DNA from: Saprospiraceae bacterium
GTDB taxonomy: Bacteria; Bacteroidota; Bacteroidia; Chitinophagales; Saprospiraceae
Direction: 5' to 3'
NCBI GenBank assembly: GCA_021604865.1
Contig: BQJU01000012.1
Location: forward strand, 1-64,000
Length of the DNA stretch: 64,000 bases
The number at the start of each line of letters is the position of its first letter. The stretch's first letter is position 1. Shown here one piece after another: positions 1 through 64,000 of this stretch. The position numbers were made by a program, and so were the translations under genes. The notes under the pieces are model-generated. The model made no database searches, was not told the origin of the DNA, and was given only the letters and a program-made list of their open reading frames with translations.

Positions 1-197
1 AGTGCTTGTTTGGAGGTCGCTTTTGCATCGCCGTCGGCAAGCCTATGGCGGCCGATGGGAGGCAAAAAGTGTCAATTTTTTGGTGAAACGAGGCGCTTTT
101 TGCGGAGCATATCTGGAAGATACGGTCAAAAAAAGCAACAAAGTATCAGCAAAAAAGAGGCGTTTTGGGCCCAAAGGGTGACCTCCAAACATGCACT
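1..197. mobile_element. MITE-like inverted-repeat element, long copy
   Basis: The left end (1-18) and right end (180-197) are an 18-bp terminal inverted repeat with one mismatch, containing the core tgtttggaggtc. The interior, read on the minus strand, aligns with 45741-45904 along nearly the whole length, with a near-identical stretch around the ctcgt...caaaaaattgac segment. This copy carries about 35 extra bases near its left end. It has no coding capacity of its own. The right end lies at, or just inside, the start of the downstream lipoprotein gene. The window starts at the element, so its left flank cannot be seen. Confidence 0.6.
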
Positions 198-204
198 AAC
201 ATTA

Positions 205-1059
205 ATGCTATTCTTCCTACTCTCCATCACTGCCTGTTATGAAAATAAACAAGGCTGCCTCGATATCAATGCAACCAATTTTGATCCAAGTGCCGATGAG
301 TATTGTAAAGATGTGTCTTTGGAGGAGTGTTGTAGTTATCCCAGCCTGCAAATACAATTGCAACACCGGATAGTCTTGCCGGATACGGTTTACCGCCTGG
401 TTTACAATGATTCGGTGTATTACGATGCAATTGGGCAGCCATTCCGCATTCGCAATATCCAATATTACCTATCCAACTTCCAAATGGTGCGGGCAGATGG
501 CTCCATAATCCGGGTAAATGATCAGGTGGAACTGGACCTTGCACAATCTGGTGATCCGGAGTTGGTCACATTTATAGAAGACTGGCTATTAGCCAATGGT
601 AACTTTGGCTCTGTGCTGACAGTCGGTGATTTTCGCGAGACGGGACAGTTTGATAAATTGCGTTTTGACATTGGTTTGTATGCCGACTTAAATAGAGTCA
701 ACCCATTTGACTTTGCTGCGGGAAATCCATTGGCTGTGCAAGCAGATACTATGTACAACTTTCAAAATGGGGGCTATTATTACACCAAGACTACTTTTTT
801 GCAAGATACAATTGCCACCGATACCCTACCTAGAATCATCACTACTGAAATTGGCGACGGCCTGATCCCAGTAGAAATTGACCTGCCCAATGATTTTAAT
901 CACCTTGAAGGATTCAACCTTTTATTAACTTTGAGGGTTGATTATTTGTCTTGGTTTGCTACTGTAAATGTACGAGCCGATACAGAAGAAGAGATTGCAG
1001 CAAAGTTTGTTCAGCAAATTGCAGATTCCTTTTCTTTGTTTGCGATTGAGTCAAAATAA
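205..1059 (+). CDS. MbnP-like lipoprotein (copper-associated), divergent copy
   Basis: Exported lipoprotein with an N-terminal hydrophobic stretch ending in a lipobox (LSITAC). It has the MbnP-like pattern seen in the next gene: a YYLSNFQMV strand, an LRFDIGL strand, the NP-DF...NP region and a closing beta-rich section. MbnP proteins are periplasmic copper binders partnered by the MauG-like enzyme MbnH, and two such enzymes follow. The ATG at 205 gives a very short signal without a basic residue. A GTG at 178 adds TSKHALTL and gives a better signal peptide, but lies in the right end of the repeat element. Where the neighbour has HYW, this protein has MYN, so a Trp found there in typical family members is missing. 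The family call rests on pattern and context. Confidence 0.65.
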   Translation: MLFFLLSITACYENKQGCLDINATNFDPSADEYCKDVSLEECCSYPSLQIQLQHRIVLPDTVYRLVYNDSVYYDAIGQPFRIRNIQYYLSNFQMVRADGSIIRVNDQVELDLAQSGDPELVTFIEDWLLANGNFGSVLTVGDFRETGQFDKLRFDIGLYADLNRVNPFDFAAGNPLAVQADTMYNFQNGGYYYTKTTFLQDTIATDTLPRIITTEIGDGLIPVEIDLPNDFNHLEGFNLLLTLRVDYLSWFATVNVRADTEEEIAAKFVQQIADSFSLFAIESK

Positions 1060-1163
1060 ACGTTTATTCGTGAGTAGCGTTGTTCTACAGGGGCTGTTCA
1101 AAGAAGATCCGTTTTAATCCTGTAAGAGCTTGTAAAACAACATTTTTAAAACAACCTCTCATT

Positions 1164-1940
1164 ATGAAAAAATTACTCGTCTTAGGACTCATTAGTCTAT
1201 TTTTAATGGCAGCAGATTGTCACAAAGAGGATGTAGATCCGAATGACAATTCGATTACCCTGACTTTTAAGGGAAAGTACGACACCGAACCTCTGGTGAT
1301 GTTTGCTGATGAATACAGCTATGAGGAAGGCATGAATGTAAAATTTCAGTTGTTTCAGTTCTATATTTCAAAAATAGAATTGGTTCAAAATAATAACGCC
1401 GGGGTTGAAAAAGTGACTCCGCTTTCGGATGTAGAGCTGGTGAGCTTTAAAGGAATTGTTGACCCTGCCGAAGCACAACAAGGTATTTCTTTTACTTATA
1501 AAGACCTGCCTGATGGAACCTTTAGCCATATTCGGTTTGGTTTGGGTTTAACTCCTGAGTTGAATGCGACCAATCCAAGTGATTATACGCCGCCTCATCC
1601 ACTTGACGATCACTATTGGTCCGCAGCCCTGGGGTATGTATTTACTAAAATAGAGGGAAATGTAGACTTTGATGGCGATGGCGAGTATACCAATGAAGGC
1701 AAAATAACCTTTCATGCCGGTAAAGATAATTTATACAAAGAAGTTTCCTTTCCCATTGATTGGGACATTGAAGATGGACACGTAGGGCCCATTAATTTTG
1801 TCGTCGACCTTAAAAAGGTTTTGTCGAATGGACCAACTGATTTTCTGGATTTTCGCGATATTACCCAGGACCATACCAATAATCCGGAAGTCTATGAAAC
1901 CATTTCTAATCGCTTAAAAACCGCCCTTAGACTGGAATAA
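1164..1940 (+). CDS. MbnP-like copper-binding lipoprotein
   Basis: Lipoprotein of about 258 residues starting at MKKLLVLG, with lipobox MAADC. Hallmarks of the MbnP domain are visible: FQFYISKIELV, HIRFGLGLTPELN, and HYWSAALGYVFTKIEG, in which an aromatic/Trp segment precedes GY-F-KIEG. A reading frame extends upstream to 1080, but the lipoprotein signal fixes the start at 1164. In characterised systems MbnP binds copper after MbnH oxidises a Trp to kynurenine. Here the first MbnH-like gene begins at the base after this stop codon, so the two are probably co-translated. The Asp-rich segment DFDGDGEY could bind a second metal (inference). Confidence 0.8.
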   Translation: MKKLLVLGLISLFLMAADCHKEDVDPNDNSITLTFKGKYDTEPLVMFADEYSYEEGMNVKFQLFQFYISKIELVQNNNAGVEKVTPLSDVELVSFKGIVDPAEAQQGISFTYKDLPDGTFSHIRFGLGLTPELNATNPSDYTPPHPLDDHYWSAALGYVFTKIEGNVDFDGDGEYTNEGKITFHAGKDNLYKEVSFPIDWDIEDGHVGPINFVVDLKKVLSNGPTDFLDFRDITQDHTNNPEVYETISNRLKTALRLE

Positions 1941-3065
1941 ATGCTTGGAAAACAGAAAAATAAACGACGAAGATCACTATACTTATTATTAGGGATTGGG
2001 GCTTGTATTTTTCTGATGGTGCAATGCAGCAGCTCTAAAAGGGATTCTGATTCGGGAGACCTTACTTACATTCCCTACCAGCCACAACCCTTTACCCTTC
2101 AAGAGTCTGATCGTTTTGTGAAAATGCAGATCCCTGCTGATAATCCATTGACTGAGCAAGGTATCACATTGGGAAGGCAATTGTTTTTTGATCCAATATT
2201 ATCGGCAGATAGTACCCAATCCTGTGCTAGTTGCCATCAACCGGACAAAGCATTCACTGATGGATTATCAAAAAGCAAGGGGGTTCACAAGCTGGAAGGC
2301 CGGCGGAGTGCTATGTCTCTGGTGAATGTAGGGTACTTTTATAAGGGATTATTTTGGGATGGGCGAGTGCCTTCACTGGAAGCCCAGGCACTAATCCCAG
2401 TTGAAGATAGCCTTGAAATGGGCAATACCTGGGAAGTGGTGGAAAAACGGCTGCGCCAACATCCAGATTATCCTTCATTGTTCCGCCAGGCATTTGGATC
2501 AACATGTACAGATAGTATTGACCGGTTTCTGGTGGCAAAGGCCATTGCGCAATATGAACGGACACTGGTAAGCTACAATGCCCCCTACGATCAGGTGATG
2601 CGCGGTGAAGCCGTGTTTACCGTTGCTGAAAAGCGCGGATTTGATATCTTTTTTGATGCGTCTTCTTCCTTACCGGTTTCAGAGTGCGGGCATTGTCATC
2701 TCGATCCATTGTTTACTAATCTCGATTTTTTGAATAATGGTATCCAGAAAGTCGGAACGTTGGACAATTTTCCCGACAAGGGTAGGGGAGCCATTACCGG
2801 TGTTTATTATGATAATGGCCAGTTTCGGGTACCAAGCCTCCGCAATATTGAATTGACGGCACCGTATATGCACGATGGCCGGTTTAAGACCCTGGAAGCA
2901 GTGATCGATCATTATGCCTCTGGTGGCCATTTTGCTGAAAATTTGAATCCTAATGTCAGGAAATTGCATTTATCGGCACGAGATAAAGCAGATTTAATTG
3001 CATTTTTAAGAACTTTGACAGACACAAGCGGACGGATTGTCCCTGTATTAGAAAATCCTCTATAA
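1941..3065 (+). CDS. MbnH/MauG-family di-haem cytochrome c peroxidase-like lipoprotein
   Basis: 374 residues with a basic N-terminus, a membrane helix and lipobox (MVQC, Cys29), so anchored outside the inner membrane. Two c-type haem sites are visible: CASCH at residues 95-99 and CGHCH at 249-253. The family motif MHDGRFKTLEAVIDHY and the PSLRNIELTAPYMHDGR block mark the cytochrome c peroxidase/MauG fold. In MbnH-type members the two haems form a high-valent state that oxidises a Trp in MbnP. The ATG directly follows the stop of the MbnP-like gene, which strongly suggests a working pair. A simple H2O2-scavenging peroxidase cannot be excluded from sequence alone. Confidence 0.85.
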   Translation: MLGKQKNKRRRSLYLLLGIGACIFLMVQCSSSKRDSDSGDLTYIPYQPQPFTLQESDRFVKMQIPADNPLTEQGITLGRQLFFDPILSADSTQSCASCHQPDKAFTDGLSKSKGVHKLEGRRSAMSLVNVGYFYKGLFWDGRVPSLEAQALIPVEDSLEMGNTWEVVEKRLRQHPDYPSLFRQAFGSTCTDSIDRFLVAKAIAQYERTLVSYNAPYDQVMRGEAVFTVAEKRGFDIFFDASSSLPVSECGHCHLDPLFTNLDFLNNGIQKVGTLDNFPDKGRGAITGVYYDNGQFRVPSLRNIELTAPYMHDGRFKTLEAVIDHYASGGHFAENLNPNVRKLHLSARDKADLIAFLRTLTDTSGRIVPVLENPL

Positions 3066-3077
3066 TTGAACCTAAAT

Positions 3078-4202
3078 ATGAAGTTTTACTGGATAACAAT
3101 ACTGGCTGTTCTCTTTTTTGTTGCTGGCTGTAAAGATGACGATGGCCCAATGGATTGCACGGATTGCCCGGACCAAGATATCATTGTAGGGCCTTATGAA
3201 CCAGTAAGCTACTCTCTGGAAATACCAGAATGGATAAATGCCCAGCCTATCATTCCTACCGATAATGCTCTGACAGTAGACGGAATAGAACTAGGCCGTC
3301 ATTTGTTTTACGATCCCATCCTGTCATCTGATAGTACACAGGCTTGTGCCTCCTGCCACATACAGGAAAAAGCATTCACTGATGGATTGAACGTCAGCAA
3401 AGGCGTATTGGGAATGACTGGACGGCGCAGTTCGATGTCGATCGTTAATATGGCCTATAATAACGATGGGTTCTTTTGGGATGGCCGGGCTGAGAGCCTT
3501 GAAGCTCAGGCGCTACTTCCGGTAGAAGACCACCTGGAGTTAAATGAGAGCTGGGAGAATGTGGTGGAAAAATTGCGCAGACACCCGGATTACCCCCAAT
3601 TATTCCGGAAAGCATTTGGCTTGGAGAAAAAGAGTGAAATCACTAAAGAATTAGCGGTTAAAGCAATCGCTCAGTTTGAACGGACATTGCTTAGTTTTGA
3701 TTCAAAATATGATCAGGTTGTCTGGCGGAATGATGGCGAGTTTACAGAAGAAGAAGAAATGGGGAAATCCCTTTTCTTTTTTGAACAATCCCAGCTTGTT
3801 AATCATCCAGGCTGCTCCCACTGCCACAATAACGGAGACCGCTTTTTTACCAATAATAAGTATTTTAACAACGGAATTGAAGATGTGGATGACCTTACCG
3901 CTTTTCCTGATTATGGTCGAGGCGAAGTGACCAATTCCGTATACGATAATGGCAAATTTCGAGCCCCTAGCTTACGCAATATTGAACTGACTGCACCTTA
4001 TATGCACGATGGCCGATTCCAAACTTTGGAAGAAGTGATAGCGCATTATATGTCAGGAGGACATGGTGTTGAAAATGAAGACTCCAATATCAAAATGTTT
4101 CCTTTGACGGAAGATGAACAAGCAGCCATGATCGCTTTTTTGAAAACCCTGACAGACGAACAGTTTATTCAAAATCCCGCATTTTCCAATCCATTTGAAT
4201 AA
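3078..4202 (+). CDS. Second MbnH/MauG-family di-haem cytochrome c peroxidase-like lipoprotein
   Basis: Paralogue of the preceding gene, separated from it by 12 bp. I chose the ATG at 3078 (MKFYWITILAVLFFVAGC), which gives a clean lipoprotein signal with Cys18; an in-frame TTG at 3066 is the only upstream option. Haem motifs CASCH and CSHCH and the MHDGRFQTLEEVIAHY block are intact. The two copies align over most of their length (DPILSSDSTQACASCH against DPILSADSTQSCASCH), so they arose by duplication. Two MbnP-like genes and two MbnH-like genes in a row suggest two cognate pairs, although which enzyme modifies which substrate cannot be told from order. Confidence 0.85.
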   Translation: MKFYWITILAVLFFVAGCKDDDGPMDCTDCPDQDIIVGPYEPVSYSLEIPEWINAQPIIPTDNALTVDGIELGRHLFYDPILSSDSTQACASCHIQEKAFTDGLNVSKGVLGMTGRRSSMSIVNMAYNNDGFFWDGRAESLEAQALLPVEDHLELNESWENVVEKLRRHPDYPQLFRKAFGLEKKSEITKELAVKAIAQFERTLLSFDSKYDQVVWRNDGEFTEEEEMGKSLFFFEQSQLVNHPGCSHCHNNGDRFFTNNKYFNNGIEDVDDLTAFPDYGRGEVTNSVYDNGKFRAPSLRNIELTAPYMHDGRFQTLEEVIAHYMSGGHGVENEDSNIKMFPLTEDEQAAMIAFLKTLTDEQFIQNPAFSNPFE

Positions 4203-4233
4203 GATTTGGCCTTGGCAAACCTCGTAAACGATT

Positions 4234-4263
4234 AATTTTTTCGTTTCAAAACGGAAAAATTTA
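4234..4263 (+). terminator. Possible terminator of the mbnP/mbnH-like operon
   Basis: About 30 bp after the last di-haem gene, aattttttcg and cggaaaaatt form an imperfect stem around tttcaaaa, followed by further T-rich sequence. The stem is AT-rich and weak, so this is tentative. Confidence 0.35.
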
Positions 4264-4554
4264 GCATCTATTCTGACTTCTTTCCGGTTTTTTCCTCCTT
4301 TTTGAAAAAAAAATCACGAAAAAACTTCATTTTTTGACAGGTTTTAAAATGATTTTCTTCACTTTGGTAGGGTGTTTTATTTAAATATATTACTGATTAT
4401 GAGTGTTTTATGTTGTTTTTATCAACTAAATCAGTAATTTTTTTTCTCACAAAAGCCCTATTTTGTCCTTGGTTCTCGGTGTATTATTTAAGATGTTTGT
4501 ATTGTCAAACGAAAGTACAGCTGATTAAAGAATTAGCTAATTCAAAATTTGGAT

Positions 4555-4618
4555 ATGTACATGGGATTTATTGTTTGTCGATAGTAAGTCAGTTAATGGG
4601 GATTACCTGACTTACTAT
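4555..4618 (+). repeat. Box-plus-hairpin unit 1
   Basis: A divergent copy of a 25-bp box (4555-4578, starting atgtacatgggatt) is followed by a perfect 12-bp stem: atagtaagtcag (4581-4592) and ctgacttactat (4607-4618). No gene encloses it. It is the first of three similar units in the 1.07-kb non-coding region between the copper genes and the giant surface-protein gene. Here the hairpin lacks a T-run. Confidence 0.6.
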
Positions 4619-4685
4619 TACAAATATTTTCCTCCACAAAAATGAATGACAGTTAAAACTCATATAGGCTAAATGCCACTTTTAA

Positions 4686-4760
4686 ATGTTCATGGGATTA
4701 TAATTTGTTAAAATAGAATAAGTCGTATCATCTGGTAAAATGATGCGACTTATTTTTTTG
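4686..4760 (+). repeat. Box-plus-hairpin unit 2, terminator-like
   Basis: The 25-bp box (4686-4710) is identical to that of unit 3. After a short spacer, ataagtcgtatca (4718-4730) pairs with tgatgcgacttat (4741-4753) through 13 bp with one G-T, followed by seven Ts. This has the form of an intrinsic terminator, so the box and hairpin could be the end of a short transcript. Confidence 0.65.
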
Positions 4761-4907
4761 CCCCTACCTCATCTCTCTTCTATTAGTTGTCCATCATTGT
4801 CTTCAAAATAGTTAAAAAAACATTTTGTTAATTTCCTTTGTTTTTTATACTAAATGCTTATGAGAACGAGTTTAATAAGCAAAACACCTCGGCCCGCCAA
4901 ACGTTAT

Positions 4908-4974
4908 ATGTTCATGGGATTATAATTTGTTAGTAGTAGGTCGTATCGCGTAATTTCGTGATGCGACTTTTTTT
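4908..4974 (+). repeat. Box-plus-hairpin unit 3, terminator-like
   Basis: Contains the same 25-bp box (4908-4932) as unit 2. It is followed by gtcgtatcgcg (4940-4950) pairing with cgtgatgcgac (4957-4967), with two wobble pairs, and a run of Ts. The stem sequence resembles that of unit 2, so the whole unit and not only the box is repeated. Between units 2 and 3 a further small stem (tgcttat...ataagca, 4856-4882) can be seen. Confidence 0.65.
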
Positions 4975-4997
4975 GTTGAAAATAATCGTACTTTGTA

Positions 4998-5028
4998 TTG
5001 GTGAATTGCATAGAAAATCGTTAATTTG
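4998..5028 (+). promoter_or_regulatory. Candidate promoter of the SprB-repeat gene
   Basis: TTG at 4998-5000, a 20-nt spacer and TTAATTTG at 5021-5028 fit the Bacteroidota promoter pattern with one mismatch. It would give a leader of about 240 nt before the ATG at 5274. The 13-nt stretch gcatagaaaatcg that precedes it recurs at 13733, upstream of another exported-protein gene. The match is weak. Confidence 0.3.
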
Positions 5029-5273
5029 CCACCTAGTAGTATTATCTAGACTTGCACATAGAGAGCACCATTCAGACCCCACAGTTCTCAGGCAGGGAAT
5101 TAGAAGCTGCTTTTTTGCTACCCTTCACTGTTTTCTCTTTGTCCAAAAGAGAGCTTTGCTTGTATTGAGCATTGTTTAAGGACATCTCAACCTGTATTTC
5201 TGTAAAACGAACATATCCTGATGGAGCTTATGGCTCTACGGGTATTTTACTAACAAATTATTAATCCACTACT

Positions 5274-8200
5274 ATGCGTAGAAATTTACTACCGAGCTAC
5301 GGCCGTGTTGATATAGACAGGCTGTTCCCCCCCCGACATTTATTATTGGTCTTATGTAGCTTTTTCCTGTTCACTCAATTTGCTTCTGCACAGTTTAGTG
5401 TTTCTTTTGATGTTACAGAACCTAGCTGTTTTGGATTGCCAACGGGGAGTGTGACGGCAAATACTTCGGGAGGAACAGCTCCATTTAGCTATGTTTGGAG
5501 TACAGGGAGCACGGGAGCTACCCTTAGTGGTGTGTTAGCTGGTTCCTATTCTGTTACAGTAACCGATGATACTGACTTTTCAGTTTCGGAAAGTGTGAAC
5601 ATCGACCAGCCAGATTTGGTGACGGTTACATTTGATCCTGATGTTTGCCAGCTTCCATTTTCGGTTACAGCCCAAGGCGGCGGCGGCATACCTCCTTACC
5701 ATTATAACTGGGAAGGCGGCGTGACAACGGCTACGCTTTCCAACCTGTCGCCCGGCACATACTGTCTGACCGTCACCGACCAGCACTACTGTGGGGTAGC
5801 AACGTGTGTGACGTTAGAAGGAACGCCATTAGAGATTTCCTTATCAGTCGATAATTTAACTTGTCCGGACTCCGATGATGGTAGCATCACTGCTACACCA
5901 ACTGGCGGCACTGCACCTTATACTTATATATGGAGTAATGGCGGCACCGATCAATCCATTAATAACCTGGAACCGGGTACTTATTCGGTTACGGTTACGG
6001 ATGATACAGGGTGTACCGTTAGTGGTTCCGGAACGGTAAGTAATGTACCACCAATAGTCATTACACCGAATTCCAGTTCACCAACCTGTCCTAATGACAA
6101 CAATGGAAGCGTTTCGGTAAGTGTATCCGGTGGCACTGGGCCATATACTTATCTTTGGAATACCGGCGCGACCGGAGCTGTTTTACCCAATTTAACGGCA
6201 GGCACCTATACGGTTACAGTTACGGATGCCAATGGATGCCCGGCAGAAGCAAGTATCCCGTTACAAAATGTATCCAACCTCATGATGGGTGCTGTGGGTA
6301 CTCCTGAAACCTGCCCTGATGAAAACGATGGTTACCTGACGGCGAATCCTTCCAACGGTGTACCTGTTTATACCTATATATGGAGCAATGGTGCGACCAC
6401 CCAGGTGGTTACCAATGTTGCTCCTGGTACTTATTCCGTAACGGTAACCGATGCAGTAGGTTGTACAAGAACCGCAACAGCAGTGGTACAAAGTGCACCG
6501 GATTTTGAAGTTATGGTTACTGGTACCAATGTAACGACTTGTGGAGGTAGTAATGGAACCGCTACAGCAACTGTGACGGATGGAACACCACCCTACACTT
6601 ACTTGTGGGATAACGGAGAAAGCACCCAAACCATCTCGGGTTTGAGTGGAGGAGAATATAATGTCACGGTAACCAATAGCGACGGATGTATTGCCACCGG
6701 TTTTATTGTCATCACCGTACCCCCTGAGGTATCTGTACAAATAACAGCGACGGATCTGGTTTGCGCTGGGGAAAGTGATGGCGTTGCAGCAGCAGTGGTT
6801 TCTGGTGGTACAGCTCCTTTTGGCTTTGTCTGGAGTACCGGAGAGACTACAGCAAGTATTGCTGATCTGGCTGCCGGTACCTACTCGGTAACAGTGATGG
6901 ATGTAAATGGCTGTATGGATGAAGCATCAGCTACAATTAATGAAGCACCGGGATTATCTGTGAGTGTAGTAGGTACAGATGTTGTTTGTGGTGAAGGTGG
7001 TACCGGATCAGCCACTGCTCTGGTAGACGGCGGAACTGCTCCCTTTGCCTATCTGTGGACCAATGGTGCGACTACAGCCACTGTTAATGGCTTAGCAACC
7101 GGAACCTATGGGGTAACGGTTACTGATGCCAACGATTGTACGGCAACTGGAGAATTTTCCGTTTTGGTGGTTGAAGACCTGGATATCGAGGTCATTTCAC
7201 AAGATCTATTTTGTTTTGAAGACAATACCGGGCGCGCAACTGCAACTGCAAGTGGCGGAACAAGCCCTTATACTTACGAATGGAGTGATGGTACTACGGA
7301 TGTAACAATTAATGGTGTTGCAGCGGGTACTTATTCCGTTACGGCAACAGATGCCAATGGATGTACGGTTTCACAGACCATTCAAATTGATCAGCCTGCT
7401 CTTTTGGAGGTCGAGATCACCACTGATGCACCCATGATTTGCCCTGAATCACTTGATGGTTCGGCAACGGCCAACCCAAGTGGCGGTACTACTCCTTATA
7501 CTTATTTATGGAGCAATGGCGCTACGACACAATCCATTAATGACGTTGCGGCAGGGACTTATACGGTTACGGTTACAGACAGTAATGATTGTGAGGCTTC
7601 AGCTACCATTACCATTACAGAAGCTCCGGAACTGATCGCTGAGACTACGGGTAGTGAGATTGTTTGTGGTAGCGAAAATGAAGGTAATGCCGAGGTTACT
7701 GTAACCGGTGGAACGCCTCCTTTCACCTTTATGTGGAGCAATGGCTCTGAGCAAGAATCTATTGAAAATCTGGGAGAAGGCACTTATACCGTTACAGTTA
7801 CCGATGCGTTGGGTTGTACCGCTACTGCTGAGTTTACGGTTGATGTAATTGATGATTTTCTTTTGTCAATAGTACCACGGGATGTGCTTTGTTTCGGCGA
7901 CAATACCGGAAGCATCCTGGTCAATTCTTCTGGCGGCACAGCACCTTATACTTATCTATGGAGCAATGGCGCTACGACTAATGAAATCGTCAACTTGGAA
8001 ACGGGCACTTATAATGTAACGGTAACTGAAGCCAATGGATGTCAGCTCGTTCAATCGATCAGTATCGATGAGCCAACAGAATTGACAGTAACGGCTATCG
8101 GAACCGATGCAGCCTGTTTTGATGAAACATCGGGTTCCGCTACAGCTACTGCTAATGGCGGCGCCACTCCTTATACTTATGCATGGAGTGACGGACAAAC

Positions 8201-11123
8201 AACAGCAACAGCCAATAACCTGAGTGCCGGTACCTATATGGTTACCCTTACGGATGCTAATTTCTGTACGGATGTTGCCACAATTGTAATTGAAGAGCCA
8301 GCAGAGCTTAGCCTAACGGTTAGTTCACCTATCATTAATTGTGGAGGTACTGCCAGTGGAGAAGCTACTGCGATTGTTATTGGTGGCAACGAACCCTATA
8401 CTTACCTATGGAGCAATGGTGCTACTACTCAGACAATAACGGGCATTACGGCAGGCATTTACGGGTTGACCGTTACTGATGCCGCTGGTTGTGATGTAAG
8501 CTCACAAACCATTAGTATCCAGGAATTGCCGGAGTTGACCGTCACTTTTGAGGTAACAAATATTGTTTGTTCTGATGAAAATATCGGAGCCATATCAACC
8601 ACCATTTCCGGTGGCACATCACCATACACCTACGCCTGGAGTAATGGAGCAACTACAGCAAACCTTTCCAATCTTTCAGCCGGTACTTATGATTTGACGG
8701 TTACTGATGCCAACCAATGTTCAACTACCGGTACCGCGACGGTTACACAAATGCCGAATTTAGAGATTACCCTAACCTCAACGGATATAACCTGTAATGG
8801 TGCCGACGATGGTACTGCCACGGTTATGGCTAGTGGAGGGGAAATGCCTTACACCTATGATTGGAGCACAGGAGGAGATACCCCTACGATCACTGGATTG
8901 GCACCAGGTACTTACACGGTAACAGTTACAGGGAATGCTGGCTGTTCAGCTGAAGGCAGTGTAACGATTATAGAACCAACGGCACTAATGCTCAATACCA
9001 GCTCACTGGATGTTGATTGTACTGGAAATGCTGATGGGCAAGTGACCGTAACAGCAAGCGGCGGCACTTCGCCATATACCTACCTTTGGGATAATGGAGC
9101 GACTACCGCTACAATTGGTGGATTGATTGCCGGCACGTATTCCGTTACGGTTACAGATGTTAATGGTTGTACCGCTACGGCGTCAGAAACCGTAAATGAA
9201 CCTACAGCACTGGGGATTGACATCTCCGGATTGACCAGCACTTGTACCGGAAGTAATGATGGTGCAGCAACTGCCACGGGTAATGGTGGTACCCCTCCTT
9301 ATACTTATTCCTGGAGTAATGGTGCCAATACAGCGAGCATCTCCAATGTTCCTGCGGGTATTTATACCGTTACCGTTACGGATGCCAATCAATGTTCAAC
9401 TACAGCAACGGCCAATGTGCCTAACTTCAACCAGCCAACATGTTCAGTAGAGATCGTTCAGCCGGTACATATATGTGTAGACGGAGAATTGGAGGTGGTG
9501 GTTAGTGGTGGCACAGGACCCTATACCTATTTATGGAGTAACGGAGCAACGACGGCTTCAATTTCCGACCTTGGTGTTGGGGATTATAGCGTAGTTGTAA
9601 CGGATGCAAATGGCTGTACAACGACCTGCCAGCAAACCTTGGGCTCATTGAGCCTGGTCGGTGATTATGTGTGGCTTGATGAGGATCAGGATGGTATTCA
9701 GGATGCTTCAGAAATGGGCATTGGTGGTGTAACCGTGATTATTACCAATGTTGATGAAGATGATCCGGTTTGTGCTGATACAACGGTAACCGATAGTAAT
9801 GGTAATTATTACTTTGAAGTACCCCCGGGCACCTACAAAATTACTTTTGTACAACCGATTGGATTGGAACCAAGTCCTCAAAATGCAGGAGGCAATGATG
9901 CTGTAGATAGTGATGCAGACCCAATCATGGGGATGACCGAAATCTTTACGATTGGCCCAAATGAAACCGATCTGACATTTGATGCCGGATTCTACTCACT
10001 TTGTGTAAATCTAACGGACCCAGGTATCATTGGGTATAACCAATACCTGTGTGGCCCTGGTGGTGATCCGGATCCAATTCAGAATATTGCTTTCCCAAGT
10101 GGCGGATCTGGTCCAATAGAATATATTTGGATGTACAGTGTCTCTTCTGGACCATTTAACCAGACGACCTATCAGGCTATTCCTAATTCCAATAGCCCAA
10201 CTTATGATCCGGGGCCACTTTTCCAAACGACTTACTTCGTCCGTTGTGCACGTCGCGAAGGTTGTAGCACCTACATTGAGCCTGCTCCAGTAGAAATTGT
10301 AGTAGGTATGGAAGTGGTGCCTGTCATTACAGGACCGAGTGGTGCTTGTCGTTACGATGATGTGACTTTCACGGCTAATGGCATTGGACCTGATGCTGTC
10401 ATTACCTGGCATTTTGGTTCAGGAGCTATTCCAAATACGGCAGTTGGTTCACCAGTTACCGTGAGTTTTACTTCTACCGGAAATCGGAATATTCTACTGG
10501 AAGTCACTGAAGATGATTGTACGGCATTTGATCGGGCAACGATCCACATCACCAATAGTCCAGTTGAATGTGGAACCGGACTGGTTATTGATGCAGAGGT
10601 GGAAGATCAGGCTGCCAAGCGGATTCGCGTCAATTGGAGCTTGGAAGAAAACAATGGCAATATCGTCTACCAGGTAGAACGTTCCAGCGATGGCGAAAAC
10701 TTCCAGCAGGTAGGCGCAATAACAGAACCAACAAGCGTACAAAACGGAATTCAATATTTCGAATACTTTGATATTGCAGCAAAAAAAGGGCGTAGTTATT
10801 ATCGTGTGAAAGCGGTAGAAAATAATGGCAATTCCCTGCTCTCTGATGTGGTTGATGCCGTAATCTACGGTGATTCTGAGTTGTCAATGGTTTACCCTAA
10901 TCCGGCAAACGATATGATAACCATAGAATTCTTTGATACATTTGGCGAGGAAGTGACCCTTGAGGTAATCTCTGTCAGCGGTAAGCGATTGACTACCCTT
11001 CACCTACCGGCAGATGTTGAACGTCAGCAGATTGATTTATCTGCTTTCCCCACCGGCGCCTACTTCATCCGTATGAAGTATGGTAAATCGGATGTTAAAA
11101 CAGTAAGAGTACTAAAGTACTAA
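5274..11123 (+). CDS. Giant SprB-repeat surface protein with type IX secretion signal
   Basis: 1949 residues. An N-terminal signal peptide (about residues 1-40, ending FASA|Q) is followed by 19 tandem SprB-type repeats of roughly 75 residues. Each repeat carries GGT-PY-Y-WSNGATT and GTYSVTVTDANGC signatures with a conserved Cys pair. Around residue 1462 an SdrD-B-like domain begins (GDYVWLDEDQDGIQD), followed by Ig-like and fibronectin-like segments. A C-terminal type A sorting domain starts near residue 1871 (YPNPANDMITIEF...GAYFIRMKYG). SprB proteins are cell-surface adhesins moved by the gliding machinery in flavobacteria; here adhesion is the safest reading. It is transcribed alone, with a terminator at 11162-11192. 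The repeats are diverged at DNA level, so slippage should be limited. Confidence 0.9.
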   Translation: MRRNLLPSYGRVDIDRLFPPRHLLLVLCSFFLFTQFASAQFSVSFDVTEPSCFGLPTGSVTANTSGGTAPFSYVWSTGSTGATLSGVLAGSYSVTVTDDTDFSVSESVNIDQPDLVTVTFDPDVCQLPFSVTAQGGGGIPPYHYNWEGGVTTATLSNLSPGTYCLTVTDQHYCGVATCVTLEGTPLEISLSVDNLTCPDSDDGSITATPTGGTAPYTYIWSNGGTDQSINNLEPGTYSVTVTDDTGCTVSGSGTVSNVPPIVITPNSSSPTCPNDNNGSVSVSVSGGTGPYTYLWNTGATGAVLPNLTAGTYTVTVTDANGCPAEASIPLQNVSNLMMGAVGTPETCPDENDGYLTANPSNGVPVYTYIWSNGATTQVVTNVAPGTYSVTVTDAVGCTRTATAVVQSAPDFEVMVTGTNVTTCGGSNGTATATVTDGTPPYTYLWDNGESTQTISGLSGGEYNVTVTNSDGCIATGFIVITVPPEVSVQITATDLVCAGESDGVAAAVVSGGTAPFGFVWSTGETTASIADLAAGTYSVTVMDVNGCMDEASATINEAPGLSVSVVGTDVVCGEGGTGSATALVDGGTAPFAYLWTNGATTATVNGLATGTYGVTVTDANDCTATGEFSVLVVEDLDIEVISQDLFCFEDNTGRATATASGGTSPYTYEWSDGTTDVTINGVAAGTYSVTATDANGCTVSQTIQIDQPALLEVEITTDAPMICPESLDGSATANPSGGTTPYTYLWSNGATTQSINDVAAGTYTVTVTDSNDCEASATITITEAPELIAETTGSEIVCGSENEGNAEVTVTGGTPPFTFMWSNGSEQESIENLGEGTYTVTVTDALGCTATAEFTVDVIDDFLLSIVPRDVLCFGDNTGSILVNSSGGTAPYTYLWSNGATTNEIVNLETGTYNVTVTEANGCQLVQSISIDEPTELTVTAIGTDAACFDETSGSATATANGGATPYTYAWSDGQTTATANNLSAGTYMVTLTDANFCTDVATIVIEEPAELSLTVSSPIINCGGTASGEATAIVIGGNEPYTYLWSNGATTQTITGITAGIYGLTVTDAAGCDVSSQTISIQELPELTVTFEVTNIVCSDENIGAISTTISGGTSPYTYAWSNGATTANLSNLSAGTYDLTVTDANQCSTTGTATVTQMPNLEITLTSTDITCNGADDGTATVMASGGEMPYTYDWSTGGDTPTITGLAPGTYTVTVTGNAGCSAEGSVTIIEPTALMLNTSSLDVDCTGNADGQVTVTASGGTSPYTYLWDNGATTATIGGLIAGTYSVTVTDVNGCTATASETVNEPTALGIDISGLTSTCTGSNDGAATATGNGGTPPYTYSWSNGANTASISNVPAGIYTVTVTDANQCSTTATANVPNFNQPTCSVEIVQPVHICVDGELEVVVSGGTGPYTYLWSNGATTASISDLGVGDYSVVVTDANGCTTTCQQTLGSLSLVGDYVWLDEDQDGIQDASEMGIGGVTVIITNVDEDDPVCADTTVTDSNGNYYFEVPPGTYKITFVQPIGLEPSPQNAGGNDAVDSDADPIMGMTEIFTIGPNETDLTFDAGFYSLCVNLTDPGIIGYNQYLCGPGGDPDPIQNIAFPSGGSGPIEYIWMYSVSSGPFNQTTYQAIPNSNSPTYDPGPLFQTTYFVRCARREGCSTYIEPAPVEIVVGMEVVPVITGPSGACRYDDVTFTANGIGPDAVITWHFGSGAIPNTAVGSPVTVSFTSTGNRNILLEVTEDDCTAFDRATIHITNSPVECGTGLVIDAEVEDQAAKRIRVNWSLEENNGNIVYQVERSSDGENFQQVGAITEPTSVQNGIQYFEYFDIAAKKGRSYYRVKAVENNGNSLLSDVVDAVIYGDSELSMVYPNPANDMITIEFFDTFGEEVTLEVISVSGKRLTTLHLPADVERQQIDLSAFPTGAYFIRMKYGKSDVKTVRVLKY

Positions 11124-11161
11124 GTTCAGACGCCACTGAAAAGTGGAATGTGATTAAAAGG

Positions 11162-11192
11162 GGCCGCTTCATTTTGGAGTGGCCTTTTTTTT
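11162..11192 (+). terminator. Intrinsic terminator of the SprB-repeat gene
   Basis: A stem of about eight pairs (ggccgctt with gagtggcc, allowing wobble) is followed directly by eight Ts, 38 bp after the stop codon. Confidence 0.65.
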
Positions 11193-11214
11193 GAGTAGGT
11201 ATGAAAAGGAGGGG

Positions 11215-11460
11215 GCAGATCGCTGCGCTTTCAGGGGTCAGACGCTGCGCTGTCAGGGGTCAGGACGCTTCGCTTTCAGGGGTCAGGACGCTGCGCTGTC
11301 AGGGGTCAGGACGCTTCGCTGTCAGGGGGCAGGCCGCTGTGCTTTCAGGGGTCAGACGCTGCGCTTTCAGGGGGCAGGACGCTTCGCTTTCAGGGGGCAG
11401 ATCGCTGTGCTGTCAGAAGTCAGAGGCTGCACTGTCTTTAGTCTGACAGCGAAGCGATCT
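11215..11460. repeat. Minisatellite block 1, about ten 22-23-bp units
   Basis: Tandem units of the form (agg)acgct[g/t]cgct[g/t]tcagggg[t/g]c follow one another with only a few variable bases. The last unit runs into an inverted copy (gtctgacagcgaagcgatct), giving the block a hairpin end. Because units are 22 or 23 bp, reading frames drift through the array. Long ORFs across it encode only low-complexity GRFAFRGQ-type repeats and are not credible genes. Confidence 0.85.
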
Positions 11461-11552
11461 CAAAAACGCCATCGCTTTGGACCACAGTGTGGTCAAAGTA
11501 TGTTAGCTCGTAATAGTGCCACGGTTTTCGACTACAGCGTAGTCGCACCTAT
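11461..11552. other. Spacer with palindromes between minisatellite blocks
   Basis: This 92-bp spacer contains two related near-palindromes, gaccacagtgtggtc and cgactacagcgtagtcg, each inside a similar context. It separates the two repeat blocks and codes for nothing recognisable. Confidence 0.5.
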
Positions 11553-11718
11553 CACTTTCAGGGGTCAGACGCTGCGCTGTCAGGGGTCAGGACGCTTCGC
11601 TTTCAGGAGTCAGACGCTTCGCTGTCAGGGGGCAGACGCTGCGCTTTCAGGGGTCAGGACGCTTCGCTGTCAGGGGTCAGATCGCTTCGCTGTCTTTAGT
11701 CTCACAGCAAAGCGCTCT
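11553..11718. repeat. Minisatellite block 2, about seven 22-23-bp units
   Basis: Same units and orientation as block 1, again closed by a degenerate inverted unit (gtctcacagcaaagcgctct). The shared architecture (units, tctttagtct junction, inverted end) shows that the blocks are copies of one larger structure. Confidence 0.85.
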
Positions 11719-11788
11719 ATCCCCAAAACAACATTCCAAAATAGGAAACAATGTTCATTTATACATGCTAAAAAATTTAATATAAAAC

Positions 11789-11819
11789 TTGCAAAAGTGG
11801 AAATTACGCTTTAAACTTG
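11789..11819 (+). promoter_or_regulatory. Candidate promoter of the cysteine-rich leader
   Basis: TTG at 11789-11791, a 20-nt spacer and TAAACTTG at 11812-11819 match the Bacteroidota promoter pattern with one mismatch. Transcription would start just before the leader ATG at 11841, leaving a short 5' leader as expected for an attenuator. Confidence 0.45.
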
Positions 11820-11840
11820 CAGTCGAATTAACCAATTATT

Positions 11841-11930
11841 ATGAAGGCTCTGCCGATAGAATCAATTTGTTGCTGTTGCTGTTTTATCACGCTGCTAGTC
11901 AGTGCCGGGAACCGTACATTGGTTGGTTAA
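11841..11930 (+). CDS. 29-codon leader peptide with five consecutive Cys codons
   Basis: The small frame reads MKALPIESI, then CCCCC (residues 10-14), then FITLLVSAGNRTLVG, and stops at 11928-11930. It is too short for normal gene finding. Its position, between a candidate promoter and a strong terminator hairpin 24 bp downstream, is that of an attenuator leader peptide. A 7-nt stretch in its 3' part (ccgggaa, 11905-11911) is complementary to the 5' arm of that terminator. Ribosome stalling at the Cys run when cysteinyl-tRNA is scarce could therefore allow an antiterminator. The function is inferred; the ORF, codon run, hairpin and complementarity are directly visible. Confidence 0.6.
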   Translation: MKALPIESICCCCCFITLLVSAGNRTLVG

Positions 11931-11953
11931 AAAGGTAATACCTGATTCCATTC

Positions 11954-11993
11954 AAAGGCCTTCCCGGATGTCATTCCGGGAAGGCCTTTGTGT
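11954..11993 (+). terminator. Strong attenuator/terminator hairpin
   Basis: A perfect 15-bp stem, aaaggccttcccgga (11954-11968) with tccgggaaggccttt (11975-11989), and a 6-nt loop. It is followed by a T-rich but interrupted tail (gtgtttt). It lies after the Cys leader ORF and 165 bp before the reductase gene. Confidence 0.75.
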
Positions 11994-12154
11994 TTTGGTT
12001 ATTTGATTAAACTAATTAAAGTCATTAGTTGTATAGATAAAGGTCATGGAGTTGAAGATGTTAAATAGCCTAACATTGTTTATCTTTGTGGTGAATTTTT
12101 AACCTTCTTTGGGAAATCCCGGATTTTGTCAAAGAATTATTTTATTTGAGTGTT

Positions 12155-13162
12155 ATGATAAAGACGGATATACTGATCATTGGAGCGGGCCCTGTGGGGT
12201 TGTTTACAGTGTTTGAAGCGGGACTATTGAAGTTGCATTGTCATCTGGTGGATGCATTGCCTATGGCTGGTGGTCAGTTGTCGGAGATTTATCCGAAAAA
12301 ACCGATTTATGATATTCCCGGTTATCCTTCCATATTGGCCGGCGAACTGGTAGATCGTTTAAAGGAACAAATTGCTCCATTTAAGCCTGGTTATACGCTA
12401 GGCGAACGGGCGGAAAGTATCGAAAAGGTTGGCGAAAAAATGTACCGGATGACCACCAATCGGGGGAGTCAGGTTGAAGCACCGGTTATTGCGATTGCCG
12501 GTGGTTTGGGATGTTTTGAGCCAAGAAAACCACCTATCCCCAATGTGGAACATTTTGAGGACCACGGGGTGGAGTATATTATCAAAGATCCGGAATTTTA
12601 CCGCAACAAACGCGTTATTCTGGCTGGTGGTGGTGATAGTGCGCTGGATTGGACAATCTTCCTATCTGATGTAGCCAGTGAAGTAACACTCATTCACCGC
12701 CGTAATGATTTCAGAGGCGCCCCTGATTCTGTTGAAAAAGTGATGGAATTGGCACAGGCTGGAAAAATCGATCTGCTCACTCAATCTCAGGCAGTGGGGC
12801 TGATTGGCAATGGCAAATTGACTGATGTAACCATCAAACACAAAACCAGAGGCGAGATTTCCAAATCTACAGACCATTTCATTCCCTTATTTGGCCTTTC
12901 TCCAAAACTAGGGCCCATTGCTGATTGGGGACTGGATATTGATAAAAATGCCATCGAAGTAAATACCCTTGATTACAGTACCAATGTACCGGGTATTTAT
13001 GCTATAGGAGACATCAATACTTATCCCGGCAAACTGAAGCTGATCCTGTGTGGTTTCCATGAAGCTACATTGATGTGCCAGTCGGCATTTCAATACATCA
13101 ATCCGGATAAAAAATTGAGTTTTAAATATACTACCGTTAATGGAGTTAATGGGTTTGAATAG
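12155..13162 (+). CDS. Ferredoxin-NADP reductase-like FAD/NAD(P) oxidoreductase (thioredoxin-reductase fold)
   Basis: 335 residues from the ATG at 12155; a TTG three codons upstream is less likely. The FAD-binding GAGPVG lies at residues 10-15 and a second dinucleotide-binding motif GGGDSALDW in the middle. The C-terminal YAIGD motif is also present. It lacks the CxxC redox pair of true thioredoxin reductases, which fits the YumC-type ferredoxin/flavodoxin-NADP reductases. Such enzymes pass electrons from NADPH to ferredoxin, for example for sulfite reduction. The upstream Cys-codon leader would fit a sulfur-assimilation role, but a possible separate TATCTTTG promoter element at 12081-12088 could drive the gene independently. 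A DinB-like gene follows after 60 bp. Confidence 0.85.
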   Translation: MIKTDILIIGAGPVGLFTVFEAGLLKLHCHLVDALPMAGGQLSEIYPKKPIYDIPGYPSILAGELVDRLKEQIAPFKPGYTLGERAESIEKVGEKMYRMTTNRGSQVEAPVIAIAGGLGCFEPRKPPIPNVEHFEDHGVEYIIKDPEFYRNKRVILAGGGDSALDWTIFLSDVASEVTLIHRRNDFRGAPDSVEKVMELAQAGKIDLLTQSQAVGLIGNGKLTDVTIKHKTRGEISKSTDHFIPLFGLSPKLGPIADWGLDIDKNAIEVNTLDYSTNVPGIYAIGDINTYPGKLKLILCGFHEATLMCQSAFQYINPDKKLSFKYTTVNGVNGFE

Positions 13163-13222
13163 GTGCGAGGGCTTGCTAAAGATGTGCCGTTTGCCTAAAT
13201 TGGGCAAAAATCATCGTAATCC

Positions 13223-13666
13223 ATGGAAGCTCTACTCACCACTTATTATGATTACCATTGGGAGGCCAATGAGCGTTATATTAATTTGATAAAACAAACC
13301 AAGACACCACCTGAAAGAGCGATTTTTTTGATGAGCCACATCCTCAATGCTCAACAGATTTGGCTCAATCGCATTAGCCCGAATGGAAAAAAGGTAGGGG
13401 TATGGGAAGAACACGCCCCCGACAGCATGGCAAATCTGAATATGGAGCAGTACAAACGCGCCATCACGCTCCTGGCTGAAAATGATCTTTCAGAAATCAT
13501 AACTTACCAAAATACTCAAGGGCAAACTTATACCAATTCCATTCGGGATATCCTATTACATATTGTGAATCATGGTACCTACCATCGGGGACAATTGGCT
13601 TTGCTGTTCCGTGCGGCGGATATCGCTCCACCAAATACGGATTATATTTTTTACCGTAGGGAATGA
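13223..13666 (+). CDS. DinB-family four-helix protein
   Basis: 147 residues matching the DinB/YfiT-like fold. The three metal-ligand histidines typical of the family are visible: LMSHILNAQQIWLNRI near residue 40, and HIVNHGTYHRGQ near residues 112-123. These proteins bind a divalent metal and often act as thiol-dependent S-transferases (bacillithiol or mycothiol), but many members are uncharacterised. A second, more diverged DinB-like gene lies at 48118-48645. Confidence 0.8.
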   Translation: MEALLTTYYDYHWEANERYINLIKQTKTPPERAIFLMSHILNAQQIWLNRISPNGKKVGVWEEHAPDSMANLNMEQYKRAITLLAENDLSEIITYQNTQGQTYTNSIRDILLHIVNHGTYHRGQLALLFRAADIAPPNTDYIFYRRE

Positions 13667-13707
13667 TGTGCGCTAAAAATTGGGGAAATACCAAGAAAAT
13701 GACAAAG

Positions 13708-13715
13708 TAAATTTG
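13708..13715 (+). promoter_or_regulatory. Candidate -7 element (TAAATTTG)
   Basis: An exact match to TAnnTTTG, 62 bp upstream of the exported-protein gene at 13777. No well-spaced -33 TTG is present; the nearest is 25 nt away. Tentative. Confidence 0.3.
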
Positions 13716-13776
13716 CCAGGTTGTAGATTAAAGCATAGAAAATCGTAAATTGTGGGACAACTGAAAAATCCTGGCT

Positions 13777-14862
13777 ATGAAGAATATTTACTTGTTTCTA
13801 CTGCTATGTTTTACTGTCCAGCTTGGGACGGCACAAATAAGCTATCGTGTCATTGGTTTAGCTGATCATATTGATGGTTCCATTGAGGGCGGTTTTTTTA
13901 TCAAACAAATTGAAGACCAACGGGCATTTAAGGCCAATTTGGGTATTGTTAACCGGGGCAATGAGAAAGTATTTAAGCGGCCGCTTATCCAGGAGATCGG
14001 ATTTTTGCAGATTACTCAGGATAAAATAAACAACTGGATTCATATCCAAGGCCAAGCGGAACCTATTGTGATGCAGATCCGCGAGTTATACCTCTGGGAA
14101 CACCTTCGCCGGTCTTCAGAAAAAGGATATTTGCACCTGGAAGCTGCTTTTGTTGGGCAGGATCAAAAGCCAGAGGCCGTCATCAGCGTAGATTTATCAG
14201 GCGAGAAACTGGATGTGACCAATGGTCATTCCATCCGCCTGGAAGAGGCTTTCTTCCAATGTGTACAAAAATTTGAAGAACAACGCAAAAATGCCGCCAG
14301 AGCAGCATCACTTAGTCAGAATAATGCTTCTAAAAAAGTCACTAATCCTGGCAAGTCACAAGTATTAGGCGTCTATAATTTCCTGGATTTGTGGAAAGGT
14401 AATTTTTCGTATACCCGTTCTCACCTTCGGTCTTCTGGCAACAGGATTTTGGGCCGCTACATATTAAAAAGTGGTAAAAAAGAAGCTGAAAAGAACTTTT
14501 ATGCTGTTGTAAAGGGGGAAGATTGGTTTATCAAAGCCAATAACTATACCGGACAGGGTGATTATTACAACAAGGTGCTTGAGAAAGGCCGATACCTTTT
14601 CCTAATTGACGATATCAACCTCAAACCTGAAGAAGGCATGAATCTGGGAGAGGAAGTCATCTCCAACAGAGTCGGCATCATCATCGATATGAATACGGGC
14701 ATTCCCCAAATTGTAACAGATGAATTAATGTCGGAAATTATGGCCCCTTATCCGGAATTAAAGCAACGCTATCTCTTCAAAAATCTATTAAAATTCCCAT
14801 TCCAACTGGGCCGTGTACAAAATGTGATTGCCGAAATTAATCGGCTGGAGGAGCAAGGGTAA
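13777..14862 (+). CDS. Exported protein of unknown function
   Basis: 361 residues with a clear signal peptide (MKNIYLFLLLCFTVQLGTAQ). The N-terminal half is beta-rich. A linker rich in Ala, Ser and Asn (about residues 170-195) leads to a second region with GKSQVLGVYNFLDLWKGNFSYT and a helical C-terminus. There is no type IX sorting domain or lipobox, so it is probably periplasmic. I do not recognise a family. It stands alone, with about 110 bp upstream containing a possible promoter and a long repeat-rich non-coding region downstream. Confidence 0.75.
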   Translation: MKNIYLFLLLCFTVQLGTAQISYRVIGLADHIDGSIEGGFFIKQIEDQRAFKANLGIVNRGNEKVFKRPLIQEIGFLQITQDKINNWIHIQGQAEPIVMQIRELYLWEHLRRSSEKGYLHLEAAFVGQDQKPEAVISVDLSGEKLDVTNGHSIRLEEAFFQCVQKFEEQRKNAARAASLSQNNASKKVTNPGKSQVLGVYNFLDLWKGNFSYTRSHLRSSGNRILGRYILKSGKKEAEKNFYAVVKGEDWFIKANNYTGQGDYYNKVLEKGRYLFLIDDINLKPEEGMNLGEEVISNRVGIIIDMNTGIPQIVTDELMSEIMAPYPELKQRYLFKNLLKFPFQLGRVQNVIAEINRLEEQG

Positions 14863-14872
14863 GTAGGGTGTA

Positions 14873-15052
14873 GGTTTTAGGCGGTGGGTTTTAGGATTTA
14901 GGGGGAGATTGGAAAAGAAGGCCTGTAGGGGGTGAATAGGTTTAGAGGGGTTTAGGGAAGGTTTAGGGAGGTTTAGGAGATTGTACAAAATAGAAATAGT
15001 AGGGGTGTTTGGGGTTAGGAGGTTTAGGGGGGGACGGTGGTTTAAAACGGAA
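14873..15052. repeat. G-rich direct repeat, copy 1
   Basis: About 180 bp with many ggtttagg/ggttttagg words on the plus strand. It is almost identical to 15097-15266, including the non-repetitive core gattggaaaagaaggcctgt and the ending gacggtggtttaa. No coding frame is supported. Confidence 0.85.
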
Positions 15053-15096
15053 TAGCTCTTTCCAATTCCATTCCATTCGGGAAAACAGATTTAGGA

Positions 15097-15266
15097 GGTT
15101 TTAGGCGGTTGGTTTTAGGATTTAGGTGGAGATTGGAAAAGAAGGCCTGTAGGGGTGAATAGGTTTAGAGGGGTTTAGGGAGGTTTAGGAGATAGTGCAT
15201 AATAGAAATAGTAGGGGTGTTTGGGTTTAGGAGGTTTAGGGGGGACGGTGGTTTAATAAAACGGAA
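15097..15266. repeat. G-rich direct repeat, copy 2
   Basis: Second copy of the 14873-15052 unit in the same orientation, differing by small indels in the G-runs. A 45-bp stretch containing ccaattccattccattcgg lies between the copies. Confidence 0.85.
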
Positions 15267-15273
15267 CCCAGCT

Positions 15274-15350
15274 GAGTGTTCAGCAAAATAGGTCCTACTT
15301 AGAATTCTTAAGGGAGTGTCCAGCAAACTGTGTCTACCTCAGAATCTTCA
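15274..15350. repeat. Two diverged 37-bp direct repeats
   Basis: 15274-15310 and 15314-15350 both read gagtgt[t/c]cagcaaa...tac[t/c]t[a/c]agaatctt. The gagtgtccagcaaactgtgtc form resembles the ends of some insertion sequences. No transposase is present, so these may be relics of ends. Downstream (15391-15434) is a low-complexity ctctgcg...ctgcgcctctgcggtgaaa phrase. The rest up to paaK (15435-15567) shows no recognisable feature. Confidence 0.5.
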
Positions 15351-15567
15351 ATTCCCAGCTTAGGGTATAAAGAATTGGACTTCAATAAATTACTCTGCGA
15401 AACTCCGCGTTCCCTGCGCCTCTGCGGTGAAAAAAATACATTTTCTCATACACTCCTATAAATCTTTGTCGCTTTGCTTTGCTTCGCTGCCCCTAAGTAG
15501 TCGACCATCGCTTCCAATCCATTTTATCCAATTTTCCATATTTTCTATTTCTCTCTTCCACAAATCA

Positions 15568-16896
15568 TTACCCTTCCCTCATATCCAAAATTCGGCTCAA
15601 TTTTCCACCTTGACTCCGTGGTATTTCCTGATACTTCATTAGTTGCACAGCCATGCCCAGGCCGATGTTATTGCGGATTTTGGTTTGGATATTACCACTC
15701 AATAGCTGGAGTTTTTCATTTTTTGAATCCTGGGAAATTCGGGAAAGCTCCTTTTCAAATGCTGGTGCAAGTTCCACTTTTAGGGTGACTTCATCCAGGG
15801 TTTTTGTTCTGCTCACCAGCAGTTGATAATTGGGGACGACCTCACTAAAGTCTTGCAATAATACTTCCACCTGGGTATGAAAGAGATTGACACCACGAAT
15901 GATCAGCATATCGTCTGCACGGCCTTTGATGGGGCTCATTTTGATATGGGTACGTTTGGAGTGTTTGTCGTAATAAATGCTGCAAATATCATTGGTTCGA
16001 TAGCGTAATAAAGGCATAGCCTCTTTGGTCAAGGTCGTAAAAACCAGTACGCCTTCCTGTCCGTAGGGTAGGGGTTCACCGGTATCCTTATCTACGACCT
16101 CTGGAAAAAAGTGATCCTCCCAAATATGACTGCCATTACCCCGCTCTTCCTGATCTTCCTGAGAAACGCCAGGCCCAATGATTTCACTTAGGCCATAAAT
16201 ATTGGTGGCCTTTACTTGCAATCCCTTTTCCACCTGACTTCGAATGGTCTCTGTCCAAGGCTCGGCACCCAGGATGGCATATTTCAACTTCAACTGATTC
16301 AGGGAAATATTACGACTAACCATTTCCTCAGCCAGCGTTTGGGCATAAGAGGGTGTACAACAAATGACTTCCGGTTGAAAATCCTGTAAAATCATCAATT
16401 GCCGATCGGTCATACCTCCCGAAACAGGAATAACGGCCATACCTAGTTTTTGAGCGCCCCCATGCATACCCAAACCACCTGTAAAAAGACCATATCCATA
16501 AGCATTGTGTAGCTTCATGCCGGGGCGTGCACCAGCGCAGACCAGCGAACGGGCGACAACTTCATCAAAAATATCCAGGTCGGCAGCGGAATAACCAACT
16601 ACGGTAGGTTTGCCCGTCGTGCCACTGGAGGCATGAATACGCCTGATTTCTTGCTGAGGAACCGCAAATAAATCAAAAGGATAATGGTCCCTCAAATCGG
16701 ATTTGTAAGTAAATGGTAGCTTGTGCAGATCTTCAATTCCCCGGATATCAGCTGGTTTTATGCCACCTTCATCCAGGGCATTTTTATAAAAGGGAACTTT
16801 TTTGTATAATCTGGAAACAAGCTGACTCAAACGATCGCTTTGCAATTTTCGAATTCGAGGCAAAGACATTGTTTCTATTTCCGGCTGATACATCAT
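15568..16896 (-). CDS. paaK: Phenylacetate-CoA ligase (PaaK-like)
   Basis: 442 residues, the usual length for PaaK. The AMP-binding motif SSGTTGKPTVVGY is at residues 90-102, followed by AYGYGLFTGGLG and the CTPSYAQTLAEE, AEPWTE and YGLSEIIGPGVS blocks. The C-terminal domain has LLRYRTND and GRADDMLIIRGVN. It forms phenylacetyl-CoA (or a related aryl-CoA) from acid, ATP and CoA. No other phenylacetate-degradation gene is in the window, so it may serve salvage or a stand-alone role. It is transcribed divergently from the TIR/NACHT module. Confidence 0.92.
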   Translation of the reverse strand: MMYQPEIETMSLPRIRKLQSDRLSQLVSRLYKKVPFYKNALDEGGIKPADIRGIEDLHKLPFTYKSDLRDHYPFDLFAVPQQEIRRIHASSGTTGKPTVVGYSAADLDIFDEVVARSLVCAGARPGMKLHNAYGYGLFTGGLGMHGGAQKLGMAVIPVSGGMTDRQLMILQDFQPEVICCTPSYAQTLAEEMVSRNISLNQLKLKYAILGAEPWTETIRSQVEKGLQVKATNIYGLSEIIGPGVSQEDQEERGNGSHIWEDHFFPEVVDKDTGEPLPYGQEGVLVFTTLTKEAMPLLRYRTNDICSIYYDKHSKRTHIKMSPIKGRADDMLIIRGVNLFHTQVEVLLQDFSEVVPNYQLLVSRTKTLDEVTLKVELAPAFEKELSRISQDSKNEKLQLLSGNIQTKIRNNIGLGMAVQLMKYQEIPRSQGGKLSRILDMREG

Positions 16897-16914
16897 GATG
16901 GGTGTGCTTTTTGT

Positions 16915-16930
16915 GGACCTCCAAACATGC
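16915..16930. repeat. Solo end of the inverted-repeat element
   Basis: ggacctccaaacatgc matches the right end of the long element at 1-197. A degenerate left part (gtgtgcttttt) precedes it. It lies in the divergent intergenic region between paaK and the TIR-STAND gene. Confidence 0.5.
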
Positions 16931-17081
16931 TAAAGTAATAATACTAATTTTTAGTTGAGTATTTTTTTCCTAAATTGACCTAAACAAGCTCTTATAACAG
17001 AAAAAAAATATATACTTAACATTTAGGTTTAAAAAATAATTGTTAGGATATTGGTTTCTGGATGTATAAAGTAATTCGGGT

Positions 17082-20000
17082 ATGGATAATTTAATTTTTA
17101 TAAGTTACCGTCGTGGTGATGGCAATAATGTAGCAAGGGCACTAAAAATAGATCTGGAACAACATTTGGGAAGTGAAACAGTTTTTTTGGATTCTAATAT
17201 TAATCCGGGGGATAAGTGGCCTGAAACAATAGAGAAAGCACTGAGGGATGCCAGAATAGTATTGGCTGTAATTGGCCCGGAATGGCTGACAAAGCGAGAA
17301 CAAGGTTCAGGGCGAAGGAAAATCGATAGTGAAGAGGATTGGGTGAGAAGAGAAATTGAAGAAACCATAGCAGCGGGGGATAAAAAAACACTTATTCCCG
17401 TTTTGTTAGAAAATGTAAAACAGCCGGAGAAAGAGTGGCTGCCTGATTCGATCAAAAGCATTTTTAATAACCAGATTTACCATTTTAGGTGGGATTATAG
17501 AGAAAATGATTGCAAGAAATTGCTCGATCATATAAAAATACTCATTGGATGGAAAGGGTTGAACAAGGTACAAACGGTATCGAATGACAAATTGAGTCTT
17601 CTTAACAAAGTACTGCCTTTTTCTTCTAAAGATTTTCCAGTACCTGTTATCCCGTTTGTTGGCCCGATTCCTTTTGAAAAGAAGGAAGCAAAAGTGTTTT
17701 TTGGAAGGAGCGAAAATATCCTGACATTAAATGATAAAATTAACAACCCAGAACGTCGGCTTATCCTATTTTATGGGTCTTCCGGTGTTGGAAAATCATC
17801 TCTATTATTTGCCGGCTTATTTCCTCGGCTGATAGATAAGTGGAATGTACATTATCACAGGCGTAAGTTATTACAAACGCTTCCCAAAGACTTAGAAGAG
17901 ATCCTCAGCAAATCAAAAGAATCCGATCTTCCAACACTGTTGTTGCTCGATCAAGTTGAAGAAATGTATACTAATCCTGATAAGGTTCTTGAGGATAAAG
18001 AGCCTGATTTATTGGTTGAAAAGATCATTCATGCCCTTAATGAGTACCCAAATGTTAGGATCTTACTAAGTTTTCGAAAAGAATATCTCTCGGAGATTCA
18101 AAATTTGTTTTCCAATAAAAATATCCCTTTTCTTAGAATGCCGCTTAGTCCACTTGATCGTTCTGGAATAATTGAGGCTATCACTTGGATTGTACATAAC
18201 AAAACGCTCAATGACGTATATTTCAACCTTGAAATTGAACCTGGTTTGCCGGAACAGATAGCTGAGGATATTTTGCGGGGACAAAGATCACATGTTGCGC
18301 CCATGTTGCAGATTCAGCTTCGTAAAATGTGGGATTTAGTAAATGGGCAAGAAAAGCCCCGGTTTACATTGAGTTTGTACAATGAGGTTAAAGATAGTAG
18401 CCTTGAAGAGTTTTTGAATGGTCAGATAAAGGTAATACAGCAATTATTTCCAGAAGAAGTAGAAAGTGGATTGGTATTAGATATTTTGCATTTTTTTACC
18501 ACTGGAAGAGCAACAGCAGGGGAACATTTACAATCGGATTTAATAGCCTTGTATCCTCCACTTCAAGCAGAAACAATTACCCGGTTATGTCAGGAGTTGG
18601 TTAATAAGTATTTACTTACATTTAATACAGAATTTCAGCCCCAAACCTTGCGATTAGCCCATGATGCTTTGGCACCTCCTATCAGACAATTATTTAACAA
18701 TTCTGATGCAGCAGGGCCCAGGGCAGCGAGGATTCTTCAAAGTAAAAAGAAAGATATCATGGCAGGGCGGGATGTTGAATTTAGCCTGATTGACCTGGAA
18801 ATCATCGAAAAGGGTGAAGACGGCATGAAGAAGTTAGGCTCAATTGAAGAAAAAATATTGGAACTCAATAAAAAGAGGGTTCAAGAGAGAGAAATTCAAT
18901 TCATAAATAATATTCAACAAACGGTAGATGCTGTTATAGATCAATTGTATCATTTAGAATATGAAAACGCACATGTGAAATTAGTCCATGCTGCTGAAAA
19001 GGTATTTGAATTAGAGCAAGAAGGAACTCGGCTTAAATTTCTTTTGGCAACTGGTTTAAAAGAGCAGATAAATAAAATAGCTTCGGGGTTCATTGAATTT
19101 GCCTATTTTTATAATGAATGTGGAGAGGTAGATTTTGCGATAGATTTGACAAAAAAAGCGATTAAGCTATTAAATCGAACGGATATCGCGGAAGAATTAG
19201 AGACACAATCACATCATCTTCCTTTGCCCCGCAATTATCTTCGCCGGATTCTTGAACAGATGGATGAAAGTCAATTTGCCAATTTAGAAAATCGGTATTA
19301 TCCGAAAATGGTTCCGGTACAAGGCGGTGAATTCTCTATGGGTAACTCAGAAGGAGAAAAATCAGAACAAGAGGTTCACAAAGTAAAATTGAAGGACTTT
19401 CGTATGGCCTCTACGCCGATAACTTTTTGGCAATTTGGCCTTTATTGCAAGGCAGTGGGGCGAAATATAGAAGAATTGAAAGATAGTTGGGGTATTCATG
19501 GCGATAATCCTGTTATCAATGTAAATTGGTATGATTGTTTGCATTATGCCAATTGGTTGAGTAATCAAAAAAATCTTTTGCCAGCGTATTATTCTATAAA
19601 AGAAGGCAAAAATTCTTTTTTGATAAAAAACGAAATGGAGGATAATGATTTTTTGTTTGATTCTATTTGGAAGTCAAACGGATTTCGACTACCTACGGAA
19701 GCGGAGTGGGAGTATGCAGCTCGTGGAGGTATTAATAAAAATAAATACACTTTTGCGGGTAGTGATACGATCATGGATGTTGCCTGGCATGATGCCAATT
19801 CAATAAATAGGACCCATCCAACTGGAAGTTTAAAACCAAATGGGCTTGGTTTATTTGATATGAACGGAAATACTTGGGAGTGGTGCTGGGATTGGTACGA
19901 AAAAAATTATTACTCAAACAGCGAAGTAATCAGCCCGAAAGGGCCTTCTACCGGAACCTTCCGAACACTTAGAGGAGGAGCTTATAGTTCTTTAAATATC

Positions 20001-20084
20001 GCTTGCCGGGTATATAGTCGATATGCTACAGTTCCTAATGACAAAGATTCTACTTACGGATTTCGCCTTGTGCAAGGTTTTTAA
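17082..20084 (+). CDS. TIR-STAND NTPase-FGE/SUMF1 protein (predicted immune or conflict effector)
   Basis: 1000 residues. Residues 1-165 form a TIR domain (FISYRRGD at 6-13, FLDSNINPGDKW, VIGPEW); E91 in VRREIEET is the candidate catalytic Glu of NAD-cleaving TIRs. A STAND-type NTPase follows, with Walker A GSSGVGKSS at 232-240, Walker B LLLLDQVEE around D290 and an arginine-sensor segment LLSFRKEY. A helical, partly coiled region spans about 560-740. Residues 743-1000 are an FGE/SUMF1-type C-lectin fold (MVPVQGGEFSMG, RLPTEAEWEYAARGG, GLGLFDMNGNTWEW, GFRLVQGF). The Cys positions of true formylglycine-generating enzyme are not preserved, so this is more likely a binding or sensor domain. The gene is AT-rich and sits 10 bp before its partner. 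Confidence 0.85.
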   Translation: MDNLIFISYRRGDGNNVARALKIDLEQHLGSETVFLDSNINPGDKWPETIEKALRDARIVLAVIGPEWLTKREQGSGRRKIDSEEDWVRREIEETIAAGDKKTLIPVLLENVKQPEKEWLPDSIKSIFNNQIYHFRWDYRENDCKKLLDHIKILIGWKGLNKVQTVSNDKLSLLNKVLPFSSKDFPVPVIPFVGPIPFEKKEAKVFFGRSENILTLNDKINNPERRLILFYGSSGVGKSSLLFAGLFPRLIDKWNVHYHRRKLLQTLPKDLEEILSKSKESDLPTLLLLDQVEEMYTNPDKVLEDKEPDLLVEKIIHALNEYPNVRILLSFRKEYLSEIQNLFSNKNIPFLRMPLSPLDRSGIIEAITWIVHNKTLNDVYFNLEIEPGLPEQIAEDILRGQRSHVAPMLQIQLRKMWDLVNGQEKPRFTLSLYNEVKDSSLEEFLNGQIKVIQQLFPEEVESGLVLDILHFFTTGRATAGEHLQSDLIALYPPLQAETITRLCQELVNKYLLTFNTEFQPQTLRLAHDALAPPIRQLFNNSDAAGPRAARILQSKKKDIMAGRDVEFSLIDLEIIEKGEDGMKKLGSIEEKILELNKKRVQEREIQFINNIQQTVDAVIDQLYHLEYENAHVKLVHAAEKVFELEQEGTRLKFLLATGLKEQINKIASGFIEFAYFYNECGEVDFAIDLTKKAIKLLNRTDIAEELETQSHHLPLPRNYLRRILEQMDESQFANLENRYYPKMVPVQGGEFSMGNSEGEKSEQEVHKVKLKDFRMASTPITFWQFGLYCKAVGRNIEELKDSWGIHGDNPVINVNWYDCLHYANWLSNQKNLLPAYYSIKEGKNSFLIKNEMEDNDFLFDSIWKSNGFRLPTEAEWEYAARGGINKNKYTFAGSDTIMDVAWHDANSINRTHPTGSLKPNGLGLFDMNGNTWEWCWDWYEKNYYSNSEVISPKGPSTGTFRTLRGGAYSSLNIACRVYSRYATVPNDKDSTYGFRLVQGF

Positions 20085-20094
20085 ATAATACAAG

Positions 20095-23000
20095 ATGCTT
20101 GACAGATTTCGAAACTCAATTGTAAAAATTGTCAATAAAGATAACAAAGTAGTTGGAACAGGCTTTGTGGTCCATAAGCAGGGATATATTTTAACAACTT
20201 CTCAAGTTATTCTCGATGCTACACTACAGAAAGTTGGCACCAAAATTCCCAAAAAGATTGAAATAGAATTTGTTGGCCACACTTATGGCACTCAGGTTCA
20301 AGAATATTTCAGCGCAGATATTTTGTCCTCACATTGGACCAACTACAAAGAAGGAGATATTGCCGTTCTACACTTCAATGATAAATTGCCCGAAGAAGTG
20401 GAAGTTCTACCCCTAGGGAATTCTTTGGAATATCTTGACAAAAAGAGTAACATCTGTTTTTATGGTTTCCCAAATGGAGGTGCCGAAAGTTTGGGCCGTG
20501 GTCAAATATTGGGCCGAAAAATGGACCTGTCCCTGAATTTCGAAATCATCCAAATTGCTGCGACTGAAAAGGGAGCGGGATTTATGGGAGGACCAGTGCT
20601 AAATCTCGATACTGGGCATATTATAGGCCTTTATTCACAAATTCCAACCAATTTAAGGGCTTTTATCGTGCCTTCTGAAACAATCAAGGAGCACTTCCGC
20701 TTATTGGAATTACAACAAGCATTCTCTCCTCAGTCTATTACTCATTTGAATTCAGGTCTACCTGATGTTGTAAAAAGGAAATCGTATGATGATGGACCAG
20801 AAGAGAACTTTTTGGCCACTGTGAAATCCGAAACCATTGTTTTTTTGGAAACATTGGAAGATTTGAAAACCAAGCGAGCTAAAGAGCAATTATTACGTAA
20901 ACTGGATTTAATTGAACTCAAAAAACGTTTTATTGGGAGGATCTCTTCTAAACAAACTTGGGAGATTATTATTGACGGGTTACAATACAATAAAATTGAT
21001 CGCCTCATCGAGCTTTTAAAAGTAGTAACCCCAGATTCATATAAGCGGAAAAGAAAAAATGAGGTTAAAAAATTGATCAATAAATGGGAGACAATTGAAG
21101 TGTTCCCTTATCGTTATATTTTCCATGATTTTTTAAAGCGAATAGTTTTAGCTTCCGAGTATATTCATTTGGATAGGGTATATATTGATTTAATCGCTGA
21201 AACAAATGTAGAACCCAAATCGAAAAGTAATGCCTTTATCATTGAACAGGTAGCTGTTGAACAGTCCCGGGAAGAGTTTTCTCTGGAAAAAGAAAAAACA
21301 TCACCTCCCAGAAATATAATAAGGCACCGAAATGAGCGAGAGAAAGCGAAAACAGACAATATTGATCACAACAAAAAAAATACGGAGACAGGACCTAGAG
21401 TAGACCAAGTCCTGAATATTGCAAAAGATGAAGACCGGTTTGTCATAACCGGTGCTCCTGGCTCAGGAAAAACCGTCACCTTGAAAAAGATTGCTTTCCG
21501 CAATGCTGAAGAGATCATTGATGGCCAGGATATGTATAAAATCCCGATACTTATCATTGCCAATCAGTTCAATAAACAAAATTCTTTTGAATCATTGATT
21601 GCAAGAGAATTTCCGGAATGGAATAATCCGGATATTGACCGTGGTCATTTACTTGTTCTAATTGATGGGTTTAATGAAATTAATCCTGCTTTTCAGGAAG
21701 AGGCAAGGGCGGAGTTGAAAACCTTATTGGAAAAAGAAGAGGATTGTTCAATCATCATTAGTAGCCGGAAATACGGTTTTGACAATATCTTTCAATTACC
21801 TCATTTTGAAATAAAGGAACTGCGCCCTGTCCAGGTAAAAGAATACATTGGAGCTTATCTGCCGCAATATCAAGAAGAAATATGGGCGGAAATTATGGAT
21901 GAGGAGAATGAACAAATTAAACCCCTTGCCTATAATCCACTCACACTTTTTATGATCATCTTTACTTTTGATCCTGAAAGTAAAACGTTGATTCCTGATA
22001 GTAGAGGGCGACTGTTTGGACGATTTATCTCTAAAATTCTAGATTGGAAAAAATCGTTTTCTAAGTCGAATATAGAAAGTAGCCGGAAGGAAAAGATACT
22101 TTCTAAGTTGGCTTTAATTATGCGTAAACAGGATTTTAACCCGCCAGAAGAAGAAGTAGAGGCCTATTTTACGGAACAGCTGGGTAATGAACAAGATGCT
22201 AGAGACCTCCTTGATGATCTATATATAAATCATATTCTGAAAATCAACTTTTCCTTAAAATTCAATGAAACTGAAAATCAATTTTTTGAGGAGAAGACAG
22301 TATCCTTTATGCATGAAAGTTTTTTGGAATACTTTTGCTCCCTAGAACTCAAAGAATATTTTATTCAGTTTAATAATATTAACATAAATTTTGGTGCTAC
22401 CGAGTGGTTTGAAACTATACTAATGGTTAGTGACCTCTTCAAAGTCGAAGAGAGGATTGCACTGACCAAATTTCTTCTATTTCTATATTTTGGAGGTGAG
22501 CCCAAAAAGGTGAGGTTTTTAAAAGCACCTCTTTCAGGCAAGCGATCTAGCGGAAAAAGACCGTCGCGATTGGATCCAGGTTGTATCTTTTATTCAAAGA
22601 TGGAAATTGCTTGTAAGACGGCATATAATATTAAAAACAACCATCCGGAAGCCTATGGAGTTATTGAGTTTCTTTTGATCAAAGACCTAAAAAATTGGGT
22701 GAAGTATCAATTTGCCTACATGTCCGAAAAACCCAATGAAAACGAACTGGAAGATTATAAATATATCCCTTCTGAAAGTACCATGAAATTGATATTTGCC
22801 GCTGTGGGAGGGTTGTCCAGTAAAGAAGTTTATCATTGGATTTTTAAAAGCGAGCAGTGGCAAATGATCTGGTTAATTCAAAAAGGGTTAAATGATTTAA
22901 GTAAAAGTGTAAGAGAAAATCTAAATAATAGAATCAGGGTTTTAATCGATAATTTGAGTGACTTTGAAACCCTATATGATTATCTGGACAAATTTGGGAC

Positions 23001-26000
23001 TGACCCTTGGGTGGAGGATTCCTTAGCAGAACTCAAATCCGAGCTGGAAATTGAAATGCCTTTGAAACTTCAAAAAAGACTGTTTGAAGCTAACAGAGAT
23101 ACGACCCTTCTAAAAAGAATCGGAAAGCAGGACCCTGAATACTACATGGAAAACTTTGACCTAAAAGAAGACACGATTAGTTCCTTTGTCAATTTTTTGT
23201 TGAGTCTGGCTTATAACGATAAAGTTCAAACGAGGTTACTTCATCTCTTATTTTCTGAGAGTACTAAACCTGAGGTTCAGATTGAAATAGCACGGTCATT
23301 GATAGAAAAATTTTATTGCGTAGAGGAAGTGCTTCGTTATATTAGTAAAAATTATAAAAAACTTAAAGAACTTCCGGATATAGCCGATTTAATTAGGCGA
23401 TACCTACGTTTCCTTCCTTTTAATAAATTGCCTTCCAAATTGAGAAGGTTGTTTATACCCAATAAGAATGATTTATTAAAAGATTATTTAGACGAATACC
23501 AGGAGGTGGCCTCTTCTTCTAATTTATTCCTCGCAACCAATCATGTAGAATATTGCCTGGTGAATTTGGTGAATCAGGTTGTAACAAAGCAGGTTCCCCT
23601 ACGGTTTTTACGCGGCGCGGTAATTGATGAAACCAATAACCTTTCAGGCGGCGGCACACTTACCTTTTCTGAGATAGAAGACTTTGAAGTGAAATTTGTT
23701 GGCGCTAAATATTCTTCATCAAAAGAGTCGATACACTTGATGGTAGAAGACAATGCGGAGGGGATTTGGAGCCGTATACCCAAGGAAGGTGAGGTTATTG
23801 TAAATAACCATATCAGAAAGACCATCAAAGGCATAGGGAATCTAGATAGCAATACGACAAAAACAATTCTTGTGAAGACCAAAGGAACTTTGGTTCCGAA
23901 GGGCAAAGGATCTTTTTTTTCTGAAGATGGGTTGATTTCTCATCCTTACCTCACCAGTAAAACTAGTGATGATGAAATAACTATTTATTATGAACAAGCA
24001 GCTTTTCAAGAAGAAGAGCACTTTCAGAAAGGCAATGAAATTTTAATCGATGGACACCCATTTAGAATTTTGGATTGGGGCGAAGAACAAGTGAACTATC
24101 AAGAAAATGTTTTTACGCCAATTCGGTTTCCTTCAGGAGAACAGATTGATTCAACAAAATGGTTTATCCATTTTTTTAGTAACATGCATCCCGATATTAT
24201 CCTAAATAATGAAGAGATAATAAATGACCTTAATAAGTATTCATCAGATTTAGGCGTTAGAAAATTGATTAGTGAACTCAACTTGCTCTATTTATTTCAC
24301 GAGGATTTTGAAGAAGTTAGTTATGGGATTATCTTAAAGAAATATCCGGCTTTGAAAAAGGTTGTATATTATTCTAATATTGAAAAACGATTAAAACCTA
24401 TATTTCTTCCCGATGAAAAATTGATGGAACTTAAAGAAAATCAGATTGTTGTAGTCGAGAAAGACGACCTTTTACATGCGGTTAAGATTCATCAACGAAG
24501 TCCAAAAACAGGATTTGCCGAAAGTTTTATTACGAAAATAAAGTCAAAAAATTATAATAACCAATATGCCTTTATTTTCAATCCAGACAATAAAGACTTT
24601 TTTCTGCATTCAAGCCGGATCAACTTTTTTCCAAAGGACTACGACCGTGTTTCCTTTTTTCCATGCCTTAATTTTACCAAACGATACAGGAATTTTCCAA
24701 TAGCAAGGAAAGTAGTTAAAATTGAGGAAGGCAATGAATCCCAAAAATTAAAAGTTTTAAATGACTACGAATTACAAATCAGAAAACATAGAAATGCGCT
24801 TAACCTTTATAGAAATGCTACTCACTTAAACTATTATGAAAGAGAGAATAGTATAAAGACGGCCCTCTTTAAATTATGTGACAACTATTTTAAATTGGAG
24901 CGGTATGAGGAATGTCTTAAGTGCTGCAATAAGTTGTTAGAAAAAGATCGAACAAATTGGTGGGCCGAAACTAAGGCTGGAGATTGTTGTATGAAGATAG
25001 GCGATTATCAAGAGGCAATCAATCGATATAACAAAGTGAAACAAAGGTTGAAAAGAGACCCGATCTTTGTTGATAACCTAGCCTGTTGTTATGTAGAATT
25101 GGGCAGAATTAAATTTGCCCAGAGGAGGTATTCAGAATATGACAAGCATAATGAAATTAATGATGAAAACTTCTTTTTATACCTCAAATACCTCAATTTG
25201 CTGGTTGAGTTTAGCAATTTTGAAAAAGTAGAACTTTTATTATTGCGGGTTCCCGAGGTTTATCATGAAAAAATGGGAACTATATTTGAAAGAATTGCCC
25301 GAGGATTTCAGAAGAAGTATCGACGGAATAAGCAGATGGACGCTCTGCTCACCGCATTTTCTTATTTCGACAAAGCACAACAGTATTCTTCTAACCCAAG
25401 TACCATTATTCGATATGCCATTTTCTTATACCAGTTAGGTGATTTTGACATGGCAGAAAAATACCGAAAAGAGGCCTTTAAAAAAGTACCGGATCCTTAT
25501 ATGCTCAAATTGTTATATAGTAAAGAAATTGGTAAGATTGAACATATCTATTTGGATGAGAAACTGAAAGATAAAGAGTTAGTAGAAAAAATAAATTTGG
25601 CAGAGCGGTATTTGAATTCTAAACCATTGGAATCAATTAAATTGCTTAAAGCACTCAAAAAAGTAAGCCCTAAGCACCCAAAAATAAATACGTTGATCAG
25701 GAGGCAATTGAAAAAGTTTAAATTTTCAGGAGGTATCCAAAGTCTGTACTCTTGTAATGTTTACGACGTACTTCATAATAAGTATGCGGATGAACCAAAG
25801 TTTAATTATGAATATGCCAATTACCTCAACAGCGTAGGCAAATTGGATGAGGCAATAGCATTGGTCAAAAAGTTTACGAATGAAAAATTTTTAAAGTCAA
25901 TGTATTTTTCTGAATTTCATAGACTTTATGGCGATATCCTTAAAAAGATGATCGTTAAAAACCAAATGCTTGTCACTACATTTTCCCCAATTGCAATGGA

Positions 26001-26256
26001 ACATTTTAATAAGGCAATAGATCACTGTAAAGACGAGCGACAAAAAATGGATTGTCTATTGCGTAAAGCTTTTTTTATTATTGAAACAAAAATGGAATCA
26101 GCATACGAAGAGCTTGATTCAATTATAAAAACGATAAAGGCGTATGATCCGTTTTTTGAGGATCTGCAAAAAATTCCCGCATATAGATTCAACCCTGATT
26201 ACTGGTCTTCAAAGCGAAGACGATCTCGGAGAAGAAATAGAAATAACAAATCCTAA
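20095..26256 (+). CDS. Trypsin-fold pseudoprotease-NACHT-TPR protein, 2053 residues
   Basis: Residues 1-210 resemble an HtrA-like trypsin fold (GTGFVVHKQGYILTT..., D88 in GDIAVLHF). The catalytic His is Gln37 and the Ser position is Met164 (GFMGGPV), so it should be inactive. After a helical linker comes a NACHT NTPase: Walker A GAPGSGKT at 453-460, Walker B LLVLIDGFNEI around D524, SIIISSRK, and FMHESFLEYFCSLE closing the module. Helical repeats follow, then an OB/cold-shock-like stretch near 1477-1545 (AFIF...DFFLHSSRI). TPRs run from about 1568 to 2030, and an Arg-rich tail (SSKRRRSRRRNRNNKS) closes the protein. It is probably translated with the TIR gene 10 bp upstream. The next repeat element overlaps its stop codon. 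An antiphage or self/nonself sensor role is inferred from architecture. Confidence 0.85.
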   Translation: MLDRFRNSIVKIVNKDNKVVGTGFVVHKQGYILTTSQVILDATLQKVGTKIPKKIEIEFVGHTYGTQVQEYFSADILSSHWTNYKEGDIAVLHFNDKLPEEVEVLPLGNSLEYLDKKSNICFYGFPNGGAESLGRGQILGRKMDLSLNFEIIQIAATEKGAGFMGGPVLNLDTGHIIGLYSQIPTNLRAFIVPSETIKEHFRLLELQQAFSPQSITHLNSGLPDVVKRKSYDDGPEENFLATVKSETIVFLETLEDLKTKRAKEQLLRKLDLIELKKRFIGRISSKQTWEIIIDGLQYNKIDRLIELLKVVTPDSYKRKRKNEVKKLINKWETIEVFPYRYIFHDFLKRIVLASEYIHLDRVYIDLIAETNVEPKSKSNAFIIEQVAVEQSREEFSLEKEKTSPPRNIIRHRNEREKAKTDNIDHNKKNTETGPRVDQVLNIAKDEDRFVITGAPGSGKTVTLKKIAFRNAEEIIDGQDMYKIPILIIANQFNKQNSFESLIAREFPEWNNPDIDRGHLLVLIDGFNEINPAFQEEARAELKTLLEKEEDCSIIISSRKYGFDNIFQLPHFEIKELRPVQVKEYIGAYLPQYQEEIWAEIMDEENEQIKPLAYNPLTLFMIIFTFDPESKTLIPDSRGRLFGRFISKILDWKKSFSKSNIESSRKEKILSKLALIMRKQDFNPPEEEVEAYFTEQLGNEQDARDLLDDLYINHILKINFSLKFNETENQFFEEKTVSFMHESFLEYFCSLELKEYFIQFNNININFGATEWFETILMVSDLFKVEERIALTKFLLFLYFGGEPKKVRFLKAPLSGKRSSGKRPSRLDPGCIFYSKMEIACKTAYNIKNNHPEAYGVIEFLLIKDLKNWVKYQFAYMSEKPNENELEDYKYIPSESTMKLIFAAVGGLSSKEVYHWIFKSEQWQMIWLIQKGLNDLSKSVRENLNNRIRVLIDNLSDFETLYDYLDKFGTDPWVEDSLAELKSELEIEMPLKLQKRLFEANRDTTLLKRIGKQDPEYYMENFDLKEDTISSFVNFLLSLAYNDKVQTRLLHLLFSESTKPEVQIEIARSLIEKFYCVEEVLRYISKNYKKLKELPDIADLIRRYLRFLPFNKLPSKLRRLFIPNKNDLLKDYLDEYQEVASSSNLFLATNHVEYCLVNLVNQVVTKQVPLRFLRGAVIDETNNLSGGGTLTFSEIEDFEVKFVGAKYSSSKESIHLMVEDNAEGIWSRIPKEGEVIVNNHIRKTIKGIGNLDSNTTKTILVKTKGTLVPKGKGSFFSEDGLISHPYLTSKTSDDEITIYYEQAAFQEEEHFQKGNEILIDGHPFRILDWGEEQVNYQENVFTPIRFPSGEQIDSTKWFIHFFSNMHPDIILNNEEIINDLNKYSSDLGVRKLISELNLLYLFHEDFEEVSYGIILKKYPALKKVVYYSNIEKRLKPIFLPDEKLMELKENQIVVVEKDDLLHAVKIHQRSPKTGFAESFITKIKSKNYNNQYAFIFNPDNKDFFLHSSRINFFPKDYDRVSFFPCLNFTKRYRNFPIARKVVKIEEGNESQKLKVLNDYELQIRKHRNALNLYRNATHLNYYERENSIKTALFKLCDNYFKLERYEECLKCCNKLLEKDRTNWWAETKAGDCCMKIGDYQEAINRYNKVKQRLKRDPIFVDNLACCYVELGRIKFAQRRYSEYDKHNEINDENFFLYLKYLNLLVEFSNFEKVELLLLRVPEVYHEKMGTIFERIARGFQKKYRRNKQMDALLTAFSYFDKAQQYSSNPSTIIRYAIFLYQLGDFDMAEKYRKEAFKKVPDPYMLKLLYSKEIGKIEHIYLDEKLKDKELVEKINLAERYLNSKPLESIKLLKALKKVSPKHPKINTLIRRQLKKFKFSGGIQSLYSCNVYDVLHNKYADEPKFNYEYANYLNSVGKLDEAIALVKKFTNEKFLKSMYFSEFHRLYGDILKKMIVKNQMLVTTFSPIAMEHFNKAIDHCKDERQKMDCLLRKAFFIIETKMESAYEELDSIIKTIKAYDPFFEDLQKIPAYRFNPDYWSSKRRRSRRRNRNNKS

Positions 26257-26328
26257 GTGCTTGTTTGGAGGCCGGCTTTGATGGTGAAAAGTGACCCTTT
26301 GCTGCCAAATGGCCTTCCAACATGTTCC
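26255..26328. repeat. Inverted-repeat element, internally deleted copy
   Basis: The left part (gtgcttgtttggaggccggcttt) matches one end of the long element. The right part (gaaaagtgaccctttgctgcc...ccttccaacatg) matches the other end of the 45741-45904 copy, with the middle missing. It begins within the stop codon of the NACHT gene and ends just before modA. Confidence 0.6.
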
Positions 26329-26342
26329 GAAATAAATCCAAT

Positions 26343-27104
26343 ATGGTAAAACCATTTTACTATTATATATTTCTCCTATTTGTCCTAACAAGTTGCCTCA
26401 CAGATAAAAAACAAAACCTGACAATTGCCGCTGCCGCGAATACACAATACGCCATGGGCGAAATCAAGGAATCCTTTGAGCAAGAGACTGGACAGCCGGT
26501 TACGCTGATTTTTGGTTCTTCCGGAAAATTAACCGCACAGATTGTCGAATCGGCTCCTTATGATATTTTTATTTCAGCAGACATGAAATATCCACAAAGC
26601 CTCTTTGAAAAAGGTTTGGCACTCGAAGCTCCAGGTATTTATGCGAAAGGAGCACTGGTGCTTTGGACCTTTGATCCTGAATTGTATCCAGATTTGGAGG
26701 TTTTAAGGTCGGAGAAAGTGAAAAAGATAGCCATGGCCAATCCCCAAACAGCACCCTATGGCGTAGCTTCAGAAGAGGTATTGAGAAATGCCGGCCTTTA
26801 TGAAAAGCTGGTATCGAAGCTGGTTTTTGGAGAAAGCATTGCGCAAACAAACCAATACCTCAGTACCCAGGCTGCTGAGATAGGTTTTACGGCTAAGTCT
26901 GTAGTTTTATCAAAAGAAATGGAAGGCAAAGGACGTTGGCTAGATATTGACCCAGGACATTATAGTGCTATAGAACAAGGCGCCGTAATCTTAAAAGTGA
27001 GTGAACAGCGCAATGCAGCCCTTGCCCGTCAATTTTATGATTTTCTATTTTCAGAACAGGCGCAGGAAATCTTCAAAAAATATGGATATTTGGTTCCAAA
27101 GTAA
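26343..27104 (+). CDS. modA: Molybdate ABC transporter substrate-binding lipoprotein
   Basis: About 253 residues from the ATG at 26343 (MVKPFYYYIFLLFVLTSC, lipobox Cys18). An ATG at 26322 lies in the repeat element and is unlikely. Typical ModA features are LTIAAAANTQYAMGEI, FGSSGKLTAQI, PYDIFISADMKYP, MANPQTAPYG and IGFTAKSVV, with a closing FYDFLFSEQAQEIFKKYGY. It binds molybdate or tungstate outside the membrane and hands it to ModB. It is the first gene of modABC, with 12 bp before modB. Confidence 0.93.
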   Translation: MVKPFYYYIFLLFVLTSCLTDKKQNLTIAAAANTQYAMGEIKESFEQETGQPVTLIFGSSGKLTAQIVESAPYDIFISADMKYPQSLFEKGLALEAPGIYAKGALVLWTFDPELYPDLEVLRSEKVKKIAMANPQTAPYGVASEEVLRNAGLYEKLVSKLVFGESIAQTNQYLSTQAAEIGFTAKSVVLSKEMEGKGRWLDIDPGHYSAIEQGAVILKVSEQRNAALARQFYDFLFSEQAQEIFKKYGYLVPK

Positions 27105-27116
27105 CCAAAAGTTGAT

Positions 27117-27791
27117 ATGATCGATTTTGAACCACTGATACTGACCTTTCGCTTGGCCCTGATCACGACAATTATTTTATTAATCATTTCCTTCCCGATT
27201 GCCTACTGGTTGGCCTATAGTCGGTTTAAAGCAAAGGCCATTGTGGAGACAATCGTGAGTATGCCGTTGGTTTTGCCGCCTTCGGTATTGGGGTTTTATT
27301 TATTGGTTGCCTTTAGTCCATCTTCCTGGTTGGGGCAATTTTTGGAAACCAATTTTGATTTGCGCCTGGTATTTTCTTTTACCGGATTGATTGTAGCCTC
27401 CGTGATCTACAGCCTGCCCTTTATGGTGCACCCAATACAGGCGGGGTTTGCCAGCCTGGAACCGGAGTTGAAATACGCTTCCTATTCTCTTGGGAAAAGC
27501 CGTTTGACCACACTTTTACGCGTTTTATTACCCAATATGAAGTCTTCGCTTTTGACGGGCATTGTGCTAACGTTTGCCCATACCATTGGCGAATTTGGTG
27601 TGGTTTTAATGATCGGTGGCAATATACCCGGGGAGACCAAAGTCGCCTCCATGGCGATTTATGACCAGGTGGAAATGATGCATTATGATCAGGCAAATAT
27701 TTATGCATTCATCCTGTTCGCCATTACTTTTGTTATATTACTTGTTGTGTATTTGATCAATCAAAGGTATTTCATATCAAAAGCAATATGA
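27117..27791 (+). CDS. modB: Molybdate ABC transporter permease
   Basis: 224 residues with about five membrane helices and the ABC-permease EAA loop (EPELKYASYSLGKSRLTTLLRVLLP). HTIGEFGVVLMIGGNIPGETKVASMAIYD is characteristic of ModB. The stop codon overlaps the modC start (ATGA), so the two are translationally coupled. Confidence 0.94.
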   Translation: MIDFEPLILTFRLALITTIILLIISFPIAYWLAYSRFKAKAIVETIVSMPLVLPPSVLGFYLLVAFSPSSWLGQFLETNFDLRLVFSFTGLIVASVIYSLPFMVHPIQAGFASLEPELKYASYSLGKSRLTTLLRVLLPNMKSSLLTGIVLTFAHTIGEFGVVLMIGGNIPGETKVASMAIYDQVEMMHYDQANIYAFILFAITFVILLVVYLINQRYFISKAI

Positions 27792-28681
27792 TTGAAATTA
27801 ACATTCAGAAAAAATTGCAAACGGCACATGGTGCCATGAATTTGAATGCCGCCTTTGAACTTCAAGAAGGAAAAATCACCACCATCTATGGATCGTCCGG
27901 TGCAGGAAAGACCACAATTTTGACCATTCTGGCTGGTCTCTTGACTCCTGAAACAGGAACGATAAAGGTAAACAATGAAATATGGCTGGATACTTTTAAC
28001 AAGAAAAAATTGCCAATCCAAAAACGCAGCATAGGTTTTGTTTTTCAAAATTATGCCCTCTTCCCCAATATGACGGTGATCGATAATCTTCGTTATGCCC
28101 TTAGAAAGGGAGAAGAGGATGCCTTTGTCAGAGAATTGATAACAATTATGGAATTGGAGCAATTGCAAAACCGCAAACCGGAAACCCTTTCTGGCGGGCA
28201 AAAACAACGGGTAGCATTGGCCCGGGCGTTGGTCCGCCGCCCAAAGTTGTTATTACTCGATGAACCGCTCTCTGCACTTGACCCTCAAATGCGTAGTAAA
28301 TTGCAGGACCTAATTCTGGAGGTACACCATTCTTTTCAACTTACCACGGTATTGGTCAGCCATGATTTAGCAGAGGTTTTTAAAATGTCCAATTGGGTCA
28401 TGGAACTGGAAAATGGCAAAATTACTCGACAAGGAAAACCGGAGACTGTTTTTGCCGAACATGAGGCGACGGATCATGTTCAATTAGTTGGGAAGTTGCT
28501 CAGCAATGCCCGGAAGGGAAAAAACAACCATTTGGAAATATTAATTGGAAAAAATGTGGTCAAAATTGTGACTTCTCAACAAGAACATAGTCTTATTTCG
28601 GCTGGCGATGAAGTTGTTGTCGTTTTTCAGGCATTACAGCCGGTGGTGCGGAAACTGGTTAACCTAAAAGAGCGCAATTAA
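27788..28681 (+). CDS. modC: Molybdate ABC transporter ATP-binding protein
   Basis: 297 residues. Walker A GSSGAGKTT at residues 35-43, signature LSGGQKQRVALARAL, Walker B LLLLDEPLSALD and a switch His (VLVSHDLAEV) are all present. The C-terminal region after about residue 230 is one short Mop-like domain. It is shorter than the E. coli protein (about 350 residues), which has a full di-Mop tail. It energises ModB, and the operon ends here. Confidence 0.93.
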   Translation: MIEINIQKKLQTAHGAMNLNAAFELQEGKITTIYGSSGAGKTTILTILAGLLTPETGTIKVNNEIWLDTFNKKKLPIQKRSIGFVFQNYALFPNMTVIDNLRYALRKGEEDAFVRELITIMELEQLQNRKPETLSGGQKQRVALARALVRRPKLLLLDEPLSALDPQMRSKLQDLILEVHHSFQLTTVLVSHDLAEVFKMSNWVMELENGKITRQGKPETVFAEHEATDHVQLVGKLLSNARKGKNNHLEILIGKNVVKIVTSQQEHSLISAGDEVVVVFQALQPVVRKLVNLKERN

Positions 28682-28747
28682 ATCCTGGTTATCAAAAGAT
28701 AAATCTATATTTAGATGGAATTGAAACCCACTTTAGGAAAGCAATAA

Positions 28748-29833
28748 ATGAAACAAGAAGTGTCGAAAATAGGCATAATGCTGGATGGAGTTGAGCCTAG
28801 CCCGCTTGAATTGTCAAAAGAATCCATACAGCTAGCTGAGATGGTTCGGGACCCTCGACTAACACTAATTGACCGCATTGAGTCATACGAAGATATTATC
28901 AGCTTGGAATTGGGAGATACTTCCCTGAGCCGGGCTAGAAATATAGAGAGGGGCTCAGGCATTCGCCAGTTGTTTCTGAAATTTGAAGGAGGCAATCCCA
29001 GCGGTACCCAAAAAGATAGAATTGCCTTTGCCCAATGCCTGGATGCAATTCGCCGGGGTTTTGACACGATCACCATGGCAACCTGTGGCAACTACGGCGC
29101 TGCGGTAGCTCTGGCCGCTAAACTGGCTGGACTTCGGTGTGTCATCTTTATCCCGGAAGCTTACCATACCCTTCGTATCAAAGAAATGGAAAACCAGGGA
29201 GCCATAGTTCGCCGTTTTGCAGGAACTTACGAAGATACAGTAGTGCATTCAGTGGCACAGGCAGTAGAAAAAGAATGGTACGATGCCAACCCAGGAGGCA
29301 GTAATACCTCCCTGCAATTGATGGCCTACGCCGAAATAGCCAACGAAATCTATGACCAGTTGAGGGATGCGCCTAAAATAATAGCTGTTCCAGTAAGTAA
29401 TGGGACGCTTCTGGCAGGTATTTACCGGGGATTTGTCAGTCTGTACAAAAGAGGCAGAACTTCTCGGATTCCCAAAATGATCGCAGGGTCTTCGGCCAAT
29501 AAAAATCCAATCATTTATTCCTTTAAAAAGGGATTGGACCATTGTCTTGACCTCGAACCTGATAAAATTAGAGAGACTAAAGTCAATGAACCCCTGATCA
29601 ATTGGCATAGCTTTGATGGAGAAGAGGCACTTTATGCCATCAATCAGTCAAAAGGTGCTGGTTTTGATGTGACGGATGAAAAAATGTTGCAACAAGCCAA
29701 ACTCTTGAAAGAAAAAGAAGGATTATTAGTATTGCCGGCCGCAACAGCAGGTTTGGCGGCCCTGCTGGAAATGCACCGCACGGAAGCCTTCGAACCGGAT
29801 CGATACGTCGCCGTTATTACTGCTAAAAAATAA
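28748..29833 (+). CDS. Threonine-synthase-like PLP-dependent enzyme
   Basis: 361 residues of the fold-type II PLP family. The PLP lysine is K89 in GGNPSGTQKDR, followed by MATCGNYGAAVALAAKLAGL (the phosphate-binding loop region) and VPVSNGTLLAGIYRGF. It resembles threonine synthase but lacks thrA/thrB neighbours. It is followed by DUF1611, PP-loop/creatininase and epimerase-like genes on the same strand, so beta-replacement or elimination chemistry on an amino-acid substrate in that pathway is more likely than threonine biosynthesis. The substrate cannot be named from sequence. Confidence 0.8.
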   Translation: MKQEVSKIGIMLDGVEPSPLELSKESIQLAEMVRDPRLTLIDRIESYEDIISLELGDTSLSRARNIERGSGIRQLFLKFEGGNPSGTQKDRIAFAQCLDAIRRGFDTITMATCGNYGAAVALAAKLAGLRCVIFIPEAYHTLRIKEMENQGAIVRRFAGTYEDTVVHSVAQAVEKEWYDANPGGSNTSLQLMAYAEIANEIYDQLRDAPKIIAVPVSNGTLLAGIYRGFVSLYKRGRTSRIPKMIAGSSANKNPIIYSFKKGLDHCLDLEPDKIRETKVNEPLINWHSFDGEEALYAINQSKGAGFDVTDEKMLQQAKLLKEKEGLLVLPAATAGLAALLEMHRTEAFEPDRYVAVITAKK

Positions 29834-29864
29834 CTGCTTAAACAACGCTAATAAACAACGATCT

Positions 29865-30941
29865 ATGCAACAAATTGTGGATGGCAATGCCATAGTCTAT
29901 TGCCAAGGTGCTTTTAATACACCTAATGGAAAAACAGCGCATGGGCTGGTTAGGTTTACTGAACGTTACCAGGTTTTGTCTGTAATTGACGCTAATTATG
30001 CCGGAAAAGATGCCGGAATGGTACTGGATGGAAAAATGAGAAACATACCAGTATACAAAGACCTGAAAGAAGCCTTTGCTCAGGCCAAACAAAACGGAAA
30101 TAATCCGCAATACCTGGTAATCGGCCTGGCACCAGATGGTGGAAGACTACCCGATAGCGCTCGTACGGATATCCGGGAGGCCGTAGCTATGGGCCTGAAT
30201 GTGGATTCCGGTTTGCACGATTTTTTGTCCAATGATCCGGAAATTGTTGCTCTGGCTGAAAAACACGGAGTTCGGCTGCGCGATATCCGGAAAACGCCCA
30301 CTCGCGATCAACTGCATTTTTTTTCGGGCAATATCGAGAAGGTTGATTGCCTGAAACTAGCTGTTCTGGGTACGGATTCGGCAGTAGGGAAGCGCACTAC
30401 AGCCTGGTTGATCGTACATGCCTTACGCCGGGATGGTTATAAGGCCGCGATGATCGGAACCGGCCAGACAGGATGGATGCAGGGAGCCAAATATTCCATG
30501 ATTATGGACTCTCTGATTAACGACTTTGTTTCTGGTGAAATTGAACACGCCGTTTATGAAGCCTGGAAAAATGAACAGCCTGATGCGATTGTCATCGAAG
30601 GACAGGGGAGCCTCATGAACCCGGCTTATCCGGGTGGATTTGAGATATTGGCAGCTGGTCGCCCCGATTTTGTTATCCTCCAACATGCTCCGCGCCGACT
30701 GGAATACGACGGTTTCCCGGGTTATGTGATACAGCCGTTAAACGAACAAATTAACGCCATAGAAGTCATCTCGGGTAAAAAGGTGTTGGCCATTACCGTC
30801 AACCACGAGGAGATGCGTCCCGATGAAATAGAGGCTGCATGCAAAAAAATTACCGCCGAAACCGGATTGCCTGCCTTTGATGTGTTGGCTCATGGTGCGG
30901 CGGAACTTATCGAACACATAAAACCACATATCAAGAAATGA
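29865..30941 (+). CDS. DUF1611/DgcN-like P-loop protein
   Basis: 358 residues of the DUF1611 family. The N-terminal Rossmann-like half (YQVLSVIDANYAGKDAG, VIGLAPDGGRLP) precedes a P-loop (GTDSAVGKRTT, about residues 169-179). Further blocks are IGTGQTGWMQGAKY and DAIVIEGQGSLMNPAYPGG. A characterised relative, DgcN, acts in D-glutamate catabolism as an N-acetyltransferase together with the enolase-superfamily protein DgcA; a DgcA-like gene lies at 33357. Its stop overlaps the start of the next gene (ATGA). Assignment to D-glutamate itself is only inferred. Confidence 0.82.
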   Translation: MQQIVDGNAIVYCQGAFNTPNGKTAHGLVRFTERYQVLSVIDANYAGKDAGMVLDGKMRNIPVYKDLKEAFAQAKQNGNNPQYLVIGLAPDGGRLPDSARTDIREAVAMGLNVDSGLHDFLSNDPEIVALAEKHGVRLRDIRKTPTRDQLHFFSGNIEKVDCLKLAVLGTDSAVGKRTTAWLIVHALRRDGYKAAMIGTGQTGWMQGAKYSMIMDSLINDFVSGEIEHAVYEAWKNEQPDAIVIEGQGSLMNPAYPGGFEILAAGRPDFVILQHAPRRLEYDGFPGYVIQPLNEQINAIEVISGKKVLAITVNHEEMRPDEIEAACKKITAETGLPAFDVLAHGAAELIEHIKPHIKK

Positions 30942-33262
30942 CGACACCAGGCATCCGATCTCTTCAAGTTATCCAGCAATTAAAAGTTGGCCCCGTGGAA
31001 TTGGAACCCAAAAGGGTTAAAGCTCCTTACGTGGTTACTTTAGAAAATGGAGAGACGCATCAAAATGAGTTAATTTATTCCTATCACGAAAAGGTGTTTG
31101 ATCCTGCTGATGTTAATAGCATTAACCTGGCATCAATGATGGCTGTTCAGGTGGCGATTAATTATGGCCTTTTTTGTAAAGAGATCGTGCTGGATGGCTT
31201 GTTTGATGATGCAGATAAACGATTTATTCTCGACAATATTGAAAATACGTCCCGCGAGATTTACGTCAATAAGTTTTTGATGCCCAATCCCTTTCTGCTT
31301 CCTCCATTTGATCAGCTGGAGGCGGAAAAACAATCTGCTTATACCGGTGCTGAAATTTTATTTGTGAATACCAGATTTCCTGGCATGCCTTATGGATGGA
31401 CACATAGCCAAACCGATCGTGATCAATATGTCATTCTAAGTAGTGGAGGTAAGGACAGCCTGCTTTCTTACGGTTTGATGAAAGAACTGGGTAAAGGGGT
31501 GCATCCGGTTTATATTAATGAAGCAGGGCGACATTGGTTTACGGCGATCAATTCTTTTCGCTACTTTGAAGAACACGAACCCAATACGCAACGGGTGTGG
31601 TGTAATAGCGATCGGATATTTAACTGGATGTTGCGGCTAATGCCCTTTATCCGGAAAGATTTTGCCAATGTTCGAGCTGATATTTATCCTATCCGTTTAT
31701 GGACAGTGGCTGTTTTCCTGTTTGGGGTTTTGCCTATTGCGCATAAACGGGGAGTAGGCAATATTTTAATTGGAGACGAATATGATACGACTGTAAAGGC
31801 CAATTTTAAAGGCATTACCCATTATAGTGCACTTTATGACCAGAGCAAATATTTTGATAATGCATTAACCCGCTACTATATCAAAAAAGGATGGGCAATG
31901 CACCAATATTCAATTTTGCGCAGCCTTTCGGAATTGTTGATTCTGAAGATTCTGGTCAAACGATATCCTGAACTGCAACAGCAACAGGTTTCCTGCCATG
32001 CTGCCCATGAAAAAGACGGAAAAATCTATCCATGTGGACATTGTGAAAAATGCCGCCGGATTGTGGGGATGCTCAAAGCCCTTAATGAAGATCCAACCCG
32101 TTGTGGGTATAGCCCAGAACAAGTAGTAGAAGGACTAAAGGCTCTGGAAGAAAAGAATGTTAAACAATTGGGAATGGATGCCGCCCACCTGTTTCACCTT
32201 CTCCTGGAACAAGGACATATTGCCAATACTCTCCATACCAAAAAACTGGCAAAAGAACATCCCATTATTATGAAACTACGGTTTGATAATGAGCGGAGCA
32301 TGTTGGTGGATATGCCCTTTAATATCCGGGAGGAGTTGCTGGGAATATACCTGGAATATGCAGAGGGTGCTGTTCAATTGCAAGACCGAAAATGGCAGGA
32401 TATTGACATCTTAAATAGTGCTCAGTTACATCAGTCCTATCCTTTTGAAATGAAAAGGGTGACTAGTAAAGCCAAAGTTATGAATGAATTCCGTTGGGAA
32501 AAATTGACCTGGCCGGAAATCGAGGAACGCCTCAGAGAGGTGGATACTGCCATCCTTCCTTGTGGAGCCATTGAGCAACACGGTCCTCATTTGCCGGTGG
32601 ACATCGACTATTACGATGCGGTCTACCTGGCAGATAAAATTGCTGAGGCCTGTAGTGATCCCAAACCCTTCGTGTTGCCGCCAATACCCTTCGGTGTTTC
32701 CTACCATCACGATGATTTTCGAGGCACCATCAGTGTTACCAATGATGCACTATCAAAGTTTGTCTACGACATTGGTATGAGCTTGGCCCATAATGGGATC
32801 AAAAAGCTCATCCTGCTCAACGGTCACGGTGACAATGCACCTACTTTGTCTTATGCTGCTCAGATGATCAATCGCGATGCAGAGATATTTGTTTGTGTGG
32901 AAACCGGTGAAACCAGTGACCTGGATCTCTATGAATTGATCGAATCCAAAAATGATATTCACGCCGGAGAAATCGAAACCAGTACGACTTTGGCACTGCG
33001 GCCCGAAATGGTACAAATGGATAAAGCAGCAAATGCGACCCTGCGTTTTGGCAGCGACTATCTCGACTTTTCCTCTGAACGAGGTGTAGCCTGGTATGTA
33101 CGTACCAAAAAGATTTCCGAATCAGGGGTAATGGGTGACCCTACCAAGGCTACTGCTGAAAAAGGCCGAAAAATGTGGGAAATCATGATCGCTCACATGG
33201 TCAAGTTTATAGAAGAAATCAAACGTAGTAAATTGGAAGATTTGTATCAGCGGAGGTATTAG
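30938..33262 (+). CDS. Fusion of QueC-like PP-loop ATPase and creatininase-family amidohydrolase
   Basis: 774 residues. Residues about 1-500 hold a PP-loop ATPase: SSGGKDS at 168-174, GVGNILIGDEYDTT, and a zinc motif SCHAAHE...CGHCEKCRR like that of QueC. Residues about 518-774 are a creatininase-family hydrolase with metal-ligand motifs GAIEQHGPHLPVDIDYYDA, NGHGDN and HAGEIETS all intact. PP-loop enzymes activate a carbonyl with ATP for amidation or similar reactions, and creatininase-type enzymes cleave amide or lactam bonds. Having both in one chain is unusual. Start overlap with the DUF1611 gene implies coupled expression. The reaction is not known to me. Confidence 0.82.
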   Translation: MTTPGIRSLQVIQQLKVGPVELEPKRVKAPYVVTLENGETHQNELIYSYHEKVFDPADVNSINLASMMAVQVAINYGLFCKEIVLDGLFDDADKRFILDNIENTSREIYVNKFLMPNPFLLPPFDQLEAEKQSAYTGAEILFVNTRFPGMPYGWTHSQTDRDQYVILSSGGKDSLLSYGLMKELGKGVHPVYINEAGRHWFTAINSFRYFEEHEPNTQRVWCNSDRIFNWMLRLMPFIRKDFANVRADIYPIRLWTVAVFLFGVLPIAHKRGVGNILIGDEYDTTVKANFKGITHYSALYDQSKYFDNALTRYYIKKGWAMHQYSILRSLSELLILKILVKRYPELQQQQVSCHAAHEKDGKIYPCGHCEKCRRIVGMLKALNEDPTRCGYSPEQVVEGLKALEEKNVKQLGMDAAHLFHLLLEQGHIANTLHTKKLAKEHPIIMKLRFDNERSMLVDMPFNIREELLGIYLEYAEGAVQLQDRKWQDIDILNSAQLHQSYPFEMKRVTSKAKVMNEFRWEKLTWPEIEERLREVDTAILPCGAIEQHGPHLPVDIDYYDAVYLADKIAEACSDPKPFVLPPIPFGVSYHHDDFRGTISVTNDALSKFVYDIGMSLAHNGIKKLILLNGHGDNAPTLSYAAQMINRDAEIFVCVETGETSDLDLYELIESKNDIHAGEIETSTTLALRPEMVQMDKAANATLRFGSDYLDFSSERGVAWYVRTKKISESGVMGDPTKATAEKGRKMWEIMIAHMVKFIEEIKRSKLEDLYQRRY

Positions 33263-33356
33263 AAGGTGGAGAAGGTTTAGGATTGTTGCAGATTATAACA
33301 AAACCGCTCATTGCTTATCATCCATTATTTACAACGTACAAGAACCCATTGCAATA

Positions 33357-34421
33357 ATGAAAATCAAAAACCTGGAATGCTGGTCTAAAGATTTAAAACT
33401 GACGGAACCTTATACCATCGCTTATGAGACGATAGATACTAGCCCACATGTCTTTTTAAAACTACAAACAGAAAGTGGGTTGGTAGGCTGGGGATGTGCT
33501 GCGCCTGATCTGGAGGTAACCGGAGAGACTGCTGCCGGGGTTTTGGGGCATTTCCAACAAACGATTGAGCCCTACTTGCGCGGTAAATCTCCTTTTCAAT
33601 TTGCCCTGATTCTGGATGAACTCAGGACCTTGATTCCAGGCAATCCTTCTGCTCTGGCTATGGTAGATATGGCGCTGTATGATTTGGTTGGCAAAAAGGC
33701 TGGAGTTCCGCTTTACCAGTTGTTGGGAGGGTATCGCGACAGTATTCCAACCAGTATCACTATAGGTATTTTACCCGTTGCGGAAACGGTGGAAAAAGCC
33801 AGGCAATTTATCGCCTCAGGGTTTAAAATTTTGAAGATTAAGGGAGGCAGTAACCTGGAGCAGGATATTGAGAAAATTAGGAAAGTACGAGAAGCTGTTG
33901 GGGCTGGAATAGAATTGCGGTTTGATGCCAATCAAGGCTTTTCTGTTGAACAATCCGTCCAATTTATCCGTGCTACACAGCAGGCTGGAATAGAACTCCT
34001 GGAACAACCTACCGCTAAGGAAAATGAAAGCTTAATGGGGGAAGTCTCCCAGCGTGTGCAGGTACCGATTATGGCTGATGAGAGTCTGATGACGCTGAAG
34101 GATGTTTTTCGCCTGTCGAGCAACAACTATACCGACATGATCAACATCAAACTGATGAAAGTAGGGGGAATTACCGAAGGCATGCATATCAACTCTGTGG
34201 CCAAATCAGCGGGCATTGAGTCCATGGTAGGTTGTATGGATGAATCGGCTCTGGGCATTGCTGCCGGGTTGCATTTTGCACTCAGCCGCCCGAATATCCT
34301 CTACGCTGATCTCGACGGCCACTTTGATCTGGAGGACGATCCTTTTGCCGGTATGATACGGCTGAAGGAGGGCGTATTGTATCCCCCGGAATTGCCTGGG
34401 TTGGGCTGGAAGGGAGCGTAG
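33357..34421 (+). CDS. Dipeptide-epimerase-like enolase-superfamily enzyme
   Basis: 354 residues. The catalytic set of the muconate-lactonising/dipeptide-epimerase branch is visible: KIK at 160-162, metal ligands D190 (DANQG), E216 (EQP) and D241 (DES), and K265 in NIKLMKVGG. The DLDGHFDLEDDPF ending is typical of Ala-Glu epimerase-like members, including DgcA. Such enzymes epimerise the alpha carbon of dipeptides or N-acyl amino acids. It follows the PP-loop/creatininase fusion after 94 bp and probably works in the same pathway. Confidence 0.87.
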   Translation: MKIKNLECWSKDLKLTEPYTIAYETIDTSPHVFLKLQTESGLVGWGCAAPDLEVTGETAAGVLGHFQQTIEPYLRGKSPFQFALILDELRTLIPGNPSALAMVDMALYDLVGKKAGVPLYQLLGGYRDSIPTSITIGILPVAETVEKARQFIASGFKILKIKGGSNLEQDIEKIRKVREAVGAGIELRFDANQGFSVEQSVQFIRATQQAGIELLEQPTAKENESLMGEVSQRVQVPIMADESLMTLKDVFRLSSNNYTDMINIKLMKVGGITEGMHINSVAKSAGIESMVGCMDESALGIAAGLHFALSRPNILYADLDGHFDLEDDPFAGMIRLKEGVLYPPELPGLGWKGA

Positions 34422-34518
34422 GGGGCAAATGTTAAAGTCTCGTCAGGTTTGTAACTTTACCTTAAGGGCTTCATTATGAAGGCATCACAATTTGATAACC
34501 TTCTAAACCCAAGTAACC

Positions 34519-36273
34519 ATGAGGTATTTTCTACTATGTTGCGCCCTTCTCTCCGGGTTTCAATTATTCAGTCAGGAAAAGAAACAATTCAGCGTTTATT
34601 TTGCAACAGCTGAAGCGGATATTTCGGCTGAAGCCAGCACAGAATTGACCACTATTGCGGATTATTTGCAACAATTGAATGACTACATTTTGCTTATCGA
34701 AGCCCACACGGATGACCGGGGAAGTGAGGTTTATAATGAAGGTTTGGCGGATCGAAGAGCAGCAAGTGTCCGTCAATTTCTGGAAAAAAGAGGGCTACAG
34801 ATTGAAAAAACCACCGTACGCAGTTTTGGAGAACACAATCCTGCATTTCCCAATACAGACGATCAAACTCGTCAGGCCAACCGCCGGGTAGATATATTAG
34901 TCACAGCTACCGGCGCGCTAAATTCTCTGGATGAGGTGCTATCCCATTTGGGTAAAGGCAAGCAAGAGATTTTTACCTTTCAAGCAGATAAGGCTGTAAA
35001 AATAACAGCGGAGGGAGGGACAACCCTCTGGGTTGAAAGTAATTCCTTCCAATTTGCTGATGGTTCGGGTGCTCCGGAAGGCGAGATAGCGTTGAGCTTG
35101 CGCGAAGCATATAGTTATCAGGATATGCTTGCCGAAGGACTCGCAACAATGTCAGGCACAGAACTCTTAGAAACAGGAGGTATGCTGCGCCTGGAAGCTA
35201 GTGCTAATGGCCAGCCACTGGTTTTAAATTCCGATAAAGAAATCGCGATAGCCATGCCCACGGTGAATACTAAGGACGGCATGCAATTGTTTATGGGGAA
35301 TGCGGTTGCTGAAAACCGGCCAGTAGACTGGGTACCTACCGGCCAGCCTTTTGAATCGGCTCGTAAAGTCTCCTTAAAAATGCCCAGACGGCCAAAGATG
35401 CCAGCCAATCGCCACTTTGCCGTTCCATTTGAGGCTGATTTAAGAGATGAGCCACAGCCGCCAGTAGAACCTCGCGCACCTTATGAACCCTTTGAACCCA
35501 AACGCGAACAAATTAAATACCAGCCGGGACTTGTCAAACGGTTGTTGATGGGTAAAGCCAAAATAGAGGCCAAAGAAAACGAAATATTTAAGGCCAAAAT
35601 GGAGGAATACCAATTGAAGATGATTCGTTACCAGGAGCGCTTAGTAGAATATGATCAGCAATTGGCTAAGTATGAGCAGGCTAAAATCGATTTTCATAGT
35701 ATCCATGCTGATTGGCAAAATAAAGTATTGGACCAGTATAAAGACTTTTACGAAAGCGATTTTTACAAAGCCGAAAAAGGTAAACAAAGAGAATTCTATC
35801 AACAGCAATTGGTTATTTACCGTGAAAAAATGGCCGCATGGGAAGCGCTGCGTAAAGAAAAACTCAAAGCTTTTGAAGCCGCTTATGAAGAAATTGGTGC
35901 TACTGATGCCAAGTCTCTCAACTATTATTTCTATACCGTCAATCAAATGGGCTGGATCAATTGCGACCGCTTTTACAATGTTCCTATGGAGGACAAGTTG
36001 ATGGTTAGTATCGAAGATGCACCGGGTGATGAAAAAACGCTGATTATATTTCGGGATATGGCCAGTATGATTGAACCGGTAAAACAAGGAGATTTTTATC
36101 TTTCCAGCAATTTGCCAAAAGGACAGGCCATTACCATTATGAGTATTAAGTTGATCAATGGCCGTACGTATGTGGCCTTAAAGGATACGAAGGTAGGGGA
36201 GGAACCAGTCTATAAATTGAAGTATGAACCGGCTAGTTTGCGGGATATCAGGGAGGTGTTGAGCCGGGTATAA
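34519..36273 (+). CDS. OmpA-like envelope protein with the OmpA domain at the N-terminus
   Basis: 584 residues with a signal peptide (MRYFLLCCALLSGFQLFS). The OmpA peptidoglycan-binding domain is at residues about 24-130 (IEAHTDDRGSEVYNEGLADRRAASVRQFL...FGEHNPAFPNTDDQTRQANRRVDI), directly after the signal and not at the C-terminus as usual. A beta-rich domain follows, then a Pro-rich linker (about 305-330). A charged coiled coil spans about 345-460, and a terminal domain includes WINCDRFYNV. It probably tethers a structure to the cell wall. Confidence 0.8.
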   Translation: MRYFLLCCALLSGFQLFSQEKKQFSVYFATAEADISAEASTELTTIADYLQQLNDYILLIEAHTDDRGSEVYNEGLADRRAASVRQFLEKRGLQIEKTTVRSFGEHNPAFPNTDDQTRQANRRVDILVTATGALNSLDEVLSHLGKGKQEIFTFQADKAVKITAEGGTTLWVESNSFQFADGSGAPEGEIALSLREAYSYQDMLAEGLATMSGTELLETGGMLRLEASANGQPLVLNSDKEIAIAMPTVNTKDGMQLFMGNAVAENRPVDWVPTGQPFESARKVSLKMPRRPKMPANRHFAVPFEADLRDEPQPPVEPRAPYEPFEPKREQIKYQPGLVKRLLMGKAKIEAKENEIFKAKMEEYQLKMIRYQERLVEYDQQLAKYEQAKIDFHSIHADWQNKVLDQYKDFYESDFYKAEKGKQREFYQQQLVIYREKMAAWEALRKEKLKAFEAAYEEIGATDAKSLNYYFYTVNQMGWINCDRFYNVPMEDKLMVSIEDAPGDEKTLIIFRDMASMIEPVKQGDFYLSSNLPKGQAITIMSIKLINGRTYVALKDTKVGEEPVYKLKYEPASLRDIREVLSRV

Positions 36274-36928
36274 CATTGAGGAAAAGTCAATTAGTGATAG
36301 AAAATAGGCGTTCATCGCGGATTTTATTATAGCTATAGAGACCAGAAAATTTTGCTGAAAGTCACCTCAAATTTAGGAGGCAATTTTCCATTGCCTCCTA
36401 AATCTTGTAGGTGCTAACTTCAAATAGCCGAATCAAAACCATTGTGACTGCTTTTTTGTTGTTATCAAACCCCACCACCAGTCTCCTACCACCTAATTAG
36501 CCACTAAAAATGCACTCAGCGCGCGTGGGCTTCCGGCATAGGAGCATTGGCCGTTAAGAAAAAAGCGATAACCGTACTGCTCAAGAAGAAATACTGCTTG
36601 AGCTAAGACCAAGGAAAAAGCAGAAAGCCAAAAGACCAACAATCAAAAAAAATCAAGTCATCACAAAACATCAAAGCGAGTTTATTTCTTCCACCCATAA
36701 GGACCGCTTTTTTTAGGTCAATCCTCCAGCCGGAATGGTTTTTTTTTGCTTCGTTCGTAGGTTGAAGACACTCGGTTATTTAAAGCTCCAAATCTAAAAC
36801 CTACTTCCAAGGATCAAACAAAAGCCTTGACTAGGATAACTAACAAGCATCTCAGGTCAATAAAATAAGCCACTTAAATTTGAGACAACTTCGGGATGAA
36901 CGGTGTCTCTCTGATTGAGGTGCCATCA
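36274..36928. other. Non-coding region with a 14-bp perfect hairpin
   Basis: This 655-bp convergent gap contains a perfect inverted repeat, atttaggaggcaat (36371-36384) with attgcctcctaaat (36390-36403). It has a 5-nt loop and no T-run. I see no supported reading frame, RNA gene or further repeat in the remainder. Confidence 0.55.
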
Positions 36929-37669
36929 TCACACCTTAACCGGTTCCGCAATGTTTGGTGAGTTTTCGATATAGTCAACCAGGTCATCAAGATTCCAGGC
37001 ATTTTGTACAAGAAATGGGCCGATGGCGGTGCGTCGAAGTGCGGTCAAGTGAGCTCCACAGTTAACGGCTTTGCCAAAATCATGTGCCAGAGAACGGATG
37101 TAAGTACCCTTGCTGCATTTTACCAGAAAATCAATTTCAGGTAGTTCAATGCGGGTGAGGTCAAAATTGAATATTTCTACGGGCCGGGCCTTTACTTCTA
37201 CGACCTGCCCTTTTCGGGCCTTTTTGTAAAGCGGTTGACCATCCACTTTGATAGCAGAAAACATAGGAGGTAGCTGTTCGAGGTGGCCCAGGAATTTTTT
37301 GCGGGCATCCTCCAATAGGTCTGTCGTGAGGTGGTCTATAGGGAATGTCTCATCCACAGGAGTTTCTGTATCGAAAGAAGGGGTCGTTGCCCCCATCTTA
37401 AAAGTGCCCGTATAGATTTTGGGTAACCCCTGGAATTCACTCAGCTTTCGTGTAAGCGCCCCGGTACAGATAATCAGCAAACCAGTAGCCATTGGGTCGA
37501 GCGTTCCGGCATGTCCAACTTTGATTTTTTTGATGCCCAATCGATGTTTGATTCTGTAGCGGATTTTATTCACCACATCAAAAGAGGTCCAGGTTTTAGG
37601 TTTGTCAACGAGTAGGGTAGCTCCTGTTTGAAAGTTGTATCGCGGGAGAGGAATATCTTCTGCGTTCAT
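36929..37669 (-). CDS. truB: tRNA pseudouridine-55 synthase
   Basis: 246 residues with the TruB catalytic motif GHAGTLDPMATG (D58) and the flanking LLVDKPKTWTSFDVVNKIR, FMSAIKVDGQPLY-like (MFSAIKVDGQPLYKKARKG) and KCSKGTYIRSLAHD blocks. It makes pseudouridine 55 in the T-loop of tRNAs. Last gene of the conserved ftsX-DUF3098-uppP-truB minus-strand cluster, 21 bp after uppP. Confidence 0.95.
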   Translation of the reverse strand: MNAEDIPLPRYNFQTGATLLVDKPKTWTSFDVVNKIRYRIKHRLGIKKIKVGHAGTLDPMATGLLIICTGALTRKLSEFQGLPKIYTGTFKMGATTPSFDTETPVDETFPIDHLTTDLLEDARKKFLGHLEQLPPMFSAIKVDGQPLYKKARKGQVVEVKARPVEIFNFDLTRIELPEIDFLVKCSKGTYIRSLAHDFGKAVNCGAHLTALRRTAIGPFLVQNAWNLDDLVDYIENSPNIAEPVKV

Positions 37670-37690
37670 GTTTTTACCTTTGTTGAGGTA

Positions 37691-38485
37691 TTATTTTAAT
37701 ACCCAAAATACAATCACTAATGTCGCAACAATAAAACAATATATGGAAAAATAGGTTAATTTACTACTTTTTACGAGGCGGATCATCCAGACACAGGCTA
37801 GTGCACCAGTGGTAAAAGCGGCACAAAAACCAGCAATTAAGGGCATCCAGCCAATCGCCATCTGGGTCATATCACCATCCATAATATCTTTAGCCATTTT
37901 ACCGAGAATGAGTGGCACAACCATCAAAAAAGAAAAACGAGCGGCGCGTTCGCGATCAATGCCCAATAATACGGAAGTAGAAATGGTGGCTCCTGAGCGA
38001 GAAATACCAGGAAGGATAGCAATAGCTTGTGCAATGCCAATCAACAAGGCATTGCCAAATCCCACTTTTTTATCCGTCTGTTTGGCACGGTCGGCCAGGT
38101 AAAGCAAAATCCCGGTTATGATAAGCATCAATGCGACCAACAGAATTTGACGGTCAAAGAGTTGTTCGAGTTGTTTTTCGAAGATTAAACCTACCAGTGC
38201 TGCCGGGATCATGGAGACGACTATCTTCAAAGAAAAGGCGGTCTCTTCATTCCATTTAAACTGAAAAAGACCTCGAAATATTTGCAGGATATCTTTCCAA
38301 AAAACCACAATGGTGCTCAAGGCTGTGGCAGCGTGCAAACTAACGGTCATCAACATGCTTTCTGAGGCCAAACTTTTATCGCCCAGAAAAAATTTTGCCA
38401 ATTCAAGATGCCCACTACTGCTCACGGGTAAAAATTCCGTCAATCCTTGGATAATACCTAGAATGATGGCTTCAAATAAACTCAT
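37691..38485 (-). CDS. uppP: Undecaprenyl-diphosphatase
   Basis: 264 residues with multiple membrane helices and the UppP/BacA motifs GLTEFLPVSSSGHLEL near the N-terminus and PGISRSGATIST. It recycles undecaprenyl diphosphate to the monophosphate for cell-wall synthesis at the membrane. It sits 19 bp after the DUF3098 gene in a cell-envelope operon. Confidence 0.95.
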   Translation of the reverse strand: MSLFEAIILGIIQGLTEFLPVSSSGHLELAKFFLGDKSLASESMLMTVSLHAATALSTIVVFWKDILQIFRGLFQFKWNEETAFSLKIVVSMIPAALVGLIFEKQLEQLFDRQILLVALMLIITGILLYLADRAKQTDKKVGFGNALLIGIAQAIAILPGISRSGATISTSVLLGIDRERAARFSFLMVVPLILGKMAKDIMDGDMTQMAIGWMPLIAGFCAAFTTGALACVWMIRLVKSSKLTYFSIYCFIVATLVIVFWVLK

Positions 38486-38504
38486 TATCTCGTTTTACGA
38501 AGTG

Positions 38505-38822
38505 CTATTTTTTCAGAATGGCGTAGATCTCCACACCAAGTCCCGCAATAATAACAATAGGAGCAATCAACGTACGCCGGGTACTATAAATGATGTTCTC
38601 ATCCCAAACGTCAGGGTTAGGCATAGCACCGCCAGTCATCAGCAACATACCAATGAACACTAGAGCAGCTCCAATACCCATCCATATATAAGTCTCCTGA
38701 CCAAAAACCATTTCCCGGGCAGGCGCACTATTGGTGCTGGTACGCGATCTGGAAACCGTTGGTTGGGTTTTCTTTTGGGTAACAACCACTACTTTTTTCT
38801 TTGCAGGTTTATTTTTACTCAT
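38505..38822 (-). CDS. DUF3098 small membrane protein
   Basis: 105 residues: a Lys-rich N-terminal tail (KPAKKKVVVVTQKK), then two membrane helices (YIWMGIGAALVFIGMLLM and a second near the C-terminus). This is the DUF3098 family, found in Bacteroidota next to ftsX and uppP. Function unknown; location suggests a role in division or envelope synthesis. Confidence 0.82.
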   Translation of the reverse strand: MSKNKPAKKKVVVVTQKKTQPTVSRSRTSTNSAPAREMVFGQETYIWMGIGAALVFIGMLLMTGGAMPNPDVWDENIIYSTRRTLIAPIVIIAGLGVEIYAILKK

Positions 38823-38836
38823 TTTTGATTGATTGA

Positions 38837-39715
38837 TTAATACAAATCGTCAACTCTCAGTTTGAGGTATTTTTTGACAACATAATAAGTGCTGAGTACA
38901 CTAATCACCACGCCTATCAAACTCAAAACGCCGAATAAAAGTGTAATAAGTCCCCAGTCTTGTACGGTTTTCAGATCAGGTAGTATATTCCGCATCCACA
39001 ATAAGATTAACGTCAGACTTCCGCAGGCAATTGCCGCGCTGACCAATCCATGTTGAAGGGAACGGATCAGGTATGGCCGGCTAATGAATTCCCAGGAAGC
39101 CCCTACCAATTCCATGTTTTTTATCAGAAAACGGTTGGCATAAAGTGCCAGCCGGATCGTATTATGAATCAAAGTTACGGCTACAATCAGAAAAAACAGG
39201 CCGATAGCCAAGGCCAGAAAACCTATTTTTTTGACATTGCCTGCTATATCGCCTACCAGATTTTCCTGGTAATAAACATCTTTAACCAACTCCTGAGTCT
39301 GTAGTAGATCCCGGATTTGGGCAAGGCTGTCCGGGTTCATTTGTGCGGCCCTTACGTTAAACGTAATCACATCGTAAAGAGGGTTTGGGAGATCCAGTTT
39401 CAAAAAATCCTCACCAAAATCCTCACTCATAAATTGTGCCGCTTCTTTTTTACTGGTAAAGGTTACGGTGCCGGGTTTTGTAAACCTCTTTTCAGCGATG
39501 AATGTTTGCAGTTGTTCCACCTTGGCGAATTCTACATTATCCTGAAGTTCCACCATAAGTATTACCTTTTCTTTAAAGGCAGTGACTAACCTTTGGGCTT
39601 GCAGAATAATCAGGCCAAAAAATCCCAATAGAAACAATACCAGAGCCACGCTAATGATAGCATAAAAATAGTTTGGCCTGGTCCGTACGCTCTCCCTTTC
39701 GTGACTTTTCGACAT
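38837..39715 (-). CDS. ftsX: Cell division protein FtsX
   Basis: About 292 residues from MSKSHERESVRTRPNYFY; a longer frame to 39775 runs into the repeat element and is unlikely. The FtsX layout is clear: one N-terminal membrane helix, an extracytoplasmic domain (KVILMVELQDNVEF...VKDVYYQENLV), and three C-terminal helices. It normally works with the ATPase FtsE (not in this window) to activate peptidoglycan hydrolases. First gene of the four-gene minus-strand operon. Confidence 0.92.
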   Translation of the reverse strand: MSKSHERESVRTRPNYFYAIISVALVLFLLGFFGLIILQAQRLVTAFKEKVILMVELQDNVEFAKVEQLQTFIAEKRFTKPGTVTFTSKKEAAQFMSEDFGEDFLKLDLPNPLYDVITFNVRAAQMNPDSLAQIRDLLQTQELVKDVYYQENLVGDIAGNVKKIGFLALAIGLFFLIVAVTLIHNTIRLALYANRFLIKNMELVGASWEFISRPYLIRSLQHGLVSAAIACGSLTLILLWMRNILPDLKTVQDWGLITLLFGVLSLIGVVISVLSTYYVVKKYLKLRVDDLY

Positions 39716-39742
39716 TCTTATTTTTAATAAATGCTTATTCAA

Positions 39743-39785
39743 AGCACTTGTTTGCAACTCAAAGTTGGCCTCCAAACAAGTTTTA
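39743..39785. repeat. Short inverted-repeat element copy
   Basis: gcacttgtttgcaact and ggcctccaaacaagttt are diverged element ends separated by only a few bases, giving a hairpin-sized copy. It lies between the ftsX operon and the exported protein at 39913, which are divergent. Confidence 0.5.
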
Positions 39786-39912
39786 AGCTCAATTGAGGGG
39801 CAAAAATACCAATAAGACCGAAATTAGCCACTACTTTTGGCGATAAATCGGTAACTGTTTACGTTTAGGTAATTGGAGAAAACTAACTATTCGATTTTAA
39901 AACTCTTTAGCG

Positions 39913-40494
39913 ATGCTTAGAAAATGCTTTTTGTGCCTGGTATTTTTAATAGGTTTTGTGGCTTCTCAAGGACAATTTATTTACCTGAACAATGCCTCTT
40001 TTGAAGGAGAACCGCAAGATGCCACGGTCCCCGTTGGGTGGTTTCCCTGTGAAATAGGCACCACCCCGGATATCCTTCCAGGGCCTTGGGGTATCCACAT
40101 GGAATCATCTGATGGCGATACCTTCCTTGGCCTAATAACCCGGGAAGATGGAAGCTGGGAAAGTATAACCCAACGGTTTAAGACTGCTCTGAATCCTGCA
40201 GATTGTTACAGTTTTACAATCGATCTGGCCCATTCCCCCAATTATGCAGGCTACAACAGCCCCCTAAAGGTCAGAATATGGGCCGGTCAATCCAAGTGTA
40301 ACAAAGAACAGTTGTTGCTGGAGACGGACTTTATTAAAAATGTAGACTGGAAAACCTTTGAAGTAAAATTTAAACCAAAAAAATGGTTTAACTATATTGT
40401 GATTGAAGCGCATTATAGCGACAATCCTACTTCGGTCAAGGGCAACGTAATTTTGGATAATATTTCACCCATCAAAATTTGCCCCAGAGCATAA
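39913..40494 (+). CDS. Exported jelly-roll-like protein
   Basis: 193 residues with a signal peptide (MLRKCFLCLVFLIGFVASQGQ). The mature part begins with the NASFEGEPQD...PVGWFPC pattern of carbohydrate-binding-like beta-sandwich domains common in Bacteroidota, and ends with KGNVILDNISPIKIC. In relatives this module precedes other domains, but here it stands alone without a sorting signal. A sugar-binding role is only a guess. Confidence 0.7.
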   Translation: MLRKCFLCLVFLIGFVASQGQFIYLNNASFEGEPQDATVPVGWFPCEIGTTPDILPGPWGIHMESSDGDTFLGLITREDGSWESITQRFKTALNPADCYSFTIDLAHSPNYAGYNSPLKVRIWAGQSKCNKEQLLLETDFIKNVDWKTFEVKFKPKKWFNYIVIEAHYSDNPTSVKGNVILDNISPIKICPRA

Positions 40495-40570
40495 GTGCTT
40501 GTTTGGAAGTCGGATGACAGAAGTACCGGCCGCTTGATTTATCAGGAAAATCGCCAGATAGATCAAGCCG
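40493..40570. repeat. Single element end and adjacent hairpin
   Basis: 40493-40513 (aagtgcttgtttggaagtc) is one end of the repeat family, overlapping the upstream stop codon. The opposite end is missing. About 20 bp further, cttgatttatc (40533-40543) pairs with gatagatcaag (40557-40567), with one wobble, and could end transcription of the gene before it. Confidence 0.45.
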
Positions 40571-40606
40571 CCATTATTGTTATTATTAAAAAAGAAATAT
40601 TTGTTC

Positions 40607-41224
40607 ATGAAAATTTTTATCTACTCATTAGTAATTGCTTCATTATTAGTATCTTGCCAGTCAGATAGTAGTGAATCTGTGAATGAAACTGAAGCACCAG
40701 CTTCCAATGTGCAAAGCCAACAAAAAAGGGAAACTCCAGCAGGAGAAGACGAGCAAAAAAAAGTAGTGCCGGGAGAATCATCCAAACTGGAAGCCAGTAA
40801 TGACCAGTTTACCCTGATGGTTGGAGAGGGCAGTGCGAAAACAGGTGAGCCTATTTGTCTGGATGTTTCGGCTGCTAATTTTAAGGACATGATTTCCATG
40901 CAATACTCTTTCCGCTGGAATCCAGAATTGTTAAAGTTAAATGGTGTAGAGCAATTTCAATTGCCGGGACTAGAGGCTTCTAATTTTGGACTCCACCGTA
41001 TTGCTGAAGGGATTCTCACCTTTGTGTGGATCAAGGAGGACCTAAAGGGAGTCAACCGTGAAAATGGGGCTTCTCTTTTTCAATTGTGTTTTACCGTTTT
41101 AGGGGGCGCTGGTGAGGAAGCTACTGTAAGAATTTGGGATAGCCCGACAGCTTTCGAAGCAGTGAATGAAAGGGAAGAATTACAACCCTATCATACCAAG
41201 AAGGGCAAGGTGGTAATTCAGTAG
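40607..41224 (+). CDS. Lipoprotein with a cohesin-like domain
   Basis: About 205 residues from MKIFIYSLVIASLLVSC (lipobox Cys17); an ATG at 40577 is in frame but gives a poorer signal. A low-complexity Ser/Glu/Gln linker (residues about 18-65) leads to a cohesin-like beta-sandwich. Its signatures are GEPICLDVSAANFKDMISMQYSFRWNPELLKLNGV, LTFVWIKEDL and LFQLCFTVLG. Cohesins bind dockerins; a dockerin-like segment is present in the secreted protease at 55561-57477, but a direct pairing is unproven. Confidence 0.75.
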   Translation: MKIFIYSLVIASLLVSCQSDSSESVNETEAPASNVQSQQKRETPAGEDEQKKVVPGESSKLEASNDQFTLMVGEGSAKTGEPICLDVSAANFKDMISMQYSFRWNPELLKLNGVEQFQLPGLEASNFGLHRIAEGILTFVWIKEDLKGVNRENGASLFQLCFTVLGGAGEEATVRIWDSPTAFEAVNEREELQPYHTKKGKVVIQ

Positions 41225-41241
41225 CGGACTTCTTTATATTC

Positions 41242-41287
41242 AAAATAGAAACCGGCATTGGACAACTCCAATGCCGGTTTCTATTTT
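41242..41287. terminator. Bidirectional terminator, 21-bp perfect stem
   Basis: 41242-41262 and 41267-41287 are perfect reverse complements with a 4-nt loop (caac). The A-rich left and T-rich right edges make it usable on both strands, for the cohesin-like gene and the convergent rlpA. Confidence 0.85.
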
Positions 41288-41306
41288 ATCCTAAATGAAG
41301 ATGATA

Positions 41307-42197
41307 TTAATAAGTAATCTCACTTAGGTTGACTACAAAGCCTTTGATTTTATGTTTTTTGCTTAGGCTATTCTGGTAGTTTTTGGCCGAGCTTTCATCA
41401 TCAAATGGGCCTAGGATGATCTTATAAATGGATTGACTATTTCCTTTTTCAATACTCAGCAGGATGTTGTCAAACCATTTGGCTTGAAGATCAGCTACTT
41501 GTTTGAGCACGTTTTCATAATTGCTCAAAGAGGCAACCTGAACGCCAAAATCTCCCTTGCCTGGTTTTTCCAATTGGATTTTATAAAGGCCATAATCTGC
41601 GAAGTCCTTACCTACTAATCTGGCAGAAGCAGTCTTAGGTTTATCATCAGCTTTTGAGGTGCTCTTTACTGACTTTGCTGTTTCTTTTTCAACTACTTTT
41701 TCCTTTACCGGGCTTGTCGTTTTAGTCGTTGAAGATTTAGGCTCAACAACATCAAAAGACTGTGGGGTTGATCTTTCTGCTGTAGCAACCGGCTCACTAG
41801 CTCTTTGGTCTTGGCGAGTAGTGTTACTGACTACTTCAACTTTTACCTCAGCAAGACCATCTTTGGTCAGGCCAATTTTGTCAGCGGCAGCCCCGGAGAG
41901 GTCAACGACTCTTCCTTTTACAAATGGCCCTTTGTCTGTAACCTTTACAGTGACTGATTTTTTATTATCCAGGCGGGTAACACGTAACATGGTTCCGTAA
42001 GGATGTCTTTTGTGGGCAGCGGTTAATTTTTTCGGATCATAAGTATCACCGTAAGCAGTTTGGCGACCTGCAAAATCATCAGAATACAGAGAGGCAATAC
42101 CATATTCTACCTTGCTATCGTCATTCTGCGCGTTCAAAGTTGTGGCTCCTAAAGCACAAAAAAGGCTCAGTACCAGGATGCTAAAGAAATTTTTCAT
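41307..42197 (-). CDS. rlpA: RlpA-like septal lytic transglycosylase with SPOR domain
   Basis: 296 residues: signal peptide (FSILVLSLFCALGATTLNAQ) and a double-psi beta-barrel RlpA domain (GIASLYSDDFAGRQTAYGD...HPYGTMLRVTRLDNKKSVTVKVTDKGPF...VVDLSGAAADKIGL). A Ser/Thr/Lys-rich linker and a C-terminal SPOR domain (about 215-296, GDFGVQVASLSNYENVLKQV) complete it. RlpA cleaves denuded peptidoglycan strands at the septum; SPOR targets them. The gene follows a LysE-type exporter gene on the same strand after about 140 bp. Confidence 0.88.
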   Translation of the reverse strand: MKNFFSILVLSLFCALGATTLNAQNDDSKVEYGIASLYSDDFAGRQTAYGDTYDPKKLTAAHKRHPYGTMLRVTRLDNKKSVTVKVTDKGPFVKGRVVDLSGAAADKIGLTKDGLAEVKVEVVSNTTRQDQRASEPVATAERSTPQSFDVVEPKSSTTKTTSPVKEKVVEKETAKSVKSTSKADDKPKTASARLVGKDFADYGLYKIQLEKPGKGDFGVQVASLSNYENVLKQVADLQAKWFDNILLSIEKGNSQSIYKIILGPFDDESSAKNYQNSLSKKHKIKGFVVNLSEITY

Positions 42198-42338
42198 AAT
42201 AAATCGTTTTTGGTTGCGTGCTCAATATACCTATAAATCACATATTGTACAATGATCACCGATTTTGGTCCTTTTTATAATTGAAGGTTGCGCCCCATTT
42301 TTTGCCTTTTTCAAGCGGCGAAACAGTTGGCTCCATTT

Positions 42339-42974
42339 TTAAATAAAAGCCCGAAATGCTTGAACGATGCCAATAATGATCAGCACTCCTCCTATTATTT
42401 TATTCATATACAGCCTTATACTATTTACCCGACTTTTGATCAATTGGCTAAGCCAACCAAAACAGAGTAGCGCAAAAAACTTTCCGGAGGCAATACCCAG
42501 CAGTAGCCAGATTATTTCTGCCACCTGCATGTGGAGGCCAAAACCACCTGGATGCAGATTTTTTAAGGCGGAGAAAAAGTAAATCCAGTATGGAATAGAT
42601 TGAAGATTGAGTAAGGCTACACCTATTCCAAGCAAAAAATGATGGTTTCTTTTTTTATCATTTTCCATTTCTGGGTGAACTTTATTTTCCCTGAAAAAGA
42701 AAATGGAGCCAAAAAGCAAAAATAATATAGCAGTTACCAGACGGGTCCAAAAACCCGTTTCCAAAATTTGATGGACATAAGTATTACAATATAGGGCAAT
42801 AAAAGAATTACAGATTTCTACCACAGTGGCACCAAGCGCCACCCATATTGCAGCCCTGATATGGTATTTTATTGTTGTGTCAACAATAGAGAGATTGATG
42901 GGCCCTAGCGGTATTGTGCCTAAAAAACTGAGTGATCCTCCGAATAAAAACAAATAAAGAAGGGTGAAATCCAT
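42339..42974 (-). CDS. LysE-family exporter
   Basis: 211 residues with about six membrane helices. The N-terminal GGSLSFLGTIPLGPINLSIVDTT block carries the Gly/Pro pattern of LysE/RhtB amino-acid exporters, and PYWIYFFSAL recurs in the middle. The substrate cannot be predicted. It is divergent from mnmA. Confidence 0.82.
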   Translation of the reverse strand: MDFTLLYLFLFGGSLSFLGTIPLGPINLSIVDTTIKYHIRAAIWVALGATVVEICNSFIALYCNTYVHQILETGFWTRLVTAILFLLFGSIFFFRENKVHPEMENDKKRNHHFLLGIGVALLNLQSIPYWIYFFSALKNLHPGGFGLHMQVAEIIWLLLGIASGKFFALLCFGWLSQLIKSRVNSIRLYMNKIIGGVLIIIGIVQAFRAFI

Positions 42975-43044
42975 GTGTTAGTTGGTTTCCGTTTTCCTGT
43001 TAGTTATAGAAGCTGCGAAGATAGTGATTGTTTATTGACTTTGT

Positions 43045-43078
43045 TTTGAACCTAAACGCACGATTATTTGTAATTTTG
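43045..43078 (+). promoter_or_regulatory. Candidate mnmA promoter
   Basis: TTTG at 43045-43048, a 22-nt spacer and TAATTTTG at 43071-43078 match the Bacteroidota consensus. It lies 78 bp before the mnmA start, in a divergent intergenic region. Confidence 0.4.
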
Positions 43079-43156
43079 TGGTTGAAGTGGTTTAATCTTT
43101 CTCGCTCGTTGATAAGAGAAAGCCTAAAACTGCTTTATTGAAAAATAAAATAGTAA

Positions 43157-44263
43157 ATGAGTAAGCACGGAAAAGTACTGGTAGCCATGAGTGGAGGTAT
43201 TGATAGTACCGTTACTGCTATGATGCTACACGAGGAAGGTTATGAAGTGGTAGGCATCACTATGAAAACCTGGGATTATGCCAATTCTGGTGGTTCGAAA
43301 AAAGAAACGGGTTGTTGTAGTCTGGATTCGATTAACGATGCCAGAGAGGTAGCTGTAAATATGGGTTTTCACCATTTCATTATTGATATTCGGGATGAAT
43401 TCGGCGATTATGTTATTGATAATTTTGTCGAAGAATACATGGCTGGGCGCACGCCTAATCCCTGTGTATTGTGTAATACCCATATCAAGTGGAATGCCCT
43501 GCTCAAACGGGCTGATGCACTGGATTGTGCCTTTATTGCAACAGGCCACTACGCACGTATTGGCGAGCATGATGGGCGCAAATTTATTAGCCGCAGTGCC
43601 GATGACCACAAAGATCAGTCTTATGTCCTTTGGGGCTTAAGCCAGGAATGCCTCGATCGGAGCCGCTTTCCTCTGGGCCCCTATACCAAGCCGGAAGTGC
43701 GGCAAATGGCTGCAGATTTTGGTTATGAAGCCTTGTCAAAAAAAGCAGAGAGTTACGAAATCTGTTTTGTTCCCGATAATGACTATCGAGGATTTTTGAA
43801 ACGACGGGTTGATGGTTTAGAAGCATCGCTGGTAGGTGGGAACTTCATCAATACCAATGGAGAATTGTTGGGCCAACATCAGGGCTATCCGTTTTATACG
43901 GTAGGCCAACGCAAGGGATTAGGATTGGCTTTTGGACAACCGATGTATGTGACAGAAATCCAACCGGATACCAACACCGTAGTTTTAGGAACGGTTGATG
44001 AACTGGTGCGCAACGGCATGAGTGTCTATAAGGTCAATTCCATGAAATATGCCCAAATTCCTGATGGACTGGAAGCGGTAACAAAAATCCGCTACAAAGA
44101 TCGGGGGGCTTTAAGCCGGTTAACCAATAACAATGGCAAAGTGGAGGTGGAATTTTATGCCAATGTGAAAGGTGTTGCACCGGGACAGTCTGCTGTATTC
44201 TATGAAGGCGACGATGTGGTCGGCGGTGGAATTATTCACAGCAGTGTGCTCAATAATAATTGA
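43157..44263 (+). CDS. mnmA: tRNA-specific 2-thiouridylase
   Basis: 368 residues. The PP-loop SGGIDS at residues 12-17 binds ATP. The catalytic cysteines C103 (NPCVLCN) and C203 (YEICFVPD) are both present. FYTVGQRKGLGL and the C-terminal beta-barrel complete the family. It adds sulfur to the wobble uridine of Lys, Glu and Gln tRNAs. Confidence 0.95.
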   Translation: MSKHGKVLVAMSGGIDSTVTAMMLHEEGYEVVGITMKTWDYANSGGSKKETGCCSLDSINDAREVAVNMGFHHFIIDIRDEFGDYVIDNFVEEYMAGRTPNPCVLCNTHIKWNALLKRADALDCAFIATGHYARIGEHDGRKFISRSADDHKDQSYVLWGLSQECLDRSRFPLGPYTKPEVRQMAADFGYEALSKKAESYEICFVPDNDYRGFLKRRVDGLEASLVGGNFINTNGELLGQHQGYPFYTVGQRKGLGLAFGQPMYVTEIQPDTNTVVLGTVDELVRNGMSVYKVNSMKYAQIPDGLEAVTKIRYKDRGALSRLTNNNGKVEVEFYANVKGVAPGQSAVFYEGDDVVGGGIIHSSVLNNN

Positions 44264-44326
44264 TAAGACCTATTGTCCCGTCGAAACAACACGATTACCT
44301 AATCAAAGAAGTTTAAGTCAATACTG

Positions 44327-45097
44327 ATGCGGCCAATTCCCATTTTCATTGTAGGTATTTTACTGGTTTTGTTGCTGAATAACGCTTGCAAGGAAGAATT
44401 GGCTCCAGCTTCAGACTTTGGTTATGAATATTATCCGCTAGACATTGGCCGCTATTGGGAATATCGTCAGGATACGGTTATTTTTGACCCCGATATCGGC
44501 ATGGTCAGAAAAGATAGTTCAAGCTCCTTTGTCCGGGAAGAAATAGTAGACACCTTGCGCGACAATACTGGAGCCTTGCTCTATCGCCTGGAGCATTATG
44601 AACGTGCTGCTGATAGCCTTCCATGGCAAATTAATGGGGTCTATACGCTGGGGCGCAATGAACAGCAGGCCATTCGTACCGAAGACAACCTGCGATTTAT
44701 TAAACTCGTTTTCCCTCCCAATATTTTCAAACAATGGAATGGTAATGCTAGCTTCGATGAATTCCTTGAAGTCTCGGTAGCTGGTGAAAGCGTCGAGATG
44801 TTTAAAGGTTGGTCTTATTCAATTACCAATAGTGATACCACCTTGCAATTGGGAGATTTTTCCTTTGACAAGGTCGTCAAAGTTCAGCCTTCTGATTACG
44901 AAAGTTTTATTGAATTACGATCTGTACAAGAGTATTACGCCCCGGAGGTTGGTTTGGTATACCGGGAATTATGGATACTGGATACACAATGCGAGTATTG
45001 CTGCAATTTTAATGGCGATCTTTGTGATATGTTCTCCTGGGATGAAAAAGCAGAGGCGGGATTTATACTTCGCCAACAATTAATTGATTATCAATAA
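44327..45097 (+). CDS. Lipoprotein of unknown function
   Basis: 256 residues with a lipoprotein signal (MRPIPIFIVGILLVLLLNNAC, Cys21). The mature start DFGYEYYPLDIGRYWEYRQDT is a pattern I associate with small Saprospiria lipoproteins. A Cys-rich stretch (TQCEYCCNFNGDLCDMF) near the C-terminus could bind metal or form disulfides. It lies 63 bp after mnmA and one base before rimM, so it is probably co-transcribed with these tRNA/ribosome genes. Confidence 0.78.
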   Translation: MRPIPIFIVGILLVLLLNNACKEELAPASDFGYEYYPLDIGRYWEYRQDTVIFDPDIGMVRKDSSSSFVREEIVDTLRDNTGALLYRLEHYERAADSLPWQINGVYTLGRNEQQAIRTEDNLRFIKLVFPPNIFKQWNGNASFDEFLEVSVAGESVEMFKGWSYSITNSDTTLQLGDFSFDKVVKVQPSDYESFIELRSVQEYYAPEVGLVYRELWILDTQCEYCCNFNGDLCDMFSWDEKAEAGFILRQQLIDYQ

Positions 45098-45098
45098 G

Positions 45099-45620
45099 AT
45101 GGATGAATATCGTAGTATTGGCCGTACTCAAAAGACCTACGGCGTAGCAGGAGCCTTGAGGTTAAATATTAAAGACCAATACCTGGACGACTTATTTGAA
45201 GCCAAGGTTTTGTTTCTCTCTTTGCAGGGGCAGCTTATTCCTTATTTTGTAGAAACTATCGATGACCAGAACAACCTTTTGGTCAAATTTGAAGAAATAA
45301 ACAGCCCCGAACAAGCCCGTGAGCTCACCAATGCCGAAGTATTTCTCCGCGAGTCAGATCTGGCAGATATCAACCCCAAAGATGAACTGAACAATCCCGA
45401 TTGGGACCGTTTCAAAGACTGGCTAGTCGTTGATGAGCAAGGGAAAAGCATTGGTCCCATTCTCGAAATTCAGGAGTTTCCCCAACAACTGATGGCCCTG
45501 GTCAATTATCAGGATCGGGAGGTTTTTATTCCTTTAAATGATACTTTTCTGGTTGGAGTGGATGAAAAGAAGCGGCAACTGATGATGGAATTACCAGATG
45601 GGTTGTTGGCGCTGAATTGA
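45099..45620 (+). CDS. rimM: 16S rRNA processing protein RimM
   Basis: About 173 residues from MDEYRSIGRTQKTYGVAGALRL; the ATG at 45084 overlaps the previous gene and is less likely. The N-terminal RimM beta-barrel (GRTQKTYGVAGALRL, LVKFEEINSPEQARELTNAEVFL) and the C-terminal PRC-barrel (WLVVDEQGKSIGPILEIQEFPQQLMALV, EVFIPLND) are intact. It assists maturation of the 30S head by binding S19. Unusually, neither rpsP nor trmD is next to it. Confidence 0.93.
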   Translation: MDEYRSIGRTQKTYGVAGALRLNIKDQYLDDLFEAKVLFLSLQGQLIPYFVETIDDQNNLLVKFEEINSPEQARELTNAEVFLRESDLADINPKDELNNPDWDRFKDWLVVDEQGKSIGPILEIQEFPQQLMALVNYQDREVFIPLNDTFLVGVDEKKRQLMMELPDGLLALN

Positions 45621-45740
45621 TGCTAGGATTTTGTGATTCAACGTCGCTTGTATAGTTTCAAAATAAAATCTATGGTAATATACTGCGGGTGGGTATCCCA
45701 ATATTTATGTTCAATGCCCAATTTTACAAACTTTGATCTG

Positions 45741-45904
45741 AGAGCATGTTTGGGGGCCAACCTTTGGGCTGCAAAGGATCACTTTTTCGATGATACTTCG
45801 TTACTTTTCTTGTCCGTACCTCCGGGTATGAACTTCAAAAAAAGCCTCGTCTCATCAAAAAATTGACGCTTTTCGCTTCCAAAGCCGACCTCCAAACAAG
45901 CTCT
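45741..45904. mobile_element. MITE-like inverted-repeat element, second long copy
   Basis: Ends agagcatgtttgggggcc and gacctccaaacaagctct are terminal inverted repeats. The 164-bp interior aligns with the reverse complement of 1-197 throughout. No transposase is encoded; a 77-codon frame starting at 45633 runs through it without support. It sits between the convergent rimM and udk genes. The flanks (45621-45740 and 45905-45946) show no clear target duplication or other feature. Confidence 0.62.
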
Positions 45905-45946
45905 AAACCGATAAAATTCAATCACCGTTTTTCGAGACGCCTATTC

Positions 45947-46567
45947 CTAATGCTGCTCTAAATGGTGCTTCAAAAACCCTGTCACCACCTCCAATCCCAT
46001 ATCAAACTTCCGGTTGTTATTGATCACAATATCGGCGTCTTCCATGTAGGGCTTAATGTATTTTTCAAAGGTGGGTAGTACATGATTTTCGTATCGGTAA
46101 AGGACATCATCCAGGGGGTAATTCCGTTCTACCCGGTCTCTCTTAATGCGGCGGATCACTTTGAGGTTTTCCTTAGCATGTAGGAACAACTTGAGGTCGA
46201 GCAGTTGGCACATTGGTTCATAATAGAAAACAAAAAGACCTTCAACCAGTAGGATGGGTGCGGGATGGAAACTCAATAAGCGAGGAGTCGCATCAGAATT
46301 ATTAAAGGTATATTCTTCTCGGGTAACTTTTTCCCCTTTGATTAGTTTTTGCACATCCCGGGTAAAAGCTTCTGCATCAATAGAAGTAGGCAGGTCGAAA
46401 TTGATAATGCCCTTGGCATCTACTAGTTGCATCTCACGCGGCAAGTAATAGTCGTCCTGGGAAATAAGGCAGATTTCCTCAGGCGCAAACTGTTTTCTTA
46501 GCTGGCGAATAAATGAAGTTTTTCCCGAACCACTTCCTCCCGTAATACCAATAATTAATGATCGCAT
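45947..46567 (-). CDS. udk: Uridine kinase
   Basis: 206 residues, the normal length. Walker A GGSGSGKTS lies at residues 10-18, followed by the family signatures ISQDDYYLP and NFDLPTSIDAEAF and the lid region RIKRDRVERNYPLDD. It phosphorylates uridine and cytidine for salvage. The nucleoside transporter on the other strand at 46777 is a natural partner. Confidence 0.92.
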   Translation of the reverse strand: MRSLIIGITGGSGSGKTSFIRQLRKQFAPEEICLISQDDYYLPREMQLVDAKGIINFDLPTSIDAEAFTRDVQKLIKGEKVTREEYTFNNSDATPRLLSFHPAPILLVEGLFVFYYEPMCQLLDLKLFLHAKENLKVIRRIKRDRVERNYPLDDVLYRYENHVLPTFEKYIKPYMEDADIVINNNRKFDMGLEVVTGFLKHHLEQH

Positions 46568-46776
46568 GTTTTAATAAATATGAGATTTTTATCTTCGAGA
46601 TCAAATAGGGTGTAGTCTATCAGCTGTTCAATTGAATACTTCCAAACCTGCCTTTTGCGGCAAACTTTGCAAAGTTAACAAACAAGACGATTTTTTTGCC
46701 CCTCGGGTAGATATCCCTGAAATTTCACTACTTTTGGTGCCGTCAATGTGTTTTTATAATTAACCGCCTCAGTTTA

Positions 46777-48114
46777 ATGGATTTTTTTGTTGATCTTCTT
46801 CGAGGTACCTTAGGTATAACCGTTTTATTAGGTACTTGTTATTTATTGAGCAACAACCGAAAAGGGATTGATTGGAGATTGGTAGGTTCGGGTATGCTAT
46901 TGCAAATTGCATTGGCATTGTTGATTCTTAAAGTACCCTATGTCAATGTCATTTTTGATTACATTGCCAAGGGGTTCCAACAGATATTATCCTTTACGGA
47001 GGCCGGTGCTCAGTTCCTCTTTGGAAGCATTGTCCAGGATATGGGCACCTTCGGCTATATTTTTGCCTTTCAGGTATTGCCAACTATCGTGTTCTTTTCA
47101 GCGCTTTCGGCGATGCTTTATTATTTTGGTATTTTGCAAAAAGTGGTCTACGGTTTATCCTGGTTGATGAGCCGTACGATGGGATTGTCCGGACCAGAAA
47201 GTCTTGCGGCTGCCGCCAATGTTTTTATTGGTCAGACGGAAGCTCCGTTAGTGATTAAGCCCTATCTGGAAGGCATGTCCAAATCGGAAATGTTATGTCT
47301 GATGACCGGAGGTATGGCTACTATTGCCGGCGGTGTGTTTGCTGCCTATGTCGGTTATTTAGGTGGGGAAGACCCTGTTCAGCAAGTCTATTTTGCCAAA
47401 CATCTGTTGACCGCTTCGATTATTTCTGCCCCTGCCGCAATTGTTGCTGCCAAAATGTTGTTTCCGGAAGAAGAAAAAAAATCCATCACGGAACAAACGA
47501 AAATGATGGAAGATCCCTCCAATAATTTGTTGGATGCCATTTCCAGAGGTACGACGGATGGTCTGAAATTGGCGATTAATGTTGGTGCCATGTTGCTCGT
47601 TTTTACAGCACTGATCTATATGTTGAATGTCATTTTTATGAGTGTTACGGATGGCATTAATATGGTGGCCATAGAAGCTTTTGGCAATCAAATAGGCGAT
47701 TGGAATGAAAGCATCAAACTCGCTACAAATGGCCGCTTTGAAGGATTTACCTTTACTTATCTGCTAGGCGTTTTATTTGCTCCGGTAGCCTGGATATTGG
47801 GTACGCCAACTGTTGATATTACCGTGGTTGGCCAATTATTGGGACAAAAAACGGTGGTCAATGAATTTTTGGCTTATGCAGAGTTGAATACGTTGCGGGA
47901 GGCTGGTGTAAATTTTCAGCCTAAATCCCTGATTATTGCCACTTATGCGCTTTGTGGATTTGCCAATTTTGCTTCTATTGGTATCCAGATTGGCGGGATT
48001 GGCGCTATTGCTCCAGGGCAACGTAAAGCCCTTACTGAATTGGGGATTAAAGCATTGATTGGTGGAACGATTGCCAGTTTTTTGACGGCTGCTATTGCTG
48101 GCGTTTTAATATAA
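46777..48114 (+). CDS. NupC-family concentrative nucleoside transporter
   Basis: 445 residues with about ten membrane segments. CNT-family motifs are present: FVFQ-like FAFQVLPTIVFFSALSAMLYYFG, the EAA-N-FIGQTEAPL motif (AAAANVFIGQTEAPLVIKPY), MTGGMATIAGGV and CGFANFASIGIQIGGIGAIAP. It imports nucleosides with Na+ or H+. It is divergent from udk, which suggests a nucleoside salvage pair. Confidence 0.93.
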   Translation: MDFFVDLLRGTLGITVLLGTCYLLSNNRKGIDWRLVGSGMLLQIALALLILKVPYVNVIFDYIAKGFQQILSFTEAGAQFLFGSIVQDMGTFGYIFAFQVLPTIVFFSALSAMLYYFGILQKVVYGLSWLMSRTMGLSGPESLAAAANVFIGQTEAPLVIKPYLEGMSKSEMLCLMTGGMATIAGGVFAAYVGYLGGEDPVQQVYFAKHLLTASIISAPAAIVAAKMLFPEEEKKSITEQTKMMEDPSNNLLDAISRGTTDGLKLAINVGAMLLVFTALIYMLNVIFMSVTDGINMVAIEAFGNQIGDWNESIKLATNGRFEGFTFTYLLGVLFAPVAWILGTPTVDITVVGQLLGQKTVVNEFLAYAELNTLREAGVNFQPKSLIIATYALCGFANFASIGIQIGGIGAIAPGQRKALTELGIKALIGGTIASFLTAAIAGVLI

Positions 48115-48117
48115 GAC

Positions 48118-48645
48118 TTACTTCAACGTACGTTGGATTTGTTTGTAATGGCGATCAAAATGACCTTCAAAAAAATCCAACATGCCACTTAGGTTAATCC
48201 TTCCGGCAAATGGATGTTTATATACTTCTTTGGTATAAACATCATCTGGAAGGGTACTGAGGAATTCATAGATTTCTTTTCGCTGCTTATCCCATTTTGC
48301 TACAATTTCTGGTAGTTCGCTATGGTTGGGTAAATGTTCACTACTCACAGCGGTAGGCGCTTTCCACTTCATGGAGGAGCGCAAATAGAATAACATTATT
48401 TTGTTTTTAAACCAGGTTTGCAGTCCCGCTTTTTTCAATTTTGGATTAAAGCTTAATTTTTTAGAAATGTATCTTCCTGCATAACTTTCTGCCAGATATA
48501 GATGATGCATGACTTGTAGTGCAGACCATTGATCGGGACCAGGCTGACGATTCAATTCTTCTGAAGAATACTGGCTAAGCTCTTCATTTAAGGCTTTCCT
48601 TTTTTCCTCAATTTGTGTCAGATGATGCAGGGCTTTACTTTTCAT
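48118..48645 (-). CDS. DinB-like four-helix protein
   Basis: About 175 residues from MKSKALHHLTQIEEKRKAL; the longer frame to 48693 enters the repeat hairpin. WSALQVMHHLYLAESYAGRYI and FFEGHFDRHYKQIQRTL place it in the DinB superfamily with its histidine ligands. Function unknown; distinct from the DinB-like protein at 13223. It converges with the nucleoside transporter with only a 3-bp gap. Confidence 0.75.
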   Translation of the reverse strand: MKSKALHHLTQIEEKRKALNEELSQYSSEELNRQPGPDQWSALQVMHHLYLAESYAGRYISKKLSFNPKLKKAGLQTWFKNKIMLFYLRSSMKWKAPTAVSSEHLPNHSELPEIVAKWDKQRKEIYEFLSTLPDDVYTKEVYKHPFAGRINLSGMLDFFEGHFDRHYKQIQRTLK

Positions 48646-48658
48646 AGCTAGGAATTTA

Positions 48659-48699
48659 GCGCATGTTTGGAGGTTCGGTTGATCTCCAAACATACGCCG
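48659..48699. repeat. Minimal inverted-repeat element (hairpin)
   Basis: gcatgtttggagg and ctccaaacatacgc face each other with only about 10 bp between them, so this is just the two ends of the element family. It lies between the prolyl oligopeptidase stop and the DinB-like start. Confidence 0.6.
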
Positions 48700-48714
48700 T
48701 AGATAAAAGATTTA

Positions 48715-50871
48715 TTAATCCTCAATATATTTGACCGGAGAATTGGTATTGTAAAACAAGAAGGACCAAATGTCGGCCTGTTCCTCAATCGTTTTGGAAA
48801 TGGGCTTACCTGCTCCATGTCCGGCATTGGTTTCAATTCTAATCAAAACCGGTTTATCTCCGGAGTGGGATTTTTGTAGCTGTGCAGCAAATTTAAAGGA
48901 ATGCGCAGGTACCACCCGGTCATCATGGTCGGCTGTGGTGATCATGGTTGCCGGATAGGCTACGTCAGGCTTTAAATTGTGTAAAGGGGAGTAGGCATAA
49001 AGATTTTTAAAATGTTCAGGGTCGTCACTTGAGCCATATTCCGGAATCCAACCTTTACCAACCGTAAACAAGTGGTAACGCAGCATATCCATTACGCCTA
49101 CTGCGGGAAAAGCTACTGCAAAAAGGTCTGGGCGCTGAGTCATTACGGCACCCACCAGCAATCCGCCATTAGAGCCACCGGCAATGGCCAGTTTGTCCTT
49201 ACTGGTATATCCCTCGGCGATCAGGTATTCTCCTGCAGCAATAAAATCGTCAAATACATTTTGTTTGTTGAGCAACATACCGGCACGGTGCCAATCTTCG
49301 CCATATTCTCCACCACCACGCAGGTTGGCCATAGCAAATATGCCACCATTTTCCAGCAATATCAAACGGGAAGAGCTAAAGCTAGGGCTGAGGCTGATAT
49401 TGAATCCGCCATAGGCATAGAGGTAAGCAGGGTTGTTGCCGTCTAGTTTAATGTCTTTTTTATGTACAATAAACATGGGCACTTTTGTACCATCCTTGCT
49501 GGTGTAAAATATTTGTTTTTCGATGTAATCTTTCGGATCAAATTTCAACTCGGATTGTGAAAATTCCTCAGATTTACCGGTAGTAACATCATATTTAAAG
49601 ATGATATTGGGATAGGTAAAAGAGGTAAACGCATAAAAAAGTGTCTTATCCTCTTCCTTGCCATTAAAACCACCTGCACTGCCCAGTCCTGGCAATTCAA
49701 TCTCATTTTTTCCACTGCCGTCGTATTCCATTTGATAAAAACGATCGGTCGCGTCTTTCAGGTAATTGGCAAATAACTTACCTCCTCCCGTGGTCACATT
49801 TTGTAATAAATCCTCTGATTCGGGAATCACTTCTACCCAGTTGGATTGTTCAGGGTTTATAGGATCTACAGCAACCAAACGGTACTTAGGCGCGCCAATA
49901 TCAGTGAGTACCAGAAATTTCCCACCAGTATAATGTACTACACTACTTTTATTTTTATACCCTTCGAAAAGAGGGACAAATGGACCATCCTTTTCCAGAT
50001 CTTTGTAATAGACGGCATAACCATCAGTACCGGGAGCAGCATACAAAATCAGGTACTTTTTATCTTCTGTAGCTGATACCGTGTGGTAAATATTGGGGTT
50101 GGCTTTATCTTCGTAAACCAGTTTATCTTTGGATTGATCTGTGCCCAGTTTGTGGTAATAAACCGAATGGAACGTGTTATTGCCCGATAATTCAGCACCT
50201 TTGGCTGGTTCCGGGTACCGACTATAGAAGAATCCATCCTTAAACCAGGAGGCTCCTGAGAACTTCACCCATTCCAGTACATCTGGTAGTTCCTTTTTTG
50301 TCGCAATTTCCATTACGTGTATTTCCTGCCAATCCGATCCAGCTTCTGAACGGGAATAGGCAACGTAGCGGTTGTCTTTAGAAAAACCTAATAAGCCGAT
50401 AGAAACCGTTCCGTCAGCCGACAATTGATTGGGATCAATAAAAACCTCTGGCGATCCGTCCAACCCTTTTTGGATATAGATAACTGATTGGTTTTGCAGT
50501 CCGTCATTTTTGTAAAAAAAGTAGTATTCGCCAGCACGAAAAGGAGAGGATAATCTCGGGTAATTGATCAGCTCAGTCAGACGTTCTTCAATTTTTTCCC
50601 GGTAAGGGATTTTTTCCAGAAATCCGGAAGTTACCTCATTTTGTGCTTTTACCCATTGGGCTGTCGCCTCGGAAGTGTCCGATTCAAGCCAACGGTAGGG
50701 GTCTGCTACTTCTGTTCCGTTATAATTGTCTACCTGATCGACACTCTGGGTCTCCGGGTAATTTAACTTCATAATTATTGGGTTTGCCTGGTGATTATTT
50801 TGGTCGCTATTGTTTTCCTGACAAGCAGTTAAAAACAGAATAGCAAACATAACGGGTAAGTGCGATTTCAT
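48715..50871 (-). CDS. Prolyl oligopeptidase-family (S9A) lipoprotein
   Basis: 718 residues. Lipoprotein signal with lipobox LTAC, then the seven-bladed propeller of S9A enzymes, which begins after DPYRWLESDTSEAT. The C-terminal alpha/beta hydrolase has Ser in GGSNGGLLVGAVMTQRPDLF (about residue 566), Asp in DHDDRVVPAHSFKF (about 649) and His in NAGHGAGKP (about 683), so the triad is complete. It cleaves short peptides after Pro outside the cytoplasm. Confidence 0.92.
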   Translation of the reverse strand: MKSHLPVMFAILFLTACQENNSDQNNHQANPIIMKLNYPETQSVDQVDNYNGTEVADPYRWLESDTSEATAQWVKAQNEVTSGFLEKIPYREKIEERLTELINYPRLSSPFRAGEYYFFYKNDGLQNQSVIYIQKGLDGSPEVFIDPNQLSADGTVSIGLLGFSKDNRYVAYSRSEAGSDWQEIHVMEIATKKELPDVLEWVKFSGASWFKDGFFYSRYPEPAKGAELSGNNTFHSVYYHKLGTDQSKDKLVYEDKANPNIYHTVSATEDKKYLILYAAPGTDGYAVYYKDLEKDGPFVPLFEGYKNKSSVVHYTGGKFLVLTDIGAPKYRLVAVDPINPEQSNWVEVIPESEDLLQNVTTGGGKLFANYLKDATDRFYQMEYDGSGKNEIELPGLGSAGGFNGKEEDKTLFYAFTSFTYPNIIFKYDVTTGKSEEFSQSELKFDPKDYIEKQIFYTSKDGTKVPMFIVHKKDIKLDGNNPAYLYAYGGFNISLSPSFSSSRLILLENGGIFAMANLRGGGEYGEDWHRAGMLLNKQNVFDDFIAAGEYLIAEGYTSKDKLAIAGGSNGGLLVGAVMTQRPDLFAVAFPAVGVMDMLRYHLFTVGKGWIPEYGSSDDPEHFKNLYAYSPLHNLKPDVAYPATMITTADHDDRVVPAHSFKFAAQLQKSHSGDKPVLIRIETNAGHGAGKPISKTIEEQADIWSFLFYNTNSPVKYIED

Positions 50872-51002
50872 CGTAGATTTTATTTGGAAGAGCTATTTTA
50901 ATAATAATCAAAAATACGAAGGTACAAACAATCTATATTTTATACCCGCGGAAAATTCTCTATTTTAGCCGCCAATCAATTTTGTTATATAGAAAAAACG
51001 CG

Positions 51003-54000
51003 ATGATGAATAATAAGATTTTGATACTTGCTTGTTTGATGATTAGCACTTGTATGCTTTGGGGACAAGAAAAAAAAGAAGACAAATGGGATGTTAATAA
51101 CCCTCCTGGAGCCCACCAGGAAGTAACTTTTTCTACTACGGAAGGAACCTGGATGAATCTGGATGTTAGTCCGGATGGGAAAACCATCGTTTTTGATTTA
51201 TTGGGGGATATTTACCAGATGCCAATCACGGGGGGCAAGGCAAAAATACTTCGTAGTGGCCTGGCCTGGGAAGTACAGCCTAGATTTAGCCCCAATGGAA
51301 AGCAGATTCTGTTTACCAGTGATGCCGGTGGTGGTGACAATATTTGGGTGATGCAGACGGACGGAAGCGAGGCCCGCCAGATTACAAAAGAAACTTTCAC
51401 TTTGCTGAATAATGCTACCTGGACCCCGGATGGGCAATATTTTGTAGCCCGAAAACACTTTACCAGTCAACGCTCTTTGGGGGCTGGTGAAATGTGGCTC
51501 TATCACCTTAGCGGTGGGGAGGGTCTGCAATTGACCAAACGGAAGAATGACCAGCAGGATGTTAATGAACCTTCCGTATCTCCTGATGGGCGATATGTTT
51601 ATTTTAGTGAAGATATGTACCCCGGTGGTACCTTTCAGTACAATAAAGATCCCAATAGTCAAATATTTGTGATCCGCCGTTACGACCGGGAAAAAGGGGA
51701 ATTGGAAAACCTGATTTCGGGCCCCGGAGGAGCTTGTCGGCCACAGATATCTAATGATGGAAAAAAATTGGCCTATGTTCGCCGGGTGCGGACCGAATCG
51801 GTATTGTTTGTTCATGACCTGGAGACCGGACAAGATTTTCCGATTTTTAAAGGACTGAGTAAAGACCAACAGGAGGCCTGGTCCATTTTTGGGGTTTATA
51901 CCGGTTTCGACTGGACTCCGGATGATCAATCCATTATTATCTGGGGACAGGGCAAAATCAATAAAGTAAATGCCAAAACGGGTGATGCAACAATCATTCC
52001 GTTTGAAGTGGAAGCTAAACACAAGCTTGCCGAAACGCTGCACTTTGAAAATAAAGCCTTTTCAGATGAGGTGGAGGTAAATGTTATCCGTCATGCCATT
52101 ACCTCGCCGGATGAAAAGATGTTGGTTTTTAATGCAGTTGGTTATTTATGGAAAAAACTATTGCCGGAAGGCAAGCCTGAACGGTTGACTGCCGATCAAC
52201 ACCTGGAATTTGAGCCCGCTTTTTCGCCTGATGGCAAAGAAATCCTTTACGTTAGCTGGGATGATGAAGCACTGGGGGCAATCTGGAAGTTGAATCTTAA
52301 TTCGGGCAGTAAAGTGAAACTGACACCCGAAAAAGGCATCTATAGAACCCCGGTCTTTTCACCTGACGGTAAACAAGTAGCTTATCGCAAAGATGGCGGC
52401 AACCAACATCAGGGGTATACCTTTGCAGAAGAGCCAGGTATTTACCTCATGCCGGCCAAAGGGGGAAAAGCAGAATTGGTTACAGCACAGGGAGAATATC
52501 CCGTGTTTGCCCAAGATGGAAAACGACTCTTTTTTCAGCAGGGAGGGTTTCTTTTTGGTAGTTTGACCAAATCCTATCATAGTTGCAAACTCGATGGTAG
52601 TGACGAGAAAAAACTCTTTGATGCCAAATACGCCCAGCGTTTTATACCTAGCCCGGACAATCGCTGGGTAGCCTGGTCAGAATTGTACAAAGTCTATATA
52701 GCTCCACTACCGAAAACAGGACAACCGATCGGCATTTCTGCAAAAACAAAAGCGGTACCTGTAGCACAGGTAGCTCGGGATGCAGGCATCAATATTCACT
52801 GGTCGGCAGATAGCAAAAAGCTGTTCTGGATGCTTGGCGATGAATATTTTTCGAATGAACTAACGGAGCGATTTAAATTCCTGGAAGGAGCTGTTGATAG
52901 CATTCCGCCGATGGATAGTATTGGATTAAAAATCAACCTCACCTTGAAAGCTGATAAACCGAAAGGAGGGATCGCCTTTACAAATGCCCGCATTATTACC
53001 ATGAAAGGGGACGAGGTCATTGAAAAGGGCAGTGTATTGGTGGAAGGAAATCAGATTAAAGCTATTGGCAAAGTAGACATTCCCAAAGATTATAAAATAA
53101 TCGATTGTAGTGGTAAAACCATTATGCCGGGCATTATTGATGTTCATGGCCACCTGGGAAATTTCCGCTATGGCTTGAGCCCACAAAAACAGTGGGAATA
53201 TTTCGCCAACCTGGCCTACGGTGTGACAACAGCTCATGATCCTTCTTCTAATTCAGAGATGATTTTTAGCCAATCGGAAATGATCAAAACCGGGAAAATG
53301 GTAGGCCCACGTCTGTTTTCTACCGGTACCATCTTATATGGTGCCGATGGAGATTTTAAAGCGGTGATCAACAACCTCGACGACGCTCGATCGGCTTTAC
53401 GGCGGACCAAAGCGTATGGTGCTTTTTCTGTAAAGAGTTATAATCAACCACGGAGAGATCAGCGACAACAGATCATTCAGGCGGCCCGGGAACTGAATCT
53501 TCAGGTGGTTCCCGAAGGGGGCTCCTTCTTCTTTCATAATTTGAGCATGGTAGCGGATGGACATACCGGCATCGAACACAATATTCCTGTAGCTCCACTT
53601 TACAGTGATGTCATTCAATTTTGGTCAAAAACAAAATCCCATAACACGCCTACGTTGATTGTCAATTACGGAGGCTTGAGTGGTGAAAATTATTGGTATC
53701 AGCACACGAATGTTTGGGAAAAAGAACATTTGTTGGCCTTTACACCCCGTGCTATTATTGACAGTCGGTCTCGCCACCGCACCATGGCTCCGGAAGAGGA
53801 GTATGAAAATGGCTATATTCTGACCTCCAAATCTTTGAAAAAACTATCAGATGCTGGAGTGAAAATCAATCTGGGAGGACATGGACAGCTACAGGGATTG
53901 GGTGCTCATTGGGAATTGTGGATGTTACAGCAAGGTGGCATGAGTAATTTGGAAGCCCTGCAATGTGCGACAATTAATGGTGCTGTGTACCTGGGGATGG

Positions 54001-54269
54001 ATAAACAAATTGGTTCCATTGAACCGGGCAAACTAGCGGATTTGGTGGTGCTAGATAAAAACCCATTAGAAGATATTCAAAACTCAGAATTTGTCCGCTA
54101 CACTATGGTTAATGGTCGACTTTACGATGCAGCTACCATGAATGAAATCGGCAATACAGAGAAAAAACGCACCAAGTTTTATTTCGAGCAAGAAGGAAGT
54201 GGTAATGCTTTCCCATTACATACGGAGAGTAATAGCTTTATGCCAACGCAGTGTAGTTGTAGAAGGTAA
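51003..54269 (+). CDS. Exported beta-propeller-amidohydrolase protein
   Basis: About 1089 residues; starts at ATG 51003 or 51006, giving a signal peptide ending near LWGQ. The first 600 residues are TolB/PD40-type propeller repeats (PDGKTIVFDLLGDIYQMP, FSPNGKQILFTSDAGG, FSPDGKEILYVSWDD). Residues about 670-1060 are a metal-dependent amidohydrolase with GIIDVHGHLG (HxH), TGIEHNIPV, NLGGHGQLQGLGAH and a closing GKLADLVVLDKNPL block. Such fusions are common in Bacteroidota, and the substrate is unknown. Confidence 0.9.
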   Translation: MMNNKILILACLMISTCMLWGQEKKEDKWDVNNPPGAHQEVTFSTTEGTWMNLDVSPDGKTIVFDLLGDIYQMPITGGKAKILRSGLAWEVQPRFSPNGKQILFTSDAGGGDNIWVMQTDGSEARQITKETFTLLNNATWTPDGQYFVARKHFTSQRSLGAGEMWLYHLSGGEGLQLTKRKNDQQDVNEPSVSPDGRYVYFSEDMYPGGTFQYNKDPNSQIFVIRRYDREKGELENLISGPGGACRPQISNDGKKLAYVRRVRTESVLFVHDLETGQDFPIFKGLSKDQQEAWSIFGVYTGFDWTPDDQSIIIWGQGKINKVNAKTGDATIIPFEVEAKHKLAETLHFENKAFSDEVEVNVIRHAITSPDEKMLVFNAVGYLWKKLLPEGKPERLTADQHLEFEPAFSPDGKEILYVSWDDEALGAIWKLNLNSGSKVKLTPEKGIYRTPVFSPDGKQVAYRKDGGNQHQGYTFAEEPGIYLMPAKGGKAELVTAQGEYPVFAQDGKRLFFQQGGFLFGSLTKSYHSCKLDGSDEKKLFDAKYAQRFIPSPDNRWVAWSELYKVYIAPLPKTGQPIGISAKTKAVPVAQVARDAGINIHWSADSKKLFWMLGDEYFSNELTERFKFLEGAVDSIPPMDSIGLKINLTLKADKPKGGIAFTNARIITMKGDEVIEKGSVLVEGNQIKAIGKVDIPKDYKIIDCSGKTIMPGIIDVHGHLGNFRYGLSPQKQWEYFANLAYGVTTAHDPSSNSEMIFSQSEMIKTGKMVGPRLFSTGTILYGADGDFKAVINNLDDARSALRRTKAYGAFSVKSYNQPRRDQRQQIIQAARELNLQVVPEGGSFFFHNLSMVADGHTGIEHNIPVAPLYSDVIQFWSKTKSHNTPTLIVNYGGLSGENYWYQHTNVWEKEHLLAFTPRAIIDSRSRHRTMAPEEEYENGYILTSKSLKKLSDAGVKINLGGHGQLQGLGAHWELWMLQQGGMSNLEALQCATINGAVYLGMDKQIGSIEPGKLADLVVLDKNPLEDIQNSEFVRYTMVNGRLYDAATMNEIGNTEKKRTKFYFEQEGSGNAFPLHTESNSFMPTQCSCRR

Positions 54270-54611
54270 GCGCTTGGTTAGGTGCTAAGGGGTGGGCGTG
54301 TATTGTAATCATTGAAATCGTTATAAAAGTAATGATTATAAATATAACGATTATAAAAGTAATGATTACAAATATAACGATTATCGAGAAAAGGTCCCCC
54401 TAGTCCTTTTATCTCTTGCCTACCTGTGGCCTCAACTCAGGCCAAGGAATCTCCGGACCGTCAGACTGGTGAAGACGACGGGCTTTCCTCCCAAAAACCA
54501 GCCTATGAAACAAAATTGCTAATCTATGCGACCAAAGTGAAAACTTCCCTTATGATGGCTCCTTAAGTTTGTAAGGTGTTAAACACCTAATTATTCAACA
54601 AAAAAACCATC
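54270..54611. other. Intergenic region with a 30-bp AT-rich tandem repeat
   Basis: 54317-54346 and 54347-54376 are nearly identical 30-bp units containing gttataaaagtaatgatta, with a partial third copy to about 54385. The remainder before the cytochrome gene shows no recognised feature. Confidence 0.6.
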
Positions 54612-55553
54612 ATGAGAAAGTTCCTGAAAATTGCCGGATTAGTATTAGGAGCCGTTGTACTCCTCCTAATTATTGGTGCTACAGTCATCAACATAAAAGG
54701 GGTACCTACTTACGAAGCCAAAGAACCCGTCTTTATTGTCGATAGTGACAGTATGCGCTTAGAGCGCGGGCAAAAACTGGTTAGCATGATTTGTGCTGAT
54801 TGCCACATGGGCAAGGACTCCCGAATTCTGGAAGGCGGCAATATGGATGATGCCGGGAGTGCTTTCGGCAAAATTTATATAGCCAATTTAACACACCCTA
54901 CTACTGGAGTGCCAAGTTATACGGATGGACAGCTGGCTTATTTGCTACGTACCGGTGTAAAACGTACTGGAGAATATGCGCCACCCTGGATGCCGAAATT
55001 CCCGGGAATGGCAGATGAAGATATGCGGGACATCATTGCATTTCTGCGATCTGATCATCCGTGGTTGACACCATCCGATAAACATGTTCCACCTTCTGAA
55101 CCAAGTTTATTGGTAAAGGTGCTCTGCAATTTTGTCTTCAAACCCTATCCTTATCCTGAAGCAGAAATCAAGAAGCCGGTTATCGCTGACAAGATTGCCT
55201 ACGGCGCCTATATCGCCAATGATGTATATCAATGTTATTCTTGTCATTCTGCTGATTTTACAACCAATGACGAATTTAATCCAGAAAAGTCAGAAGGGTT
55301 TTATGGCGGGGGTACGCCGATGGCAGACTTGGATGGAAACCCCATTAAATCCGCTAATATTACTTTTCATGAAACCGGGATAGCTCATTATAGTGAAGCT
55401 GATTTCATCAAAGCAGTAAAGTGGGGAAGCCGCCCAAATGGAGAACCTATTTCAGCACCAATGTCCAAATTTTCTGGTTTGGATGACGAAGAGGTGGCAG
55501 CGATTTATGCTTACTTGAAAACTTTGCCAAAGATTGATCACAAAATCAAATAA
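54612..55553 (+). CDS. Membrane-anchored cytochrome c with two haem motifs
   Basis: 313 residues with an N-terminal membrane anchor (IAGLVLGAVVLLLIIGATVI). Two haem-binding motifs are visible: CADCH near residue 60 and CYSCH near 210. MPKFPGMADEDMRDIIAFLRS and MSKFSGLDDEEVAAIYAYLKT supply the distal Met ligands, so it holds two class-I cytochrome domains. It probably shuttles electrons in the periplasm. It ends 7 bp from a convergent protease gene. Confidence 0.9.
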   Translation: MRKFLKIAGLVLGAVVLLLIIGATVINIKGVPTYEAKEPVFIVDSDSMRLERGQKLVSMICADCHMGKDSRILEGGNMDDAGSAFGKIYIANLTHPTTGVPSYTDGQLAYLLRTGVKRTGEYAPPWMPKFPGMADEDMRDIIAFLRSDHPWLTPSDKHVPPSEPSLLVKVLCNFVFKPYPYPEAEIKKPVIADKIAYGAYIANDVYQCYSCHSADFTTNDEFNPEKSEGFYGGGTPMADLDGNPIKSANITFHETGIAHYSEADFIKAVKWGSRPNGEPISAPMSKFSGLDDEEVAAIYAYLKTLPKIDHKIK

Positions 55554-55560
55554 CAAAAAA

Positions 55561-57477
55561 TCAGTTCCCAGGATCAGCACTGACGTTTACATCTCCCGAT
55601 TTAAATCCTACAAAATTAACCGAGTGTAAGCCATTTAGGGTAGCGATCGTTGTTTCCTGCGGAATGTTTTCATTAAAAGGATTTTCAGAATCGATAAAGA
55701 TGTAATCTTCTGGTATAAATTGCCAGGAGGTTGCGCCGTCAAAGGAAGTAGCAGTACCCAGGATGACTTTCTTGATTTTAATCGCATCAAGGGTACTGAT
55801 ATTGCCTGAAAGATTGACATCGGCAGAGAGTAATTTGTATGGACTATCAAGCGCTGCAACACTAAGGATTTGTTTCTGAATATGAATCAAGTCAACAGTT
55901 GAAACGCCATTGCCATAATTGTAATCTTTCATCGGCTGGATGCTGTATGTTGCTCCGGAGGTTAAATCTTCAAAACGATACAAACCATCTACCCCTGTTG
56001 TATCGTATTGAAGCCCTTCGGGGCCATCCAGTTGGATAACAACATTAACAATAGCTTCTCCTGATTCATTAAGAATGGTTCCTTCTATAGCGTCATTACC
56101 CAGGTTGGTCCCATTAAGGGTATCAACCCCAAGGCCAAGGGGATCCAGCCAGTCTACCAGAGAAGTGGCCGCCGTATTACCCCCGGTCCAGGAATTGGAA
56201 AAACGACCAAAATAACCAAAGGTTAGTCCGTCACAGACATTGGTGCCACCATTCAATTGGCCAACAATCCAGCCGTCTTCATCAAACAGGGCACAGCCCG
56301 AGGAGCCTACTTCAAAGGTGCCATTAGTGAAATTTACCCGGAAGTGATGATTGGCCGGCGTAGTTACGCCATTATTCCAATTGATACTGGTACCTTGAAT
56401 GGTAGCAGTCTGTGTAGAATTGCTGAACTTTTTGATGTCACCCACCGGATGATGAAACATAGCGGATTGAGTAGGCGTTTCACTTCGGCGGTTCCAACCA
56501 TTGAGGTATACGTTATAGTTGCCGGGTATCTCTCCATTTAACTCCAGCAAGATAAAATCACTCTGCTGCCGCCCTGCCCGGTAAGTACTACCCAAAATTG
56601 AATTAAAGACAGGTTCCTCAGCCGGATTATCACAATCCTCACTTTGATAATTGAAGTCAAAGCGATACAAATCCCAAAGTGGGGTATATCCATCCTGGCA
56701 GTGATAGGCACTCAGCAGATAAGGCGTACCATCATTGGCTGTGTTATTGATCAGACTGCCCGTGCAATATCCCATGCCTTCCTGCACAACTACAATAATG
56801 CGGCAAACCCCTCTTTGCTGGTCCCTCCAGTCATCACCCTGGTTACAATTGGCATTCAGGTGACAATCCAGGGAGGCACCAAAACCGAAATCGTTGAGCA
56901 AACTTTTTCCGGCAGCATAATTTTCCCGATGATAGGCATAATCAACCCGGAAAATGCGAAAATGTCCTTGCCCTTTGACCGCCGCGGGCTCAAAATATTC
57001 CAAAATAAACCCATCTCCTTCAATCAAACCGGTCATAAAATGCCCGGATTCCTGGTTGTTTTTATGGGTGTATGCGCCCAGCAATTGTGATTTGTCAGGG
57101 TTGTACATAAACAATCGCCCACCAACCGGCAAATGAAAATCTTCATATAAAGCTGCCAGCGCCAATGCCCCTTTCACTTGAATCCGGATGCGCCATACCC
57201 GGTTGCCATTTTCCAATACAGTCCATTGACCGTCTTTGTCCGGGCGGATATCCGTGGGAATAGGTGCCGCAAAGCGAAGGGCCGGACCTTGTTCGTCCTC
57301 TGTTTTCAACTTTGTTAAATCTGGTGCCGTCAAAGAACGAATGGGAATGCTTTGTTTAAATACCGTACGATTTTTGGCATTAAAACTGGGTGGTTGGCCA
57401 CCAGCACTGATTTGCGCCTGAACAGGCAAATAAACCACCAGACTTAAAAACAGCATTAGTTTGTAATCGATTCTCAT
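55561..57477 (-). CDS. Secreted trypsin-like protease with dockerin-like C-terminus
   Basis: About 638 residues from MRIDYKLMLFLSLVVYLPVQAQ; a longer frame to 57555 lacks a signal. The N-terminal beta-sandwich (about 60-190) precedes an S1-family domain resembling lysyl endopeptidase: LLSAYHC (His), QQSDFILLEL (Asp), and GSSGCALFDEDGW (Ser in GSSG). Then come a carboxypeptidase-regulatory-like beta domain (IEGTILNESGEAIVNVVIQLDG) and a dockerin-like pair of segments, VSTVDLIHIQKQIL and ISTLDAIKIKKVIL. The chain ends VGFKSGDVNVSADPGN with no usual type IX sorting domain. Confidence 0.85.
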   Translation of the reverse strand: MRIDYKLMLFLSLVVYLPVQAQISAGGQPPSFNAKNRTVFKQSIPIRSLTAPDLTKLKTEDEQGPALRFAAPIPTDIRPDKDGQWTVLENGNRVWRIRIQVKGALALAALYEDFHLPVGGRLFMYNPDKSQLLGAYTHKNNQESGHFMTGLIEGDGFILEYFEPAAVKGQGHFRIFRVDYAYHRENYAAGKSLLNDFGFGASLDCHLNANCNQGDDWRDQQRGVCRIIVVVQEGMGYCTGSLINNTANDGTPYLLSAYHCQDGYTPLWDLYRFDFNYQSEDCDNPAEEPVFNSILGSTYRAGRQQSDFILLELNGEIPGNYNVYLNGWNRRSETPTQSAMFHHPVGDIKKFSNSTQTATIQGTSINWNNGVTTPANHHFRVNFTNGTFEVGSSGCALFDEDGWIVGQLNGGTNVCDGLTFGYFGRFSNSWTGGNTAATSLVDWLDPLGLGVDTLNGTNLGNDAIEGTILNESGEAIVNVVIQLDGPEGLQYDTTGVDGLYRFEDLTSGATYSIQPMKDYNYGNGVSTVDLIHIQKQILSVAALDSPYKLLSADVNLSGNISTLDAIKIKKVILGTATSFDGATSWQFIPEDYIFIDSENPFNENIPQETTIATLNGLHSVNFVGFKSGDVNVSADPGN

Positions 57478-57868
57478 GGGATGTAAATTAAGCTCTTGCA
57501 AAGATAAGTTTTCTTTATTAGACCCACTAGTGCAAAAAATCAGCCGAAAAAACATTTCACAGGTTAATTTAATCTTAACTCCATGAAAATATTTATGCTA
57601 AAAGAATATTTCCTAAGTGAAAATTTGTAAAAAGAGTTTTTTATTACCTTACAAAATATCATGGTAGGTGTTCAAAAATAGATAATGTTAATTCTTCTAT
57701 TTTCAATATTAATTTTGATGTAAACCTCTTTTAGACGCTCTATTTAAATCAACATTTAGTTTTTGATTTTTTTGTCAGTTCAGTTTATGTTATATCTGTA
57801 GGTTGTCAGCTATGGAGTTGGTTTTATTCTTGGTCATAGGATAATTATTTATTTAAAAATTAGTTTTT
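57478..57868. other. AT-rich divergent intergenic region
   Basis: 391 bp, visibly richer in A and T than the preceding genes, between the divergent protease and unknown exported protein. It must hold promoters for both, but no convincing consensus pair stands out. No repeats or hairpins were recognised. Confidence 0.5.
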
Positions 57869-60127
57869 ATGCTTCTTTTGTCAAAGAGAATGGCATTAGC
57901 TATTGCAATGCTACAACTTTCATTCGTATCGATGTCTGCTCAGCAAACATTTAATTTTCAAATAACATATATTGCTTCATGTGATTTGACCATTGGGCAA
58001 GAAAGCCCTTTTAACTCTGATGAATATTGTTATTCCTGGGTTTCAGATCTTAATAATTCAGTTGTTATTCAAACAGAAAGAGATTTAGAGGTTTCCATCT
58101 TTGAGGATGCAACTCTGATACAGGTGGTGATGGATGATGATGGTAATGTTCTTGCCTATAAGGAATATAACCTTAAGTATGTTGAAATTAGTGTAAGTCC
58201 AGAAACAGGAGCAATTCATGAAGGTGAAACCTCAATAGACTTATCAGTTGAAGGATTGGATGATTTCACCGGATATTCGTTTGACTGGAGTCATGTCCCT
58301 GGGATTGATCAACAAACAGTTTCAGTTTCATCTCCTGGAATATATTCCGTAGTAGTAACGACACCGGGTGGGTGCGTCTTTGAGCTTAGTGCAAACGTTT
58401 TTCGCTTTTTTTCTGATCACTATGAAATTTGTATGGATGAATGTCTTGATATAGGAATTCCTATTAATAACTCCTTAGAATATATATGGTCGGATGGTGA
58501 AACAAATAGCTCAACAAGAAATTTATGTTTTAACAAGAATGAAAGCTATAACCTAAGAATATTTGAAAATGATATTCTCATCGAAATGAGATCTTATCGT
58601 ATTACTATTAAAGGAAGTAATTTTTCTATTGGACCTGATCCTATGTTTTATTGTGCAGGTATGACGAATTCTCTATTTTGGGATGCTGAGAACCTTGATG
58701 CTGAAGATATTTCCTCTATTCTTTGGTCCACTGGACAAAGTACTGAAATCATCACTATTGCTGGGCCTGGAGTTTATTCTGTCACCGTAACGACTGAGTC
58801 AGGCTGTACTTTAACAGACAAAATTATTGTTGCGACCCCAAATGATTGTTCTCAAGCGGCCCAATGGTTTACTAATAATGATTTTTATGTTACACCCATT
58901 TATGGTTATGAAGAATTGCCAGGTATACAAAATGAAGAACCTAAAAATAAAAACCTAAATACACTTACAATAATTGAAGACTTTACCAATTTAAATATCA
59001 TTACTGTTAATAACCATACAATTAATATTGGTGATTATATGTTGGAGTCATTAGAAAATTATCCATATTCAAGTAAGGTGTTTATTACCTCTAATTTAGA
59101 TGGTCATTGTTCTGAGAGTAATGGTGGCGGTCAGACTGATTTCCAGGCTGCATTAGATGGTTGGCTGAATGATAATGACGAAGCCTTCTATGCTTGGTTT
59201 CACATTTGTGTTGATTCTAATGACGAGGGTACGTTATATTTTAATTATAGGAGCAGTTCATTTAGTAATGGGCTTCCGCCTTCCGGTTGTCCTCCATCTG
59301 GAGAGAATGACTGTTATGTGGGGCATCCAGTTCGGTTAGCTATATTACAATATGATGAAGATATCCTAGAGGCTCTTTATAATGCAAACAATATCTCTGT
59401 TAAAACTTTTCATCAGCAAGCTAGGAATAATGATAAAAGCGATCAAGGAAAAGTTGTTGGTATCATTGGAGAAACAAAAATAAAAAAACGGATTTTAGAA
59501 ATAACAGAAGCAAATGGTCCTCAATATTTTGAGAAACCAACTATTCATTTAGGTTATTGCATTAGTAACTTGCCGGTTGATGTGATAGCATACTATCATT
59601 TTTGGAAAGTTGAATTTTTGGGTTTTACGGTGGCTAGTACCAGTGCAGAAATTTCTCACCAAGATCCTGCTGATTTATCGGCACTTAACACGGAAATAGT
59701 ATATTTAGATCCAGAAACGGAAGCATTCCTTCCAATGAGGTTGGTTTCTGAGATTTTCGAAGTTAAGACTTATAAACCAGATGCACAGCCTAGATATGTA
59801 TTATCAGGAATAGAAACTGGAGTACGACAAGTAAAAGAACGATTTAATAAGTATCCAGAATTCACAGGTGGAGGTGAGATAACAAGCCAGGCCAGGATAG
59901 GAGTATTGATATATTCTGATGCAAAAGGGTATCAAGATGCCCTTAGTTTATATGGAAGTCAACTTTCCAATGTTGCCTTGAAACTTTGGGATCTAGAAGC
60001 ACCTAATGTGTATGGAGAATTACAACAAGCCGGTTTCTTTGGGACAGCTAACTACTATTACGATGCATTATGCGACTATGAAGATCTTTTTGATATTTTA
60101 AGAGAAATTGAAACTCCATGTCCTTAG
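57869..60127 (+). CDS. Large exported protein with SprB-like modules, unknown C-terminal region
   Basis: 752 residues with a signal peptide ending near VSMSAQ. The first half has two PKD/SprB-like modules (SFDWSHVPGID...PGIYSVVVTTPGGCVF and STGQSTEIITIAGPGVYSVTVTTESGCTL), related to the repeats of the giant surface protein. The C-terminal 430 residues (from about QWFTNNDFYVTP) match nothing I recognise and end in ETPCP without a type IX sorting domain. The gene is AT-rich and overlaps the next by 10 bp, so the two are likely a functional unit. Confidence 0.75.
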   Translation: MLLLSKRMALAIAMLQLSFVSMSAQQTFNFQITYIASCDLTIGQESPFNSDEYCYSWVSDLNNSVVIQTERDLEVSIFEDATLIQVVMDDDGNVLAYKEYNLKYVEISVSPETGAIHEGETSIDLSVEGLDDFTGYSFDWSHVPGIDQQTVSVSSPGIYSVVVTTPGGCVFELSANVFRFFSDHYEICMDECLDIGIPINNSLEYIWSDGETNSSTRNLCFNKNESYNLRIFENDILIEMRSYRITIKGSNFSIGPDPMFYCAGMTNSLFWDAENLDAEDISSILWSTGQSTEIITIAGPGVYSVTVTTESGCTLTDKIIVATPNDCSQAAQWFTNNDFYVTPIYGYEELPGIQNEEPKNKNLNTLTIIEDFTNLNIITVNNHTINIGDYMLESLENYPYSSKVFITSNLDGHCSESNGGGQTDFQAALDGWLNDNDEAFYAWFHICVDSNDEGTLYFNYRSSSFSNGLPPSGCPPSGENDCYVGHPVRLAILQYDEDILEALYNANNISVKTFHQQARNNDKSDQGKVVGIIGETKIKKRILEITEANGPQYFEKPTIHLGYCISNLPVDVIAYYHFWKVEFLGFTVASTSAEISHQDPADLSALNTEIVYLDPETEAFLPMRLVSEIFEVKTYKPDAQPRYVLSGIETGVRQVKERFNKYPEFTGGGEITSQARIGVLIYSDAKGYQDALSLYGSQLSNVALKLWDLEAPNVYGELQQAGFFGTANYYYDALCDYEDLFDILREIETPCP

Positions 60128-61122
60128 ATTTAGAAAAAGTATTGATCTATTTTAGCACATTAACGGTTCTAGTGCCTGTTTTTTTTATGCACTCTACATG
60201 TAATAGTGAATCTATTTCTAGGAATTTAGTTTTGAATTCAATTAAAATGGACAGTATTGTGCAACCAAATACTCAATCTTTTTTTAGAGAAAGTTCGGAG
60301 AGATTCGTTAAATTATCTAAAAAGTATGGGTTCTTAGATTATGGCTTTGATAGGGAGTTTGATTATGCAAAAGACTTTGAGTTGATTATTTTGGAAATAG
60401 CCAAGCTTGCGTTCAAAGATATTGTTCTGATTGAAAGTGGAACTACTGAAGACGAAGCCCAAGTGTTTTCAAAGATATTGGTTTTTGGGAAAGAATATAT
60501 TTTTTATTCAGGAAATAGAAATTGGATTGAGACAAAAGGGATTTTGAGAATCTTTAATGAAATTGCATTAGAAAATAATCTTGATATTATTATCTCTCAA
60601 GATACGGGGATTAGTGGAGGAAACTTAGCTGTTTTTGTTGTTGCTGACAAAAGGTTATTAAAGGAAGCAATAAAAAAAGGGTTTCCATGTTGCTCTTATT
60701 ATACTCCTAGCATTTACAAAGATGCTAAGATACTTCCCAATTCCTTTGATGAAATCGAAGTAATCTTTGATGGTATTCCTCATTTTGATTCTCTTCGAGT
60801 ACCTTTCATAAATGAATTGAATTTCCTTGGTAAAAAAGTAAATCCCCAGTTCGAAGATTTTACAATTAAACAAATAGCTTTAGTAGAAGGACTTAAAGCT
60901 TCAAGAATGATTATATATATTAATTGTATTGACGTTGCTAGAGTTAAGTTAGAAGAAAATGTCTTTATTATTAAAGATAGTGATTTTCAACTAGGACTAT
61001 TGTACACAATGGCGAAACATTTTGATTGTAATATTTTTTTCGTAGGTAAGAATTCAGACGAGAGAATTCAAAAAAACAAAAGCGAAGTTTTAAAACTGAT
61101 TGAAGATGCATTTTCAGTTTAA
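60118..61122 (+). CDS. Exported or membrane-anchored protein of unknown function
   Basis: 334 residues. The N-terminal hydrophobic stretch (VLIYFSTLTVLVPVFFMHSTC) could be a lipoprotein signal or an anchor. The rest is rich in Lys, Ile and Phe, with alternating helices and strands (FELIILEIAKLAFKDIVLIESG, NNLDIIISQDTGISGGN, CNIFFVGKNSDERIQKNKSEVLKLI). No family is recognised. The start codon lies inside the previous gene (10-bp overlap), which points to coupled translation with the large exported protein. Confidence 0.7.
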   Translation: MSLDLEKVLIYFSTLTVLVPVFFMHSTCNSESISRNLVLNSIKMDSIVQPNTQSFFRESSERFVKLSKKYGFLDYGFDREFDYAKDFELIILEIAKLAFKDIVLIESGTTEDEAQVFSKILVFGKEYIFYSGNRNWIETKGILRIFNEIALENNLDIIISQDTGISGGNLAVFVVADKRLLKEAIKKGFPCCSYYTPSIYKDAKILPNSFDEIEVIFDGIPHFDSLRVPFINELNFLGKKVNPQFEDFTIKQIALVEGLKASRMIIYINCIDVARVKLEENVFIIKDSDFQLGLLYTMAKHFDCNIFFVGKNSDERIQKNKSEVLKLIEDAFSV

Positions 61123-61248
61123 TGTTTCGTTGATACTTCTAATTCTATTCTCCTAATTAGGAAAGCTTATTTATTTTGCCACTACTTTCTAAACCTTTCT
61201 GATGGTTTCATCAAAACACTTTGATGATTCAGATTAAAATTTTCGGTT

Positions 61249-61677
61249 ATGATTTTCTCGATACAATCCTCCCTATCTTCTAATCTCTTCAAAGTCTCCA
61301 AAAAATGGAAACTTACTATCTTTAATTTTTTCCTTTTGGGATTTACGGCTAATGCCGCCATAAATTTTCAGGAAGTCATTCCCGCATCGGAAGGAACGTG
61401 TGATGGTATTTTAGAAATAGAAACAACTGGAACTGCTGGTCCATTTTCAATTATTAAACTCTTCCCTATTATATATCAATAATCAACCTGTCAATATTAT
61501 TGCTAACACCGATCCTTGGGAAGAGAGGTATTCAGCGAAAAACTAGGTTTATCTCAAGGAATGAATACCGTTTCTCTAAGTTTAAGTGATCATTTGCCAG
61601 GCGGTGTTTATGTCATAAATTGCTATATTGACGAAGAGTTAATTGGTCAACAAAAAATAATTTGTACTAAAAATTAA
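61249..61677 (+). pseudogene. Frameshifted exported protein with sorting-domain-like C-terminus
   Basis: The frame from MIFSIQSSLSSNLFKVSKKW carries a signal-like helix (FNFFLLGFTANA) and stops at 61480-61482. Translation makes sense if read in the +1 frame from about 61465 (YINNQPVNIIANTDPWEE) and back in the original frame from about 61525 (VFSEKLGLSQGMNTVSLSLSDHLPGGVYVINCY...), ending at 61675-61677. The two shifts compensate each other. The last part looks like a type IX C-terminal sorting domain (LPGGVYVINCYIDEELIGQQ). Either the gene is decaying or there are two sequence errors within about 60 bp. Confidence 0.65.
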
Positions 61678-61686
61678 AATTATATC

Positions 61687-62313
61687 ATGACGAACATTTT
61701 TAAAATCAATACCTTTTTGATAATTATCTTCAGCCTGTTTTCTTGTGAAGATTCAGGTATGGTGAATGATTCCTACCCTCGTAAATACAAATATGACTCT
61801 CAAAGCTATAGAGCCATCAATTATTTCAAAGTGGTCAATGATGACTCTGAATCGGTTACGCCTAATAATCGGTTTTTATCTGTTGCATCAGAGCTTGAAG
61901 AGGAAACCAATATAGAAACGATTGGACTTTTATTCGAGGAGTTTGAATTAATTGACGAGGCATCGGTAAGGGTCAAAGTAGATTTAGGCAATGGTCTGAC
62001 TATAGATACTGTTTTTCAGTATCAGCATTTAGGGGGAGATATTTTGATTGGCTCTGACACGCCTTCACCAATCCTATTGGGAGGTGTAAATGCTATGGAT
62101 GAATTCGAGCTATTTTATTGGAGCTATTATTATAGTTTTTTTGATGAAAACCTTAATCAACGAGAGCTTTCGCCGGTTGCTGTTGAACTAAGTTCGACAA
62201 CAAATGATGAACCCAATCAATGGATTGAACAACTTATCTTAGATGGTACACTAGAAAATTTGGATACAATTGGCATCCAAGGGTTTAAGGTTCATTACAC
62301 TCAAGAAAATTAG
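61687..62313 (+). CDS. Lipoprotein of unknown function
   Basis: 208 residues with a lipoprotein signal (INTFLIIIFSLFSC). The mature chain is acidic and beta-rich (EFELIDEASVRVKVDLGNGLTIDTVFQYQHLGGD). No family is recognised. It starts 9 bp after the frameshifted gene and closes the AT-rich unknown cluster, so it was probably part of the same operon. Confidence 0.72.
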   Translation: MTNIFKINTFLIIIFSLFSCEDSGMVNDSYPRKYKYDSQSYRAINYFKVVNDDSESVTPNNRFLSVASELEEETNIETIGLLFEEFELIDEASVRVKVDLGNGLTIDTVFQYQHLGGDILIGSDTPSPILLGGVNAMDEFELFYWSYYYSFFDENLNQRELSPVAVELSSTTNDEPNQWIEQLILDGTLENLDTIGIQGFKVHYTQEN

Positions 62314-62339
62314 CCTCAAGAAAATTTCTTTTATAGGTA

Positions 62340-62407
62340 AGAGCTTGTTTGGAGCGGATTCGTCACGTAAATCCTTGATTTGCAAGGAGCAAGCTCCAAA
62401 CATCTCT
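62340..62407. repeat. Inverted-repeat element, short copy
   Basis: gagcttgtttggagc (62341-62355) and gctccaaacatctc (62393-62406) are element-type ends around a 37-bp interior unrelated to the long copies. It lies between convergent genes and could also serve as a terminator. Confidence 0.55.
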
Positions 62408-62473
62408 AAGGCAGAGAAGCTTTTATGCGCTGCCTTATCTACCTCTTTATCATTAGTTACCATTTCCAGTCAA

Positions 62474-64000
62474 CTACAAACCCAAAACCGCCTTCCCCTG
62501 TTCAAATACCACATCCACCGGAATATTGGCTGCTGCCAACCTGTCGAGATCAGCCTGCAACTGACCGCCAATGACACCCATTTCTTTCACCAGGTTTTCA
62601 ACGCCGGCATAATCACCATCGCCTTGCAGGGTCAATATTTTGGTAGAAAGTGCTGCCATGGCCTCTTCGAGTTTGTCAAAATTAACCCGATAAGTACCAG
62701 TCGTTTCATCCCTGGTGAATGCACCGTAATCCTGAAAGAAATTGAACCGGATCATATTGGCTTTGCCATGTGCACTGGAGGCTCCGAAACGTACCGAGCG
62801 GAAAATACCGGCCATGAAGGTGACATAATAGTCTTTAAGCTCGCCGGTTAGCTCTCCTTTTTTGTGCAATTGATTGATCATATAGAGTCCGAGAATATCG
62901 GCCTTGCCTTCTTCTAATGCGGAGCTTAATTCCTTGAGGTTTTCCCGGACGGTGCCTTTGCCGTTGATGGTATTTTTGATGCCCAGGCCATGTGCTACTT
63001 CATGGAACATGGTATTGCTGAAAAAAGCATCAAAAGTGATGTGTTTGCGTTGGTCTTCCGCAATCAGTACATCTGCTATGGGTACCAGAATCTTATCAAA
63101 TTTTGCACGCATCGCGTTTTTGAGCTGTAGACGGCGTGTACCTTTTTTTAACTGGACTTCTTCGTCATTTGGTAGGTTGATGGCAATGGTTTTACTACCC
63201 GAATTACAATCTCCGGCATAGAAGACTACATCATAGGCATTCAGGTCGGCATCCGAGCCCGGTTTTTCTTTTTTGTACTCCGCAGGCACTGGCAATCCTG
63301 TTTGTAATTCTGGCAGAAAGGCTGCATATTTTGCCAGGCGATCACTCCATTCCATATCCTTGATCAATACATAACACTCATGTGCGGCCCTATAACCAAA
63401 TAGCTGGTCTTCGTAGGTCTCAATGGGGCCGATGACCACATCAATGGGATTGGTTTTGGCATCCATCCACGCCAGATCGCTGGGTTGATATTCATCGGTT
63501 AGCAAAGCCTGGGCTCGCAATTCCAGGTATTTTTTAAAATCGGCATTTTCCGCCAAATCTGCGGCTTCACTCAACAATTGTGACGCCTTGCTTACTTGTT
63601 CGGCAAACATCTCGCGATAAGGTACGGTCACCAACTTGCCCTGGTCATCTCTACGCAAAAAGCTATACAACCCGACTTTATCGGTCAATTCAGAGGTTTC
63701 AAATTCTTCTTTGGTCAGGTCGGTAGGGTAGAAGTTTGCCCCGGCGGGTTTTGGCCCAACACCAGCTACAAAGGGCTTATTGCCATCCAGTCGATCCCAG
63801 GGCCCATAATTGATTTCAACAAATTTTTTGGTGTCTTCATCCTCTATGCTATTCAACAACTCTTCTTTATCGCCATAAGCTTCGTACCAAAACAATTCAT
63901 TCATAATATCTCCGGCATCGATCAATTTGCCAACCATCTGCCGCTGTCCATCCGAAAGATGGCCTAAATCAGCCGTCAACTTAACGGATACATATTTGGC
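62474..64000 (-). CDS. Peptidase family M49 (dipeptidyl peptidase III-like), 5'-truncated by the window
   Basis: At least 508 residues; the frame stays open to the window edge (AKYVSVKLTADLGH...), so the start lies beyond 64000. The zinc motif is HEVAH (in MFHEVAHGLG, 62990-63004), with the third ligand in the EEGKAD block. Classical DPP III enzymes have the longer HExxGH form, so this belongs with the pentapeptide HExxH variants. It removes dipeptides from peptide N-termini. A preceding signal, if any, is out of view. Confidence 0.88.
   Translation of the reverse strand, partial: AKYVSVKLTADLGHLSDGQRQMVGKLIDAGDIMNELFWYEAYGDKEELLNSIEDEDTKKFVEINYGPWDRLDGNKPFVAGVGPKPAGANFYPTDLTKEEFETSELTDKVGLYSFLRRDDQGKLVTVPYREMFAEQVSKASQLLSEAADLAENADFKKYLELRAQALLTDEYQPSDLAWMDAKTNPIDVVIGPIETYEDQLFGYRAAHECYVLIKDMEWSDRLAKYAAFLPELQTGLPVPAEYKKEKPGSDADLNAYDVVFYAGDCNSGSKTIAINLPNDEEVQLKKGTRRLQLKNAMRAKFDKILVPIADVLIAEDQRKHITFDAFFSNTMFHEVAHGLGIKNTINGKGTVRENLKELSSALEEGKADILGLYMINQLHKKGELTGELKDYYVTFMAGIFRSVRFGASSAHGKANMIRFNFFQDYGAFTRDETTGTYRVNFDKLEEAMAALSTKILTLQGDGDYAGVENLVKEMGVIGGQLQADLDRLAAANIPVDVVFEQGKAVLGL

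Follow-up and report, generated by a model that had tools for sequence, protein, structure and literature searches.

What is the function of a short open reading frame (ORF) with five successive cysteine codons, when it stands between a promoter-like site and a perfect inverted repeat and the next gene encodes a ferredoxin-NADP reductase (FNR)? This arrangement occurs in the 64,000-nucleotide stretch of Saprospiraceae DNA analysed here (the window), and the initial annotation had read it as a candidate cysteine-sensing attenuator, with coordinates that were borne out throughout the region. We consider it highly probable that the device is a ribosome-mediated transcription attenuator of the classical type, with a polycysteine leader peptide, controlling FNR. 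What was computed in favour of this reading comprises the sequence parts (Table 1), a recurring architecture, spacing, specific complementarity, a fit to ribosome geometry, gene association and synteny.

Table 1. Features of the proposed attenuator and its neighbourhood (positions in the window)
Feature	Position	Strand	Remarks
Promoter match, Bacteroidota type	11789..11819	+	TTG-N20-TAAACTTG, score 7/8
Leader ORF, 29 codons, MKALPIESICCCCCFITLLVSAGNRTLVG	11841..11930	+	Architecture common to 32 sulfite reductase leader units
Five consecutive Cys control codons, TGT TGC TGT TGC TGT	11868..11882	+	
Antiterminator 5′ arm (proposed), CCGGGAA	11905..11911	+	Would pair with 11961-11967 in the stalled-ribosome fold
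Intrinsic terminator hairpin (predicted)	11953..11990	+	16 perfect pairs, 6-nt loop, tail TGTTTTGGTT
FNR, thioredoxin-reductase-like type, presumed controlled gene	12155..13162	+	phmmer, Pfam Pyr_redox_2
Large repeat-rich protein, neighbour outside the device	5274..11123	+	C-terminal part probably marks the old sulfite reductase locus

A generic scan found no sigma-70-type promoter on the + strand at the leader, so that form was dropped and the Bacteroidota form used instead, matches being scored against TAnnTTTG, which we take to be the consensus of the Bacteroidota promoter (-7 box). Thus the promoter-like site of the initial annotation is retained, in its Bacteroidota and not in a sigma-70 form, with its TAAACTTG box ending 21 nt 5′ of the leader ATG. 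The 29-codon ORF and its five consecutive Cys codons were found as annotated; the Cys codons occupy positions 10-14, and after the run there are 15 more sense codons before the stop. The predicted terminator, which lies between the leader ORF and the first gene, has arms at 11953-11968 and 11975-11990: the inverted repeat is perfect, as had been claimed, with a stem of 16 bp, not 15. Its 5′ arm includes the segment ttcccgg (the antiterminator 3′ arm), and the complementarity of this segment to ccgggaa within the ORF, on which the annotation had built its antiterminator, was confirmed. At -31.9 kcal/mol the hairpin has the lowest energy among the 33 units described below, and the leader RNA folds with a z of -4.98 against shuffles; the tail is U-rich, but its U-tract is interrupted. 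No known Rfam family was found in the window at the gathering score, the best permissive match at the locus reaching 25.3 bits where 95 are required, nor did any family reach threshold in 12 sulfite reductase (SiR) loci.

The trp, his and ilv leaders are the classical ribosome-mediated transcription attenuators, and by the same logic transcription here would start just past the promoter match, near 11826, and the leader would be translated. With sufficient Cys-tRNA the ribosome would reach the stop codon and mask part of the antiterminator; the terminator would form in the cell and FNR would not be transcribed. When Cys-tRNA is short, cysteine being the presumed signal, the ribosome would stall on the Cys codons, the two antiterminator arms would pair and block the terminator, and FNR would then be made, supplying reduced ferredoxin for sulfite reduction. 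Modelled folding of the window RNA gives exactly the pairing proposed by the initial annotation, in which a ribosome on the Cys codons frees the antiterminator segment: with the ribosome on the last Cys codon, before the 3′ arm of the terminator is made, 11905-11911 pairs with 11961-11967 (-20.5 kcal/mol), and with the ribosome at the stop codon the terminator alone forms. The computed antiterminator is exclusive with the terminator, free beside the stalled ribosome and masked by a ribosome at the stop codon. As the finished terminator is computed to be the more stable of the two, the antiterminator must win kinetically, which is how antiterminators win in known attenuators.

Could the Cys run be a chance product, a simple repeat of the (TTGCTG) type that happens to read as Cys beside an unrelated terminator? 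TGTTGCTGTTGCTGT is periodic and its other frames read Leu or Val-Ala, and one further locus (L203) does hold a long run of such a repeat. In the 7.97-Mb genome, four consecutive TGY codons occur 81 times; examination of all 81 matches gave seven ATG-started ORFs of at most 60 aa, four of which overlap long ORFs. The intergenic poly-Cys short ORFs of this genome (at least four Cys) are three, and all three precede sulfur genes: FNR, SiR-cobA-cysG-cysH and metY-metX. Furthermore, the Cys codons of the 33 leaders are a mixture of TGT (148) and TGC (66), and the spacing and complementarity statistics given below also speak against a fortuitous run, so that we find this explanation scarcely credible.

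The SiR leader of the same genome (MNHFIISCCCCCRYHESNSGGIAFD, read from the second ATG) has the same design as the window leader and contains the identical 15-nt Cys run; it is followed by a hairpin (AAAAGGCCTTACCGGA-loop-TCCGGTAAGGCCTTTT) and then by a T run. When the window leader DNA was compared with its own genome in a similarity search, the SiR leader matched in the Cys run only (26 nt, E 1.12), and the two leaders are therefore not recent duplicates.

An independent scan, for six TGY codons, covered 84 genomes, 65 of them with a match, and among the matches listed there were 12 intergenic short ATG-started ORFs; L183, L185, L190 and L216, with runs outside long ORFs and no ATG-started ORF, were left out of this count. 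SiR follows four of the 12, in three genomes. MetY, a CysK-like PALP enzyme, CysH and an OsmC protein follow one apiece, and peroxiredoxins follow two; of the remaining two ORFs, one precedes a protein without Pfam match and the other belongs to a simple repeat. The protein without Pfam match (E<=1e-5; L180:1634-2674) lies behind a Cys7 leader and hairpin and may be a member, of unknown kind, of a poly-Cys leader regulon. The simple repeat is that of L203, where a short ORF ends, near position 1516, in a (TTGCTG)n run that reads as 16 consecutive Cys codons; this run is probably a microsatellite.

The conservation of the Cys run and its pairing in relatives, on which the initial annotation had rested the fate of its reading, proved to depend on the gene that follows. 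Directly upstream of FNR no poly-Cys leader was found in any of 29 orthologues (that of G015 included), by a scan for runs of at least three TGY codons in ORFs of at most 70 aa which took in 29 of the 37 close FNR genes besides the window's own copy (loci L002-L030, with 1500-nt flanks, some shortened by contig ends). Short Cys ORFs at L003, L008, L021 and L024 were rejected, being on the opposite strand to FNR or downstream of it. We attribute the absence of leaders directly before FNR in relatives to operon structure, with FNR lying downstream of SiR. Before SiR, the Cys run, hairpin, spacing and leader-terminator complementarity all recur.

SiR was found in 25 of 100 genomes, this genome included; one SiR locus (L143), for which upstream sequence is lacking, was excluded, and our counts are thus over 24 genomes, this one and 23 relatives. 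Units of a poly-Cys leader with a hairpin lie upstream of SiR in 20 of the 24 (19 relatives and this genome), and amount to 32 in total, with runs of 3 to 10 Cys and with two units in tandem in 12 relatives; the leader is absent in four genomes, one of which has only 324 nt of upstream sequence. Hairpins were sought by a folding search of the stretch that begins 5 nt ahead of the stop codon and ends 75 nt past it; this search replaced a simple terminator finder that missed bulged or long-loop hairpins. Four short ORFs far upstream and without a run of at least three Cys (L131 at -1009, L135 at -1043, L136 at -1003 and L142 at -786) were left out of the unit counts. The longest run seen in relatives has 11 consecutive Cys (L237).

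Named SiR loci were taken as the best 80 of at least 592, and 78 of them had at least ~400 nt of upstream sequence. In 22 of these 78 a Cys-rich short ORF lies within ~610 nt of SiR, although the simple finder did not give all 22 a hairpin. The 22 belong to Saprospiraceae, Flexithrix, Fulvivirga, Marinoscillum, Cesiribacter, Pontibacter and others, and none was counted among the 78 in Chitinophaga, Pedobacter, Mucilaginibacter or Spirosoma; L310 (TTG start, CCLYYCC), flagged by the script, was left out of this count. A phylum-wide draw gave a leader at 2 of 28 SiR loci, both from the same family, the leader being rare outside the family. These two distributions indicate that the device is limited to some lineages. 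Judged by these sequences, the poly-Cys device is widespread in the family, often doubled, and not peculiar to the window locus.

The 32 SiR units, taken together with the window unit, formed a test set of 33 in which the geometry of the proposed mechanism could be compared. The last Cys codon lies 60.5 nt from the hairpin (sd 7.3), and the two parts that make up this distance, the peptide tail (sd 12.3) and the stop-to-hairpin segment (sd 9.2), compensate each other (Spearman -0.75); when tail and stop-to-hairpin lengths were shuffled among units the spacing had an sd of 15.1, and none of 20,000 shuffles gave one as small as that observed. Thus the Cys-to-hairpin spacing is conserved despite its variable parts, and it is the Cys codons, not the stop codon, that are in register with the hairpin.

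Complementarity between the post-Cys segment and the terminator 5′ arm exceeded that in shuffles over the set (summed z -7.6; 14 of 33 units at p<=0.05), the window unit taken alone having a p of 0.11. In a swap test each unit's own arm was preferred over the arms of other units (0 of 20,000 permutations, z -5.2; z -5.0 without the window unit; P 0.004 with only the last unit per genome). The window unit ranked first of 33, with its own arm preferred over all 32 others, and four units fell in the worse half (L122, rank 30; the second unit of L138, 27; L124, 23; the first unit of L137, 20). With footprint sizes assumed, a ribosome on the last Cys codon leaves the antiterminator arm uncovered and a ribosome at the stop codon overlaps it in 28 of the 33 units, compared with 16.0 in shuffles, of which 0 of 200 were as high. 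All these P values are optimistic, because the units share a common ancestry and cannot be treated as independent.

Promoter matches scoring at least 7 precede 18 of the 33 leaders, where 3.7 were expected from mononucleotide shuffles, and among the 12 tandem pairs 11 have such a match before the first leader and none (0 of 12) before the second, so that tandem units seem to lie in series on one transcript. If this is true, two attenuators in series would give a steep switch, and with two sensors of the same amino acid in series a threshold response is directly testable.

A polycysteine leader might also act by translational attenuation or Rho-dependent control, as in the actinobacterial kind, with the hairpin merely terminating a short RNA. 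This would be concordant with the cys operons of Mycobacterium, which are preceded by poly-Cys leader ORFs without obvious terminators according to the portion of the report available (PMC1262725), and with those leaders of our relatives that have a C-terminal Cys run and no hairpin (before ferredoxin, CysH, OsmC and a peroxiredoxin). The presence or absence of a hairpin follows the place of the run: among non-SiR leaders, a hairpin lies behind all three with 10-13 residues after the Cys run (peroxiredoxin, CysK-like enzyme and the unknown protein), and behind none of the nine whose run is at the stop codon or at most two residues from it (ferredoxin, CysH, OsmC, a peroxiredoxin and the simple repeat in L203). 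The window leader, with 15 residues after its run, is of the hairpin-bearing design. This, together with the hairpin that the window and all 32 SiR units have at a conserved distance and with specific complementarity to the post-Cys segment, argues for transcription attenuation through the terminator, and makes a translational or Rho-dependent device at this locus very improbable.

The gene that would be controlled was annotated as a ferredoxin-NADP reductase, and phmmer agrees, with PDB entry 5ygq as its best match (E 1.2e-113) and further matches to 2zbw, 6gas, 3lzw and others. That FNR serves sulfite reduction, as had also been suggested, is backed by gene order. Thirteen SiR relatives were searched for FNR and five had no close FNR; in the eight relatives with close genes for both, FNR lies downstream of SiR on the same strand in six, at a distance of ~2-3 kb, and on a different contig from SiR in G015 and G053. 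The order is SiR-cobA-cysG-cysH-FNR in five (G014, G036, G018, G034 and G019) and SiR-cobA-cysH-FNR in G077; nine operon regions for which gene order was determined were partly chosen for a nearby FNR, and the unbiased count is the six of eight. The device also singles out FNR as a likely source of electrons for sulfite reduction, together in some relatives with a ferredoxin. C-terminal poly-Cys ORFs without a hairpin lie directly 5′ of a 4Fe-4S ferredoxin gene at L243, L244, L248, L249 and L250, with SiR following ~2 kb downstream; these loci are from Cesiribacter, Fulvivirga and a Flammeovirgaceae MAG (the Pfam assignment of the ferredoxin was run for L243 and L249 only).

In this genome SiR-cobA-cysG-cysH is now on contig C5, behind its own leader of the same design (C5 ends 73 nt 5′ of the first ATG of that leader), and the window leader stands directly before FNR. 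The large protein encoded upstream of the device bears on how this came about. Its last 407 aa have one match in their own genome at E<=1e-20 (150 of 181 candidates scored), and the best match adjoins SiR, 0.6-0.9 kb upstream, in G036, G020 and G014; no match at E<=1e-20 was found in G018. Because the C-terminal match adjoins SiR in relatives, we suggest that the window probably holds the old site of the SiR operon, a remnant left behind when SiR-cobA-cysG-cysH departed from the ancestral operon. The interval from the large protein gene to the leader contains, at 11210-11703, ~500 bp of 22-23-nt repeats (ggggtcaggacgcttcgct-like) that have diverged and include inverted copies.

Such a history raises the question of whether the attenuator itself is a decayed remnant, which once headed the SiR operon and no longer controls FNR. 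The relocation of the operon genes shown by synteny would fit this, as would the weak U-tract, and a box that matches TAnnTTTG in full (TATCTTTG, 12081-12088) lies between the terminator and FNR, where it could be a promoter that bypasses the attenuator. However, this box has no TTG 17-23 nt before it and scores 6/8, and no damage is seen in the ORF, the Cys run, the perfect 16-bp stem, the promoter match or the antiterminator. The lowest hairpin energy and the first rank in the swap test also belong to the window unit, and decay therefore seems distinctly unlikely to us; a working attenuator before FNR remains our preferred reading.

Ribosome-mediated attenuation is a mechanism known in kind, and a model of it has been set out for the ilvB1 attenuator (PMC13236596). 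The device presented here is like the trp, his and ilv attenuators in having a leader ORF with a run of end-product codons, an antiterminator exclusive with an intrinsic terminator, and the same ribosome geometry. It differs from them in its control codons, which are five consecutive Cys (up to 11 in relatives), in the two complete tandem units before SiR in 12 of the 19 relatives with units, and in being known from sequence alone. Polycysteine leader ORFs of actinobacteria have reportedly been studied by Canestrari et al. in 2020. The actinobacterial leaders resemble the present device in that a short ORF containing Cys runs precedes sulfur genes; however, the candidates in the accessible part of an earlier account have the run near the stop codon, with no conserved terminator found (PMC1262725), whereas the window leader has a mid-peptide run and an intrinsic terminator and falls outside the actinobacterial definition as given there. 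Similarly, uORFC-8-2, found before cysS in Rhodobacterales, has Cys codons, a terminator-like 3′ end with a U run and a proposed stalling on Cys codons, but it is an alphaproteobacterial element before a Cys-tRNA synthetase gene and has two Cys codons, for the most part codons 14 and 15 (PMC8632094), and the window leader, with five Cys before FNR, lies outside its definition. The tandem SiR leaders resemble the tandem attenuators of Salmonella mgtCBR, where two short ORFs in one leader exert transcription control, and differ in lineage and genes, to the extent that the available text describes them (PMC3641672).

In the literature searched, which most subscription papers lay beyond, we found no cysteine attenuators in Bacteroidota, nor the combination of poly-Cys leader, intrinsic terminator, tandem units and Bacteroidota; leader peptides do figure in the transcriptome papers on Flavobacterium psychrophilum and Bacteroides thetaiotaomicron, with no cysteine case in the portions available. 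The same literature gave no description of cysteine sensing in this lineage, and a recurring, often doubled poly-Cys attenuator before SiR would supply one.

Considering all the leaders together, we lean towards the view that Saprospiraceae and some relatives possess a cysteine regulon operated through poly-Cys leader peptides of two designs. The mid-peptide design, with a terminator, would serve SiR and FNR, to which relatives add a CysK-like enzyme, a peroxiredoxin and a protein of unknown kind; the C-terminal design, without one, would serve ferredoxin, CysH, OsmC and a second peroxiredoxin and would include most MetY leaders, the MetY RNA reading both SAM and cysteine. The SAM riboswitch (RF00162) resembles the present device in controlling sulfur amino acid genes and differs in sensing SAM, not Cys-tRNA. 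In this genome (contig C22) one such riboswitch (L119:7013-7137) is followed by a short ORF ending in Cys5-His (7147-7239), before metY-metX. Of 27 MetY loci found, 20 were scanned, the genome's own included, and 11 of these (this genome and ten relatives) have a SAM riboswitch; ten of the 11 also have a short ORF that ends, or nearly ends, in Cys codons. If the regulon reading is true, a MetY RNA with a SAM riboswitch and then a C-terminal Cys leader would read SAM as well as cysteine. At four loci upstream of MetY (L157, L159, L165 and L166), at which no SAM riboswitch was found, there are short ORFs that mix Cys and Met codons (e.g. MCMCCCCMCMM), and these are possibly leaders sensing both amino acids.
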